41,531 nucleotides of DNA from a virus: the IMG/VR virus record IMGVR_UViG_3300021963_000250, positions 1 through 41,531 of that record, one strand, 5' to 3'. Both the position numbers and the translations under genes were made by a program. Positions 1 to 41,531 of the stretch are shown here, in pieces. Position 1 is the first letter of the stretch. Each line of letters opens with the position of its first letter. The notes below the pieces were generated by a model that worked only from the letters and a program-made list of their open reading frames with translations, had not been told where the DNA came from and ran no database searches.

Positions 1-145
1 TCATATATATGATTGATCCAGAACCGCCTGCGCCAGCCATTGTTCTGACTTCCGAGTCGTTTAATGAGATTGTTGCTGTTCCGCTTCTATGTAAAACAAT
101 GTTTACATCGTAAAGACCAAACGCACCTGATGCTACAATAGGCAT
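1..145 (-). CDS. Virion structural protein, N-terminal part only (cut by window edge)
   Basis: The gene starts with ATG at 145-143 after a strong ribosome site (AGCAGGTGA, about 6 bases before the ATG) and stays open to the window edge, giving 48 residues. The peptide starts MPIVASGAFGLYDVNIVLHR and continues with SGTATISLNDSEVRTMAG and a Gly/Ser-rich stretch. The pattern xSGxxxLxDVN followed by ISLNDSxVRxxAG is one I know from N-termini of small structural proteins in marine T4-like phages. It is the first gene after the sigma70-like promoter at 177-205, so it may begin a new transcript. The function is not established beyond the family resemblance, and the C-terminus is outside the window. 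Confidence 0.65.
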   Translation of the reverse strand, partial: MPIVASGAFGLYDVNIVLHRSGTATISLNDSEVRTMAGAGGSGSIIYM

Positions 146-176
146 GTTATTTCACCTGCTTTAATATGAGTGTAGT

Positions 177-205
177 ACTATACACTAGACTAATTTTTTT
201 GACAA
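177..205 (-). promoter_or_regulatory. Sigma70-type promoter for the leftmost gene
   Basis: On the minus strand TTGTCA (205-200) is followed after exactly 17 bases by TATAGT (182-177). Each hexamer matches the bacterial consensus at five of six positions. It lies in the largest gap of the window (146-219), after the stop of the 105-residue gene and about 32 bases before the next ATG, which leaves room for a leader carrying the AGCAGGTGA ribosome site. No terminator hairpin is visible before it. Confidence 0.6.
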
Positions 206-219
206 CCATACGATTCACC

Positions 220-537
220 TTATCTTGTCTCTAAATTTGGATTTTCCCTCAGATAGTCTTCTGAAGTTTTATCTCCAAGTTTTACAATCTGATCTATTTC
301 CAATCCTAATTTAGAAGCAACGTATTCTAAAACAATATCATCATTTGTTGTCCACTGTTTGTATGTTTCTGAATCTAAATTCATATTGTCGCTAGAAAAA
401 TTACTTCCATCAGAACATATCACTCTATATCCCAAAGAAGGTCTTTGTGTTCCCAGCGAATAGTTTACAACAGATACCTCTAACTTATCTAAAGTCTTAT
501 TCAATAAGTTTACCGGTTTCAATTTTGCGTACAGCAT
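220..537 (-). CDS. Hypothetical protein, 105 residues
   Basis: I do not recognise this protein. It is soluble, of mixed composition (many Leu, Asp, Asn and Ser), and has no signal peptide, membrane segment or cysteine cluster (one Cys near residue 41). The middle reads YRVICSDGSNFSSDN, and the C-terminal third (YVASKLGLEIDQIVKLG) looks helical. Its ATG overlaps the stop of the preceding zinc-binding protein by one base (TAATG), so the two are probably translationally coupled. It follows the last giant fibre gene, a position where phages often carry fibre-assembly or adhesin accessory proteins, but nothing in the sequence shows that role. Confidence 0.6.
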   Translation of the reverse strand: MLYAKLKPVNLLNKTLDKLEVSVVNYSLGTQRPSLGYRVICSDGSNFSSDNMNLDSETYKQWTTNDDIVLEYVASKLGLEIDQIVKLGDKTSEDYLRENPNLETR

Positions 538-779
538 TAATTACTCCATTTGTTTTTTGGGCATAGTTCTGTAATTGAATATATTTTTTTACCTATAGGA
601 CAATTACATTGATCACAATAATAGTCAACAATTTTTTTTAAAATTGGATTGCTAAACTCTTTACACGATTCGCATTGCTGGCAAATTGTTTTTCGACTAT
701 CAGCCAATTCTCTCTGTTGTTGATTGGGGGCTAGAGATATTTTCCAAGACCTCAACGTATTCTCAAAATTACTTATCAT
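537..779 (-). CDS. Small cysteine-rich putative zinc-binding protein
   Basis: This 80-residue protein has seven cysteines: CQQCESC at about residues 33-39, CDQCNC at about 55-60 and a last one in CPKNKW near the C-terminus. Spaced CxxC pairs suggest one or two zinc sites with a ribbon or knuckle fold. The N-terminal half has a basic helix rich in Gln and Arg (NQQQRELADSRK). Small proteins ending in CPxxKW recur in T4-like marine phages, but I know no proven function. The start overlaps the end of the 1165-residue fibre gene by 11 bases, and the stop overlaps the next start by one base, so it belongs to the fibre operon. DNA, RNA or protein binding are all possible. Confidence 0.6.
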   Translation of the reverse strand: MISNFENTLRSWKISLAPNQQQRELADSRKTICQQCESCKEFSNPILKKIVDYYCDQCNCPIGKKIYSITELCPKNKWSN

Positions 780-3700
780 TTATCTTTTTTTCCAACTCTT
801 GTATTCTCTTATCTTGTTCTTTCAATGCTTCAATTAACAACGGAACAAGTTTTTCATATTGAACAGTCAAATAATTCTCACCTGATTTCGATACTTTTCC
901 ATTTTCATGGTCTACATCAAACGGTGCTAATGCAACAGCCTCTGGCAATACTTCTTCAACATCCTGAGCAAAAACACCAATTTGATTTTTTTGTGTGTTG
1001 AATTCAGCCAGCTTGTTTGCTAGTTCATTCCAGTTGAAGGTAAAACCACTCAACTGATTAACCTTTTCCATTGCATTTTCAATAGGACGTATATTTGTTT
1101 TTAACCTTTTATCTGATGAGTATGCTGTTACGTTACCAGTAAAAGATACGTCATTACTAAAAGTCGCACGTAGTCCTAGGTTAGCATCACCGTTACTACC
1201 AGCACATCCTTCAAAAGTATAGAACTGTAAATATACGCCTTGACACAAGTATGCTGGATTGCCACAGCAATTGTTTGAACGCTGACCTCTTATCTTAGCG
1301 CCAAAGAAATCTTGACCAGTGTCACGGAATCCATAAAAATTAATATCATAGTTACCGCCATTATAACCTAACGGATCACCATAGACACCAAACGTTAATC
1401 CACGTAATTTTGAATAACTGTTTGGATCCGTGTAGTAACCGGTGTCGTTATAATCATAATAAACTGGAAAATATGCATAGTCATTAGAATCATATGATGA
1501 AATTCCACCATCATGGTGAGTTCTGGAATTAAAATAGAATTGACCTCTATCAGTTTGGAAATGACACCACGATGTGTTCATTGGACCTAAATCCAAATAG
1601 CCGGAAGGCGTTTGTAATCTATGTGCAGAACTTGTAGCAGGATTCCAATAATAACCAGTATCACTAGAATCGTAAAAGATTGGCGAGCGATTGGAAACTA
1701 AATTATATACATTGCCTGAATTATCCATTCTCCAACCAGTGGTACCACTGTAAGAAGCAATACCGTTATGTGGATTCCAATCACTAGTTGAAGAAAGACC
1801 AATATCCAATTGTGTACCAGTGCCGTTCATACCAATAACAAATTGGCTACCTGTACCGTTTGCAGTAAATTGTACAGTTGGACCGTGACTAGCGTTTGTT
1901 GTCACAGTATGATTTAATGACAGAACTGGATATGCTCCGTGTACTTGAATGGTTGGTCGTATGTTACCATCTTGTAAAGTATATGAAGTTGACGTATTGC
2001 CAACAATTAATCTGTTACCATAGTTTCCACCAGTTAAGCCAGACAAATAAAGGTCTCGGCCTATTCTAGCACTGCCTGAAGTGCTATGGTATAGACGCAT
2101 TATATTATCAACTTGTGTTCCTGATACATTTGATCCAAACACTATATCATTGCTACTATCTAAAGCTGTCCATCCCATGTACCAACTGCCGTAGAAATTT
2201 GAATTATTTCTTACCCAGCGAAGACCTCCCCAGGTGGAAGTTGTTGGCATATAGAATTGTATACCTTCAGCCCAAGATGCAGACCTTGGCGTGACTTGAA
2301 TATTACCATTGAATGCTCCAGACGATGCCAATGATGATCCCGAATTAGCAGGATCTATATAAAAAGCTGTATCATTGGAATCATAAAAGATTGGAGCACG
2401 AGAACTATTTGTTGCTGTTAGATATCCACCACCATACCCAACAACAACGTTATAAGCATTGTTATACTGAAGATACAAATCACTATCTGTACGCTCCACA
2501 GTTCCGTAAGAAGATCCATATCCAATTTTAACCATACCAAAGTAACCACCAGTAGCTCCACTAGTACCGTTAGCATGAATGTATGCTGACGTGGCAACGT
2601 TACCCGTCAATGAACCACCGGTCAGTTTTAAGAATGTACTATTGACATATGAGTTTGAAGCAGCATATGCAACAGCATTACTGTATGCTGTTCCTGCAAT
2701 TGTTGCTGCGTAACTTGTGGCATTGGAATAAGCAGTACCTGCAATTGTTGCTGCATATGTCGTTGCATTTGAATAAGCTGTACCAGCCTTTGTTGTTGCG
2801 TCTGACGCGGCAACAGAAACAGCATTGGAGTATGCTGTTCCAGCAATCGTTGCAGCATATGTTGTTGCATTAGAATAAGCAGTACCAGCCTTTGTTGTTG
2901 CGTCTGAAGCAGCTACCGACACTGCATTTGAATATGCAGTAGCTGCTTTTGTATCTGCATAGCTTGTTGCATTAGAATATGCTGTGCCAGCGATTGTATC
3001 ACTGTATGATCTCAACGTTGTCGCTGTGTTGCCACCCAAATATGTTGCACTGTTTGCGCTTCCTGTTACATTACCAATTACATAATTAATCTGTAAATTT
3101 GAAAGGGTAAAACTAGCGTTTGCTGTATCAATAAAGGCAGACGCATCAGGTTCCGGAGTGTAACCGTGGAAGAATTTCCAAACACCGTCTGTTGCATCTC
3201 TAAACAAACCAGCATGTGCATACGATCCATCGTTGTAGTTACCAGCAAATCCTAAATCTGGATTTGATGTTATACTATTGGAATTCAAGTATATCATGTT
3301 GTCTTCAACACTGAGCGTGCTTACAAAAATTGAAACGGTGTTACCCAAAACAGTTAGGTTACCGTCAATTTGCAAGTCGCCATTTAGTCGAACACTATTT
3401 GCAGTCAAATTTGCCTGTACAACAACAGCCCCACTAAACGTACCACCATTGAATACGTTCGAATATGCTGTCGCTGCCTTAGTGTCTGCGTAGCTTGTTG
3501 CATTAGAATATGCCGTACCCGCTTTTGTCGTAGCGTCTGAAGCTGCTGTAGTAACAGCATTGCTATATGCAGTACCTGCAGCTGTATAAGCAATTGTGTT
3601 AGCAAAGCTGATAGCGTTTGAATAAGCTGTACCAGCTGCTGTGTTTGCATAACTAACCGCATTACTATATGCAGTGCCAGCTTTCGTTGTAGCGTCTGAA

Positions 3701-4266
3701 GCAGCTACCGACACTGCATTAGAATATGCTGTACCAGCTACGGTATCAGCATAGCTGGTTGCGTTTGAATAGGCTGTTCCCGCTTTTGTTGTTGCATCAG
3801 AAGCAGCTGTTGCAACGGCATTACTATAAGCGGTTGCTGCATATGCTGTTGCATTTGATACTGCGTTTGCTGCTAACTGATATGCTGTTGTAACACTATT
3901 GGCACTTGATGCAATTGCTGTACTTGTGTTTGATACAGAATCAACTACTTTTAGTAAACCTTGAACAGTGCTATTACCAGATGTAATTGCCGCATCAAAG
4001 TTCGTTGTACTTGTCGAAACTGTAACAGTAGAATTGGCTGGTGTAAACGATAATCCTGTTACACCAGAAACAGAACTTGTTGTGGCATTTGTAATTCTAC
4101 CTTGTGCATCTACCGTGATTACCGGAATCGCTGTTGTGTTGCCATACGAATTTGCAACAACACCTGTTGACGTCAACTTTGCCGACGTTACAGTGTTATC
4201 AGTTATCGATGCAATTGAAACTGATCCATTTGCTAAAGACGAAGATACAATTTTTGATAATGCCAT
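769..4266 (-). CDS. Giant tail fibre with S74 intramolecular chaperone (fibre paralogue C)
   Basis: This 1165-residue fibre is one of three tandem paralogues. A unique cap (MALSKIVSSSLANGS) leads into a block common to all three (GVVANSYGNTTAIPV to about residue 135). Then come AYSN repeats (about 140-270), a conserved beta module with GNYNDGSYAHAGLFRDATDG (about 280-415), more AYSN repeats (about 420-540) and a divergent tip containing three FYDSNDT-type motifs near residues 625, 862 and 942. The last 115 residues are an S74 endosialidase-type chaperone: SDKRLK puts the predicted nucleophile at Ser1051 and the general base at Lys1056. Such domains fold the trimer and then cleave themselves off. 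A C-terminal coiled coil (EALKEQDKRIQELEKK) would hold the chaperone trimer. The tip includes an unusual Cys-rich patch (RSNNCCGNPAYLCQ). The likely role is receptor binding; the receptor is unknown. Confidence 0.9.
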   Translation of the reverse strand: MALSKIVSSSLANGSVSIASITDNTVTSAKLTSTGVVANSYGNTTAIPVITVDAQGRITNATTSSVSGVTGLSFTPANSTVTVSTSTTNFDAAITSGNSTVQGLLKVVDSVSNTSTAIASSANSVTTAYQLAANAVSNATAYAATAYSNAVATAASDATTKAGTAYSNATSYADTVAGTAYSNAVSVAASDATTKAGTAYSNAVSYANTAAGTAYSNAISFANTIAYTAAGTAYSNAVTTAASDATTKAGTAYSNATSYADTKAATAYSNVFNGGTFSGAVVVQANLTANSVRLNGDLQIDGNLTVLGNTVSIFVSTLSVEDNMIYLNSNSITSNPDLGFAGNYNDGSYAHAGLFRDATDGVWKFFHGYTPEPDASAFIDTANASFTLSNLQINYVIGNVTGSANSATYLGGNTATTLRSYSDTIAGTAYSNATSYADTKAATAYSNAVSVAASDATTKAGTAYSNATTYAATIAGTAYSNAVSVAASDATTKAGTAYSNATTYAATIAGTAYSNATSYAATIAGTAYSNAVAYAASNSYVNSTFLKLTGGSLTGNVATSAYIHANGTSGATGGYFGMVKIGYGSSYGTVERTDSDLYLQYNNAYNVVVGYGGGYLTATNSSRAPIFYDSNDTAFYIDPANSGSSLASSGAFNGNIQVTPRSASWAEGIQFYMPTTSTWGGLRWVRNNSNFYGSWYMGWTALDSSNDIVFGSNVSGTQVDNIMRLYHSTSGSARIGRDLYLSGLTGGNYGNRLIVGNTSTSYTLQDGNIRPTIQVHGAYPVLSLNHTVTTNASHGPTVQFTANGTGSQFVIGMNGTGTQLDIGLSSTSDWNPHNGIASYSGTTGWRMDNSGNVYNLVSNRSPIFYDSSDTGYYWNPATSSAHRLQTPSGYLDLGPMNTSWCHFQTDRGQFYFNSRTHHDGGISSYDSNDYAYFPVYYDYNDTGYYTDPNSYSKLRGLTFGVYGDPLGYNGGNYDINFYGFRDTGQDFFGAKIRGQRSNNCCGNPAYLCQGVYLQFYTFEGCAGSNGDANLGLRATFSNDVSFTGNVTAYSSDKRLKTNIRPIENAMEKVNQLSGFTFNWNELANKLAEFNTQKNQIGVFAQDVEEVLPEAVALAPFDVDHENGKVSKSGENYLTVQYEKLVPLLIEALKEQDKRIQELEKKINDK
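2660..2995 (-). repeat. Second AYSN coding repeat block of fibre C
   Basis: Seven AYSN units lie between the conserved beta module and the divergent tip. They alternate a 15-residue form (AGTAYSNATTYAATI) and a 19-residue form (AGTAYSNAVSVAASDATTK). The repeat is in frame, so this is a protein repeat rather than a non-coding array. Confidence 0.85.
3457..3840 (-). repeat. First AYSN coding repeat block of fibre C
   Basis: Eight AYSN units precede the conserved beta module. One irregular unit (AYSNAISFANTIAYTA) is matched almost exactly in fibre A, which points to exchange between the paralogues. Confidence 0.85.
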
Positions 4267-4282
4267 TTTTTATTCTTTTTTG

Positions 4283-7200
4283 TTAGCTAACCAATTTATT
4301 TATCAACGCTTCTAATTTTGCAATTCGCGCTTCTTGCGATTCAATAATAACTTGTTGTTCTTTGATTGCTTCAATAGTAAACGCAACTAATTTATCGTAT
4401 GCAACCGTCTTATAAAAATCACCTTCTGGTGCTTCGTGTATAGAATTAACAACAAGCTCCGGTGCAATCTTTTCAACATCTGTAGAAAGAATACCATAAT
4501 CATATTCACCAGGATGTCCTATAACAGAAGATTCAATCCATTTGAATTTTACACCGTTCAGTTGTTTAACTTTATCAATCGCAGATTCAATTACTTTTAC
4601 ATCCTCTTTGAGGCGTGGATCCGAATAAGCAGTTACGTTACCTGCAGCAGTCATGTCTCCGTTACTAGTATTTGAATACCAACGCCAAGTTGATGCAGAC
4701 CATCCACCTATTCCAAAATATCCATCATGTCTTAGGTGCATTTGGAGACCCCAATAATTAGCACAATGCCATGATATGCAAGCAACATCTCCATCACCGG
4801 TGCCACCATTATTTCTAATTTCAACGCCAGACTGATTACCGCTTGATGTACTACCAGCATATGGACCGAATCTTGTGTGACCTTGCAGTTGAGAACTGCC
4901 GTTTGGATCAACGTAGTAACCAGTGTCGTTTGAATCGTAAACGATACTAGGATACAACGAACCACCAACATTTATATCATATAAAACAATCTCATACCAT
5001 GACCTATATGTCGATCCCCACTTACCACGTAACCACCAACGATTGGCTGCATCACCTGCACCAACCATTTGCCATCCGTAAGATACGCTACCACCATCAC
5101 GATAATGCAGGACTTGCAAACCTTGAGCATGAATATAATTACTTCCATTATTTTGAGGATGACCAGTCATACCGGTACCCCACTGATCCAAGAAGCAAGA
5201 ACCCAAAGCATTAAATGCTGAATTCCACGTATAAGTTGCTCCCCACCCCTGTGAACCTACCCAATAATTTGTATCACCTGTATTACTTTGACGATTGTTA
5301 TGATGAATGCTTAATCCAGCACGAGCTTTTGTTCCGTTGCTAAATCCAGAAAGTTCTGATGTGCCATTTGGATCAACGTAGTAACCAGTGTCGTTAAAAT
5401 CATAAAAAATAGGTGAACGTATACTTTGATTTGCAACTGTGTAACTACTTGTAGCATAGTTATTCAAATACATCACATAACCATTTCTGGCGTCAAGGTG
5501 AAGATTACCGTTGGTAGCCGCAATAGTTGCTGTGTCTACATCTATACTTCCATTTGTTCCAATATAAAGATAAGCCCCCCAATTTATATTTGGTCCAAAT
5601 AAAGCACCGCCACGCATACGTAGTGCTGTGTTGCTTGTGCTATTTGGATCTATGTAATAACCCGTGTCATCTAAATCATAGAAGAGTGGAGCACGGGCAC
5701 TGTTAGCCATTTGCGTATAGCTAGCATTCAAATAGAAAATATTTGGTGCAACAATACCGCTATTAGGTGTGACAGTATTATCGAGCCACATATAAGTTTC
5801 GTTTGCACCATATGAACCATAAGCAGATGCTTTCAAGCGAATTCTTGCATGATTGGTTCCGTCTAGTGTCAGAGTTTTATTCCAACCACCTGGATTTGCA
5901 AATGATGTACTTCCTATCCATACGTGCCCTGCAAAGTTTGCAGACAGACTTGCATTTGGATCTAGGTAATAACCGGTGTCATCTGAGTCATAAAACAATG
6001 GTGCTCTTGCACTACCCGACATTTGAGTGTAGGATCCATACAGCCTGTGAAGCATACTTGATGTGGTTGCAAATGTGGCTCCCGTATATGAATCAGTGCT
6101 ATTCCAAAGCTGTAGTTTTCCAGCGCCATCTGCATTTCCGGTTCCATTAGAAATTAACCAAATATCTTTACCACCGGTATCTGTACTTTTTATACTAAGT
6201 CTTGGCCCACTAGTAGCTGACGATGTTATTATGGGACCAGCAGAACTTGTAGCGCCTCCATCAAAAGTTACAGCTCCTGTTAACGTACCACCAGCAAGTT
6301 TTAGGAACGTACTGTTAACATATGAATTAGAGGCCGCGTATGCAACAGCATTGCTATAAGCCGTACCAGCTTTTGTTGTTGCATCCGAAGCAGCTACAGA
6401 TACTGCATTTGAATAAGCGGTACCTGCTATCGTTGCGGCATAGCTTGTTGCGTTAGAATAAGCGGTACCTGCTATCGTTGCGGCATAGCTTGTTGCGTTA
6501 GAATAAGCCGTACCCGCCTTTGTTGTAGCGTCTGAAGCAGCTACCGACACTGCATTAGAATAAGCGGTACCTGCTATCGTTGCGGCATACGAAGTCGCAT
6601 TAGAGTAGGCTGTACCTGCAATTGTTGCTGCATATGTCGTGGCATTGGAATATGCTGTACCAGCTTTTGTTGTTGCATCAGAAGCAGCTACCGACACTGC
6701 ATTTGAATATGCAGTGGCAGCCTTTGTATCAGCATATGTCGTGGCATTAGAGTATGCTGTACCGGCCATTGTGTCACTATAAGATCTCAATGTAGTTGCT
6801 GTGTTGCCACCAAGGTAGGTCGCACTATTAGCACTACCAGTGACATTACCAATTACATAGTTAATTTGTAAGTTGGAAAATGTAAAGCTGGCATTAGATG
6901 TATCAATGAAAGCAGATGCGTCTGGCTCTGGCGTATATCCGTGAAAGAATTTCCATACACCATCAGTTGCATCTCTAAACAAACCTGCATGCTTATATGA
7001 GCCATCGTTATAATTACCAGCAAATCCCAAGTCCGGATGTGAAACCGTGCTATTGGAATTGAGGTATATCATGTTATCTTCTACATTCAATGTGCTGACA
7101 TAGATAGAAACCGTATTACCCAATACTGTTAAGTTGCCGTCAATTTGTAAATCACCGTTCATTCGAACGTTATTTGCTGTCAAGTTGGCCTGTACGGTAA

Positions 7201-8119
7201 CCGCGCCACTGAACGTACCACCGTTAAATACATTTGAATATGCATTAGCAGCTTTTGTATCTGCATACGACGTTGCATTTGAATATGCAGTAGCTGCCTT
7301 TGTATCAGCATAACTTGTTGCGTTACTATAAGCTGTGCCAGCCTTTGTATCAGCGTAAGATGTAGCATTAGAGTAAGCTGTTCCTGCTTTTGTCGTTGCG
7401 TCTGAAGCAGCTACAGAAACGGCATTAGAATATGCGGTACTTGCTTTTGTATCAGCATAGCTAGTCGCATTAGAATACGCTGTGCCGGCCTTTGTCGTTG
7501 CATCTGAAGCAGCTACTGAAACGGCATTAGAATATGCTGTTCCTGCTTTTGTTGTAGCGTCTGATGCAGCTACAGATACTGCATTACTGTAAGCAGTACC
7601 AGCTGCCGTATCTGTATAACTGGTTGCGTTACTATATGCAGACGCTGCATAAGCTGTTGCATTTGACACAGCATTAGCTGCCAACAAGTATGCTGTCGTT
7701 ACACTATTTGCCGAACTAGCAATCGATGAGCTCGTATTAGATACGGAGTCAACTACCTTCAATAATCCCTGAACAGTACTATTACCAGATGTAACAGCAG
7801 CATCAAAATTTGTTGTGCTTGTTGAGACAGTGATTGTAGAATTAGCTGGCGCAAATGATAAACCAGTCACACCTGAAACAGAACTTGTAGTTGCATTAGT
7901 TATTCTACCAGCTGCATCAACAGTAATTACCGGAATTGCTGTTGTGTTACCATAAGAGTTTGCAACAACTCCTGTCGTAGTCAAGGAAGCTGAGTTAACA
8001 GAATTTGCACCAAGTGATAAACTTGCATTTGCAAACGAGACGTTTCCGTTAATGTATACCGTGTTACCAGAAGTTGATGTAACCGCTGCTAATGTCGTTA
8101 GGTTTCTTGCTTTTGTCAT
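4283..8119 (-). CDS. Giant tail fibre with S74 intramolecular chaperone (fibre paralogue B)
   Basis: This 1278-residue fibre has its own cap (MTKARNLTTLAAVTSTSGN) and then the shared shaft: AYSN repeats at about residues 156-297 and 450-593 around the conserved LFRDATDGVWKFFHGYT module. The join to the tip (NSYVNSTFLKL) is the same as in fibre C. The tip carries four FYDxxDTGYYxDPN motifs and then diverges completely. The last 113 residues form the S74 chaperone, with SDPRLK giving Ser1166 and Lys1171 as the expected dyad and a terminal coiled coil. The gene is 5 bases downstream of fibre A and 16 bases upstream of fibre C. It is probably a trimeric adhesin matured by loss of the C-terminal domain; this is family knowledge, and its target cannot be read from sequence. 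Confidence 0.9.
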   Translation of the reverse strand: MTKARNLTTLAAVTSTSGNTVYINGNVSFANASLSLGANSVNSASLTTTGVVANSYGNTTAIPVITVDAAGRITNATTSSVSGVTGLSFAPANSTITVSTSTTNFDAAVTSGNSTVQGLLKVVDSVSNTSSSIASSANSVTTAYLLAANAVSNATAYAASAYSNATSYTDTAAGTAYSNAVSVAASDATTKAGTAYSNAVSVAASDATTKAGTAYSNATSYADTKASTAYSNAVSVAASDATTKAGTAYSNATSYADTKAGTAYSNATSYADTKAATAYSNATSYADTKAANAYSNVFNGGTFSGAVTVQANLTANNVRMNGDLQIDGNLTVLGNTVSIYVSTLNVEDNMIYLNSNSTVSHPDLGFAGNYNDGSYKHAGLFRDATDGVWKFFHGYTPEPDASAFIDTSNASFTFSNLQINYVIGNVTGSANSATYLGGNTATTLRSYSDTMAGTAYSNATTYADTKAATAYSNAVSVAASDATTKAGTAYSNATTYAATIAGTAYSNATSYAATIAGTAYSNAVSVAASDATTKAGTAYSNATSYAATIAGTAYSNATSYAATIAGTAYSNAVSVAASDATTKAGTAYSNAVAYAASNSYVNSTFLKLAGGTLTGAVTFDGGATSSAGPIITSSATSGPRLSIKSTDTGGKDIWLISNGTGNADGAGKLQLWNSTDSYTGATFATTSSMLHRLYGSYTQMSGSARAPLFYDSDDTGYYLDPNASLSANFAGHVWIGSTSFANPGGWNKTLTLDGTNHARIRLKASAYGSYGANETYMWLDNTVTPNSGIVAPNIFYLNASYTQMANSARAPLFYDLDDTGYYIDPNSTSNTALRMRGGALFGPNINWGAYLYIGTNGSIDVDTATIAATNGNLHLDARNGYVMYLNNYATSSYTVANQSIRSPIFYDFNDTGYYVDPNGTSELSGFSNGTKARAGLSIHHNNRQSNTGDTNYWVGSQGWGATYTWNSAFNALGSCFLDQWGTGMTGHPQNNGSNYIHAQGLQVLHYRDGGSVSYGWQMVGAGDAANRWWLRGKWGSTYRSWYEIVLYDINVGGSLYPSIVYDSNDTGYYVDPNGSSQLQGHTRFGPYAGSTSSGNQSGVEIRNNGGTGDGDVACISWHCANYWGLQMHLRHDGYFGIGGWSASTWRWYSNTSNGDMTAAGNVTAYSDPRLKEDVKVIESAIDKVKQLNGVKFKWIESSVIGHPGEYDYGILSTDVEKIAPELVVNSIHEAPEGDFYKTVAYDKLVAFTIEAIKEQQVIIESQEARIAKLEALINKLVS
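4297..4304 (-). promoter_or_regulatory. Late-promoter-like box GATAAATA before fibre C
   Basis: This box has one mismatch to the T4 late -10 consensus TATAAATA and ends 30 bases before the fibre C start, inside the last codons of fibre B. The weak ribosome site of fibre C and the AT-rich context make chance occurrence quite possible. Confidence 0.25.
6340..6770 (-). repeat. Second AYSN coding repeat block of fibre B
   Basis: Nine units mix 15- and 19-residue forms. Two neighbouring 15-residue units (AGTAYSNATSYAATI, twice) are nearly identical at DNA level, consistent with recent duplication. Confidence 0.85.
7227..7650 (-). repeat. First AYSN coding repeat block of fibre B
   Basis: Nine units end in AYSNVFNGGTFSG, the shared entry to the conserved beta module. 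Three consecutive ATSYADTK units differ from each other mainly at synonymous positions. Confidence 0.85.
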
Positions 8120-8124
8120 TTGCT

Positions 8125-11100
8125 TTATGATCCAATCAGCTTGTTAACTAAAGTTTTCAGTTCTTCAATTTGTTGTTGTTGTTCTTTGATTGCTTCAACT
8201 AATACGGAAACCACTTTGGAGTAATCCAATGATTTTGTCACGTTAACAACCTCTTTTGTGAAAGGTTCATATTCTTTATTTGTTAGCACTAACTCCGGAA
8301 GAATCGATTCAACTTCCTGTGCAATCATACCCAGTGAGTGTTCACCAGATTCAATCCAATTAAAATAAACGCCTCTTAATTGCTTCACTTTATCCAAAGC
8401 ATTATCAATTGTTACAACGTTTGTTTTTAATCTAATATCAGAATATGCTGTAACATTACCTCTTGCTGTAAAATTACCTGACATATCCAAATACATATTT
8501 CGGTTCCAGCTCGAGCCATCAACGCCACCCGTACCTCCATACCAGTTAATAGTTGCATCATAAGCATGATGAACTAACCAGTAAGCACCAGTGTCCGTAT
8601 TTCTATGGGTCATTGAAGGATAACTAGAACGAATTGTTAATTGTTCGTGCCCAGATCCATATGGCGAACCACCCCAGCCGCCAATGATTTGGAGGTAAGC
8701 TAGATTAGTTCCAGAATTTGGATTACAATAATAAGCAGTATTATCTAAATCATAAAAAATTGGAGCACGAATATCACTATAAGCCCTTACATTGTTATCG
8801 CCTTCAAAAACAGAGAAATATCTTGTACCGGATGAATTAATAGCATTATTATAAAAACGTATACCACCATATCCAGGATATGAACCAATTTTAATACCAG
8901 TATGCCAATCCAAAGTTAGTTTTGTGTAATTGCCTCCATAGTTTTCCAGGTGTGTGTAGATACTATAGGAATTGTCGGTATTCGTGCCAATATACAATCT
9001 ACCATTAGATGCTGTGTCATAAGCAGTACCTCCATGACCGCCAATAATAGTAGTAGCAAATCTGCTTGCGGTGTTAGGATCTACGTAATAACCGGTGTCG
9101 TTAGAATCATAAAAGACTGGTGCTCGCATAGAAGCGTTTGCTTGCCATACGCCATTGTTTAAAATCCATCCAGAAGTATAAGCTGATGTAAAGTCTGTTC
9201 CTCCAGTACCTCTACGGAACACCCATCCGCGACCGTCTGTATCCATCGTCAGATATGTGTTATAACCATCACCGTTACCAGTTGGATTACTAAAATTACC
9301 ACCACTAGCTTTGAAACCTATTGCAGATGTTGTTGAAGAGCCACTTCCCCAAAAGAAGATTTGGTTACTAGTATTAGTGGATGATGCATCACCTCGGATA
9401 TTAACGTTCCACATAGATGACGTACTATTTGGATCTATGTAATAACCAGTGTCGTTAGTATCATAAAAAATAGGCGAACGCATATCACTACCTGCACTCA
9501 TTTCAAGTCTAGCATTTCCACTGCTGTCATTTGAAATTAGTTGCATTGGATATGTTGATATGTCATTACTATGGTATAGTCTTCCCCATCTTATTCTTGA
9601 ACCAGGACTATCATGTTGGAACACTTGTTGTCCAACCATATTTGTTGAAGATGTTCCATGTGACGCCGTAATTGCATGTCCTTCACCTGCTGACCATGAA
9701 CCATGCATATCAATATCACGGAACGTTGATGCGGCTCCTTGACCAGCTTGAACATTCAACTGACCCAAACCCATTGTACCGGAACCGATATTTACAGTTG
9801 TTGTTGTCGTTGCACCTCTTCCGGTTACTGTAGCAAGAGTATCAGACTCTGCTGTTAAGTATGTTGCTGGAAGTCTAGATGCTGACAAAGTTCCAGAAGT
9901 AATATTAGATGCATTAGCTGCAAATGCTATTGCATTGGAGTATGCTGTTCCAGCAATTGTTGCTGCATAACTTGTTGCATTACTATAAGCTGTTCCAGCT
10001 ATTGTAGCAGCATATGATGTTGCATTAGAATACGCAGTACCAGCTTTTGTTGTAGCGTCTGAAGCAGCAACAGAGACAGCATTGGAGTATGCAGTACCTG
10101 CAATTGTTGCTGCATATGTCGTGGCATTGGAATAGGCAGTCCCTGCTTTTGTATCAGCATATGCTGTCGCATTTGAATATGCTGTACCAGCCATTGTATC
10201 GCTATATGAACGAAGCGTGGTTGCCGTGTTACCACCAAGATATGTTGCACTGTTAGCACTACCCGTCACGTTACCAATTACATAATTGATTTGTAAATTG
10301 GATAGAGTGAACGATGTGTTTGATGTATCAATAAAAGCTGATGCGTCAGGTTCTGGTGTATAACCATGAAAGAATTTCCAAACACCATCCGTCGCATCTC
10401 TAAACAAACCAGCATGTTTGTAAGAACCATCGTTATAATTACCAGCAAACCCTAAGTCTGGATGTGAAACCGTACTGTTAGAGTTGAGGTATATCATGTT
10501 ATCCTCAACATTCAACGTGCTAACGTAAATGGATACAGTGTTACCTAATACAGTCAAGTTGCCGTCAATTTGCAAGTCACCATTCATTCGAACGCTATTA
10601 GCGGTCAAATTGGCCTGCACAGTTACTGCGCCACTAAATGTACCACCATTGAATACGTTCGAATATGCAGCACTCGCAGCAGTATATGCGACTGTGTTGG
10701 CAAAGCTGATAGCATTTGAATAAGCAGTACCTGCCTTTGTTGTAGCGTCTGATGCAGCTACAGATACAGCATTAGAGTATGCAGTACCTGCCTTTGTTGT
10801 AGCGTCTGATGCAGCTACAGATACAGCATTAGAGTATGCGGTACCTGCTTTTGTATCAGCATAAGATGTGGCGTTTGAATAAGCAGTAGCTGCTTTTGTA
10901 TCAGCATACGATGTAGCATTACTATATGCCGTACCCGCTTTTGTTGTTGCATCTGATGCGGCCGTTGTTACAGCATTGCTATATGCAGTATCAGCCTTTG
11001 TGTCTGCATATGCCGTAGCATTCGAATATGCAGTTCCGGCTTTAGTGTCAGCATAAGACGTTGCATTTGAATACGCTGTACCAGCTTTTGTAGTCGCATC

Positions 11101-12039
11101 AGAAGCAGCAGTTGCTACAGCGTTTGAATATGCTGTGCCAGCTTTTGTTGTTGCATCAGATGCTGCTGTAGCAACAGCGTTACTATAAGCGGTTGCCGCA
11201 TACGCTGTTGCATTCGATACGGCATTAGCAGCTAACAAATATGCTGTTGTTACACTATTAGCAGAAGCAGCAATTGATGAACTTGTGTTTGATACAGAAT
11301 CGACTACTTTCAACAATCCTTGAATAGTACTGTTACCTGATGTAATTGCTGCATCAAAATTTGTTGTACTTGTCGAAACTGTAATCGTCGAGTTAGCTGG
11401 TGCAAATGATAATCCAGTCACACCAGATACAGAGCTCGTTGTAGCGTTTGTGATCCTACCAGCAGCATCGATTGTAAGTACAGGGATTGCTGTTGTGTTA
11501 CCGTATGAATTAGCAACGACGCCTGTTGCTGTCAACATTGAAGAGTTAACAGAGTTTGTTGTTAACGATACATTTCCTGTAACAGTCAGCGTGCCACCAA
11601 TTGTAACACTGTTACCTGTAATAACTGTATTAACAGAGCTGTTGCCAACTTTCAGCGTTGATCCATTCAACGTCACATTACCAGCAACAATTTGTGTATT
11701 GACTGTACTGTTACCTACTGATATCGAACTTGTGTTTAAAACAACATTTGATCCTACGCTGATTGAACCCGGAAATACAGGACTTACAAGTTCGAGTAAA
11801 CCATATGCAACGATATCAACTGTCGAATCTACAGTTGGGGTGAAAAGTAAATTGATTGATATACCATCGGATGCTGTATAATCAAGACCACTTGTCAGAC
11901 GAACACCGCTTACATAAACATCCACAAAATTGACATCATAACCACCATCAGGATAAAATACCGTTGCCGATCCATTGGCTGTTGTTGATGTAACAGTTCT
12001 TAATGTTTTACCGAAAGGAAGATTGCCAATGTAACTCAT
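8125..12039 (-). CDS. Giant tail fibre with S74 intramolecular chaperone (fibre paralogue A)
   Basis: This 1304-residue protein is the first and longest of the three fibres. Its N-terminus (MSYIGNLPFGKTLRTVTS to about residue 95) is a cap module related to the free-standing 84-residue protein encoded just upstream. Next come short GNSTVNT beta repeats, the shared block, AYSN repeats (about 283-460 and 615-705) flanking the conserved LFRDATDG module, and a tip quite different from fibres B and C (it begins ITSGTLSASRLPATYL). The tip holds three FYDxxDTGYY-type motifs. The final 105 residues are an S74 chaperone with SDIRLK, giving Ser1200 and Lys1205, followed by a coiled coil. It is probably a homotrimeric receptor-binding fibre. 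The MSYIG cap may attach it to the virion or to another fibre protein (inference). Confidence 0.9.
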   Translation of the reverse strand: MSYIGNLPFGKTLRTVTSTTANGSATVFYPDGGYDVNFVDVYVSGVRLTSGLDYTASDGISINLLFTPTVDSTVDIVAYGLLELVSPVFPGSISVGSNVVLNTSSISVGNSTVNTQIVAGNVTLNGSTLKVGNSSVNTVITGNSVTIGGTLTVTGNVSLTTNSVNSSMLTATGVVANSYGNTTAIPVLTIDAAGRITNATTSSVSGVTGLSFAPANSTITVSTSTTNFDAAITSGNSTIQGLLKVVDSVSNTSSSIAASANSVTTAYLLAANAVSNATAYAATAYSNAVATAASDATTKAGTAYSNAVATAASDATTKAGTAYSNATSYADTKAGTAYSNATAYADTKADTAYSNAVTTAASDATTKAGTAYSNATSYADTKAATAYSNATSYADTKAGTAYSNAVSVAASDATTKAGTAYSNAVSVAASDATTKAGTAYSNAISFANTVAYTAASAAYSNVFNGGTFSGAVTVQANLTANSVRMNGDLQIDGNLTVLGNTVSIYVSTLNVEDNMIYLNSNSTVSHPDLGFAGNYNDGSYKHAGLFRDATDGVWKFFHGYTPEPDASAFIDTSNTSFTLSNLQINYVIGNVTGSANSATYLGGNTATTLRSYSDTMAGTAYSNATAYADTKAGTAYSNATTYAATIAGTAYSNAVSVAASDATTKAGTAYSNATSYAATIAGTAYSNATSYAATIAGTAYSNAIAFAANASNITSGTLSASRLPATYLTAESDTLATVTGRGATTTTTVNIGSGTMGLGQLNVQAGQGAASTFRDIDMHGSWSAGEGHAITASHGTSSTNMVGQQVFQHDSPGSRIRWGRLYHSNDISTYPMQLISNDSSGNARLEMSAGSDMRSPIFYDTNDTGYYIDPNSTSSMWNVNIRGDASSTNTSNQIFFWGSGSSTTSAIGFKASGGNFSNPTGNGDGYNTYLTMDTDGRGWVFRRGTGGTDFTSAYTSGWILNNGVWQANASMRAPVFYDSNDTGYYVDPNTASRFATTIIGGHGGTAYDTASNGRLYIGTNTDNSYSIYTHLENYGGNYTKLTLDWHTGIKIGSYPGYGGIRFYNNAINSSGTRYFSVFEGDNNVRAYSDIRAPIFYDLDNTAYYCNPNSGTNLAYLQIIGGWGGSPYGSGHEQLTIRSSYPSMTHRNTDTGAYWLVHHAYDATINWYGGTGGVDGSSWNRNMYLDMSGNFTARGNVTAYSDIRLKTNVVTIDNALDKVKQLRGVYFNWIESGEHSLGMIAQEVESILPELVLTNKEYEPFTKEVVNVTKSLDYSKVVSVLVEAIKEQQQQIEELKTLVNKLIGS
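9918..10195 (-). repeat. Second AYSN coding repeat block of fibre A
   Basis: Six units make this the shortest of the blocks. It leads into a tip unrelated to those of the other two fibres, so the boundary at about 9918 marks where the paralogues stop sharing sequence. Confidence 0.85.
10650..11195 (-). repeat. First AYSN coding repeat block of fibre A
   Basis: Eleven units make this the longest of the blocks. It includes two adjacent, nearly identical 19-residue units (AGTAYSNAVSVAASDATTK) encoded around 10725-10840. Confidence 0.85.
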
Positions 12040-12045
12040 ATGTTA

Positions 12046-12300
12046 TTATGTTCTGTAAATTACGACGATATTGTTTGAACCAATGCTTGGTGCTTCTGAG
12101 AATGTCAGAGTAAATGTGTTAACTGAATACACATTACCCAACGGTGATTGCTGTACATTGTTAACTGTTATTTCAAGTAGCTCTGGGTACGATACTGCAT
12201 ACGGTAAAGTAAAATTTACAGTGCTACCGTCTCCGTTGAATCCGACAACAGTTGGTTGTGCTCGGTATACCGCATATGGTGTTGAACCAATATACGACAT
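12046..12300 (-). CDS. Free-standing MSYIG cap module, small structural protein
   Basis: This 84-residue protein starts MSYIGSTPYAVYRAQPTV and continues with a beta-rich pattern (GDGSTVNFTLPY, LEITVNNVQQSP, FTLTFSEAPSIGSNNIVVIY). It is the same kind of module that caps fibre A, here without a shaft. In marine T4-like phages the MSYIG start is a common N-terminus of structural proteins. The start overlaps the stop of the 109-residue gene by one base, and fibre A begins 6 bases downstream. The protein may be an adaptor between baseplate or tail and the fibres, or a module left behind when a fibre gene was rearranged; the sequence cannot decide. Confidence 0.75.
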   Translation of the reverse strand: MSYIGSTPYAVYRAQPTVVGFNGDGSTVNFTLPYAVSYPELLEITVNNVQQSPLGNVYSVNTFTLTFSEAPSIGSNNIVVIYRT

Positions 12301-12629
12301 TATGTAATCTCCAGCACAGAAACAATTACATCTGCAGATGTCGCTGTATCACTGACGACAAGGATTGAATCGTTTTGCTCCATCACAAGTTTTTGATCGC
12401 CACCAATAGGGACAAGTGATCCTCCTACAGGAACAATAGCATTTTTAACCAAGTATGTGTTTGCAGAAGTATCGTTTAAAATAACACTTACATATATTGG
12501 CGTAGTAACAATATTAGCAATTGTCATACCAATAACTGTTGATTGAATATTTGTTGTTGTAGGATTGTAAACCGTGTTAGCAGACGTTCCTATTGATCGA
12601 GCTGTATAGTTTTTGAATGTGCTTGCCAT
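12300..12629 (-). CDS. Small conserved virion structural protein, 109 residues
   Basis: The protein (MASTFKNYTARSIGTSANTV) is beta-rich, with a middle VILNDTSANTYLVKNAIVP, a conserved-looking core VPVGGSLVPIGGDQKLVMEQ and a C-terminus VIVSVLEIT. I recognise this pattern as a recurrent small structural protein of cyanophage-type T4-like viruses, of unknown exact position. It has no membrane segment. A good ribosome site (AGGA, 7 bases before the ATG) overlaps the end of the upstream gene. Its place between two cap-module proteins, just before the giant fibres, suggests a connector or decoration role. Confidence 0.75.
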   Translation of the reverse strand: MASTFKNYTARSIGTSANTVYNPTTTNIQSTVIGMTIANIVTTPIYVSVILNDTSANTYLVKNAIVPVGGSLVPIGGDQKLVMEQNDSILVVSDTATSADVIVSVLEIT

Positions 12630-12632
12630 TTG

Positions 12633-12944
12633 TTATCCTAAAGCAATTGCATATACCACTGCCATGGAGTCACCACCTGGAGCAGTTGTAAGAGTTGTAT
12701 TATCGGAGAATTTGATTGTGCTTACTGTTGTTACCCCGTTTATAGTAGCATTGCTTGTTACGGAAAGATTAACAAGGTTTGCACCAATTTCAAATGAATT
12801 TGTTCCATTTGAGGAAAACAGTTTACCATCTGTCAAATTAACAGCCAGCTCACCTGTGTCTAAGAACGCGGTGTTCGCAACATTAGTAGTATTAGGCGTA
12901 CGTCCCGAAACGGATGTACGCTTAATTTGAAATTTATTCGCCAT
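12633..12944 (-). CDS. Short fibre-type structural protein with MANKFQIKR cap
   Basis: This 103-residue protein begins MANKFQIKRTSVSGRTPNTT and carries the signature FLDTGELAVNLTDGKLFSSN. That cap usually opens long tail fibres in marine T4-like phages; here it is followed only by a short beta repeat (NLVNLSVTSNATINGVTTVS) and ends at APGGDSMAVVYAIALG. It may be a short fibre, an adaptor or a truncated fibre. The reading frame is intact and has a strong ribosome site (AGGA, 5 bases from the ATG) that can pair in a small hairpin at 12949-12962. Confidence 0.75.
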   Translation of the reverse strand: MANKFQIKRTSVSGRTPNTTNVANTAFLDTGELAVNLTDGKLFSSNGTNSFEIGANLVNLSVTSNATINGVTTVSTIKFSDNTTLTTAPGGDSMAVVYAIALG

Positions 12945-12948
12945 GTCT

Positions 12949-12962
12949 TTCCTATCTAGGAA
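12949..12962 (-). promoter_or_regulatory. Small hairpin covering the ribosome site of the 103-residue gene
   Basis: TTCCTA and TAGGAA form an inverted repeat (five pairs with a four-base loop, or six with two). On the minus-strand transcript the 3' arm is the AGGA ribosome site 5 bases before the ATG at 12944. The stem is short and AT-rich, so any translational effect would be modest. Confidence 0.35.
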
Positions 12963-12968
12963 TAGCTC

Positions 12969-12982
12969 GCCTTATTTAAGGC
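12969..12982 (-). promoter_or_regulatory. Inverted repeat at the stop codon of the 75-residue gene
   Basis: GCCTT and AAGGC flank a four-base loop, and the TAA stop of the 75-residue gene lies within the structure. No U-run follows, so it is not a standard terminator. It could protect an mRNA end or simply be chance. The loop side also contains TTAAATA, a poor match to the T4 late promoter. Confidence 0.3.
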
Positions 12983-13203
12983 TTACTTGTTTGATCGCTC
13001 GGTTTATTTAACCTTTTAGCATTTGTTATCTGTTCGTTTAAACTTTTAACTTGCTCATTCGCTGCGTTCAGCTGATCAGTCAATGTACCAAGTTGGCTTT
13101 CTGCATATCCCAGCTTTGCTTCCAACATAATATTTTGACTAATCAGATTACTTATAGCATCTTTTTGTTTTTGTATAAAAATATTAACAAATTCAGTTTC
13201 CAT
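12976..13203 (-). CDS. Short coiled-coil protein, paralogue of the one at 15440
   Basis: This 75-residue protein starts METEFVNIFIQKQKDAISNL, matching MDAELVNAYIEKQRDMVQDL of the gene at 15440-15781 at the key positions (VNxxIxKQxD). The rest is a heptad-type coiled coil (AESQLGTLTDQLNAANEQVK) and a basic, Ser/Pro-containing tail. It has an excellent ribosome site (GAGGTGAT just before the ATG). Similar short proteins sit among structural genes of related phages, but I know no function. Oligomerisation with its longer paralogue, or help in fibre trimerisation, is possible but not shown. Confidence 0.7.
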   Translation of the reverse strand: METEFVNIFIQKQKDAISNLISQNIMLEAKLGYAESQLGTLTDQLNAANEQVKSLNEQITNAKRLNKPSDQTSKP

Positions 13204-13216
13204 ATCACCTCATTTT

Positions 13217-14812
13217 TTAGAATGTGCCTCCATCAAGTGTGTTGTATGCCACGACTCCAGATGACACTTGAAGAACAGTACCCTCTGCTCCTACACTCAA
13301 TTTTCTAAATCCATTTGTCGCGTTCGCAACTAAAATGTCTTCTGCTGTTACTGCTGCCCATCCTGTACCACCGGATGTTCCTGCAAGAGGCGAAGAAAGA
13401 GTCAACGTGTTTGCAACCAACGCAACGTTTAATGTGCTATTAGCTGTAATTGCAATAGTTGTCGAATTGGCAATCAGGCCTGTAGCGTTTGTACCACCAG
13501 ACTTTAAGTACGATTGCAACGTTGAATAAACGAAACCGGCATCGCTCGTATCAACTGTTGTTGTTGGTAACGCACCTAATCCCGTAAACAACTTATAGAC
13601 AGCATCTGTTTGATCACGGAAAAGACCTGTATACTTTGTTCCTGAGCCACCGTCAAAAGAACCAAACAAACCAATATCAACAAGATCAGATGTGTCATTG
13701 TTATTAGCAACACGAATTAACGGATCTGAAATATTCAAATTCGTTGTGTTGATTGTTGTCAGAGTACCGTTAACTGTTAGGTTACCAGATACTGTTGCAT
13801 CACCAGAAACATTCAGGTTTCCACTAACGTTTGCATAACCGGTAACTGTCGTGTTACCAACCGCTGCCGTATTGTTAACAGTCAGTGCACCGTTAACTGT
13901 AGCTGCACCAACAACGTTGATGTAAGAGCTTACATTAGCAAAACCAGCAACTGTCGTGTTACCTGTTGCTGTCGTACCAGTTACGTTTAGATTTCCACCA
14001 ACGTTTGCTGTACCTGTTGCTGTTATGTTATTGCTGATCGTCATTAGACCAGCAACGTTTGCCGTACCAGCAACAACAAGGTTATTGCTCAAGTTCGTTT
14101 GACCAGCAACGTTTGCAGTACCGCCAACAATAATATTGCTGCTGATATTTGCAAATCCAGTAATTGTTACATTACCAGAAGCTGTAACACCGGATACATT
14201 CAAGATACCTGTATTGACAGTTCCTGTAAACGTACCAGTGTTTGTTGAAATCGATGTTGAATTGATTGTTGTGTTAACAGACGTATTACCAAGTGTTAAC
14301 TTAACTGATGTACTATCAAACGTAAATGTATTAACACCACCGTTTGAGAAATTGTTCGAACCAAACGAAACATATGTGTTTGTTTGCAATGGTGATCTTG
14401 AATCAACATATGTCTTAACAGCATATGATGTAACAAGTTCTGCGTTCGATCCTGTCGTACCTGCCGCTACACCCAAATGTGTAAGGTTAGCAAATGTTGA
14501 TATGTTGGCGATACTTACCGATTCACCATCGATACCAACAGTCAGCCCATTTGTCTTCCAGTCTGTAACAAAGCTGTTCCCGTTTACAATTACAACAGCA
14601 TTTGCTGTAAGTTTACCGGGAGACGATGTATTTGATTGGTGCAGCCACAGATAATTACCACCACCAATTCTAATAGCGTTGTTGGATGTATCTCCAACAA
14701 ACAAAGAATTTGATGACGTTAAGAATGAATACGCCAGCTCACCTGTACGAAGACTACCTGCTGCTGGAGCAGCATTTGTAGTACTTCTCTTAATTTGAAT
14801 TAGGTTTGCCAT
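13217..14812 (-). CDS. Repeat-rich tail fibre with MANLIQIKR cap
   Basis: This 531-residue protein starts MANLIQIKRSTTNAAPAAGS with the signature LRTGELAYSFL and NSLFVGDTSNNAIRIGG, typical of fibre N-termini in marine T4-like phages. Residues about 165-345 are beta repeats of the type GNLNVTGTTATGNTTVAGFA, probably a beta-helical or triple-stranded shaft. Residues about 345-430 hold the motif NLNISDPLIRVANNND followed by SGTKYTGLFRDQTDAVYKLF, a diverged copy of the LFRDATDG module found in the three giant fibres. The C-terminus (GGTGWAAVTAEDILVANA, then VAYNTLDGGTF) shares the LDGGTF ending with the next small gene upstream. The gene begins directly after the preceding stop (TAAATG). It may be a tail or side fibre, or its attachment segment. 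Confidence 0.8.
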   Translation of the reverse strand: MANLIQIKRSTTNAAPAAGSLRTGELAYSFLTSSNSLFVGDTSNNAIRIGGGNYLWLHQSNTSSPGKLTANAVVIVNGNSFVTDWKTNGLTVGIDGESVSIANISTFANLTHLGVAAGTTGSNAELVTSYAVKTYVDSRSPLQTNTYVSFGSNNFSNGGVNTFTFDSTSVKLTLGNTSVNTTINSTSISTNTGTFTGTVNTGILNVSGVTASGNVTITGFANISSNIIVGGTANVAGQTNLSNNLVVAGTANVAGLMTISNNITATGTANVGGNLNVTGTTATGNTTVAGFANVSSYINVVGAATVNGALTVNNTAAVGNTTVTGYANVSGNLNVSGDATVSGNLTVNGTLTTINTTNLNISDPLIRVANNNDTSDLVDIGLFGSFDGGSGTKYTGLFRDQTDAVYKLFTGLGALPTTTVDTSDAGFVYSTLQSYLKSGGTNATGLIANSTTIAITANSTLNVALVANTLTLSSPLAGTSGGTGWAAVTAEDILVANATNGFRKLSVGAEGTVLQVSSGVVAYNTLDGGTF

Positions 14813-15076
14813 TTAGAAAGTTCCCCCGTCTAGATCTAGTAGTTTTACAATATATTTGTCTGTGCTTGGATCATAAACAAGAGTGCTGCCTGCCTCGGTA
14901 TTGGCATTATCAGCTACCACATCAGCCAGTGTGTCTAATCTTTTCGTTGCGCTCAAATCTGCTTGGATAGTGTTTTTCAGGGTGACAGCAGACGTCGACT
15001 GCTGTAACGCGCCACCTGGCGCCGTCTTTACACTTATTGATGCCCCTGATTGAACTAACCTAGCAGAAATACTCAT
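14813..15076 (-). CDS. Small structural protein ending in LDGGTF
   Basis: This 87-residue protein (MSISARLVQSGASISVKTAP) has a helical middle (TKRLDTLADVVADNANT) and an ending TEAGSTLVYDPSTDKYIVKL then LDLDGGTF. The ending is the motif that often closes fibre segments in related phages. It overlaps the upstream stop by four bases (ATGA) and abuts the downstream ATG with no gap. The codons for the final DGGTF (GACGGGGGAACT) also supply the purine-rich ribosome site for the next gene. Its placement suggests it works with the 531-residue fibre and the 109-residue beta protein, perhaps as a connector; this is inference. Confidence 0.7.
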   Translation of the reverse strand: MSISARLVQSGASISVKTAPGGALQQSTSAVTLKNTIQADLSATKRLDTLADVVADNANTEAGSTLVYDPSTDKYIVKLLDLDGGTF

Positions 15077-15402
15077 CTTGTTACTCTTGGTGTTACAGTA
15101 ACAATACCTTCAACAATTCTTGACGTTACATTCGCACTATCCGTTAAAACTACATCATACACATAACGACCTGCCGTCAAATTTCCTGTTTGTGCATCAG
15201 TTAGAGCTAGTAAAACTACTCCTGTCCCTGTTTCTAACGTAATTCCAAAATTTACAGCATTCGATGAGCTATACGTTTTTCTTATCTGACCGTTGGCCGT
15301 ATAACCAGATAAATTGATAATATTCCCATCATCATCTGTTAAGTTGATAGATGTCGAATAATCAGTTCCTTGATCGATGATGAGATTTGCTTTGATCGCC
15401 AT
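15073..15402 (-). CDS. Beta-sandwich structural protein, baseplate or fibre adaptor type
   Basis: This 109-residue protein starts MAIKANLIIDQGTDYSTSIN, then DDDGNIINLSGYTANGQIRK, and ends with GRYVYDVVLTDSANVTSRIV. The pattern (x-I-x-Q-G-x-x-x-S, NLSGYTA, LTDAQTGNLTAGRYVYDV) is an Ig-like or upper-baseplate-type beta sandwich that recurs as a small structural protein in many phages. It is the first gene after the exact late promoter box at 15432-15439, with a 37-base gap before it. No obvious ribosome site precedes the ATG. It probably opens the late transcript for the fibre region. Confidence 0.75.
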   Translation of the reverse strand: MAIKANLIIDQGTDYSTSINLTDDDGNIINLSGYTANGQIRKTYSSSNAVNFGITLETGTGVVLLALTDAQTGNLTAGRYVYDVVLTDSANVTSRIVEGIVTVTPRVTR

Positions 15403-15431
15403 AGTGATAAAGAATTATTGTTTTTATGTCG

Positions 15432-15439
15432 TATTTATA
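15432..15439 (-). promoter_or_regulatory. T4-type late promoter, exact TATAAATA
   Basis: The minus strand reads TATAAATA directly after the TAA stop of the 113-residue gene and 29 bases before the ATG at 15402. It is an exact match to the late -10 element that T4 gp55 recognises with the sliding clamp. By eye I found no other exact copy on the minus strand of this window, and this one lies in one of the few real gaps. Confidence 0.7.
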
Positions 15440-15781
15440 TTACTCGAAACCCTGTTGTTTTTGTGGTGAACTTTTTGGCTTCTTCTTTTTTGGTTGTTGT
15501 GCATCCGTCTTCAAACGAAGTATTTCTATCGTGTTGTTATTAACAACCTCCTGCACTTTCAACAACTCTTTGGCCATAGAGGAATTTTCTGTGGCAAGGT
15601 TAGTGTTATCTTTCTTCAAAATCTCGAAATTTTTTGATACTTCTAGAAACTGTTGTTGAAGATCCTCCAACCTCTTTGCTAATAAACTCTCTTTAGCTTC
15701 ACTCATTATTACACGAGATATCAAGTCTTGAACCATATCTCTTTGCTTTTCAATATAAGCATTTACTAATTCTGCATCCAT
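15440..15781 (-). CDS. Coiled-coil protein with basic tail, paralogue of the one at 12976
   Basis: This 113-residue protein starts MDAELVNAYIEKQRDMVQDL. Residues about 25-95 form a long coiled coil (LAKRLEDLQQQFLEVSKNFE, LKKDNTNLATENSSMAKELL), and the C-terminal 20 residues are strongly basic (PKKKKPKSS) and Gln-rich. The N-terminal 25 residues match the 75-residue protein at 12976. The gene ends just before the exact late promoter and starts one base after the methyltransferase stop. A scaffold, fibre chaperone or nucleic-acid-contacting protein are all possible; nothing visible decides. Confidence 0.7.
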   Translation of the reverse strand: MDAELVNAYIEKQRDMVQDLISRVIMSEAKESLLAKRLEDLQQQFLEVSKNFEILKKDNTNLATENSSMAKELLKVQEVVNNNTIEILRLKTDAQQPKKKKPKSSPQKQQGFE

Positions 15782-15782
15782 T

Positions 15783-16358
15783 TTATTTGTATCCTATTAC
15801 CATAAATCTATTTTTATGACCAAGTGACAAACGGCCACGAAATGTTATACTACTTAGACGTGTTTTTTTGACAAACTCATCTGTACTCTGTGATGTATTT
15901 ACATGCCCTGGATCATTCCGGTTATCACACGTCTGTAATACAAACAAGCACTCAGGATTATCAGTAAGATGATCTCCTATCATATTCATATGCTCGCACG
16001 ATGTGTTGATAATCAAGTCCACGTGGAATTTTTCTGTGTGACTCAAAACATCAAATTGATGGAACGATATGTTTTTTTGACGGTGTATAATTTTAGCCGT
16101 TTCTAAGGTGGATTGATTGATATCATTGAAATAGATATGTGTGGGATCAACAGCCTCTTGAAGAAGAGGAACAAGATAACTACCATACCATCCACCTAAT
16201 ATAAGTATTGTTGGATTAGCAGGAAGCGGGCGTTTGACCAGAGTATCCACTAACCATTTTTTTGACTTATATTGAGTCTCGCTGATCGAATCAGCTATAT
16301 CATCAACATTGCCTCCTGAGCGGAGAGCAGCAGACAGGAAAGTTAGGTATTCATACAT
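15783..16358 (-). CDS. SAM-dependent methyltransferase-like protein
   Basis: From the ATG at 16358 this is 191 residues (MYEYLTFLSAALRSGGNVDD). A Rossmann-type start, NPTILILGGWYGSYLVPLLQ, resembles the glycine loop of class I methyltransferases. It is followed by THIYFNDINQ (acidic residue at the end of strand 2), FHQFDVL (motif III-like) and DLIINTSCEHM (motif IV region). The same frame is open 31 codons further upstream, but those residues are hydrophobic and antisense to the plus-strand gene. The chosen start has AAAGG 8 bases ahead and lies one base from the plus-strand start (CAT-T-ATG). The fold assignment is by motif only and the substrate is unknown. It belongs to the possible modification cassette. 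Confidence 0.6.
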   Translation of the reverse strand: MYEYLTFLSAALRSGGNVDDIADSISETQYKSKKWLVDTLVKRPLPANPTILILGGWYGSYLVPLLQEAVDPTHIYFNDINQSTLETAKIIHRQKNISFHQFDVLSHTEKFHVDLIINTSCEHMNMIGDHLTDNPECLFVLQTCDNRNDPGHVNTSQSTDEFVKKTRLSSITFRGRLSLGHKNRFMVIGYK

Positions 16359-16359
16359 T

Positions 16360-17100
16360 ATGCAGCCTTTAAGTATTTTATCCGTCAAAATTGGCACCAA
16401 GTATAGTAGCGAGATGGTCAATAATTTATATATCATGTGTTGCAAAAACATATCAACACCGTTTAAATTTTTCTGCTATACAGACGATACGACTGGATTA
16501 CGACCAGAAATCAATCCCATTAAATTTGCTGATTATGATTTTGAAGTTGTTTACTACAACAAGCTAGTAATGTTCAGTGATTGGTTTGATCAACACCTAC
16601 TGCCAGGTAAGCGTGTTTATTTTGACATTGACCTTGTTATTAAATTCAACATCGACGATATTATAAAATCAGCAAAAGGTGACCTAACTCTAATAGATGC
16701 TGTTTGGAGAGAAAAGTTTGCACACGGATTTCCTGTATGGCACCACCCGTTCAATAGCAGTTGTATGGTTTGGGAAAAATCAGAAAAAACAATTGCTATA
16801 TGGGATCACATTATGGATGATCCTGAAATGTTTATGAGTAAGTATCACTGGGGAATGGATTCTTTTCTGTTCTATGAAAAAGAATCCATAGGTGTTGATA
16901 TAAGATATTTTCCTGCTCGAAAATTCTACTCACACCTGTTTGGTGTCGATCACAGCGAAAACAAACTACATGACCCTATCCTAGGAGGATACAGGCCAAG
17001 TAAATTTGTGGAGGTTGTTAAGAAAATTCCCGTAGTTCTTTTGAACGGACCGACTACAGAAAAAGACTATGAGTCTTACAAAGAGTATTACGCCGTTTGA
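16360..17100 (+). CDS. Glycosyltransferase-like protein, the only plus-strand gene
   Basis: Starting at the ATG at 16360 (MQPLSILSVKIGTKYSSEMV) the protein is 246 residues. The N-terminal part reads like a GT-A nucleotide-sugar-binding fold (PFKFFCYTDDTTGL). The metal-binding DxD is at residues 89-91 in KRVYFDIDLVI, and VWHHPFNSSCMVW with HWGMDSFLF fits acceptor-side segments of GT8-like enzymes. An upstream ATG at 16309 would add a basic, unlikely extension read antisense to the methyltransferase gene. The start is one base from the divergent methyltransferase start, and the end overlaps the convergent oxygenase-like gene by 13 bases, so it fills the space between them exactly. I see no clear promoter for it. 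A modest AGG lies 12 bases before the start. Confidence 0.75.
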   Translation: MQPLSILSVKIGTKYSSEMVNNLYIMCCKNISTPFKFFCYTDDTTGLRPEINPIKFADYDFEVVYYNKLVMFSDWFDQHLLPGKRVYFDIDLVIKFNIDDIIKSAKGDLTLIDAVWREKFAHGFPVWHHPFNSSCMVWEKSEKTIAIWDHIMDDPEMFMSKYHWGMDSFLFYEKESIGVDIRYFPARKFYSHLFGVDHSENKLHDPILGGYRPSKFVEVVKKIPVVLLNGPTTEKDYESYKEYYAV

Positions 17101-17720
17101 ATATCTTCGTACATATCTTGCCACATACCTTCGTGTGGAATGATATATCCTAATGTAACCCGCTCTTCATGTTCAGCACTTGCACAGTGCCAATAGATTT
17201 TTGAAGGCTCATGCCAAGCTCCGTAATACCCAACCTTGCATGTCCATCCCGGCGAGTCATGCATTGTAACAATTTCTTTTGTAATTGGGTCTTGATATCT
17301 AAAAAAACCTTTACCTTCCTTTGACCAAGAAAGCAAGATATTGTATCCGGATGCATTAGCATTGTGGTGCCAACCCATGTAACCACCTTTGGGGTACAGC
17401 ATCTTAACTGCATTATTTCTTGAACCGGACCAAGTCATTAAACGTTGATCAAGCACAAGTAACGCTTCGCGTAACGAAGCTTGAGGTGGTTGAAATCTCA
17501 TTAGATCGATTCCGTGCGTCTTTTCCGGAAACCCATCTACTTTTTTATTTTGCATTATTTGTAAATATTCATCACCACATGCATATTCTGGAGTGACCAA
17601 ACCACCCTTTCCTAACCCCTCATCATAAGGATATGTTGATCTATCTGCTCTCAATAAGACTTCCAACCAATCATCTAAGATTGATGTTAGTTCTTTATTC
17701 TTTACTTTGATTTCTAGCAT
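17088..17720 (-). CDS. Possible Fe(II)/2-oxoglutarate-dependent oxygenase
   Basis: This 210-residue protein has a C-terminal half that looks like a double-stranded beta helix: YPKGGYMGWHHNANASGYN, NILLSWSKEGKGFFRYQDP, then WHCASAEHEERVTLGYII. H118 or H119, H178 and R187 are placed like the first His, distal His and 2-oxoglutarate-binding Arg of the superfamily. The acidic metal ligand expected two residues after the first His would be Asn120 (H118-H-N), so catalysis is uncertain, or Asp is supplied from elsewhere. Cyanophages often carry such oxygenases. The gene starts 26 bases inside the end of the glycosyltransferase gene and converges with the plus-strand gene. It could modify protein side chains or a sugar. 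I am moderately sure of the family and unsure of activity. Confidence 0.45.
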   Translation of the reverse strand: MLEIKVKNKELTSILDDWLEVLLRADRSTYPYDEGLGKGGLVTPEYACGDEYLQIMQNKKVDGFPEKTHGIDLMRFQPPQASLREALLVLDQRLMTWSGSRNNAVKMLYPKGGYMGWHHNANASGYNILLSWSKEGKGFFRYQDPITKEIVTMHDSPGWTCKVGYYGAWHEPSKIYWHCASAEHEERVTLGYIIPHEGMWQDMYEDIQTA

Positions 17721-18435
17721 CTTCGTTTCCTAAGCCAATATGAATATGTTTTGATGGTACTGTATGATGCCAAAAAATTATAGGACTACTTGTTTCACTC
17801 TTCTTATATCCGTTAACAAAATTCCACCGTGCATCATCTTCAAAAAAGTCAACCCTAACATCTAACTTGTCAACATTCAACAGCTTCCAAAATGTAAACT
17901 GATCCCACTGCTGCAGCGATGAAGGACACTCATGTTCTTCATAAGGCCACGGCTCTTTTCTTTGGATAAAATAATCTTTCCACCACCTATCCATGAAATC
18001 AATTGTTTTAGGATTGTTACGGTACAAGAAAAAACCACCGTGATGGATCAGTTCTCCGTTTTTCCATTTTGAAATCTTACCGTTGTATGGTCGGATCTTT
18101 GTAATAAGGATATCGACATCTTCCGGAATTTGATCCCATATTGTGGATACATCTGTGTGCATGCATTCCATATCAGCATCGATGTATGCAGTAAGATTTG
18201 TATAAGGCGTCTTACTCAAAGCATACAATTTTGTTCTGACGTGGTTAGGAACGTCCTCACTAATAACTAAATCAAATGCTTGACGATCGACTAAAGGTAA
18301 AAAAGAATCCGTTGTGAAAAGCGTTATGTGTGCATCTGGATAATTATCCTTAATGCTATTGGCACAGAAATTCGCAGTTTGCACATATTCCTCCGTTAAG
18401 GAGGCAACAATCAAAAAACCATTACGAACTATCAA
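17695..18435 (-). CDS. Glycosyltransferase-like protein with TTG start
   Basis: This 246-residue protein begins (M)IVRNGFLIVASLTEEYVQT. The GT-A features are clear: a first strand FLIVASL, NYPDAHITLFTTD, and the metal-binding DAD at residues 86-88 in TAYIDADMECM. Later segments are GGFFLYRNNPKTIDFMDRWW and a C-terminal PIIFWHHTVPS. No ATG lies between the in-frame stop and the first strand. The start is TTG at 18435-18433 with GGGAG exactly 8 bases ahead, inside the end of the previous gene. The sugar donor and acceptor are unknown. It is not obviously a duplicate of the plus-strand enzyme, although both are 246 residues long. Confidence 0.75.
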   Translation of the reverse strand: MIVRNGFLIVASLTEEYVQTANFCANSIKDNYPDAHITLFTTDSFLPLVDRQAFDLVISEDVPNHVRTKLYALSKTPYTNLTAYIDADMECMHTDVSTIWDQIPEDVDILITKIRPYNGKISKWKNGELIHHGGFFLYRNNPKTIDFMDRWWKDYFIQRKEPWPYEEHECPSSLQQWDQFTFWKLLNVDKLDVRVDFFEDDARWNFVNGYKKSETSSPIIFWHHTVPSKHIHIGLGNEDARNQSKE

Positions 18436-18438
18436 AAT

Positions 18439-18891
18439 TTATTCTCCCGGTGTCGATTCTTGTTGTTCAGCCACTTCCTTATTGGCTTCTTCAAGCATTA
18501 AAACAGCAGCCCAAGCCATTGCTTCGACATCACTCTTTGATTTGCGAATACGCGACTTCATAGATCTATTTTGTGAGTTTTTAATAGAATCAATTTCAAA
18601 TATTTTTAGCTTAGCAGCAAACAACTCTTCTTGTTGCTTTCGCAGAGCCTGAGCTTCTTTTTGCTCTTTATCTTTTGATCTTTGATCTGCTAGCTGTCTA
18701 ATTTTTCGCTGAGTGTTTTCTTCGAGCTGCTGATCTGTAAACTTCTGTTTGATCTCAATCAAGTCGGGATTTGTCGTTTCAGATTCAGAAATAGTAGCAG
18801 TCAAAACTCTGCCATCTTCATACTGAAAGTCTGCAGAAATTACTGTTCGTGCATTATTAATCCAATGTGGATTTACAATAGTTCTTTTCAT
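18439..18891 (-). CDS. Coiled-coil hypothetical protein, 150 residues
   Basis: The N-terminal 45 residues look like a small beta domain (MKRTIVNPHWINNARTVISA, then FQYEDGRVLTATISESETTN). Residues about 50-110 form a highly charged helix rich in Gln, Lys and Glu (LADQRSKDKEQKEAQALRKQ), and the end is helical and Ala/Glu-rich. The combination of a small beta domain and a long helix is seen in some fibre-assembly chaperones (T4 gp38 and gp57A-like roles), but I see no specific similarity. It has a strong ribosome site (GAGGT, 5 bases before the ATG) and follows the YxGx-repeat protein by 28 bases. The glycosyltransferase start is 3 bases downstream of its stop, so the two are probably co-translated. 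Confidence 0.6.
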   Translation of the reverse strand: MKRTIVNPHWINNARTVISADFQYEDGRVLTATISESETTNPDLIEIKQKFTDQQLEENTQRKIRQLADQRSKDKEQKEAQALRKQQEELFAAKLKIFEIDSIKNSQNRSMKSRIRKSKSDVEAMAWAAVLMLEEANKEVAEQQESTPGE

Positions 18892-18919
18892 ATTACCTCT
18901 ATCAATTGTTAAATGTTTG

Positions 18920-20767
18920 TTAAGCAGTTCTTACCCATAATGTATATGTAGTAGTTGTGGTTGCCGATTGTACAGTCAAACCACTATAAGATCCAGTGAA
19001 TGTACGAGAGAATGTATTATTATACACACCAGTGAATACTTGGTTGTATGTTCCTACATATGTACCGGCATACGTACCTGCATATGCACCAGCATATGTA
19101 CCGGCATATGTACCTGAAAAGTTTTGTGAGTAGTTTCCTGTGTAGGCACGTGTATAGTATCCAATGTATAGACCTTGATAGGAACCCACATACGCGCCAA
19201 TATATGCGCCAGCATATGAACCAGCATATGTACCAACAAAAACGGTTTGGTAGTTTCCTGTATACAAACCGGTCCAATAAATACTATATACACCAAGAAA
19301 GCTACGAGACCAGGTACCTGTATAAGATAAACCTAGAACTCCTGTATATACTGAGGAGCCATAAGCACCTGTATAATACCCAACATATGGACCTGACGCA
19401 TAGTATATTCCTGTTGAGGGATTCAAAGTATTACGCGTGTAGTATCCAGCATATGCGCCTGTGTATGACGAAGTATATGCTCCAGCAAAGTTAGTTACAT
19501 AATATCCGGTGTAATACTGAGCTCCCCAAGGTTGGTAGTCTACGCGGTACCTAACAAAAGAACCAGCATAATATCCAACAAAACCTCCGCTAGCATAAGT
19601 ACCTTGTGTTATCGTAACCCAAATACCGGTGTATGATGACGAATAGTATCCAACGTAATGATTTATATAACCTCCAGCATACGTGCCTGCAAAGTTACCA
19701 ACATATCCTCCGGTATAATTTCCCGAATAAAAACCGGAATAGTTACCCGCATAACTACCCGTCCATAAACGTGAATATATGTCTGCGTATGTTGTATTAT
19801 AACTACCAGCAAATGTTCCTACATATGTTCCAGCATAGATACCGGTATAATTTCCGGAATATACGCCAGTATAGTAACCGACGTAATTTCCTGTAAACGC
19901 ACCTGTATAGCCACCAGTAAATGCTCCAGTGAAACTACCAACGTATGTGCCAACGTATGCTGTATCAACTAAGTTATTAACGGTATCAGTGTACGAACCT
20001 CTACTGATCCACGTGCCCGTACCCGGAGCAGATACAGAAAAAGAATACTTACCTATTCCCGTTGTACGAATGTATTCGCCGACAAATGAAGCTAGCTGTT
20101 CGATTTCACTATTTGTCATCTCTGTAAGACGCGTCTCACCACCAGCTGTATTTGTAATAGTTAATGGACGAATCGTACCAACGGATCCCCCACTTGTACG
20201 CAACCAAAGTGTATACCCGATACTTTGATATACATTGCTTGAGTTATAATAATTATCCGTCAGGTTGGATACTGCAACCCATGTGCCTGTCGCTGGTGCT
20301 CCAGCTGATGTCAGACCAAGATAGTAAGCGCCCTGACCACCAGTGGAAATACTGTTCACAATAACAGGCATAATATCATTGATTATGTCCTGATTTGTCA
20401 TTGCAGATATTTTTACTTCATTACCTACTAACGACTGCTGAATTGGGCGAACACCAGCTACTGCTGATAATCCTGGATTGAACTCGTTTTGAACAACTGT
20501 GTAGGTTGTTGTTGAGACTGTTCGAGGATGCGTCCCGATTGAGTCGGTTTCTGTATTATAACCAACACCACGAGTTACAAAATTATAGCTTGGAGGGGTT
20601 ATGCTATAAGATCTTACAACGCTACCACTTGGACCTGAAACTTCAGATAGGCCTGACCAGTTTGCAACAACAAGAGGTAATATCAAATCGGAGATGTCTG
20701 CATCCGACATCTCCTGTACACCTACTATTAATGCTCCTGAATATTTTGCTTTTAGAGGTCTTCCCAT
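18920..20767 (-). CDS. Fibre-like protein built of aromatic-x-Gly-x tetrapeptide repeats
   Basis: This 615-residue protein has two parts. Residues 1-265 hold three copies of a domain of about 85 residues. Each starts with a similar helix (VQEMSDADISDLILPLV; ISAMTNQDIINDIMPVI; LTEMTNSEIEQLASFVG) and continues with a GTW-type beta segment. Residues about 270-595 are a tetrapeptide repeat, aromatic-x-Gly-x, for example FTGNYVGYYTGVYSGNY, with small interruptions. The protein ends TTTTTYTLWVRTA, which matches GYTLWLRTSGG at the end of the second domain copy, so the repeat appears to sit inside the third copy. There are no cysteines and few charges. I do not recognise the repeat. The neighbours are all fibre-like, so it is probably exposed on the virion. 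The start overlaps nothing and follows the previous stop by one base. Confidence 0.8.
   Translation of the reverse strand: MGRPLKAKYSGALIVGVQEMSDADISDLILPLVVANWSGLSEVSGPSGSVVRSYSITPPSYNFVTRGVGYNTETDSIGTHPRTVSTTTYTVVQNEFNPGLSAVAGVRPIQQSLVGNEVKISAMTNQDIINDIMPVIVNSISTGGQGAYYLGLTSAGAPATGTWVAVSNLTDNYYNSSNVYQSIGYTLWLRTSGGSVGTIRPLTITNTAGGETRLTEMTNSEIEQLASFVGEYIRTTGIGKYSFSVSAPGTGTWISRGSYTDTVNNLVDTAYVGTYVGSFTGAFTGGYTGAFTGNYVGYYTGVYSGNYTGIYAGTYVGTFAGSYNTTYADIYSRLWTGSYAGNYSGFYSGNYTGGYVGNFAGTYAGGYINHYVGYYSSSYTGIWVTITQGTYASGGFVGYYAGSFVRYRVDYQPWGAQYYTGYYVTNFAGAYTSSYTGAYAGYYTRNTLNPSTGIYYASGPYVGYYTGAYGSSVYTGVLGLSYTGTWSRSFLGVYSIYWTGLYTGNYQTVFVGTYAGSYAGAYIGAYVGSYQGLYIGYYTRAYTGNYSQNFSGTYAGTYAGAYAGTYAGTYVGTYNQVFTGVYNNTFSRTFTGSYSGLTVQSATTTTTYTLWVRTA
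18980..19960 (-). repeat. Coding tandem repeat, 12-base period, (Y/F/W)-x-G-x
   Basis: The DNA shows exact 12-base units, for example 19061-19072, 19073-19084, 19085-19096 and 19097-19108, each coding one tetrapeptide. Units vary at synonymous and x positions, so the array is not a young expansion throughout. Because 12 is a multiple of three, gain or loss of units would keep the frame. Confidence 0.85.
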
Positions 20768-20768
20768 C

Positions 20769-21749
20769 TCATGGTCCTACTCGCGTTCCGCTGACATTAT
20801 ATACACCAAAATTACCTGCATGTGCTACGTTTCCTGATTTATACAGAAAGTTAACACTATTCAAATCAAGCAACGTTTGAGTAGCTGTTGCGTTTGTTCC
20901 TGTAAATTGAAACCCACCAAGGATAGTGGTGTTTCCTGTATCGAATGTTGAGAATATTACCCTACTATTGCTGGTGTTGGCAACCATCATAATAGATGCG
21001 TTCATTGTCGCATTGGATGATTGTAAACGTAAACCTGTATTGGATGTACTAAATTCCACGTTACCTGTGACAGTAGCAAGTGCTGCTGTTGACAGCGAAG
21101 CAATGCCCGTCTTCAAGCCAATTCTATTGTTTACTGCATCAATGGTAAACGTATCAGTATCAAATACGACATTTCCTGCAACAGTTGTTAGATCGTTAGT
21201 GAGAGCAAGATTACTATATGTCGTATTACCCTGTGAGTAGATCGCTAACTTAGATCCGGTATTTACAGAAAATATATTTGAGACATGAACAACAGCTGAT
21301 TGATTCGCCCACATAACGTTGGCGCCAATTGTAAACGTGTTGCTTACAGTAACGTTTGCAAATGCTGAATTAGCTATTGTAGTTGTTGTTATGTTAATGA
21401 TGTCGTTTGCTGTTATTGTCCAACGACGAGTAGCTGTTCCTAATGGATCATTATTCTGTGATGGTATTAGGTTTGCAACCTGTGCACCTACGTTAACGGT
21501 CAATGAAGAAACACCAACACTACCTGTATAATCACCAGTGTTGGCATAAACACTCCATCTAAGTCCTGTGCTTCCTAAATTGTAGGTATTGTTTGCTGTT
21601 GGTTTTACATCACCAGTAACATTCAGAGCAACCGCTAAATTACCACCAACAGATAGATCTCCATCTACACGCAACGTGCCAGAGACATTCGCTGTTCCCT
21701 GGACAAATAATCCATTCTCAACTTTAAATTGTGTGTTACTAGCAGCCAT
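20769..21749 (-). CDS. Fibre-like structural protein, beta-repeat type
   Basis: This 326-residue protein begins MAASNTQFKVENGLFVQGTA and then SGTLRVDGDLSVGGNLAVAL, a start I know from fibre-like structural proteins of marine T4-like phages. The segment NNTYNLGSTGLRWSVYAN is a typical connector before the repeat shaft. Residues about 90-300 are short beta repeats ending in Asn-Thr or Asn-Val turns. The C-terminus FLYKSGNVAHAGNFGVYNVS lacks an S74 chaperone. It overlaps neither neighbour: the next ATG follows its stop by one base. It probably forms a trimeric fibre or baseplate spike with the 631- and 615-residue proteins around it. Confidence 0.75.
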   Translation of the reverse strand: MAASNTQFKVENGLFVQGTANVSGTLRVDGDLSVGGNLAVALNVTGDVKPTANNTYNLGSTGLRWSVYANTGDYTGSVGVSSLTVNVGAQVANLIPSQNNDPLGTATRRWTITANDIINITTTTIANSAFANVTVSNTFTIGANVMWANQSAVVHVSNIFSVNTGSKLAIYSQGNTTYSNLALTNDLTTVAGNVVFDTDTFTIDAVNNRIGLKTGIASLSTAALATVTGNVEFSTSNTGLRLQSSNATMNASIMMVANTSNSRVIFSTFDTGNTTILGGFQFTGTNATATQTLLDLNSVNFLYKSGNVAHAGNFGVYNVSGTRVGP

Positions 21750-21757
21750 TGCCTACC

Positions 21758-23653
21758 TTATTTTATTAACTGCGCAAAGAGTTTTACACTTGAGCTTGCT
21801 TTTGTTTGTTTAAAACCAACCGCAACGTGTGTTGTATTTATTAAGCCAGAAAACACTCCCAGATTTGCCGAAGCTGGAGATGAAACTGTACCATACACAG
21901 TCATAATAACATCTGTTCCGTTTTGTGCAAGAATCAATTCCTGCACTTGATTATTCGTTGCTGCTGCGTCTGTTATTTTTGCAGTTACTTTTGCTCCTGT
22001 GTAAGTTCCAATCGGGAAACTAAACAAGTTTACAACCGTAAATGCTGTTGGATCACCAACAGAAGTATTTGCAACGCCAATGTTTGTGTTAGAAATTACA
22101 GCAAAAACAAAATCTCCACTGGCTCCGTATGTAGTATTACCTGTTACAGTGAGCGTACCGTTAGTGCTTATTGTGTTTGATGTAATCGTTGTATTTACTG
22201 TCGTATTACCAATTGCTATGGACGTTGCACCAAGAGCCGTATTAACAGTAGTGTTTCCTACAGTTAAAGCTGTCTGAGTCAATACAGCATTGACAGTATC
22301 ATTACCAATTTTCAGCTGCGTTGTAGTAACATTTACATTAGCACCAACATTAAGTGATGCTGCATTAACAGTTCCTGCAAATGTTCCGTATGATGAGGAA
22401 TTTATGAAACCGGTAATAGTTGTGTTACCTGCTGCAACTGTTGCGGTTGTTGTTATTGCTGTTGGTGTTACAGATGTGTTGACTGTCGTATTACCCACAA
22501 CAAGTGCTGTCTGAGTGAGCACATTGTTTACCGTTGCGTTGCCAATATTAAGTTGAGTTGTACTTACGTTAACATTAGCACCAACGTTCAAAGCAAACGT
22601 ATTAACAGTACCAACTGTTGTGTTACCAACCACGATACCACTTTGTGTGATTGTTACGTTGCCTGTAGCATTACCAACAGCATACGACGTAGTTGATAGA
22701 TTGACGTTAGCACCAATATTCAAAGCAAATGCATTAACTGTACCAACAGTTGTATTACCAACAACAATACCACTTTGATTTATCGTTACATTACCAGTAG
22801 CGTTACCAACTGCATAAGCTGTAGTGTTAATATTTACATTTGCGCCAACGTTAATAGCAGTTGAAAGATTAGCTGTAGGACCAACAACATTACCATTGAG
22901 TGTTGTCAAACCTGTGACAGTCAATGTGTTTGACATTGCTACGTTGCCAGTAACAGTTGCTGTGTTTACTGTTATTGTGAGGTTACTTGTTGATGTATCA
23001 CCTAACAGCTGAACACTTGTTAGTGAGCTATTTGCTTTTAATGTTGTGTTACCCGTAACAGTGGATACACCTTGTAAACCAAAAGATACTGCGTTGATAT
23101 TTACGTTTGCATTTGTAATAGAAACGTTTGATGTGACATTAGCCAACCCACCAACGAGATTGAAGATCGATGTGTTGGTATAGGTGTTTGCGTTAACAAT
23201 AGAAACGTTAGATGTAACATTAGCAAGACCACCAACAAGCGTTGTCGCTAGAGCGTTTATTGTTGTGGTTGTTGATGTCACACTGACATTAGAAGTAACA
23301 TTTGCTAAACCACCAACAACGTAGAAAGCAGTTGCATTGATATAAGTGTAAGCTGATCTAATTACTACATTGCTCGCTGCATTGATAGTAGCACCAGTAA
23401 ATGTAACGTTTGAAGTAATGTTCAGGTTTGAGCCAACATTGACCGTTCCACCGCGTAAGCTTTCACCAACAGCAACCGTATTTGCATTAAAAATACCAAT
23501 CAATTGCGAATTACCAGATACATTGGCACCGTATGGAGAGCTGTTAGCGGTTAGAGCATAGTTCGTGAAGGTGTCCGCCATAAAGTTCGTGACACCTACC
23601 CACGTCGCAAAAGAATCAGTTGCTATGACAACATTAGATACCGGTCTTGCCAT
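21758..23653 (-). CDS. Fibre-like structural protein with GNTTVNT repeats
   Basis: This 631-residue protein has a beta-rich start (MARPVSNVVIATDSFATWVG). Residues about 60-190 are four long repeats, each with a VGGLANVTSNVS-type core. Residues about 225-510 are shorter repeats of the form ANVNxSTxxxxIGNxTVN followed by VVGNTTVGTVN. The C-terminal 115 residues (AVISNTNIGVANTS to KLFAQLIK) are a separate domain with IGTYTGAKVTAKITDAA, VQELILAQNGTDVIMTVYGT and VAVGFKQ. I know that pattern as a common terminal domain of cyanophage structural proteins. No S74 chaperone is present. The start overlaps the end of the 75-residue gene by 20 bases. The role, shaft of a fibre or long spike, is inferred. 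Confidence 0.75.
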   Translation of the reverse strand: MARPVSNVVIATDSFATWVGVTNFMADTFTNYALTANSSPYGANVSGNSQLIGIFNANTVAVGESLRGGTVNVGSNLNITSNVTFTGATINAASNVVIRSAYTYINATAFYVVGGLANVTSNVSVTSTTTTINALATTLVGGLANVTSNVSIVNANTYTNTSIFNLVGGLANVTSNVSITNANVNINAVSFGLQGVSTVTGNTTLKANSSLTSVQLLGDTSTSNLTITVNTATVTGNVAMSNTLTVTGLTTLNGNVVGPTANLSTAINVGANVNINTTAYAVGNATGNVTINQSGIVVGNTTVGTVNAFALNIGANVNLSTTSYAVGNATGNVTITQSGIVVGNTTVGTVNTFALNVGANVNVSTTQLNIGNATVNNVLTQTALVVGNTTVNTSVTPTAITTTATVAAGNTTITGFINSSSYGTFAGTVNAASLNVGANVNVTTTQLKIGNDTVNAVLTQTALTVGNTTVNTALGATSIAIGNTTVNTTITSNTISTNGTLTVTGNTTYGASGDFVFAVISNTNIGVANTSVGDPTAFTVVNLFSFPIGTYTGAKVTAKITDAAATNNQVQELILAQNGTDVIMTVYGTVSSPASANLGVFSGLINTTHVAVGFKQTKASSSVKLFAQLIK

Positions 23654-23861
23654 TTGTATTTCCGTTAATTAATTGTTTAAGTAGTTGCTTTATCTCAGAC
23701 ATTTCCTGCTTCATATCTGCAACTTCTTGCTGTGTCTTTAGTTGTTGTAAAATACGATCACGTTCCAATTTAAAAGATTTATAACCCTCATGATCTATAT
23801 TTAGAACGGCAGTACTCTCCCCATCCTTAGCATATCTCTTATCATTTGTTTGATATATCAT
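23634..23861 (-). CDS. Small coiled-coil protein, 75 residues
   Basis: The N-terminal third is polar (MIYQTNDKRYAKDGESTAVL). Residues about 28-65 form a heptad helix (FKLERDRILQQLKTQQEVAD, then MKQEMSEIKQLLKQLINGN). Small proteins with an EMxEIKxLLxQLL segment occur in T4-like marine phages among the structural genes; I know no proven role. The start overlaps the upstream stop by four bases (ATGA), and the end overlaps the start of the 631-residue fibre by 20 bases, so expression is tightly coupled to both. It is not similar to the other two short coiled-coil proteins of this window. Confidence 0.65.
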   Translation of the reverse strand: MIYQTNDKRYAKDGESTAVLNIDHEGYKSFKLERDRILQQLKTQQEVADMKQEMSEIKQLLKQLINGNTNGKTGI

Positions 23862-25894
23862 GCGGATACAGCAATTGCTCTGATATCATCGACAAAAGGA
23901 ACATTAACTCCGTCATCTGATAGCAACACAATCTTCAAAGCAAAGGAATTATAAGTTTTAAACTTAGACAACGATTTGTTAAAATAGGTCAAAACGTTTT
24001 GGTTTTGATTGTCTAAGAAACCACTATTTGGTCTTGATATTACATCAACAAAGAAACCTGTGCCAGCCACACTTGTATTTGAAACAGTACGGCTCAACGT
24101 TAGGTTTGCACTAGTTGATGATGTTACCGTATCAATAAAATGAGTGTTAGGCAATGTTGGTGAATATACACGCACAACAGATCCTGGTATAATTTCTGTA
24201 TTAACAATACCAGATGTGCCCACAACGTTAGCGCTACCTACGGTCGTTGTAAATTGACCGGTTGCCTGTACGCCCGTATTGTAGAACGGAACGCTGTACG
24301 AATATTCAGCACGATCATTAATATTGATTGGGTTCGTAACAATGTTTGCTGATTGGTTAAGAGTCAACTCAGTCCAGTCTTTTAAATCAAATGATTCAAC
24401 ATCTTCTGTATTCATGAATTTGGCATATACAAGAATATTAGTATTTGATGGCTTGTATGCTGTTAGGTAAATTTTTAAATCTTCTGCTTGCTGACTGTCT
24501 GCAAGCGTTACCATTTTTGATATGTAACGAGCCTTGGCGGTTCCCTGTCCTTTGTATTCGTTTGTTGATGTGTTATTAATTTCATAACGTTCTGCAAACA
24601 AATCTAAATCATCCCTATTAACATAGGGCGAGGCATAAGGATTTGATGTATTAAAAGTTACTTCACTGCTGAATGAGCGGTAAGGTGTACCAGCTAGTAC
24701 CTCATTTGTTCGTGAAGCAACGATGGCAGGATAACGATTCAACGCTGTTCTTTTTCCAAGAGTGGCTTCTGTTTTTCTTGAAGAAGATACGGAACCAGCA
24801 GAATTTGCAAAGTTCAAAGTAACGTTTGCAGATGTTCCTGCTGGTCTGAAAATATTGTAATTTGGAACAACACTGTTAACAGCATAATTGACAATAGTAG
24901 AAACATTACCCGTTGCCTGTGAATCGACACCACTTACTGTTGTACCTGTTGTTAAATACAATGTGCTGTTAGCGTTAGAGTCCTGAATTATCAAATAGTC
25001 AGATAAGCCATCATATGTGAAAACTTTACCTATTACAGTTTTGTAATATGTCGCACTAGAATTTGTAAACGTTGGTTGTTCAGTTAATATTACGGAAGTT
25101 GAGTTTGTAATTGATCCAACAGTACGAATGTTTGTGTTTGTACTCGATCCGTCTGTAATAACAATAAGGTCACCCGCAACAAGAGTAGATGTGAAAAGTG
25201 TTCCTGTTCCTGTGATTGTATTTGACGATGTCGATGTAGCCAAGGTACCAGTCAGTGCTGAACGTTGCTGGTAAACATACTCACCACCTCTGAATGTACC
25301 ATTTTGACTGACTAATTTAACAGTTTCATATGGTCTATTGCGAATCTGGAACGTAGCAGATGTCTGAGTAAATTTAGCAACGTTTATCTTGAATGAAAGA
25401 TCTAAATCTGTCTGTGGTGTAAAAGATGAGCCGTTTGTTAGTTTATAGAGATATCCATCAACGCTACCAGACGATACCTGTGTTGCTGTTGAAGAACCAA
25501 CACCTATTTGACCAGCTTTATTACCCCACAATTTGAAATCTTTATCACTTCCGTCAAATTTAACTAATATTGCATAAGATCTGTCTGTCGTAAGACGAAC
25601 TGGTTGTCTGAATGTAAATTTGGTTGAAGAAGCTCCTGTCGTACTTACAACAATATTATTGTATTCAACTCTTGCTCCATATGTCTGTTGAATTGTGGTT
25701 GGGTCTGGTGATCCATCTGTTTTTGTTTGACAAATATAAACTGATACACCTGGATTCTGTATCCCTGTCACAGTTTGGTTTTGTACCGGCTTTCTATAAA
25801 AATATAAGTCTACAGAAGTAACAAATGCCACATCAGAATTTTCAACTGATTGTTTGTCTATAAAAAATGTTTGACCTAGATCAAAGTTTAACAT
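23858..25894 (-). CDS. Large virion structural protein, baseplate-associated
   Basis: The first 200 of 678 residues are a beta sandwich beginning MLNFDLGQTFFIDKQSVENS, with VDLYFYRKP, VSVYICQTKTDGSPDP and SYAILVKFDGSDKDFKLWGN. In related phages I know this pattern as the QTF domain in or near DUF4815 structural proteins. Two copies of another beta module follow, one near residues 210-285 (GTGTLFTSTLVAGDLIVITD) and one near 560-640 (GTSGIVNTEIIPGSVVRVYS). A middle segment (FNTSNPYASPYVNRDDLDLF, DLKIYLTAYKPSNTNILVYA) resembles further DUF4815-protein regions. The ribosome site AAGGA is well placed. It is probably part of the same baseplate-peripheral assembly as the 1353-residue protein; its exact position is unknown. 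Confidence 0.7.
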   Translation of the reverse strand: MLNFDLGQTFFIDKQSVENSDVAFVTSVDLYFYRKPVQNQTVTGIQNPGVSVYICQTKTDGSPDPTTIQQTYGARVEYNNIVVSTTGASSTKFTFRQPVRLTTDRSYAILVKFDGSDKDFKLWGNKAGQIGVGSSTATQVSSGSVDGYLYKLTNGSSFTPQTDLDLSFKINVAKFTQTSATFQIRNRPYETVKLVSQNGTFRGGEYVYQQRSALTGTLATSTSSNTITGTGTLFTSTLVAGDLIVITDGSSTNTNIRTVGSITNSTSVILTEQPTFTNSSATYYKTVIGKVFTYDGLSDYLIIQDSNANSTLYLTTGTTVSGVDSQATGNVSTIVNYAVNSVVPNYNIFRPAGTSANVTLNFANSAGSVSSSRKTEATLGKRTALNRYPAIVASRTNEVLAGTPYRSFSSEVTFNTSNPYASPYVNRDDLDLFAERYEINNTSTNEYKGQGTAKARYISKMVTLADSQQAEDLKIYLTAYKPSNTNILVYAKFMNTEDVESFDLKDWTELTLNQSANIVTNPININDRAEYSYSVPFYNTGVQATGQFTTTVGSANVVGTSGIVNTEIIPGSVVRVYSPTLPNTHFIDTVTSSTSANLTLSRTVSNTSVAGTGFFVDVISRPNSGFLDNQNQNVLTYFNKSLSKFKTYNSFALKIVLLSDDGVNVPFVDDIRAIAVSA

Positions 25895-25918
25895 TAAAGA
25901 TCCTTTTATTGTCTACTA

Positions 25919-26446
25919 TTATATCGGTCCCCAACTTACCCAAGCGTTGCTATCGCCGTCAAAGGCTTGATAGCCCATTGCCTGTGGTGCAGGAGATGGA
26001 GGTGTAATTTTTGCAGCCGCCGGTACTTGAATAATAGTTTTTACATAATCACTTTCAGGTACAACGAACACAGATACATTGATTGTTGATTTGAAATACG
26101 AAAGTAGATTTTTTTCAAATCCATCTACTAGTTGAGCTTCACTTGTTTCTGCCACAACTATCTCTTTTTTTCCAGCAATAGTATTAGCAATCTTTTGTGC
26201 TTGATCTACTTCTGTTGCATTTGTTGTTATTCCTGAATTATAAAAATAATCAAAAACAACCTTTCCGTCTGTGTCAGTAACAATAGGATCACCTATTGAA
26301 CCACCTAGTGGTTTTATATTTGCAGCCGCTACTTTTACTCTTTCAAAGTAAAAGCTATGTGTTGTTGAGGGTTTAAGCGATGATACACTTATTCTAAAAA
26401 CTTGATCTCTTGCTGTAAAGAAAATTTTTGGTGATGAGGTTGTCAT
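25919..26446 (-). CDS. Structural protein of unknown role, 175 residues
   Basis: The N-terminal 80 residues look like a fibronectin-type beta domain (KIFFTARDQVFRISVSSLKP, THSFYFERV, then DPIVTDTDGKVVFDYFYNSG). The middle is helical (EVDQAQKIANTIAGKKEIVV). The C-terminus is Pro-rich (KITPPSPAPQAMGYQAFDGD) and ends in NAWVSWGPI. I do not recognise it as a named T4 protein. It sits between the DUF4815 protein and the 678-residue protein, 26 and 24 bases away, so it probably takes part in the same assembly, for example as a linker. Confidence 0.6.
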   Translation of the reverse strand: MTTSSPKIFFTARDQVFRISVSSLKPSTTHSFYFERVKVAAANIKPLGGSIGDPIVTDTDGKVVFDYFYNSGITTNATEVDQAQKIANTIAGKKEIVVAETSEAQLVDGFEKNLLSYFKSTINVSVFVVPESDYVKTIIQVPAAAKITPPSPAPQAMGYQAFDGDSNAWVSWGPI

Positions 26447-26472
26447 GTTTATACTTCTAAATTACTTCGTTA

Positions 26473-29400
26473 TTAAAACCAGCCTACACTGCTCTGGGTA
26501 TAGGAGTCACCACCACCGCCACTATCTGGTGCAACAGGTGTAATAGCACCAGCTCCAAATTGTGGTTGTGGTATCTCTTGAGTGATAGTAACTTCACCAC
26601 GTGTTTGAATAGAGAAAGATGCTGGTGATACGGTACCTTCGCCGACAAAAGCTATTGAATGACCGTCCGATCCAATTAAAGAGCTTTTGATACTTTGATC
26701 TATCAATGTTGTCTCTGTAAAAGGAAGCATTAGTATATTTTGATTTATAACTGCCGCAGCTGTTGTTGTATCGGTTAAGTCAAAATCAGATTCAAAGTTT
26801 ACCTGTTTGACAGGTGGTCTCAATAAGCTATCTGACTGATCAATCGTTGCAGAAAACTCTCTGTTTGCTATTGCAGCTTTCGAATAATCATTGAAAGGCT
26901 CAATAAAGAAACCATTTTTAAATCTGTTTGTCGATGGAGTTATACTGCTTGGAATAGAAAGATCTTTTACAGAAGACTCCAACCCAGATAAAGTAACTTG
27001 ATATTCAATATCAGTTATACGTTGGTCCAATTTTCCAATGTCAGCCATTGTATATCGTCTTGGCTGTTGTTTTCTATCTCCTAAAGTATTTTTTGTTTGT
27101 ACTTTAAATGCAGATAGACGAGTGTTGATTGGTCCAGAAGCAGAACCAACTTGCTTTGAAGCAAACTGTAGAGTCTGCGCATTGAATGCAGCTGGTAGAG
27201 AAGGATATGGTGGCACATTGATTACAGATAGCGTAACCGACTCCGCTGGCTCTGGTGGAGGAGATGGATTCACAAGTGATGGTGTACCACGTATAACCTC
27301 AAAACTACTATCTTTACGAACAATTACTCTATCAATACGAGAATTATAATATTCAGCGTTAAATGTAATAGTAGAATCTGGCACAGGGAACAGCTTATCG
27401 TCCGTACTTAAACTGAATGTGCTTGATGGATTGATAGATGTGGCAGCTGGATTTGTTGATCGTAACGCTGTGTTTGATCCAAAAGGACGGAAATCAAAAG
27501 TGTTGCGCATATCGTAATACGCTCCTTTTGATGTAACAAACTCAGGGATCTCCAGAGTGTTGATAGATCCTGACGAACTTGCTAAATTGGCTGTATCATT
27601 AATCGTATATGAATCGACAGTAGCAAAACCAGGACCACTTGTAAACACATCAAATTGAGCAAGAATATATTGATTTGTGTTAACAGCTAAATCAGAGCCG
27701 CTCTTCAATACAAGATTTGAAAGACGTAATGCATTTTCATCTTCTCCAGTGTCAATGAAGAAATATTTTGTCACATTAGAAACAGTTGAGTTTGCTGTTG
27801 TTCCAACATTTGTTGTGTTGCCTAAAAATACATTTTTCAAGCGAATAGGACCAGGTATACCTAATGACCACGGACCTGTGTTGCTGCTGATATTATTACT
27901 TGTGTGTATTTTAACAAATACATCTCTTGTAATAGTTCGTGGTTGAGCTGTCGCCCCTGTTGATGTTACGTTGTACACGATAATAGCATTAACTGTACTT
28001 GTTAATGTGTTGCTTACACTCAATGCTGCTGTCTTACTGCTACCGGATATAGTAATAGTTCTATCTGATCTATTAAAATTGATTGGAAATAATGCAGGGA
28101 AGAACAACGTAGCCTGAGCATTGGCAATATCTGCCCCAGCTGCTGTTGATAGTACCATATGTGAAGTGTTTGTAACAGCAGAGATTTGATATACACCAGA
28201 AACCCCTGAATTAGCAAACTTAACCCAATCACCTGGTTGAAACTCAGAGCTGAAAGCACTGCCACCTGAGCTCGTTACCACATTTGAAGCATTTGTAATT
28301 GTTACATTAGCACCACCAGACGCTGCTACTGATGCTTGAGCGTTTGATGTAGGGAAGATAATAAAATCTTTTTTCTGCGATGTCGTAAGTGCGCCATCTC
28401 CATAAGGAAACGTCAAACCAGATCCTAGAGTACCAGTTGTATATGTGCCATTCGTTTGAATCTGCGTTGTTGCGTCCGATACTGTGCGGTATGTGTATAC
28501 AACATTTGTTACTGTCTTAACACCACTCTTACCTACAGGAAAAACAATTTGATCTTTAAAAGTATCGACAAGTTGCGCAATATTAGAAGCCGTCGTTGCA
28601 TCGTACACCAAATTAATATCTGCTATACCATCTTGAACAGCGCCATCATAATACACACTTCTTACCTCGCGGAAAGCACGACCTGCTGACATTTGGACAT
28701 CAAACAAGTACATTCTGTAAGTGCAAGAAGCAGTACCTGGAACACCTGTATCAACAAGAAGTGAACGAATGCGTGCTGTACCGATCAAGTTACCGGCAGG
28801 AGTTATTGCTCCTGTCGTTGAAATTGTACGACTTGTTAAGTACGTCTTAGCAGTATCATATAAACTAACTACTGGTCCTGTTTTAAAATCAAATAGCCCT
28901 GCTAACTCTTTAACTAAAACATAGTTACCATAACTCGCAGTAATTTTTTGTGATTCTATCGATGTAGTTGTATTCGATCTTCCTACATCAAGATAGTTAT
29001 TATATGAAGTTGAAGTTCTATATCCACCAATATAAGCAAGTCCTGGATCAATCACAGCGTGAATAAAACCAACGTTTGCTGTTGATTTTTCTTTTGTTGC
29101 AACCTCAAAAGGATCAACAACAAAGTTACCCTGTGCCTCTCTTGTACGTCTTGCTAGCTCATCACCTAAATTTGAATATACTGTTACTCTATTTTCTTTG
29201 AATGGAAATCCTTCTTTCCACTCAGCAAGAGTAAAAAAGTCAACATTAGCTGCTGCCTCACTTGAAGTAAGTGTCTTCAACGTTGGTGTTAACTGAAGAC
29301 GGTCTGCGCCAGGAGCGGTGTAATTAGTTGTATTTGATGCATTATCAAGTAGTGTGCTATCTGCGTTACTATCCACATAAGTTTCTACTGTGGTAAATCC

Positions 29401-30534
29401 TACAGCTACATCTGTTGGGGATGAAGAGTATTTGTTGACAATAATAATTTGTGGATCTACTTTAAGAAAGAAACCTTTTTGATAGATGACACCTTCTGAA
29501 ACACCAAAAGCATATCCTGTACCAATAGGAGATGTACCATTATTTGCAACAGTAATTTTTGTCTTGTAATTTTGTGGTAGTAGATCGAGATTTTGAACAG
29601 TAGCAGTTGAATTTGCAGTCTTTACAGTTACCCATGGTAGGAATGTATATCCTGATCCATCATTGCCAATTGTTACCGTCTGCAAAATACCCTGTGAATC
29701 AGTTGTTAGTAAAGCTGTCGCACCCGTTCCAATAATAGAGCTAATATTTGCTGTCGCGCCACCATCACTAACAATACTATATGCTGATGACATTGTCCAA
29801 GCAGCGGAATTGACAGATGTATTTGTTAGATCAACATTACGAGGAGATATTTGAAGGATGGTTGTATTAGCAACAGCTGTTGTGTTAATTGCTCTGATTT
29901 GAGCCTTCGCTCCAGTTGTCGATTGTGTAATCACCTGTCCATTTGTAAAGCTACCACTAATATTTGAAAGAGCGATTGCACTTGTGAATACTACGGTATC
30001 GCTATTGGAAAAACCAAGTCCACCATTGTTCACTGTTATTTTGAATAATGGATAGTCAGGAGCAAATACAGTAAGCTCTTGATCAGCACTGAATGTAGTG
30101 TATACAGCACTGCTATTAGCTGGATCTGGATCAGAGCTGTTGTTGTATTGCAGATAAAGAGTGTTTAAATCAGGTGAGCTTGACTCGAGACCGTCTTTGT
30201 AATTGATAACCCGAGCTGTCAAGTTCAAATTACTTTTTACAAAATAATCGACATAGCTAACTGGTAGCGAGGGCTGACCATCCTTTTGTGTATCTGTTAT
30301 CTTTACAAAAGGATAAGAAGGTATATAATTGAAGTTTACACCACTGACAATTGTACCAGCTTTGAAAACATGATTACCAAATTTTTCAATTTGGTCTTGA
30401 ATAATACTTTGTAATTGATTCAACTCCCGTGTCTGTACAGCAACACCTGGCTTAAAAAGAATCCTGTAGTATTCATTATCAGGATTGTAATCATCAAAAT
30501 ATGGATTCGTGTTAAGTGAATTTTCTAGTGGCAT
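26473..30534 (-). CDS. DUF4815-type virion structural protein, 1353 residues
   Basis: The N-terminus (MPLENSLNTNPYFDDYNPDN, then YYRILFKPGVAVQTRELNQL and FGNHVFKAGTIVSGVNFNYI) is the signature start of DUF4815 structural proteins of marine T4-like phages. Long beta-rich regions follow, including a GQVITQSTTGAKAQIRAINT module near residue 200 and a second module with SSEFQPGDWVKFANSGVSGV near 760. The segment YDMRNTFDFRPFGSNTALRS lies near 1010. From about 1140 it becomes helical (RYTMADIGKLDQRITDIEYQ), and the end is rich in Gly and Pro (PVAPDSGGGGDSYTQSSVGW). It ends in tandem stops (TAATAA). It follows gp8 by 9 bases, where T4 has genes 9 to 12, so it may replace the T4 peripheral baseplate parts. 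Confidence 0.8.
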   Translation of the reverse strand: MPLENSLNTNPYFDDYNPDNEYYRILFKPGVAVQTRELNQLQSIIQDQIEKFGNHVFKAGTIVSGVNFNYIPSYPFVKITDTQKDGQPSLPVSYVDYFVKSNLNLTARVINYKDGLESSSPDLNTLYLQYNNSSDPDPANSSAVYTTFSADQELTVFAPDYPLFKITVNNGGLGFSNSDTVVFTSAIALSNISGSFTNGQVITQSTTGAKAQIRAINTTAVANTTILQISPRNVDLTNTSVNSAAWTMSSAYSIVSDGGATANISSIIGTGATALLTTDSQGILQTVTIGNDGSGYTFLPWVTVKTANSTATVQNLDLLPQNYKTKITVANNGTSPIGTGYAFGVSEGVIYQKGFFLKVDPQIIIVNKYSSSPTDVAVGFTTVETYVDSNADSTLLDNASNTTNYTAPGADRLQLTPTLKTLTSSEAAANVDFFTLAEWKEGFPFKENRVTVYSNLGDELARRTREAQGNFVVDPFEVATKEKSTANVGFIHAVIDPGLAYIGGYRTSTSYNNYLDVGRSNTTTSIESQKITASYGNYVLVKELAGLFDFKTGPVVSLYDTAKTYLTSRTISTTGAITPAGNLIGTARIRSLLVDTGVPGTASCTYRMYLFDVQMSAGRAFREVRSVYYDGAVQDGIADINLVYDATTASNIAQLVDTFKDQIVFPVGKSGVKTVTNVVYTYRTVSDATTQIQTNGTYTTGTLGSGLTFPYGDGALTTSQKKDFIIFPTSNAQASVAASGGANVTITNASNVVTSSGGSAFSSEFQPGDWVKFANSGVSGVYQISAVTNTSHMVLSTAAGADIANAQATLFFPALFPINFNRSDRTITISGSSKTAALSVSNTLTSTVNAIIVYNVTSTGATAQPRTITRDVFVKIHTSNNISSNTGPWSLGIPGPIRLKNVFLGNTTNVGTTANSTVSNVTKYFFIDTGEDENALRLSNLVLKSGSDLAVNTNQYILAQFDVFTSGPGFATVDSYTINDTANLASSSGSINTLEIPEFVTSKGAYYDMRNTFDFRPFGSNTALRSTNPAATSINPSSTFSLSTDDKLFPVPDSTITFNAEYYNSRIDRVIVRKDSSFEVIRGTPSLVNPSPPPEPAESVTLSVINVPPYPSLPAAFNAQTLQFASKQVGSASGPINTRLSAFKVQTKNTLGDRKQQPRRYTMADIGKLDQRITDIEYQVTLSGLESSVKDLSIPSSITPSTNRFKNGFFIEPFNDYSKAAIANREFSATIDQSDSLLRPPVKQVNFESDFDLTDTTTAAAVINQNILMLPFTETTLIDQSIKSSLIGSDGHSIAFVGEGTVSPASFSIQTRGEVTITQEIPQPQFGAGAITPVAPDSGGGGDSYTQSSVGWF

Positions 30535-30543
30535 GTGAGTCTC

Positions 30544-32319
30544 TTAAAACTGCAATATGATTTTAATTGTTTCGGATTGTGAATTGGAACGAGTAATAGG
30601 GCTTTCGTTTTCAAAATAAATGACTTCACCCGAATTTTGCACTATATCTGGTGGATACGCAAACAACAGATTTGCCGACGCACCCGACGATTGGCCTACT
30701 AATGTATTACCTGTATTTAGCACACCTTTCAAATGTGTAACATATAAACTTGATTCGGTATTACTATGGAACACAGCATTTGCAAGTTGTATGTCTGTTT
30801 GATATACAACTTCATCAGAAGTAAACTGTCCTGCAATAGGTAAAAACGTGTAGCGATGACGCTGATCAAACGTATTGAATCCTTTTGCATTACCATTTAT
30901 TTGATACGAAACAACGCTTGATGTTGTACCAGATGTTTGACCCGTCAAATAATTAACAGTTGTGTTTCCTGTCAAAATTATACCGCTCACAGATGTCAAT
31001 GTTAACGTGTTGATAGTATCCCATTCAGTTACTACACCTTGTGCACCTGTATTTGCCTGAATAACAGTTTCGCCAATTGAAAATGGGCCTGATGCTGCAC
31101 CAACTGTGATTTCTACGTTAGCAAACAAAGGATCCTTTAAAACGCCAATCGCTCTGTAGTCATTAGAGACGGGTATTGTTCCTGTTTCTGTATTTGCAAA
31201 CGTAACACTCATACACAAAGCAGTCGCACCTAACTCGTACTCAGGATTGGAACCATGCCCCCCTTTTGGACCCAACACAGCACTGACAATTGCTGTGTTT
31301 GATACACCACCTGTGTTGCCTGTTATTGTTGCGTTAACCCATGTATAATTGTATCCACGATCAATTATCTCTACACGTTGAATAGTATTTGATTGAGCTG
31401 TGTTAACAATAGCACGTGCAACAGCACCATCACCATCGCCAGTTATGTAAACACCAGGTCCAATCTCATAAGATGTTGTTGCATCAGGAGCTGTACTGAA
31501 AGCTGACTCAAGTACAATTGTCTTTGACCCACCCAACGACACATAATCAACAATCCGTCTTCCTTGACCCTGACCGGTACCATTTGTCAAGTATATAAAA
31601 CTACCTGTGTAGAAGTTATTTGATGCAACAGCATTATTTGCAATATAGTAACGCGTTGTGTCGCCACCAACCCGTAGATCAGTTGAAATAAACGTGTTAC
31701 TTAGAAACGTGTTGTAATTTGATCCTCTGAAATCAACAGTGATAACGTCTATTGCACCTGCTACAGCATTAGCTACAACAAGATTATTTGCAACTACAGG
31801 CATATACTCGTTTGTTGCAAATTTATTAAATGTTGTTGATGTAACAGAATACATATACTTCCACTGATACCCATCGGATGTAGCATAATACTCATCATCA
31901 GCAGAAGTTTGAGTTATATCAGGTTCGTTTACAGAGGCCGCATTTGCATTGTTATCTAAACATTTAAACACGTGAAAGGCCGATCCCCCGTTGACTGCGA
32001 CATAGTATTGTTGCAGCGAAAGATCTTGATCACTTCTGTAAGCACTGTAGTGCGTGTTAACTATCCAGTTATAGCGAGGTACCATAGCAACCACATCGCT
32101 TGGTGTTACTCTTTTTCCAAAAACCATCTCACTGTAAGGATTGGTAAGAGTATCCTCAACAGAATTTGTTAACGAAGGAATAGATGAGTCACCACCTGGA
32201 TAAGGCGTGTGTTTTGCAGCAAAAACATAATAGACACTATTAGCTGTTTCGCTAATAGATTCTCTAAACTGATTTACATTATGTAACCTGAAATAATTTG
32301 TTATTAATTGTGTCGACAT
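30544..32319 (-). CDS. gp8: Baseplate wedge protein gp8
   Basis: This 591-residue protein matches T4 gp8 (about 334 residues) in order of motifs: an N-terminal LITNYFRLHNVNQFRES, YYVFAAKHTPYPGGDSSIPS, VAMVPRYNWI, YHVFKCL-type FHVFKCLDN, DGYQWKYMYSV and TNEYMPV, and at the end NSGEVIYFENESPITRSNSQ with a final IKIILQF. T4 gp8 ends with the very similar SGEMIYMENRPPI and ILFTF. The extra length is in the middle (about 200-500), where beta modules such as IGETVIQANTGAQGVVTEWD are inserted. Gp8 dimers bridge wedge arms in T4. The gene has no obvious ribosome site; a late-promoter-like CATAAATA lies 26 bases upstream. Confidence 0.85.
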   Translation of the reverse strand: MSTQLITNYFRLHNVNQFRESISETANSVYYVFAAKHTPYPGGDSSIPSLTNSVEDTLTNPYSEMVFGKRVTPSDVVAMVPRYNWIVNTHYSAYRSDQDLSLQQYYVAVNGGSAFHVFKCLDNNANAASVNEPDITQTSADDEYYATSDGYQWKYMYSVTSTTFNKFATNEYMPVVANNLVVANAVAGAIDVITVDFRGSNYNTFLSNTFISTDLRVGGDTTRYYIANNAVASNNFYTGSFIYLTNGTGQGQGRRIVDYVSLGGSKTIVLESAFSTAPDATTSYEIGPGVYITGDGDGAVARAIVNTAQSNTIQRVEIIDRGYNYTWVNATITGNTGGVSNTAIVSAVLGPKGGHGSNPEYELGATALCMSVTFANTETGTIPVSNDYRAIGVLKDPLFANVEITVGAASGPFSIGETVIQANTGAQGVVTEWDTINTLTLTSVSGIILTGNTTVNYLTGQTSGTTSSVVSYQINGNAKGFNTFDQRHRYTFLPIAGQFTSDEVVYQTDIQLANAVFHSNTESSLYVTHLKGVLNTGNTLVGQSSGASANLLFAYPPDIVQNSGEVIYFENESPITRSNSQSETIKIILQF

Positions 32320-32327
32320 AGTTGTAT

Positions 32328-35300
32328 TTAGGAGATATCAATACTATTTATGACTGTCATTGTCATGTTAGCAGACGAGAGTGAATTTACCTTACCAAAT
32401 GCTTTTGTTCCTGCTACGTGTGTAACTTTCTTTAGCACCTCAAAGTATTTGTCAAAAGGTATCTTTGTTTGGATTTCGTAACTGTATTCTTGATAGTAGT
32501 TATTGTCTTGAAGCTTTTTGTCCTCATCCAAGAAACCACGTGTCGATGAGAAGAACCCAGCACCTACACCTTGTCTACCAAGTTCAACAATAGCTGTAAC
32601 TTCATATTGTGAATCTGCTTTTGTTAACGTCACTGTTTCTTGATCAATATAACCGAATCCTGAATCATACACATCTAGTCTCTTAACAACGTTATTAGCT
32701 GTTTGGACGTTGGCTTCAATGTTAGCATTGAGTCCAATAGGAACCGTTGCAAGATCTTGATCAATTGTCAATACAGTTGCAGTTACACCTGAAGAACGAC
32801 CTATGATTGTCGATCCAGCGATAAATGTATTTTCAAGATTAATTCTCTTCAAACTTAGCGCGCTTGTATTTGATCCTGATTTTACCAATGCTCTTGCTGT
32901 TGTTGCAAATGTCGTCAAAGCAGCAGCTGATGCATTTGAAGTTGAACCAGAAGAAAGACCTTTTATCAATGTTGTTACTGATGTAGTAGGAACAAATGTA
33001 CCGGTAACATTACGTAACTTAACAGAACCAGCTCCCGAACCATTTATTTCCGCTTGAAGAACAAAACCAGAAGCCGCTACGTTTGCTGTTGAATTAGATT
33101 GATAAACAAACTCTGTTTCTACAAATGTTGTTGCTGGTGTTCCATTTGCGTATGTTCCTACAAACGTATTCAATGTCAACAAAGTAGCTGGTGAATCATA
33201 CGTTTGTTGTATCTGCTCTCCTGTCAAGAACACGCCGGAAGGATTGCTTATCCTCATCAAGTAATCGTGTTTGTCGTAACCAGAAACGTATGGGTCATGC
33301 ACAACAACAAAAGGATCAACGTTGTAATCAGATCCTGGATTCAAGCCAGAGATTGCAGCAATAGATCCAATCACTGTTGCATCAAAACGTAATGCATCAA
33401 GCAAGACGGTATCCATATTTGCACCAGGGAATTTGACAAATCCAAGCCCTTTGTGTTGTATATCACCAGTAGAAAGAATTCTCAACGGACCAACCAAATG
33501 ATGTCCTGTTTGATTTAACCCCGCTGTTAGCGCAATACGTGTCCCTGCTTGCGTCGCTTTCAATGATACGTGAGTAGCATTGGATTGGTCAATGTAATAG
33601 ACAGTATTTGTTGTTAATCCACCAACAACCGTGTTACCTGCACTTACATAATAGCGAATTGCTGTGTTTGGTGAATAACCGATAGCATTGCTGAATGCAA
33701 TTGTATTGTTTGAACCTGTTGTACCAGCTCGAGCAAGGAAGTGGCCTGTAGCTAATGCAGAAGATGAGTTGGCGGTTATGTTTATTGGTGAACCACCCGA
33801 TGTTGTTGAAAGCTGTAACGAAGAACCACCAGCAATTGCATTAACAACATAATACGTTGTATTATTAGCTAAACCACTTATTACCGTGTTAGAAGGATGT
33901 GTCGTATATACAACTTGTTCGTTATTACCAAACACATGAACAGTCGATGTCGTGATAATATCCGTTGCATTTGCAACACCTGAATTTGCATTAAATGTAA
34001 CTGTCGTTGGTAGCTTAACACCGCTACCGCCTGTTCCACCAGTTACATTTGTTGAAGCATTGAATGTATCATCAGTACCATAACCAGCTGTATTAGTATT
34101 AGCGTTGAATCCATTCAAAAGAACGCTGTGAAATACAACATTACCTGTGTTGTTACTGCTCAAGAAGTCTGGTGTTAAAAATACGTTTTCCGTGTCAGTC
34201 AATAAACTAATATTTAAATTAGCACCGCTACCAGTACTTACGTTTGCAACAAGAGCAGTTGTGTTAGAGATGTAACCAACAATGTTTGCATATGGAGTTA
34301 TGATAAATCCATTGCTTGATAAATCCGTTACACCCAAAAAGCCAGTATTACCCGTTGATGTGTTTGAGCCAACGACATTACCTGATGCAGTACGATCTTC
34401 ATATGAAGTTATAACACCTGTCCCCAGCGTCTCGATCAAGAAGTGACCGGTTTCGTTACTTCCTTTTGTCAGGCTAATAGGCAAACCATTCAGTGTATTT
34501 GATAGCTGTAGTGTAGTTGTTCCAGGTACAGCATTGACGACATAATAAGCTGCACCAACAGAAAGTTCCGCAATCTGCGTGTTACCTGTAGCAACATGGT
34601 ATCTTACCATATTACCGTTACTGAAATTATGAGATGCTACCGTGTTAATTAGTGATGCACCAGTAAATATACTAGTAAAGAATCCAGTATAACTACCAAC
34701 ATAGGATCCAGCATATGCGCCACTAAAGTTTTGCGTATATGCTCCTGAGAAGGTTTGATTATATGTGCTTGTCCATGCTGACGAATAGGCAGCTACATAT
34801 TCTCCGGAGAACACATTTGTATAAGCTCCTGTCCACAACCTTCCAAACGCACCACTGAAAGTCCCAACATATCCACCAGCATACTCACCCGTGTATGATG
34901 AATTATAGCTTCCTGCATAATTAGCAGTCCATGATTTCGTCCATGTGCCTGTCCATGATCCACTATAAACTCCTCCACCACCCCATGGATAGGGAAGACC
35001 AGAGAACGAAGCAGCGCCATATACACCTGTGTATCCAGCTTGATTAAATGTTCCAGTATAACCTGGACCTGCATACACTGTACCTGCATATGGGTTGTTT
35101 ACATAATAAGTTACAAAAGCTCGAGAAAAAGAAGATCCAATAGTAGAGTTATAGTTTTGTGTATAACTACCAACGTATTCTTGAGTATAGGCTCCCTGAT
35201 ATGTTCCAGTAAACACACGACTAAACGCACCAGTATATTCACCAGAGAACGAGTGTGTTACATTTCCTGCATATGCACCTGACCATCCGCGAAGATACTC

Positions 35301-36602
35301 AGATGTATAAGCTCCACTAAAGCCTCCAACATAACCACCAGTAAACGAGCCTGAATATCCACCAGAATAATATCCAACATACGATCCAGTAAAGCTTCTT
35401 GTAAATGAATATAAAACATCTCCAACAAGTGAAGCATTAAAGTTTGCTGTATCAGCATTACTTGCACGAATAGCAAACGTACTGTCTATTGCCACCAAAT
35501 TACCCGTAGCTGGTGCAACAATTATGTAACCCGTATTAGATGTCGTTTTTGATGTTGCAACAATGACACCGTTTGCATTGACCGATCCATCAAGATTGTA
35601 ATTTTCTACAACGTTACCAATTTCAAAATTGACGTTATTGCCTCTTGCTGTTGTATAACCAACATTTGCTAATTGCTGTGTAACTCTCTCAAATCTTTGA
35701 AAATCGGTAATATCACTATTCGAATTGCCAATATTGGTTAGCGTTAATACTTTTGATGATATAATGACATTAGCATGAGCAAGACTGTACCCCCATCCAC
35801 CACTGTTCAATGCATCGATAAAAATAAACGACACGCGACCAGTTTCGTTTGATATTTCAGTAACACGAGCAACACCTTGCTTACCGTTCGATGATACGAC
35901 ATTGAACAAATCACCAACAGCAAACTCTGCTCCACCAGCAATCACAGTCAAGGATGTCATAGAGCCAATTACGGTTGGAGAATTTTCTAAAACCTGATTG
36001 CTCGTTGTTGTTATTTGTTCACCAGTAATAAAGTCGCCACGAACATTACTTAAATAAGCGACTTCAAGATATTTCGAACCGATTCTTCTTCTAACTAAAC
36101 TCTCTAAGAAAGCTTTAGCTCCACTATTAGAACCAATAATCTCTTTACCGACAAAAGTTTTTGTACGTTCAGAAACAGACAACTCAAGATAGACAGGCTT
36201 AACCCATGTCCCATCAGATGTCTTAAAAAGATCGTTACCAGGAAAATAAAGATTTGCTTCTTCGTTAAACAAACCTTGCATAACAAGTTTTACACCGCGC
36301 TCTGTACCTTTTGATTTGTACAAATCACTTGCATGCTTAACTAAGAATTGTGTATTTGCTTCAGTTGTAAGAGGAAGCCCTTGTAAGTATTTGTTTTTAA
36401 AATACTGAACAAACTGTTCCGATGTTGTATCAATGTTTCGATAATCAAGAAGGTTACGAGAAGCATTAAGCGCCTGATCCTGCTGCTCCATCCATTTATA
36501 ATACTCTTTGACAAAATCAATGAAGCGAGAACCCTCATCCTGATAAAATTCAGGAAAATGTGTCTTAACAAGAGGAAATACTAACTGCTCGATTTGTCTC
36601 AT
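32328..36602 (-). CDS. gp7: gp7-like baseplate wedge protein enlarged by repeats
   Basis: Residues 1-130 resemble the C-terminal core of T4 gp7: MRQIEQLVFPLVKTHFPEFY, then FIDFVKEYYKWMEQQDQ and SDLYKSKGTERGVKLVMQGL followed by FNEEANLYFP. T4 gp7 has DFYSTKGIEASYKFLFKVLYNEE there. The last 50 residues (FEVLKKVTHVAGTKAFGKVN) recall its VHPVGFGF segment. The roughly 1100 residues between are additions: GDFITGEQITTTSN-type modules, the YxGx repeat (about 400-650) and three YYVVNA modules near 690, 930 and 1010. T4 gp7 is 1032 residues and organises the wedge with gp6. The gene lies between gp6 (ATGA overlap) and gp8, as in T4. The alignment is from memory and by eye. Confidence 0.7.
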   Translation of the reverse strand: MRQIEQLVFPLVKTHFPEFYQDEGSRFIDFVKEYYKWMEQQDQALNASRNLLDYRNIDTTSEQFVQYFKNKYLQGLPLTTEANTQFLVKHASDLYKSKGTERGVKLVMQGLFNEEANLYFPGNDLFKTSDGTWVKPVYLELSVSERTKTFVGKEIIGSNSGAKAFLESLVRRRIGSKYLEVAYLSNVRGDFITGEQITTTSNQVLENSPTVIGSMTSLTVIAGGAEFAVGDLFNVVSSNGKQGVARVTEISNETGRVSFIFIDALNSGGWGYSLAHANVIISSKVLTLTNIGNSNSDITDFQRFERVTQQLANVGYTTARGNNVNFEIGNVVENYNLDGSVNANGVIVATSKTTSNTGYIIVAPATGNLVAIDSTFAIRASNADTANFNASLVGDVLYSFTRSFTGSYVGYYSGGYSGSFTGGYVGGFSGAYTSEYLRGWSGAYAGNVTHSFSGEYTGAFSRVFTGTYQGAYTQEYVGSYTQNYNSTIGSSFSRAFVTYYVNNPYAGTVYAGPGYTGTFNQAGYTGVYGAASFSGLPYPWGGGGVYSGSWTGTWTKSWTANYAGSYNSSYTGEYAGGYVGTFSGAFGRLWTGAYTNVFSGEYVAAYSSAWTSTYNQTFSGAYTQNFSGAYAGSYVGSYTGFFTSIFTGASLINTVASHNFSNGNMVRYHVATGNTQIAELSVGAAYYVVNAVPGTTTLQLSNTLNGLPISLTKGSNETGHFLIETLGTGVITSYEDRTASGNVVGSNTSTGNTGFLGVTDLSSNGFIITPYANIVGYISNTTALVANVSTGSGANLNISLLTDTENVFLTPDFLSSNNTGNVVFHSVLLNGFNANTNTAGYGTDDTFNASTNVTGGTGGSGVKLPTTVTFNANSGVANATDIITTSTVHVFGNNEQVVYTTHPSNTVISGLANNTTYYVVNAIAGGSSLQLSTTSGGSPINITANSSSALATGHFLARAGTTGSNNTIAFSNAIGYSPNTAIRYYVSAGNTVVGGLTTNTVYYIDQSNATHVSLKATQAGTRIALTAGLNQTGHHLVGPLRILSTGDIQHKGLGFVKFPGANMDTVLLDALRFDATVIGSIAAISGLNPGSDYNVDPFVVVHDPYVSGYDKHDYLMRISNPSGVFLTGEQIQQTYDSPATLLTLNTFVGTYANGTPATTFVETEFVYQSNSTANVAASGFVLQAEINGSGAGSVKLRNVTGTFVPTTSVTTLIKGLSSGSTSNASAAALTTFATTARALVKSGSNTSALSLKRINLENTFIAGSTIIGRSSGVTATVLTIDQDLATVPIGLNANIEANVQTANNVVKRLDVYDSGFGYIDQETVTLTKADSQYEVTAIVELGRQGVGAGFFSSTRGFLDEDKKLQDNNYYQEYSYEIQTKIPFDKYFEVLKKVTHVAGTKAFGKVNSLSSANMTMTVINSIDIS
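32345..32352 (-). promoter_or_regulatory. Late-promoter-like box CATAAATA before gp8
   Basis: This box has one mismatch to TATAAATA, lies inside the last codons of the gp7-like gene and ends 25 bases before the gp8 ATG. The distance suits a short leader, but the AT-rich background makes this uncertain. Confidence 0.25.
34655..35405 (-). repeat. Coding (Y/F/W)-x-G-x repeat inside the gp7-like gene
   Basis: Starting at SFTGSYVGYYSGGYSGSF (about residue 400), roughly 250 residues follow the same tetrapeptide rule as the 615-residue protein. They are more degenerate, with many Y-T-Q-x and F-S-R-x variants and a Gly/Pro-rich break (LPYPWGGGGVYSG). They end near SYTGFFTSIFTGAS. The flanks are ordinary baseplate sequence. 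Confidence 0.85.
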
Positions 36603-38386
36603 TGCTTAACACCAACGGCAGTAACAGAAACATCAACAGGATCGATTTCAAGAATTGCATTGTGTATGCTTGTTATATTTTTTGAAAGTGTTCTAAATCT
36701 AAGTTCGATATAATTACCTTCATATGAACTTATATTAAAACTAACAATCGTTACTTTGCCTGTTGTATAATTTATTGTACCGACATTTCGTATCACCTGT
36801 ATTGTTGATGCTTGACGAGCAGCAATAAATACATTTCCTAGTGTATCATCAACTAATATACACGTAGTATCTTGATATGTAAAAGGAGTACTTGTTAGCG
36901 TGTGTCCATAATGTGGTTCACTTGTTGTAAGTTTGACACCCGTCTCCGTTTGTAACACATTATGAGTTTCCACTACAAAACTATAATCATAGTTTGTTCT
37001 AGGCATCACTCTTTTGATCAAAAATAACTCTGTGTCATTGCTCAAAATACTCGAGTCCGCATTGTCAATAGCAGAACAAAGAGCACTATAATACAATGAA
37101 ACATTAAAATTTTGAAGATGTGTTGTATTGAAATTACTGATTGCTGATTGAACAGCTGTTTCAATATCTGATATATTCTTCGTTGTATTATTAATGTTGT
37201 ACGTCACATTTGTTGTGACCTGTACATATATAAATGCTGGGTCAATGAATTCTGCTTGCACTGTCAGAGGTGCCTTCTCTTGAATGTATTCGAGGAAAGC
37301 TTTTTTTCTCAATTCAGGCGCGCCATCCGCATCAGCAACATCAACGGATATAAAAACTCTTCCATAGCGTGGTGGATCTGTTTCCTCACCACCATAAACA
37401 CTAATAGCTTGAATATCAGAAAACTGGTTTTGTAGCAATGTTTCATAATCACTTGCTGTAACAGCTCTGTTTTGTGCTTGAAATGATCTTGGAGCATTGT
37501 ATTTGATTGACTCAAGCGTCTCACTTGTAGCTCCACCCACAGCTGAGCTAACAGTAGTAACACTTATGTTGGCATGCCCATCAATTGAACCGTCTGGTGA
37601 AAACAAACTAGCACCGTTGGGTAACTCACCAGAACAAGCTCTATAGTTTACAACAACTGTTGATCCGTCTTTTGGTTTCTTGCCATACACTCCATCGCCA
37701 AAAACAATTTCATATTGACCATTTTGAGATGGTTGTACAAAGTATACTTGAGAAGTGTCTGATACTCCGTAAAGCTGACTTGCTTGATTATATGCAAGCA
37801 CATTTTGACCGCCATCCTCATAAACACTAACAGCCATATCAGAAGTATCAACTGTAGGATTTGATAAAACAAAACGTTGAGATGTATTGGCAAGATTGAC
37901 AACAAACGATTCAGTACGAACAGCACCTTCATACAAATCTAGCGTCTTTGTATATACACCGTTGTTAGCTGTTGTAACTACCAGCGCTTCATTAGTAGAA
38001 AAAGTATATGTATTCGATCCAACCCGTGAAGTGAAGGAGGTATATTTTGGAATGACAAGTGACGATACAGTGGTAGACGGTGTTATGTCAACAGTTATTG
38101 TTGCGCGTGCTGATGTGAAAGAGCGTGGAACATAGTTAAGTTCCTTTGCATGTGACACAACACTGTCTCTCAATTGTGCTGTATCCAAAAACATTTCACT
38201 AGCGACCATGTTTGTATAAAATGCATTCAAATATGCATTGTATGCAAGAACATCTATGAGAACATTAATGTTTGCACCTTCGTAATCAAGGTCTTTAAAC
38301 TGTGTGTTCGTCTTTAGAAATGTTTTTAAATTGTTTTTTAGACTGGTAAAATCTAAACCAACTAAATCTATATTAGTGTTGGCCAT
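36599..38386 (-). CDS. gp6: Baseplate wedge protein gp6 (baseplate J family)
   Basis: This 595-residue protein is close to T4 gp6 (660). The N-terminus MANTNIDLVGLDFTSLKNNL and the hallmark INVLIDVLAYNAYLNAFYTN followed by SEMFLDTAQLRDSVVSHAKE and LNYVPRSFTSARA are those of gp6 and the baseplate J family. A beta-rich centre with IVFGDGVYGKKPKDGSTVVV leads to the J-core segment APRSFQAQNRAVTASDYETL. The C-terminal half has DPAFIYVQVTTNVTYN and a final GNYIELRFRTLSKNI. In contractile tails gp6 forms the iris around the hub and pairs with gp7. It starts directly after the gp25 stop (TAAATG) with AGGA 8 bases before the ATG, and ends in an ATGA overlap with gp7. Confidence 0.9.
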   Translation of the reverse strand: MANTNIDLVGLDFTSLKNNLKTFLKTNTQFKDLDYEGANINVLIDVLAYNAYLNAFYTNMVASEMFLDTAQLRDSVVSHAKELNYVPRSFTSARATITVDITPSTTVSSLVIPKYTSFTSRVGSNTYTFSTNEALVVTTANNGVYTKTLDLYEGAVRTESFVVNLANTSQRFVLSNPTVDTSDMAVSVYEDGGQNVLAYNQASQLYGVSDTSQVYFVQPSQNGQYEIVFGDGVYGKKPKDGSTVVVNYRACSGELPNGASLFSPDGSIDGHANISVTTVSSAVGGATSETLESIKYNAPRSFQAQNRAVTASDYETLLQNQFSDIQAISVYGGEETDPPRYGRVFISVDVADADGAPELRKKAFLEYIQEKAPLTVQAEFIDPAFIYVQVTTNVTYNINNTTKNISDIETAVQSAISNFNTTHLQNFNVSLYYSALCSAIDNADSSILSNDTELFLIKRVMPRTNYDYSFVVETHNVLQTETGVKLTTSEPHYGHTLTSTPFTYQDTTCILVDDTLGNVFIAARQASTIQVIRNVGTINYTTGKVTIVSFNISSYEGNYIELRFRTLSKNITSIHNAILEIDPVDVSVTAVGVKQ

Positions 38387-38815
38387 TTATCGGATCCTGT
38401 TGAGAATTAAATCAAGAACAATTGGTTCTTGCTTATTTATTATGCGGAAAACAATTGTTGCAACAATTAGATTGTTATCCTCTTCTGTTGAAACTCTAAT
38501 ATCAATAATTTCTGCGCGCGGTTCATAATTTTCTATCGTTTTTCGTATATACTCACCAACTACCTGTTCTAGTGCAGGTGACGCATTCTCAAAAAGTAAT
38601 CCACGTAAATCACTACCAACAGTATTATTAAAAAATCGATCACCTCGATTGGTTAACAGCAAATTACGTATAGATTGTTTTACAGCATCTTCGTTTACAG
38701 CTCTTTTCAAATCTTTTTTGACAATATCAACACCAAAATCCGATAGAAAATCAGAAAAATATTCTTGTTGAACTCTTCGTGGAGTAAAATAATCTTTTCT
38801 TTGTACGACCGCCAT
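38387..38815 (-). CDS. gp25: Baseplate wedge protein gp25
   Basis: At 142 residues it is near T4 gp25 (132) in length. Family hallmarks are visible: LLLTNRGDRFFNNTVGSDLR followed by GLLFENASP, and the conserved EPR core in IENYEPRAEIIDIRV (residues about 97-99 for E-P-R). Gp25 and its type VI secretion relative TssE join wedge to sheath and start sheath assembly. It has a good ribosome site (AAAGGA, 7 bases before the ATG). The order gp5-gp25-gp6 differs from T4, where gene 25 lies elsewhere, but is common in marine relatives. Confidence 0.92.
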   Translation of the reverse strand: MAVVQRKDYFTPRRVQQEYFSDFLSDFGVDIVKKDLKRAVNEDAVKQSIRNLLLTNRGDRFFNNTVGSDLRGLLFENASPALEQVVGEYIRKTIENYEPRAEIIDIRVSTEEDNNLIVATIVFRIINKQEPIVLDLILNRIR

Positions 38816-38825
38816 TTAATATCCT

Positions 38826-39623
38826 TTACGGGCTAGGTGCGCTTGTGTTACCACCCTGTGGGTCAGGATGGACGTGTGAATTTAAACTTATTCCAGCACC
38901 AACCATGTTACCCGATGAATTGACAGATCCATTAATCTGTACATTGCCATTGAGAGTAAATGAAGCAGCTGTTGCTACAACAGCTCCTGATACTTCCATA
39001 GTGACACTTCCCTTAACAACAACGTTAACGTTCCCTTGCACATAGACCGTTTTATTCTTTTCAACTATCTCAAAATCATCACCAACAATTTTGTTTACTC
39101 TTTGTCCGTCTTCGTTTATTTCACTGTATGTTCCTGATCTATGGAACGTATGCAGTCTTTCAAAGTTGGGTGTATCATCTATTTCAAACACGTGACCCGA
39201 TTCAGATTGTAAAACTTTATTGAAGGGGTACTTTGCACGGTACGCTGACTGTGGTTCTGGTCCTGTAGTTTGTTTATTTAGCGATTGTTGACCAACTGCA
39301 AGGAGAGACATATCATCTTTGCCTGGCATGACGCCAAAAACAACAGGCATTGTTGTCTCATTACCGTCAAGAAAAAAACCAACTACGGTAGAACCTATTT
39401 GTAATCCTGTAGCTGATATTCCAACTCTGTTTAGACTTGGGCTTGTACCAGGCATCAAAACAGTAGCCCACGGTAATGTATCTGTTGGTGCAAGAGCTTT
39501 TTGTTCTGGGTGCACACCATACACTCGAACACGTACACGACCTTGTTGTAAAGGATCGTTACGATCTTCTACCACGCCTATAAACCACTTGAATCCCTCT
39601 CCACCAAAATTTTTAGTCGCCAT
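38826..39623 (-). CDS. gp5: gp5-like central spike, no lysozyme domain, HxH tip
   Basis: Residues about 10-100 are the OB-fold of gp5/gpV/VgrG spikes (FKWFIGVVEDRNDPLQQGRV, then LPWATVLMPGTSPSLNRVG and VVGFFLDGNETTMPVVFGVM). Residues about 145-165 (VLQSESGHVFEIDDTPNFER) and 170-235 form the start of the triple beta-helix (HTFHRSGTYSEINEDGQRVN, then VYVQGNVNVVVKGSVTMEVS). The C-terminus has SHVHPDPQGGNTSAP. His250 and His252 match the HxH that binds iron at the tip of P2 gpV and phi92 gp138. T4 gp5 (575 residues) carries a lysozyme between OB-fold and helix; here that domain is absent, so another enzyme must open the cell wall. It stands one base after the gp27-like stop, and the two would bind each other. 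Confidence 0.88.
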   Translation of the reverse strand: MATKNFGGEGFKWFIGVVEDRNDPLQQGRVRVRVYGVHPEQKALAPTDTLPWATVLMPGTSPSLNRVGISATGLQIGSTVVGFFLDGNETTMPVVFGVMPGKDDMSLLAVGQQSLNKQTTGPEPQSAYRAKYPFNKVLQSESGHVFEIDDTPNFERLHTFHRSGTYSEINEDGQRVNKIVGDDFEIVEKNKTVYVQGNVNVVVKGSVTMEVSGAVVATAASFTLNGNVQINGSVNSSGNMVGAGISLNSHVHPDPQGGNTSAPSP

Positions 39624-39624
39624 A

Positions 39625-40866
39625 TTATATTCCCATCTTTACACAGTCTAATGCTATTTGATGTTTCACTTTAGTGCTTGGTGTTAGCATATGGCGAAGA
39701 CGAATAACAAGATAATCACTTGAAGTTAGGCTATCCTGTTTTTTTCTTTTTGTCATACCATCGGCTTGTGGTAACTTCAGTGTAATTACATCCCCTACTT
39801 TAAGACCTGTATCACCATGTATTAATATTCTTGTTACATCATCGTTGAGCAATCCAGCAAATGAATTTTTTATAGCCATTGCCTGATCCATATACATTTC
39901 TGGTCGAGTTGTATCTTTAATTGTCAGAAATTGCTTTGGAACACCAGATGCAAACTCATTAATGAAATCCGTTGTGTTAGGCATCTTTTTGTTTGCTGTC
40001 GTTTCAAAATCTTTAAAACTATCTTTCAATTGATATTCAATAAGTTGAAACGTTTTTGTAGACATATCAAAAACTTTTGTTACAGCTTTGTAGATACCAT
40101 CCTGTGCTTTTTTCACGGAGTCACTACGGTTAATAATTTGATAATCAAGTAACGTTCTATAAGAGTTTGCCTGCGCTTCTTTGTTGGCCATTGTATTTTG
40201 TTCAGCATTGAATACTCTAGAACCAATATTTTTTAAACCTTCTTTAAACAAACCTTCAACAGTTTTAAAATTGAATCCAGCCTGGTTTTCAAAAAACACG
40301 TACGAAGAAGAAGGGTATTCTTTACTTACTGCTCGCTGTCTAAGCATATCGATTGATTCAAGAGGTGATAGACGTGGAAAGACAATTGAATGTATGCCCT
40401 TTGTTTCATCGCTAATAAATTTCTTTTCCGTATGCAAATAGTTTTGTAGAAAGTATGGTACCATGTTGCTTATGATATCTGTCTTACCTTCTGATACAGG
40501 TGATGTTGCATTGTATAAATGTTCCTGACTAACACATCTCATAACAAATGTGACGCCTTTACCATTGTCAATCTTTTGAACATTTGTTACTTCAAAACAT
40601 TTAAACTTGAATAACGTTGATTTCTCTAACCCGGGCGTTTGTATCTCTATTTCTACATCTTCTTCCCCAATTATAGGAAAGGTCTCCAACATACCAATAG
40701 AGTCCATCATCATGAACGTTGCATAGAGAGTTGGTTTTGCCATATCTTCCCAAATATCAACACCCATAAGTTGATCAAGAGGATTAATCTCTGCATTGAT
40801 TGATTTGTTGGATATAAGAAGTCGTTTTACAAAAACGTCACCAACTTCAATATTTTTTTTACTCAT
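39625..40866 (-). CDS. gp27: gp27-like baseplate hub protein
   Basis: This 413-residue protein is close to T4 gp27 (391). The first 130 residues fit the tail-tube-like barrel (VGDVFVKRLLISNKSINAEI, TLYATFMMMDSIGMLETFPI, EDVEIEIQTPGLEKSTLFKF, VTFVMRCVSQEHLYN). The region TDIISNMVPYFLQNYL to PRLSPLESIDMLRQRAVSKE is the middle helical part, and ILIHGDTGLKVGDVITLKLP with a final DYLVIRLRHMLTPSTKVKHQ is the second barrel. The motif order and the neighbouring gp5-type spike support the hub role: a trimer that adapts the six-fold tube to the three-fold spike. It overlaps gp53 by four bases (ATGA). Confidence 0.8.
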   Translation of the reverse strand: MSKKNIEVGDVFVKRLLISNKSINAEINPLDQLMGVDIWEDMAKPTLYATFMMMDSIGMLETFPIIGEEDVEIEIQTPGLEKSTLFKFKCFEVTNVQKIDNGKGVTFVMRCVSQEHLYNATSPVSEGKTDIISNMVPYFLQNYLHTEKKFISDETKGIHSIVFPRLSPLESIDMLRQRAVSKEYPSSSYVFFENQAGFNFKTVEGLFKEGLKNIGSRVFNAEQNTMANKEAQANSYRTLLDYQIINRSDSVKKAQDGIYKAVTKVFDMSTKTFQLIEYQLKDSFKDFETTANKKMPNTTDFINEFASGVPKQFLTIKDTTRPEMYMDQAMAIKNSFAGLLNDDVTRILIHGDTGLKVGDVITLKLPQADGMTKRKKQDSLTSSDYLVIRLRHMLTPSTKVKHQIALDCVKMGI

Positions 40867-41531
40867 ACGGACAACAAATCTTTCATATCACGTTCAACTT
40901 TGTCCACATAGGCACTGCTTAGTAAACGTATAGTCTTGCTTTGTTCGTTTTTTTCTACTTCAACATCAAAACATGATACTGGCATCCAATAAGCCAATTC
41001 AGCTGATTGTAAAGGTTGATATACATTAGTTACAGATGTAACAGTAGCATTGGCTACGGTGTTACCCAAAGCATAGTACACGGTTGTATTAGCTTGCCAC
41101 GTTCCCGATACGTGTTTTAAAGTAATAGATGAGCCATTTGCAAATCCAACTGTACCGGTTACAGTAGCTGATTGTTTAATGATATCATTTTGATTAAATG
41201 ATCCAAATGACCCGGAAAGAGATATAATTCTGTTTGTCTCAGATACAGCATCAATCTCTTTACGTTGATAATTAATTACAGTTTCATTATATCCTAAGAT
41301 AGGCGACCAGTACTGTTTCTGAACAGCAGCAAGTGCTTGATATGCTACAGGTGATATCACTGTATCATCTATGTCATAATTGACACGATAAAATGCTGTT
41401 TGTAATTGAGCGTTAGCAATTGACCCATACTTCACTTTAATAAAATCAGATAGGACGCTTTCCGTCTTTGGCCATTCGTGATAAGGATCAATGATACCAT
41501 TACTCAAATAAACAAGCCAATCTAATGATGA
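40863..41531 (-). CDS. gp53: Baseplate wedge protein gp53, N-terminus off the window
   Basis: The frame is open to the window edge. The first visible residues are SSLDWLVYLSNGIIDPYHEW P, which is the conserved STLDWVVLLSNNI core of gp53, so the true start lies beyond 41531. The TTG at 41507 within it is not the start. The next part (YGSIANAQLQTAFYRVNYDI, VQKQYWSPILGYNETVINYQ) also fits the family. Near residues 135-190 a beta module (NQNDIIKQSATVTGTVGFAN, VSGTWQANTTVYYALGN) is inserted, and the end is SCFDVEVEKNEQSKTIRLLS. Gp53 clamps neighbouring wedges in T4 (196 residues). At least 223 residues are visible here. Confidence 0.85.
   Translation of the reverse strand, partial: SSLDWLVYLSNGIIDPYHEWPKTESVLSDFIKVKYGSIANAQLQTAFYRVNYDIDDTVISPVAYQALAAVQKQYWSPILGYNETVINYQRKEIDAVSETNRIISLSGSFGSFNQNDIIKQSATVTGTVGFANGSSITLKHVSGTWQANTTVYYALGNTVANATVTSVTNVYQPLQSAELAYWMPVSCFDVEVEKNEQSKTIRLLSSAYVDKVERDMKDLLSV

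Follow-up and report, generated by a model that had tools for sequence, protein, structure and literature searches.

A tetrapeptide aromatic array in a phage fiber-like protein that may form one giant mirror-coded beta-hairpin

Results

The window (the whole stretch of DNA that was analyzed, 41,531 nucleotides of virus record IMGVR_UViG_3300021963_000250) encodes a 615-aa protein in which residues 271 to 596 (positions 18980 to 19957) make up a YxGx array (Table 1). The gene lies after genes for baseplate wedge and fiber-like proteins and before further fiber genes, and this position suggests a tail fiber or adhesion needle. Nearby, positions 21758 to 23653 (- strand) encode a 631-aa protein of Asn/Thr-rich GNTTVNT-like repeats without a family match.

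Table 1. Features of the array gene, its downstream neighbors, and the second array of the window
Feature	Positions	Strand	Basis
Array protein, 615 aa	18920..20767	-	ORF; relatives found
Three tandem alpha/beta modules, probable anchor, aa 1-270	19958..20767	-	Alignment; AlphaFold2
Outgoing arm, aa 271-387, ~29 tetrads, single phase	19607..19957	-	Phase analysis
Irregular middle, aa 388-477, predicted hairpin turn/tip	19337..19606	-	Phase breaks
Returning arm, aa 478-596, ~29 tetrads, other phase, mirror-coded to outgoing arm	18980..19336	-	Phase and mirror tests
Last strand of module 3 (TTTTYTLWVRTA), aa 597-615, closes the insertion	18923..18979	-	Alignment, AlphaFold2
Charged protein, ~150 aa, encoded by the next gene downstream	18439..18891	-	Conserved synteny
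GT-A-like glycosyltransferase, invariant DxD, TTG start	17695..18435	-	Glycogenin profile, E 9e-4
Candidate 2OG-Fe(II)-type dioxygenase, invariant HxN...H...R	17088..17720	-	Motif
Baseplate wedge protein, 1424 aa, with second array	32328..36602	-	phrog_17744, E 6e-158
Wedge array, outgoing arm, aa 400-497	35112..35405	-	Phase analysis
Wedge array, irregular middle, aa 498-545	34968..35111	-	Phase analysis
Wedge array, returning arm, aa 546-647	34662..34967	-	Phase analysis

In the array, the lag-4 recurrence of aromatic residues was 0.79, and the value for Gly two residues after an aromatic was 0.60. YxGxYxG occurred 33 times in 325 residues (0.83 in shuffled sequence; maximum, 5), and 62 period-4 aromatic triples were counted in the 326 array residues, versus 6.1 after shuffling (maximum, 19; 5,000 shuffles). 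Ten further large proteins encoded in the window had zero to two such triples each. By these counts, the repeat that an earlier note had described from the sequence exists. Identical residues four apart shared their codon in 47% of cases (45% expected). Since synonymous codons are randomized, the repeat rule is kept by selection on the protein and not by recent DNA duplication, and a young tandem DNA expansion was ruled out as the origin of the array. TRF detected only short 12-bp patches.

The first 270 residues form three modules with the alignment consensus QEMSDADI...GIGxY...GTW...G...DT...YTLWLRT, for which AlphaFold2 predicted a strands-helix-strands pattern three times (pLDDT mostly 75 to 96). 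The insertion site of the array is in module 3, between its final two strands and immediately ahead of the closing TTTTYTLWVRTA; in an array-free homologue (L063; 281 aa), the flanks of the insertion are joined directly. The strands predicted by AlphaFold2 at the array base (residues 253 to 279 and 586 to 613) are neighbors in module 3, and likewise in a relative, L050. Within the array, the only semiconfident stretch of the AlphaFold2 monomer was 501 to 560, with 6-residue strands, a period of 8, and no single long strand. The pLDDT was about 30 over residues 280 to 500, so that the regular, confident solenoid anticipated in the earlier note was not obtained.

We found the array in at least 191 IMG/VR loci. 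The only match among 50,697 phage records was C48C1 (Kyanoviridae; 3347 aa), and the only one among 84,980 genomes was on an Acidimicrobiaceae MAG contig, which may be a misbinned phage. The shortest array had 49 residues and the longest 2376 (median, 145). In the family tetrads, position 1, aromatic by definition, was Y in 73%, F in 25%, and W in 2%; position 2 was T/S/A, with T/S in 59%; position 3 was Gly in 65% and otherwise R/K/Q/T; and position 4 was variable. The arrays are rich in Y/G/S/T/N/Q, and His made up 0.23% of about 25,000 array residues. One aromatic and Gly rule had been proposed for the whole of about 325 residues. Its aromatic part is invariant, but Gly holds position 3 only in the above share of in-phase tetrads, and the array is not a single run, as its two arms are in different phases and flank an irregular middle. 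Similarly, the proposed lack of charge applies to the window array (9 K/R/D/E per 325 residues) but not to the family, in which K/R reach 14% and D/E 11%. Neither an adhesive surface nor the absence of charge is general among its members.

The array protein of C48C1 (L001, 14983-25026) is Arg-rich and combines regular units of 12 residues (YSRTRVSSYDGT) with nonrepeat domains embedded in it. Three other loci (L004, 2274-5993; L005, 2429-5992; L006, 2-2134) have an array protein with a terminal Gly-rich domain (SVWGDSAFKFKA), encoded immediately upstream of a giant array gene.

Searches of Pfam, PHROGs, NCBIfam, and PDB sequences with the protein, the array, and short homologues yielded only chance matches and a subthreshold Gly-zipper (PF13488; 19.1 bits, below the curated cutoff of 25), which was rejected. 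Foldseek searches with both models against PDB and BFVD gave nothing at an E value of ≤0.001. The view that the repeat lies outside described families held up in these databases, and a description of it was not found in the literature searched (published, mostly open-access papers). Across the family there was no common superperiod or solenoid rung; superperiods differ between proteins. The parity of spacings was discarded as proof of beta-strands, being weak once multiples of 4 were removed (184 even versus 179 odd).

We determined arm lengths independently from each array end, a measure that is trivial for arrays without a phase slip. Many members have matched arms (16/16, 20/20, 36/36, 56/56, 88/84, 100/96, 448/448, and 512/504 residues), as do proteins collected later (460/456, 132/132, and 740/764); in several others (L002, L021, L046, L049, L052, L003, and L028), the arms differ in length or slips are numerous. 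The slips themselves are mirrored: 144 of 292 had a counterpart in the other arm, versus a permutation mean of 68.5 (maximum, 85). In one protein (L023), 14 of 15 slips were mirrored (2.5 under the null), mostly to the exact residue, and those at 448, 470, 492, 562, and 580 fall at identical positions when counted from the opposite end. Furthermore, apart from one gap position, the arms are gap-free between relatives at 43 to 63% identity, as for a ruler. In these comparisons, variability in the middle or tip did not clearly exceed that of the arms, and hypervariability of the tip, which we looked for between relatives, was not seen. One array (L027, 6431-7684) carries a central RFFAGFSGG motif twice, as if the tip region were duplicated.

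In a solenoid of tight turns, as suggested in the earlier note, or in a triple beta-helix of tetrapeptide turns like T4 gp5C, the chain would run outward only. Such a one-way path would account for the strict period of 4 and for the short AlphaFold2 strands with a period of 4 to 8 in part of the array, and gp5C is itself built on a Gly-containing octapeptide (PMC3004832). However, it predicts neither matched arm lengths nor mirrored slips nor the mirror-order residues described below; the two array ends adjoin neighboring strands of a single module; and neither a shared higher rung length nor a PDB or Foldseek match was found. Arms of equal length that are mirror-coded need an out-and-back antiparallel pair, and we regard a one-way path as very unlikely. 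The known one-way solenoids (pentapeptide, hexapeptide, and gp5C) were rejected as models, because the constant rung and unidirectional order that characterize them contrast with the missing shared superperiod and the mirrored order of the arrays.

To read the arms against each other, we scanned 33 registers in 31 non-redundant proteins, with n as the length from the first to the last ladder aromatic. F/W residues coincided in mirror order at i+j=n+3 (112 versus 50; z, 12.7), and non-Gly residues at position 3 coincided at i+j=n-1 (138 versus 87; z, 9.8). Simple arm-wide gradients are ruled out, since adjacent registers were flat or depleted for both signals. With three giant proteins removed, the F/W signal had a z of 7.1 and the position-3 signal fell to 3.2. 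Both registers would follow from a single geometry, antiparallel pairing at i+j=n+1, in which each aromatic lies across from position 3 of its partner; the aromatic-aromatic and position-3-position-3 coincidences would then be the two diagonals of a block.

Taking position 3 together with the aromatic that follows it as one block, we counted 110 F-F block pairs in mirror order in 23 proteins, versus 49.4 expected (z, 12.9). The same-direction control gave 42 versus 49.6 (z, -1.6), and no same-direction shift worked. In 94 of these 110 pairs, Gly stood opposite non-Gly (55 expected). Y-Y blocks paired like with like (281 GG, 95 XX, and 32 mixed, versus 162 mixed expected). The favored block pairs were GY:GY, XY:XY, and GF:XF, where X is bulky. 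In 45 held-out proteins, analyzed in the preset register, there were 145 F-F pairs versus 94.4 (z, 8.7), whereas shifts by one block gave z values of -3.3 and -1.0 and the same direction gave -1.6. The F-F complementarity recurred in this set (96 mixed versus 70 expected), and the like-with-like preference of Y-Y blocks was weaker (159 mixed versus 216 expected).

The window protein itself follows this code. Its first four outgoing Phe blocks (2, 3, 5, and 12) face the returning Phe blocks 2, 3, 5, and 12, each GF standing opposite RF, NF, QF, and QF, respectively, and block classes match in 19 of 29 cases (11.9 expected; z, 4.2) in that mirror register only. The permutation z values assume independent proteins and are inflated because these proteins are related; neither the specificity for one register nor the same-direction control nor the held-out set depends on this inflation. 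The mirror order cannot stem from DNA duplication or inversion, because those give same-order or reverse-complement peptides, the latter with different residues.

Low AlphaFold2 confidence and a composition rich in Y/G/S/T/N/Q are also what a disordered, sticky low-complexity linker of aromatic stickers and spacers would show. Disorder, named in the earlier note, together with absence from virions, as an outcome that would speak against its proposal, yields no residue-exact mirrored coding. Nor does it fit a phase conserved over hundreds of residues, arms without gaps at the above identities, or the low dN/dS of the second array (see below). We therefore hold a disordered linker to be the least probable of all readings considered, with hardly any weight left to it.

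The same register could also arise between chains, the arms pairing across neighboring subunits of a dimer or trimer. This would impose the same sequence constraints, and the chains of the T4 gp37 needle interweave and turn back (PMC9603124). Nothing decisive counts against it, as sequence cannot tell intra- from interchain pairing; we rate it a serious possibility that is nonetheless less probable than pairing within one chain.

The same marine phage has a second array, at residues ~400 to 647 of its baseplate wedge protein, whose two runs of 24 to 25 tetrads are separated by about 48 middle residues. It is present in eight relatives (L212-L219) and lacking, with the flanks joined, in three (L220-L222; 57 to 62% identity), and thus appears as a clade-specific insert with precise boundaries. 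Its mirror code is weak (z, 2.6; register 0). Compared with L213, its dN/dS was 0.064, and it kept 62 of 63 aromatics and 44 of 48 Gly, versus 115 of 142 other residues. These values indicate that the wedge array is under purifying selection.

Three genes follow the array gene in conserved order. For the first, encoding the charged protein, a role as a chaperone is conceivable. In the glycosyltransferase-like gene, D86 and D88 were invariant in 24 sequences, and a few members had weak matches to GT8 (2 of 24) and related Pfam families. As in GT-A enzymes, the DxD follows a nucleotide-binding N-terminal half. The dioxygenase-like protein resembles 2OG dioxygenases by motif alone, with an invariant HxN...H...R beside their HxD/E...H...R facial triad. 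It had no match in Pfam, PHROGs, NCBIfam, or PDB, and its hhalign alignment to a bona fide dioxygenase covered only the GGYxxWHxN motif (17 columns; probability, 12%). All 104 informative array loci (those with enough sequence) carry both enzymes; in three apparent exceptions, a second long array gene fills the locus. L063, the only array-free homologue found, has retained the gene for the ~150-aa protein but neither enzyme gene, and a locus with a vestigial array (L258) still has both. The co-encoded glycosyltransferase and dioxygenase-like protein probably modify the array. Modification of virion proteins by phage glycosyltransferases is known; in mycobacteriophages, capsid and tail proteins are glycosylated (PMC12363180).

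A second glycosyltransferase-like gene (16309-17100, + strand; phrog_1962, E 1.4e-5) lies on the opposite strand and is also kept nearby in relatives. In one subgroup, a bona fide 2OG-Fe(II) oxygenase (PF13640, E 4e-15) adjoins the cassette (L307, contig PBYV01000077.1).

The share of T/S at position 2, the conservation of both enzyme genes, and the mycobacteriophage precedent (PMC12363180) would fit a scaffold for the display of dense glycans, in which glycosylation outweighs register and length. This leaves the mirror code unexplained, and the assignment of the oxygenase is weak; that glycan display is the main role seems to us doubtful.

Discussion

The reading that we prefer, with a probability of roughly 0.78, is that the array folds into a single giant antiparallel beta-hairpin, held in register, and acts as a fiber needle. 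The chain would exit the third N-terminal module via one strand of the module hairpin and extend outward as the outgoing arm, its aromatic residues and Gly facing the same side. After turning at the irregular tip, it would come back, exactly in register, to the final strand of module 3, so that both ends sit at one globular domain, as the module-3 insertion, the matched arms, and the mirror code suggest. Each GxY block would pack against a block of the opposite arm, and the mirror-order pairs of blocks could hold a long, otherwise uniform hairpin in register. The N-terminal modules would serve as the anchor, and the needle is probably oligomeric. We infer the beta structure from four features: facing with a period of 2, spacings of 4 and 6 residues, composition, and the strands that AlphaFold2 places at the hairpin base. 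The stacked aromatic ladder envisaged in the earlier note is compatible with these data. Fully extended at 0.33 nm per residue, the arms of the window protein would be about 38 nm long. Binding of a receptor at the tip, by analogy to T4 gp37, is only a guess.

In a wider sense, the family may use a written complementarity code, in which mirror-order letters on arms as long as about 750 residues set the antiparallel register. Single-chain hairpin fibers of tens to hundreds of nanometers, dedicated enzymes, and transplantation between a fiber and a baseplate protein would belong to this picture, which we think somewhat favored by the evidence. The mirror-coded hairpin would then be a new category, while its presumed general role, that of a virion fiber, is of a known kind. 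If this is true, the code can be read as a folding code by which distant stretches of one chain recognize each other blockwise, somewhat like nucleic acid hairpins. The choice of register in very long beta ribbons would become directly testable, and a programmable fiber material would be at hand. It would also annotate a family absent from Pfam, PHROGs, and NCBIfam and provide a candidate enzyme pair for the modification of virion fibers.

Among known systems, some otherwise unrelated proteins, in part tail fiber-like (L167, L183, and L206), contain FxGx tetrads of the GSFTGSFTG type. Their GSFTGSFTGSF stretches consist of few tetrads and lack the module and the arms. The putative glycosyltransferase resembles glycogenin and GT8 in its GT-A-like N-terminal half with DxD, but the similarity is low and extends over about 100 residues. 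The triple-stranded beta-helix of T4 gp5C, the baseplate needle (PMC3004832), also has a short Gly-containing repeat; it differs as a one-way octapeptide helix without mirror-paired arms or an aromatic ladder.

The closest likeness is to the T4 gp37 needle (D10-D11, the distal tip of the long tail fiber). Its chain is described as emerging from a globular knob and doubling back at the tip; both termini lie at the knob, into which the stem domain is inserted (PMC9603124). The array shares the predicted out-and-back path from a knob and a T4-like tail gene neighborhood. It has, however, no sequence or fold match to gp37, and the HxH metal motifs along the gp37 stem are absent from the His-poor arrays. 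A mirror block code and period-4 aromatics are not described for gp37, and its needle of about 20 nm compares with the 38 nm given above and with more than 240 nm for the arms of L281, if fully extended at the same rise. Judged from its sequence, the array would work like the T4 gp37 needle as an unrelated structure and not as a member of its family.
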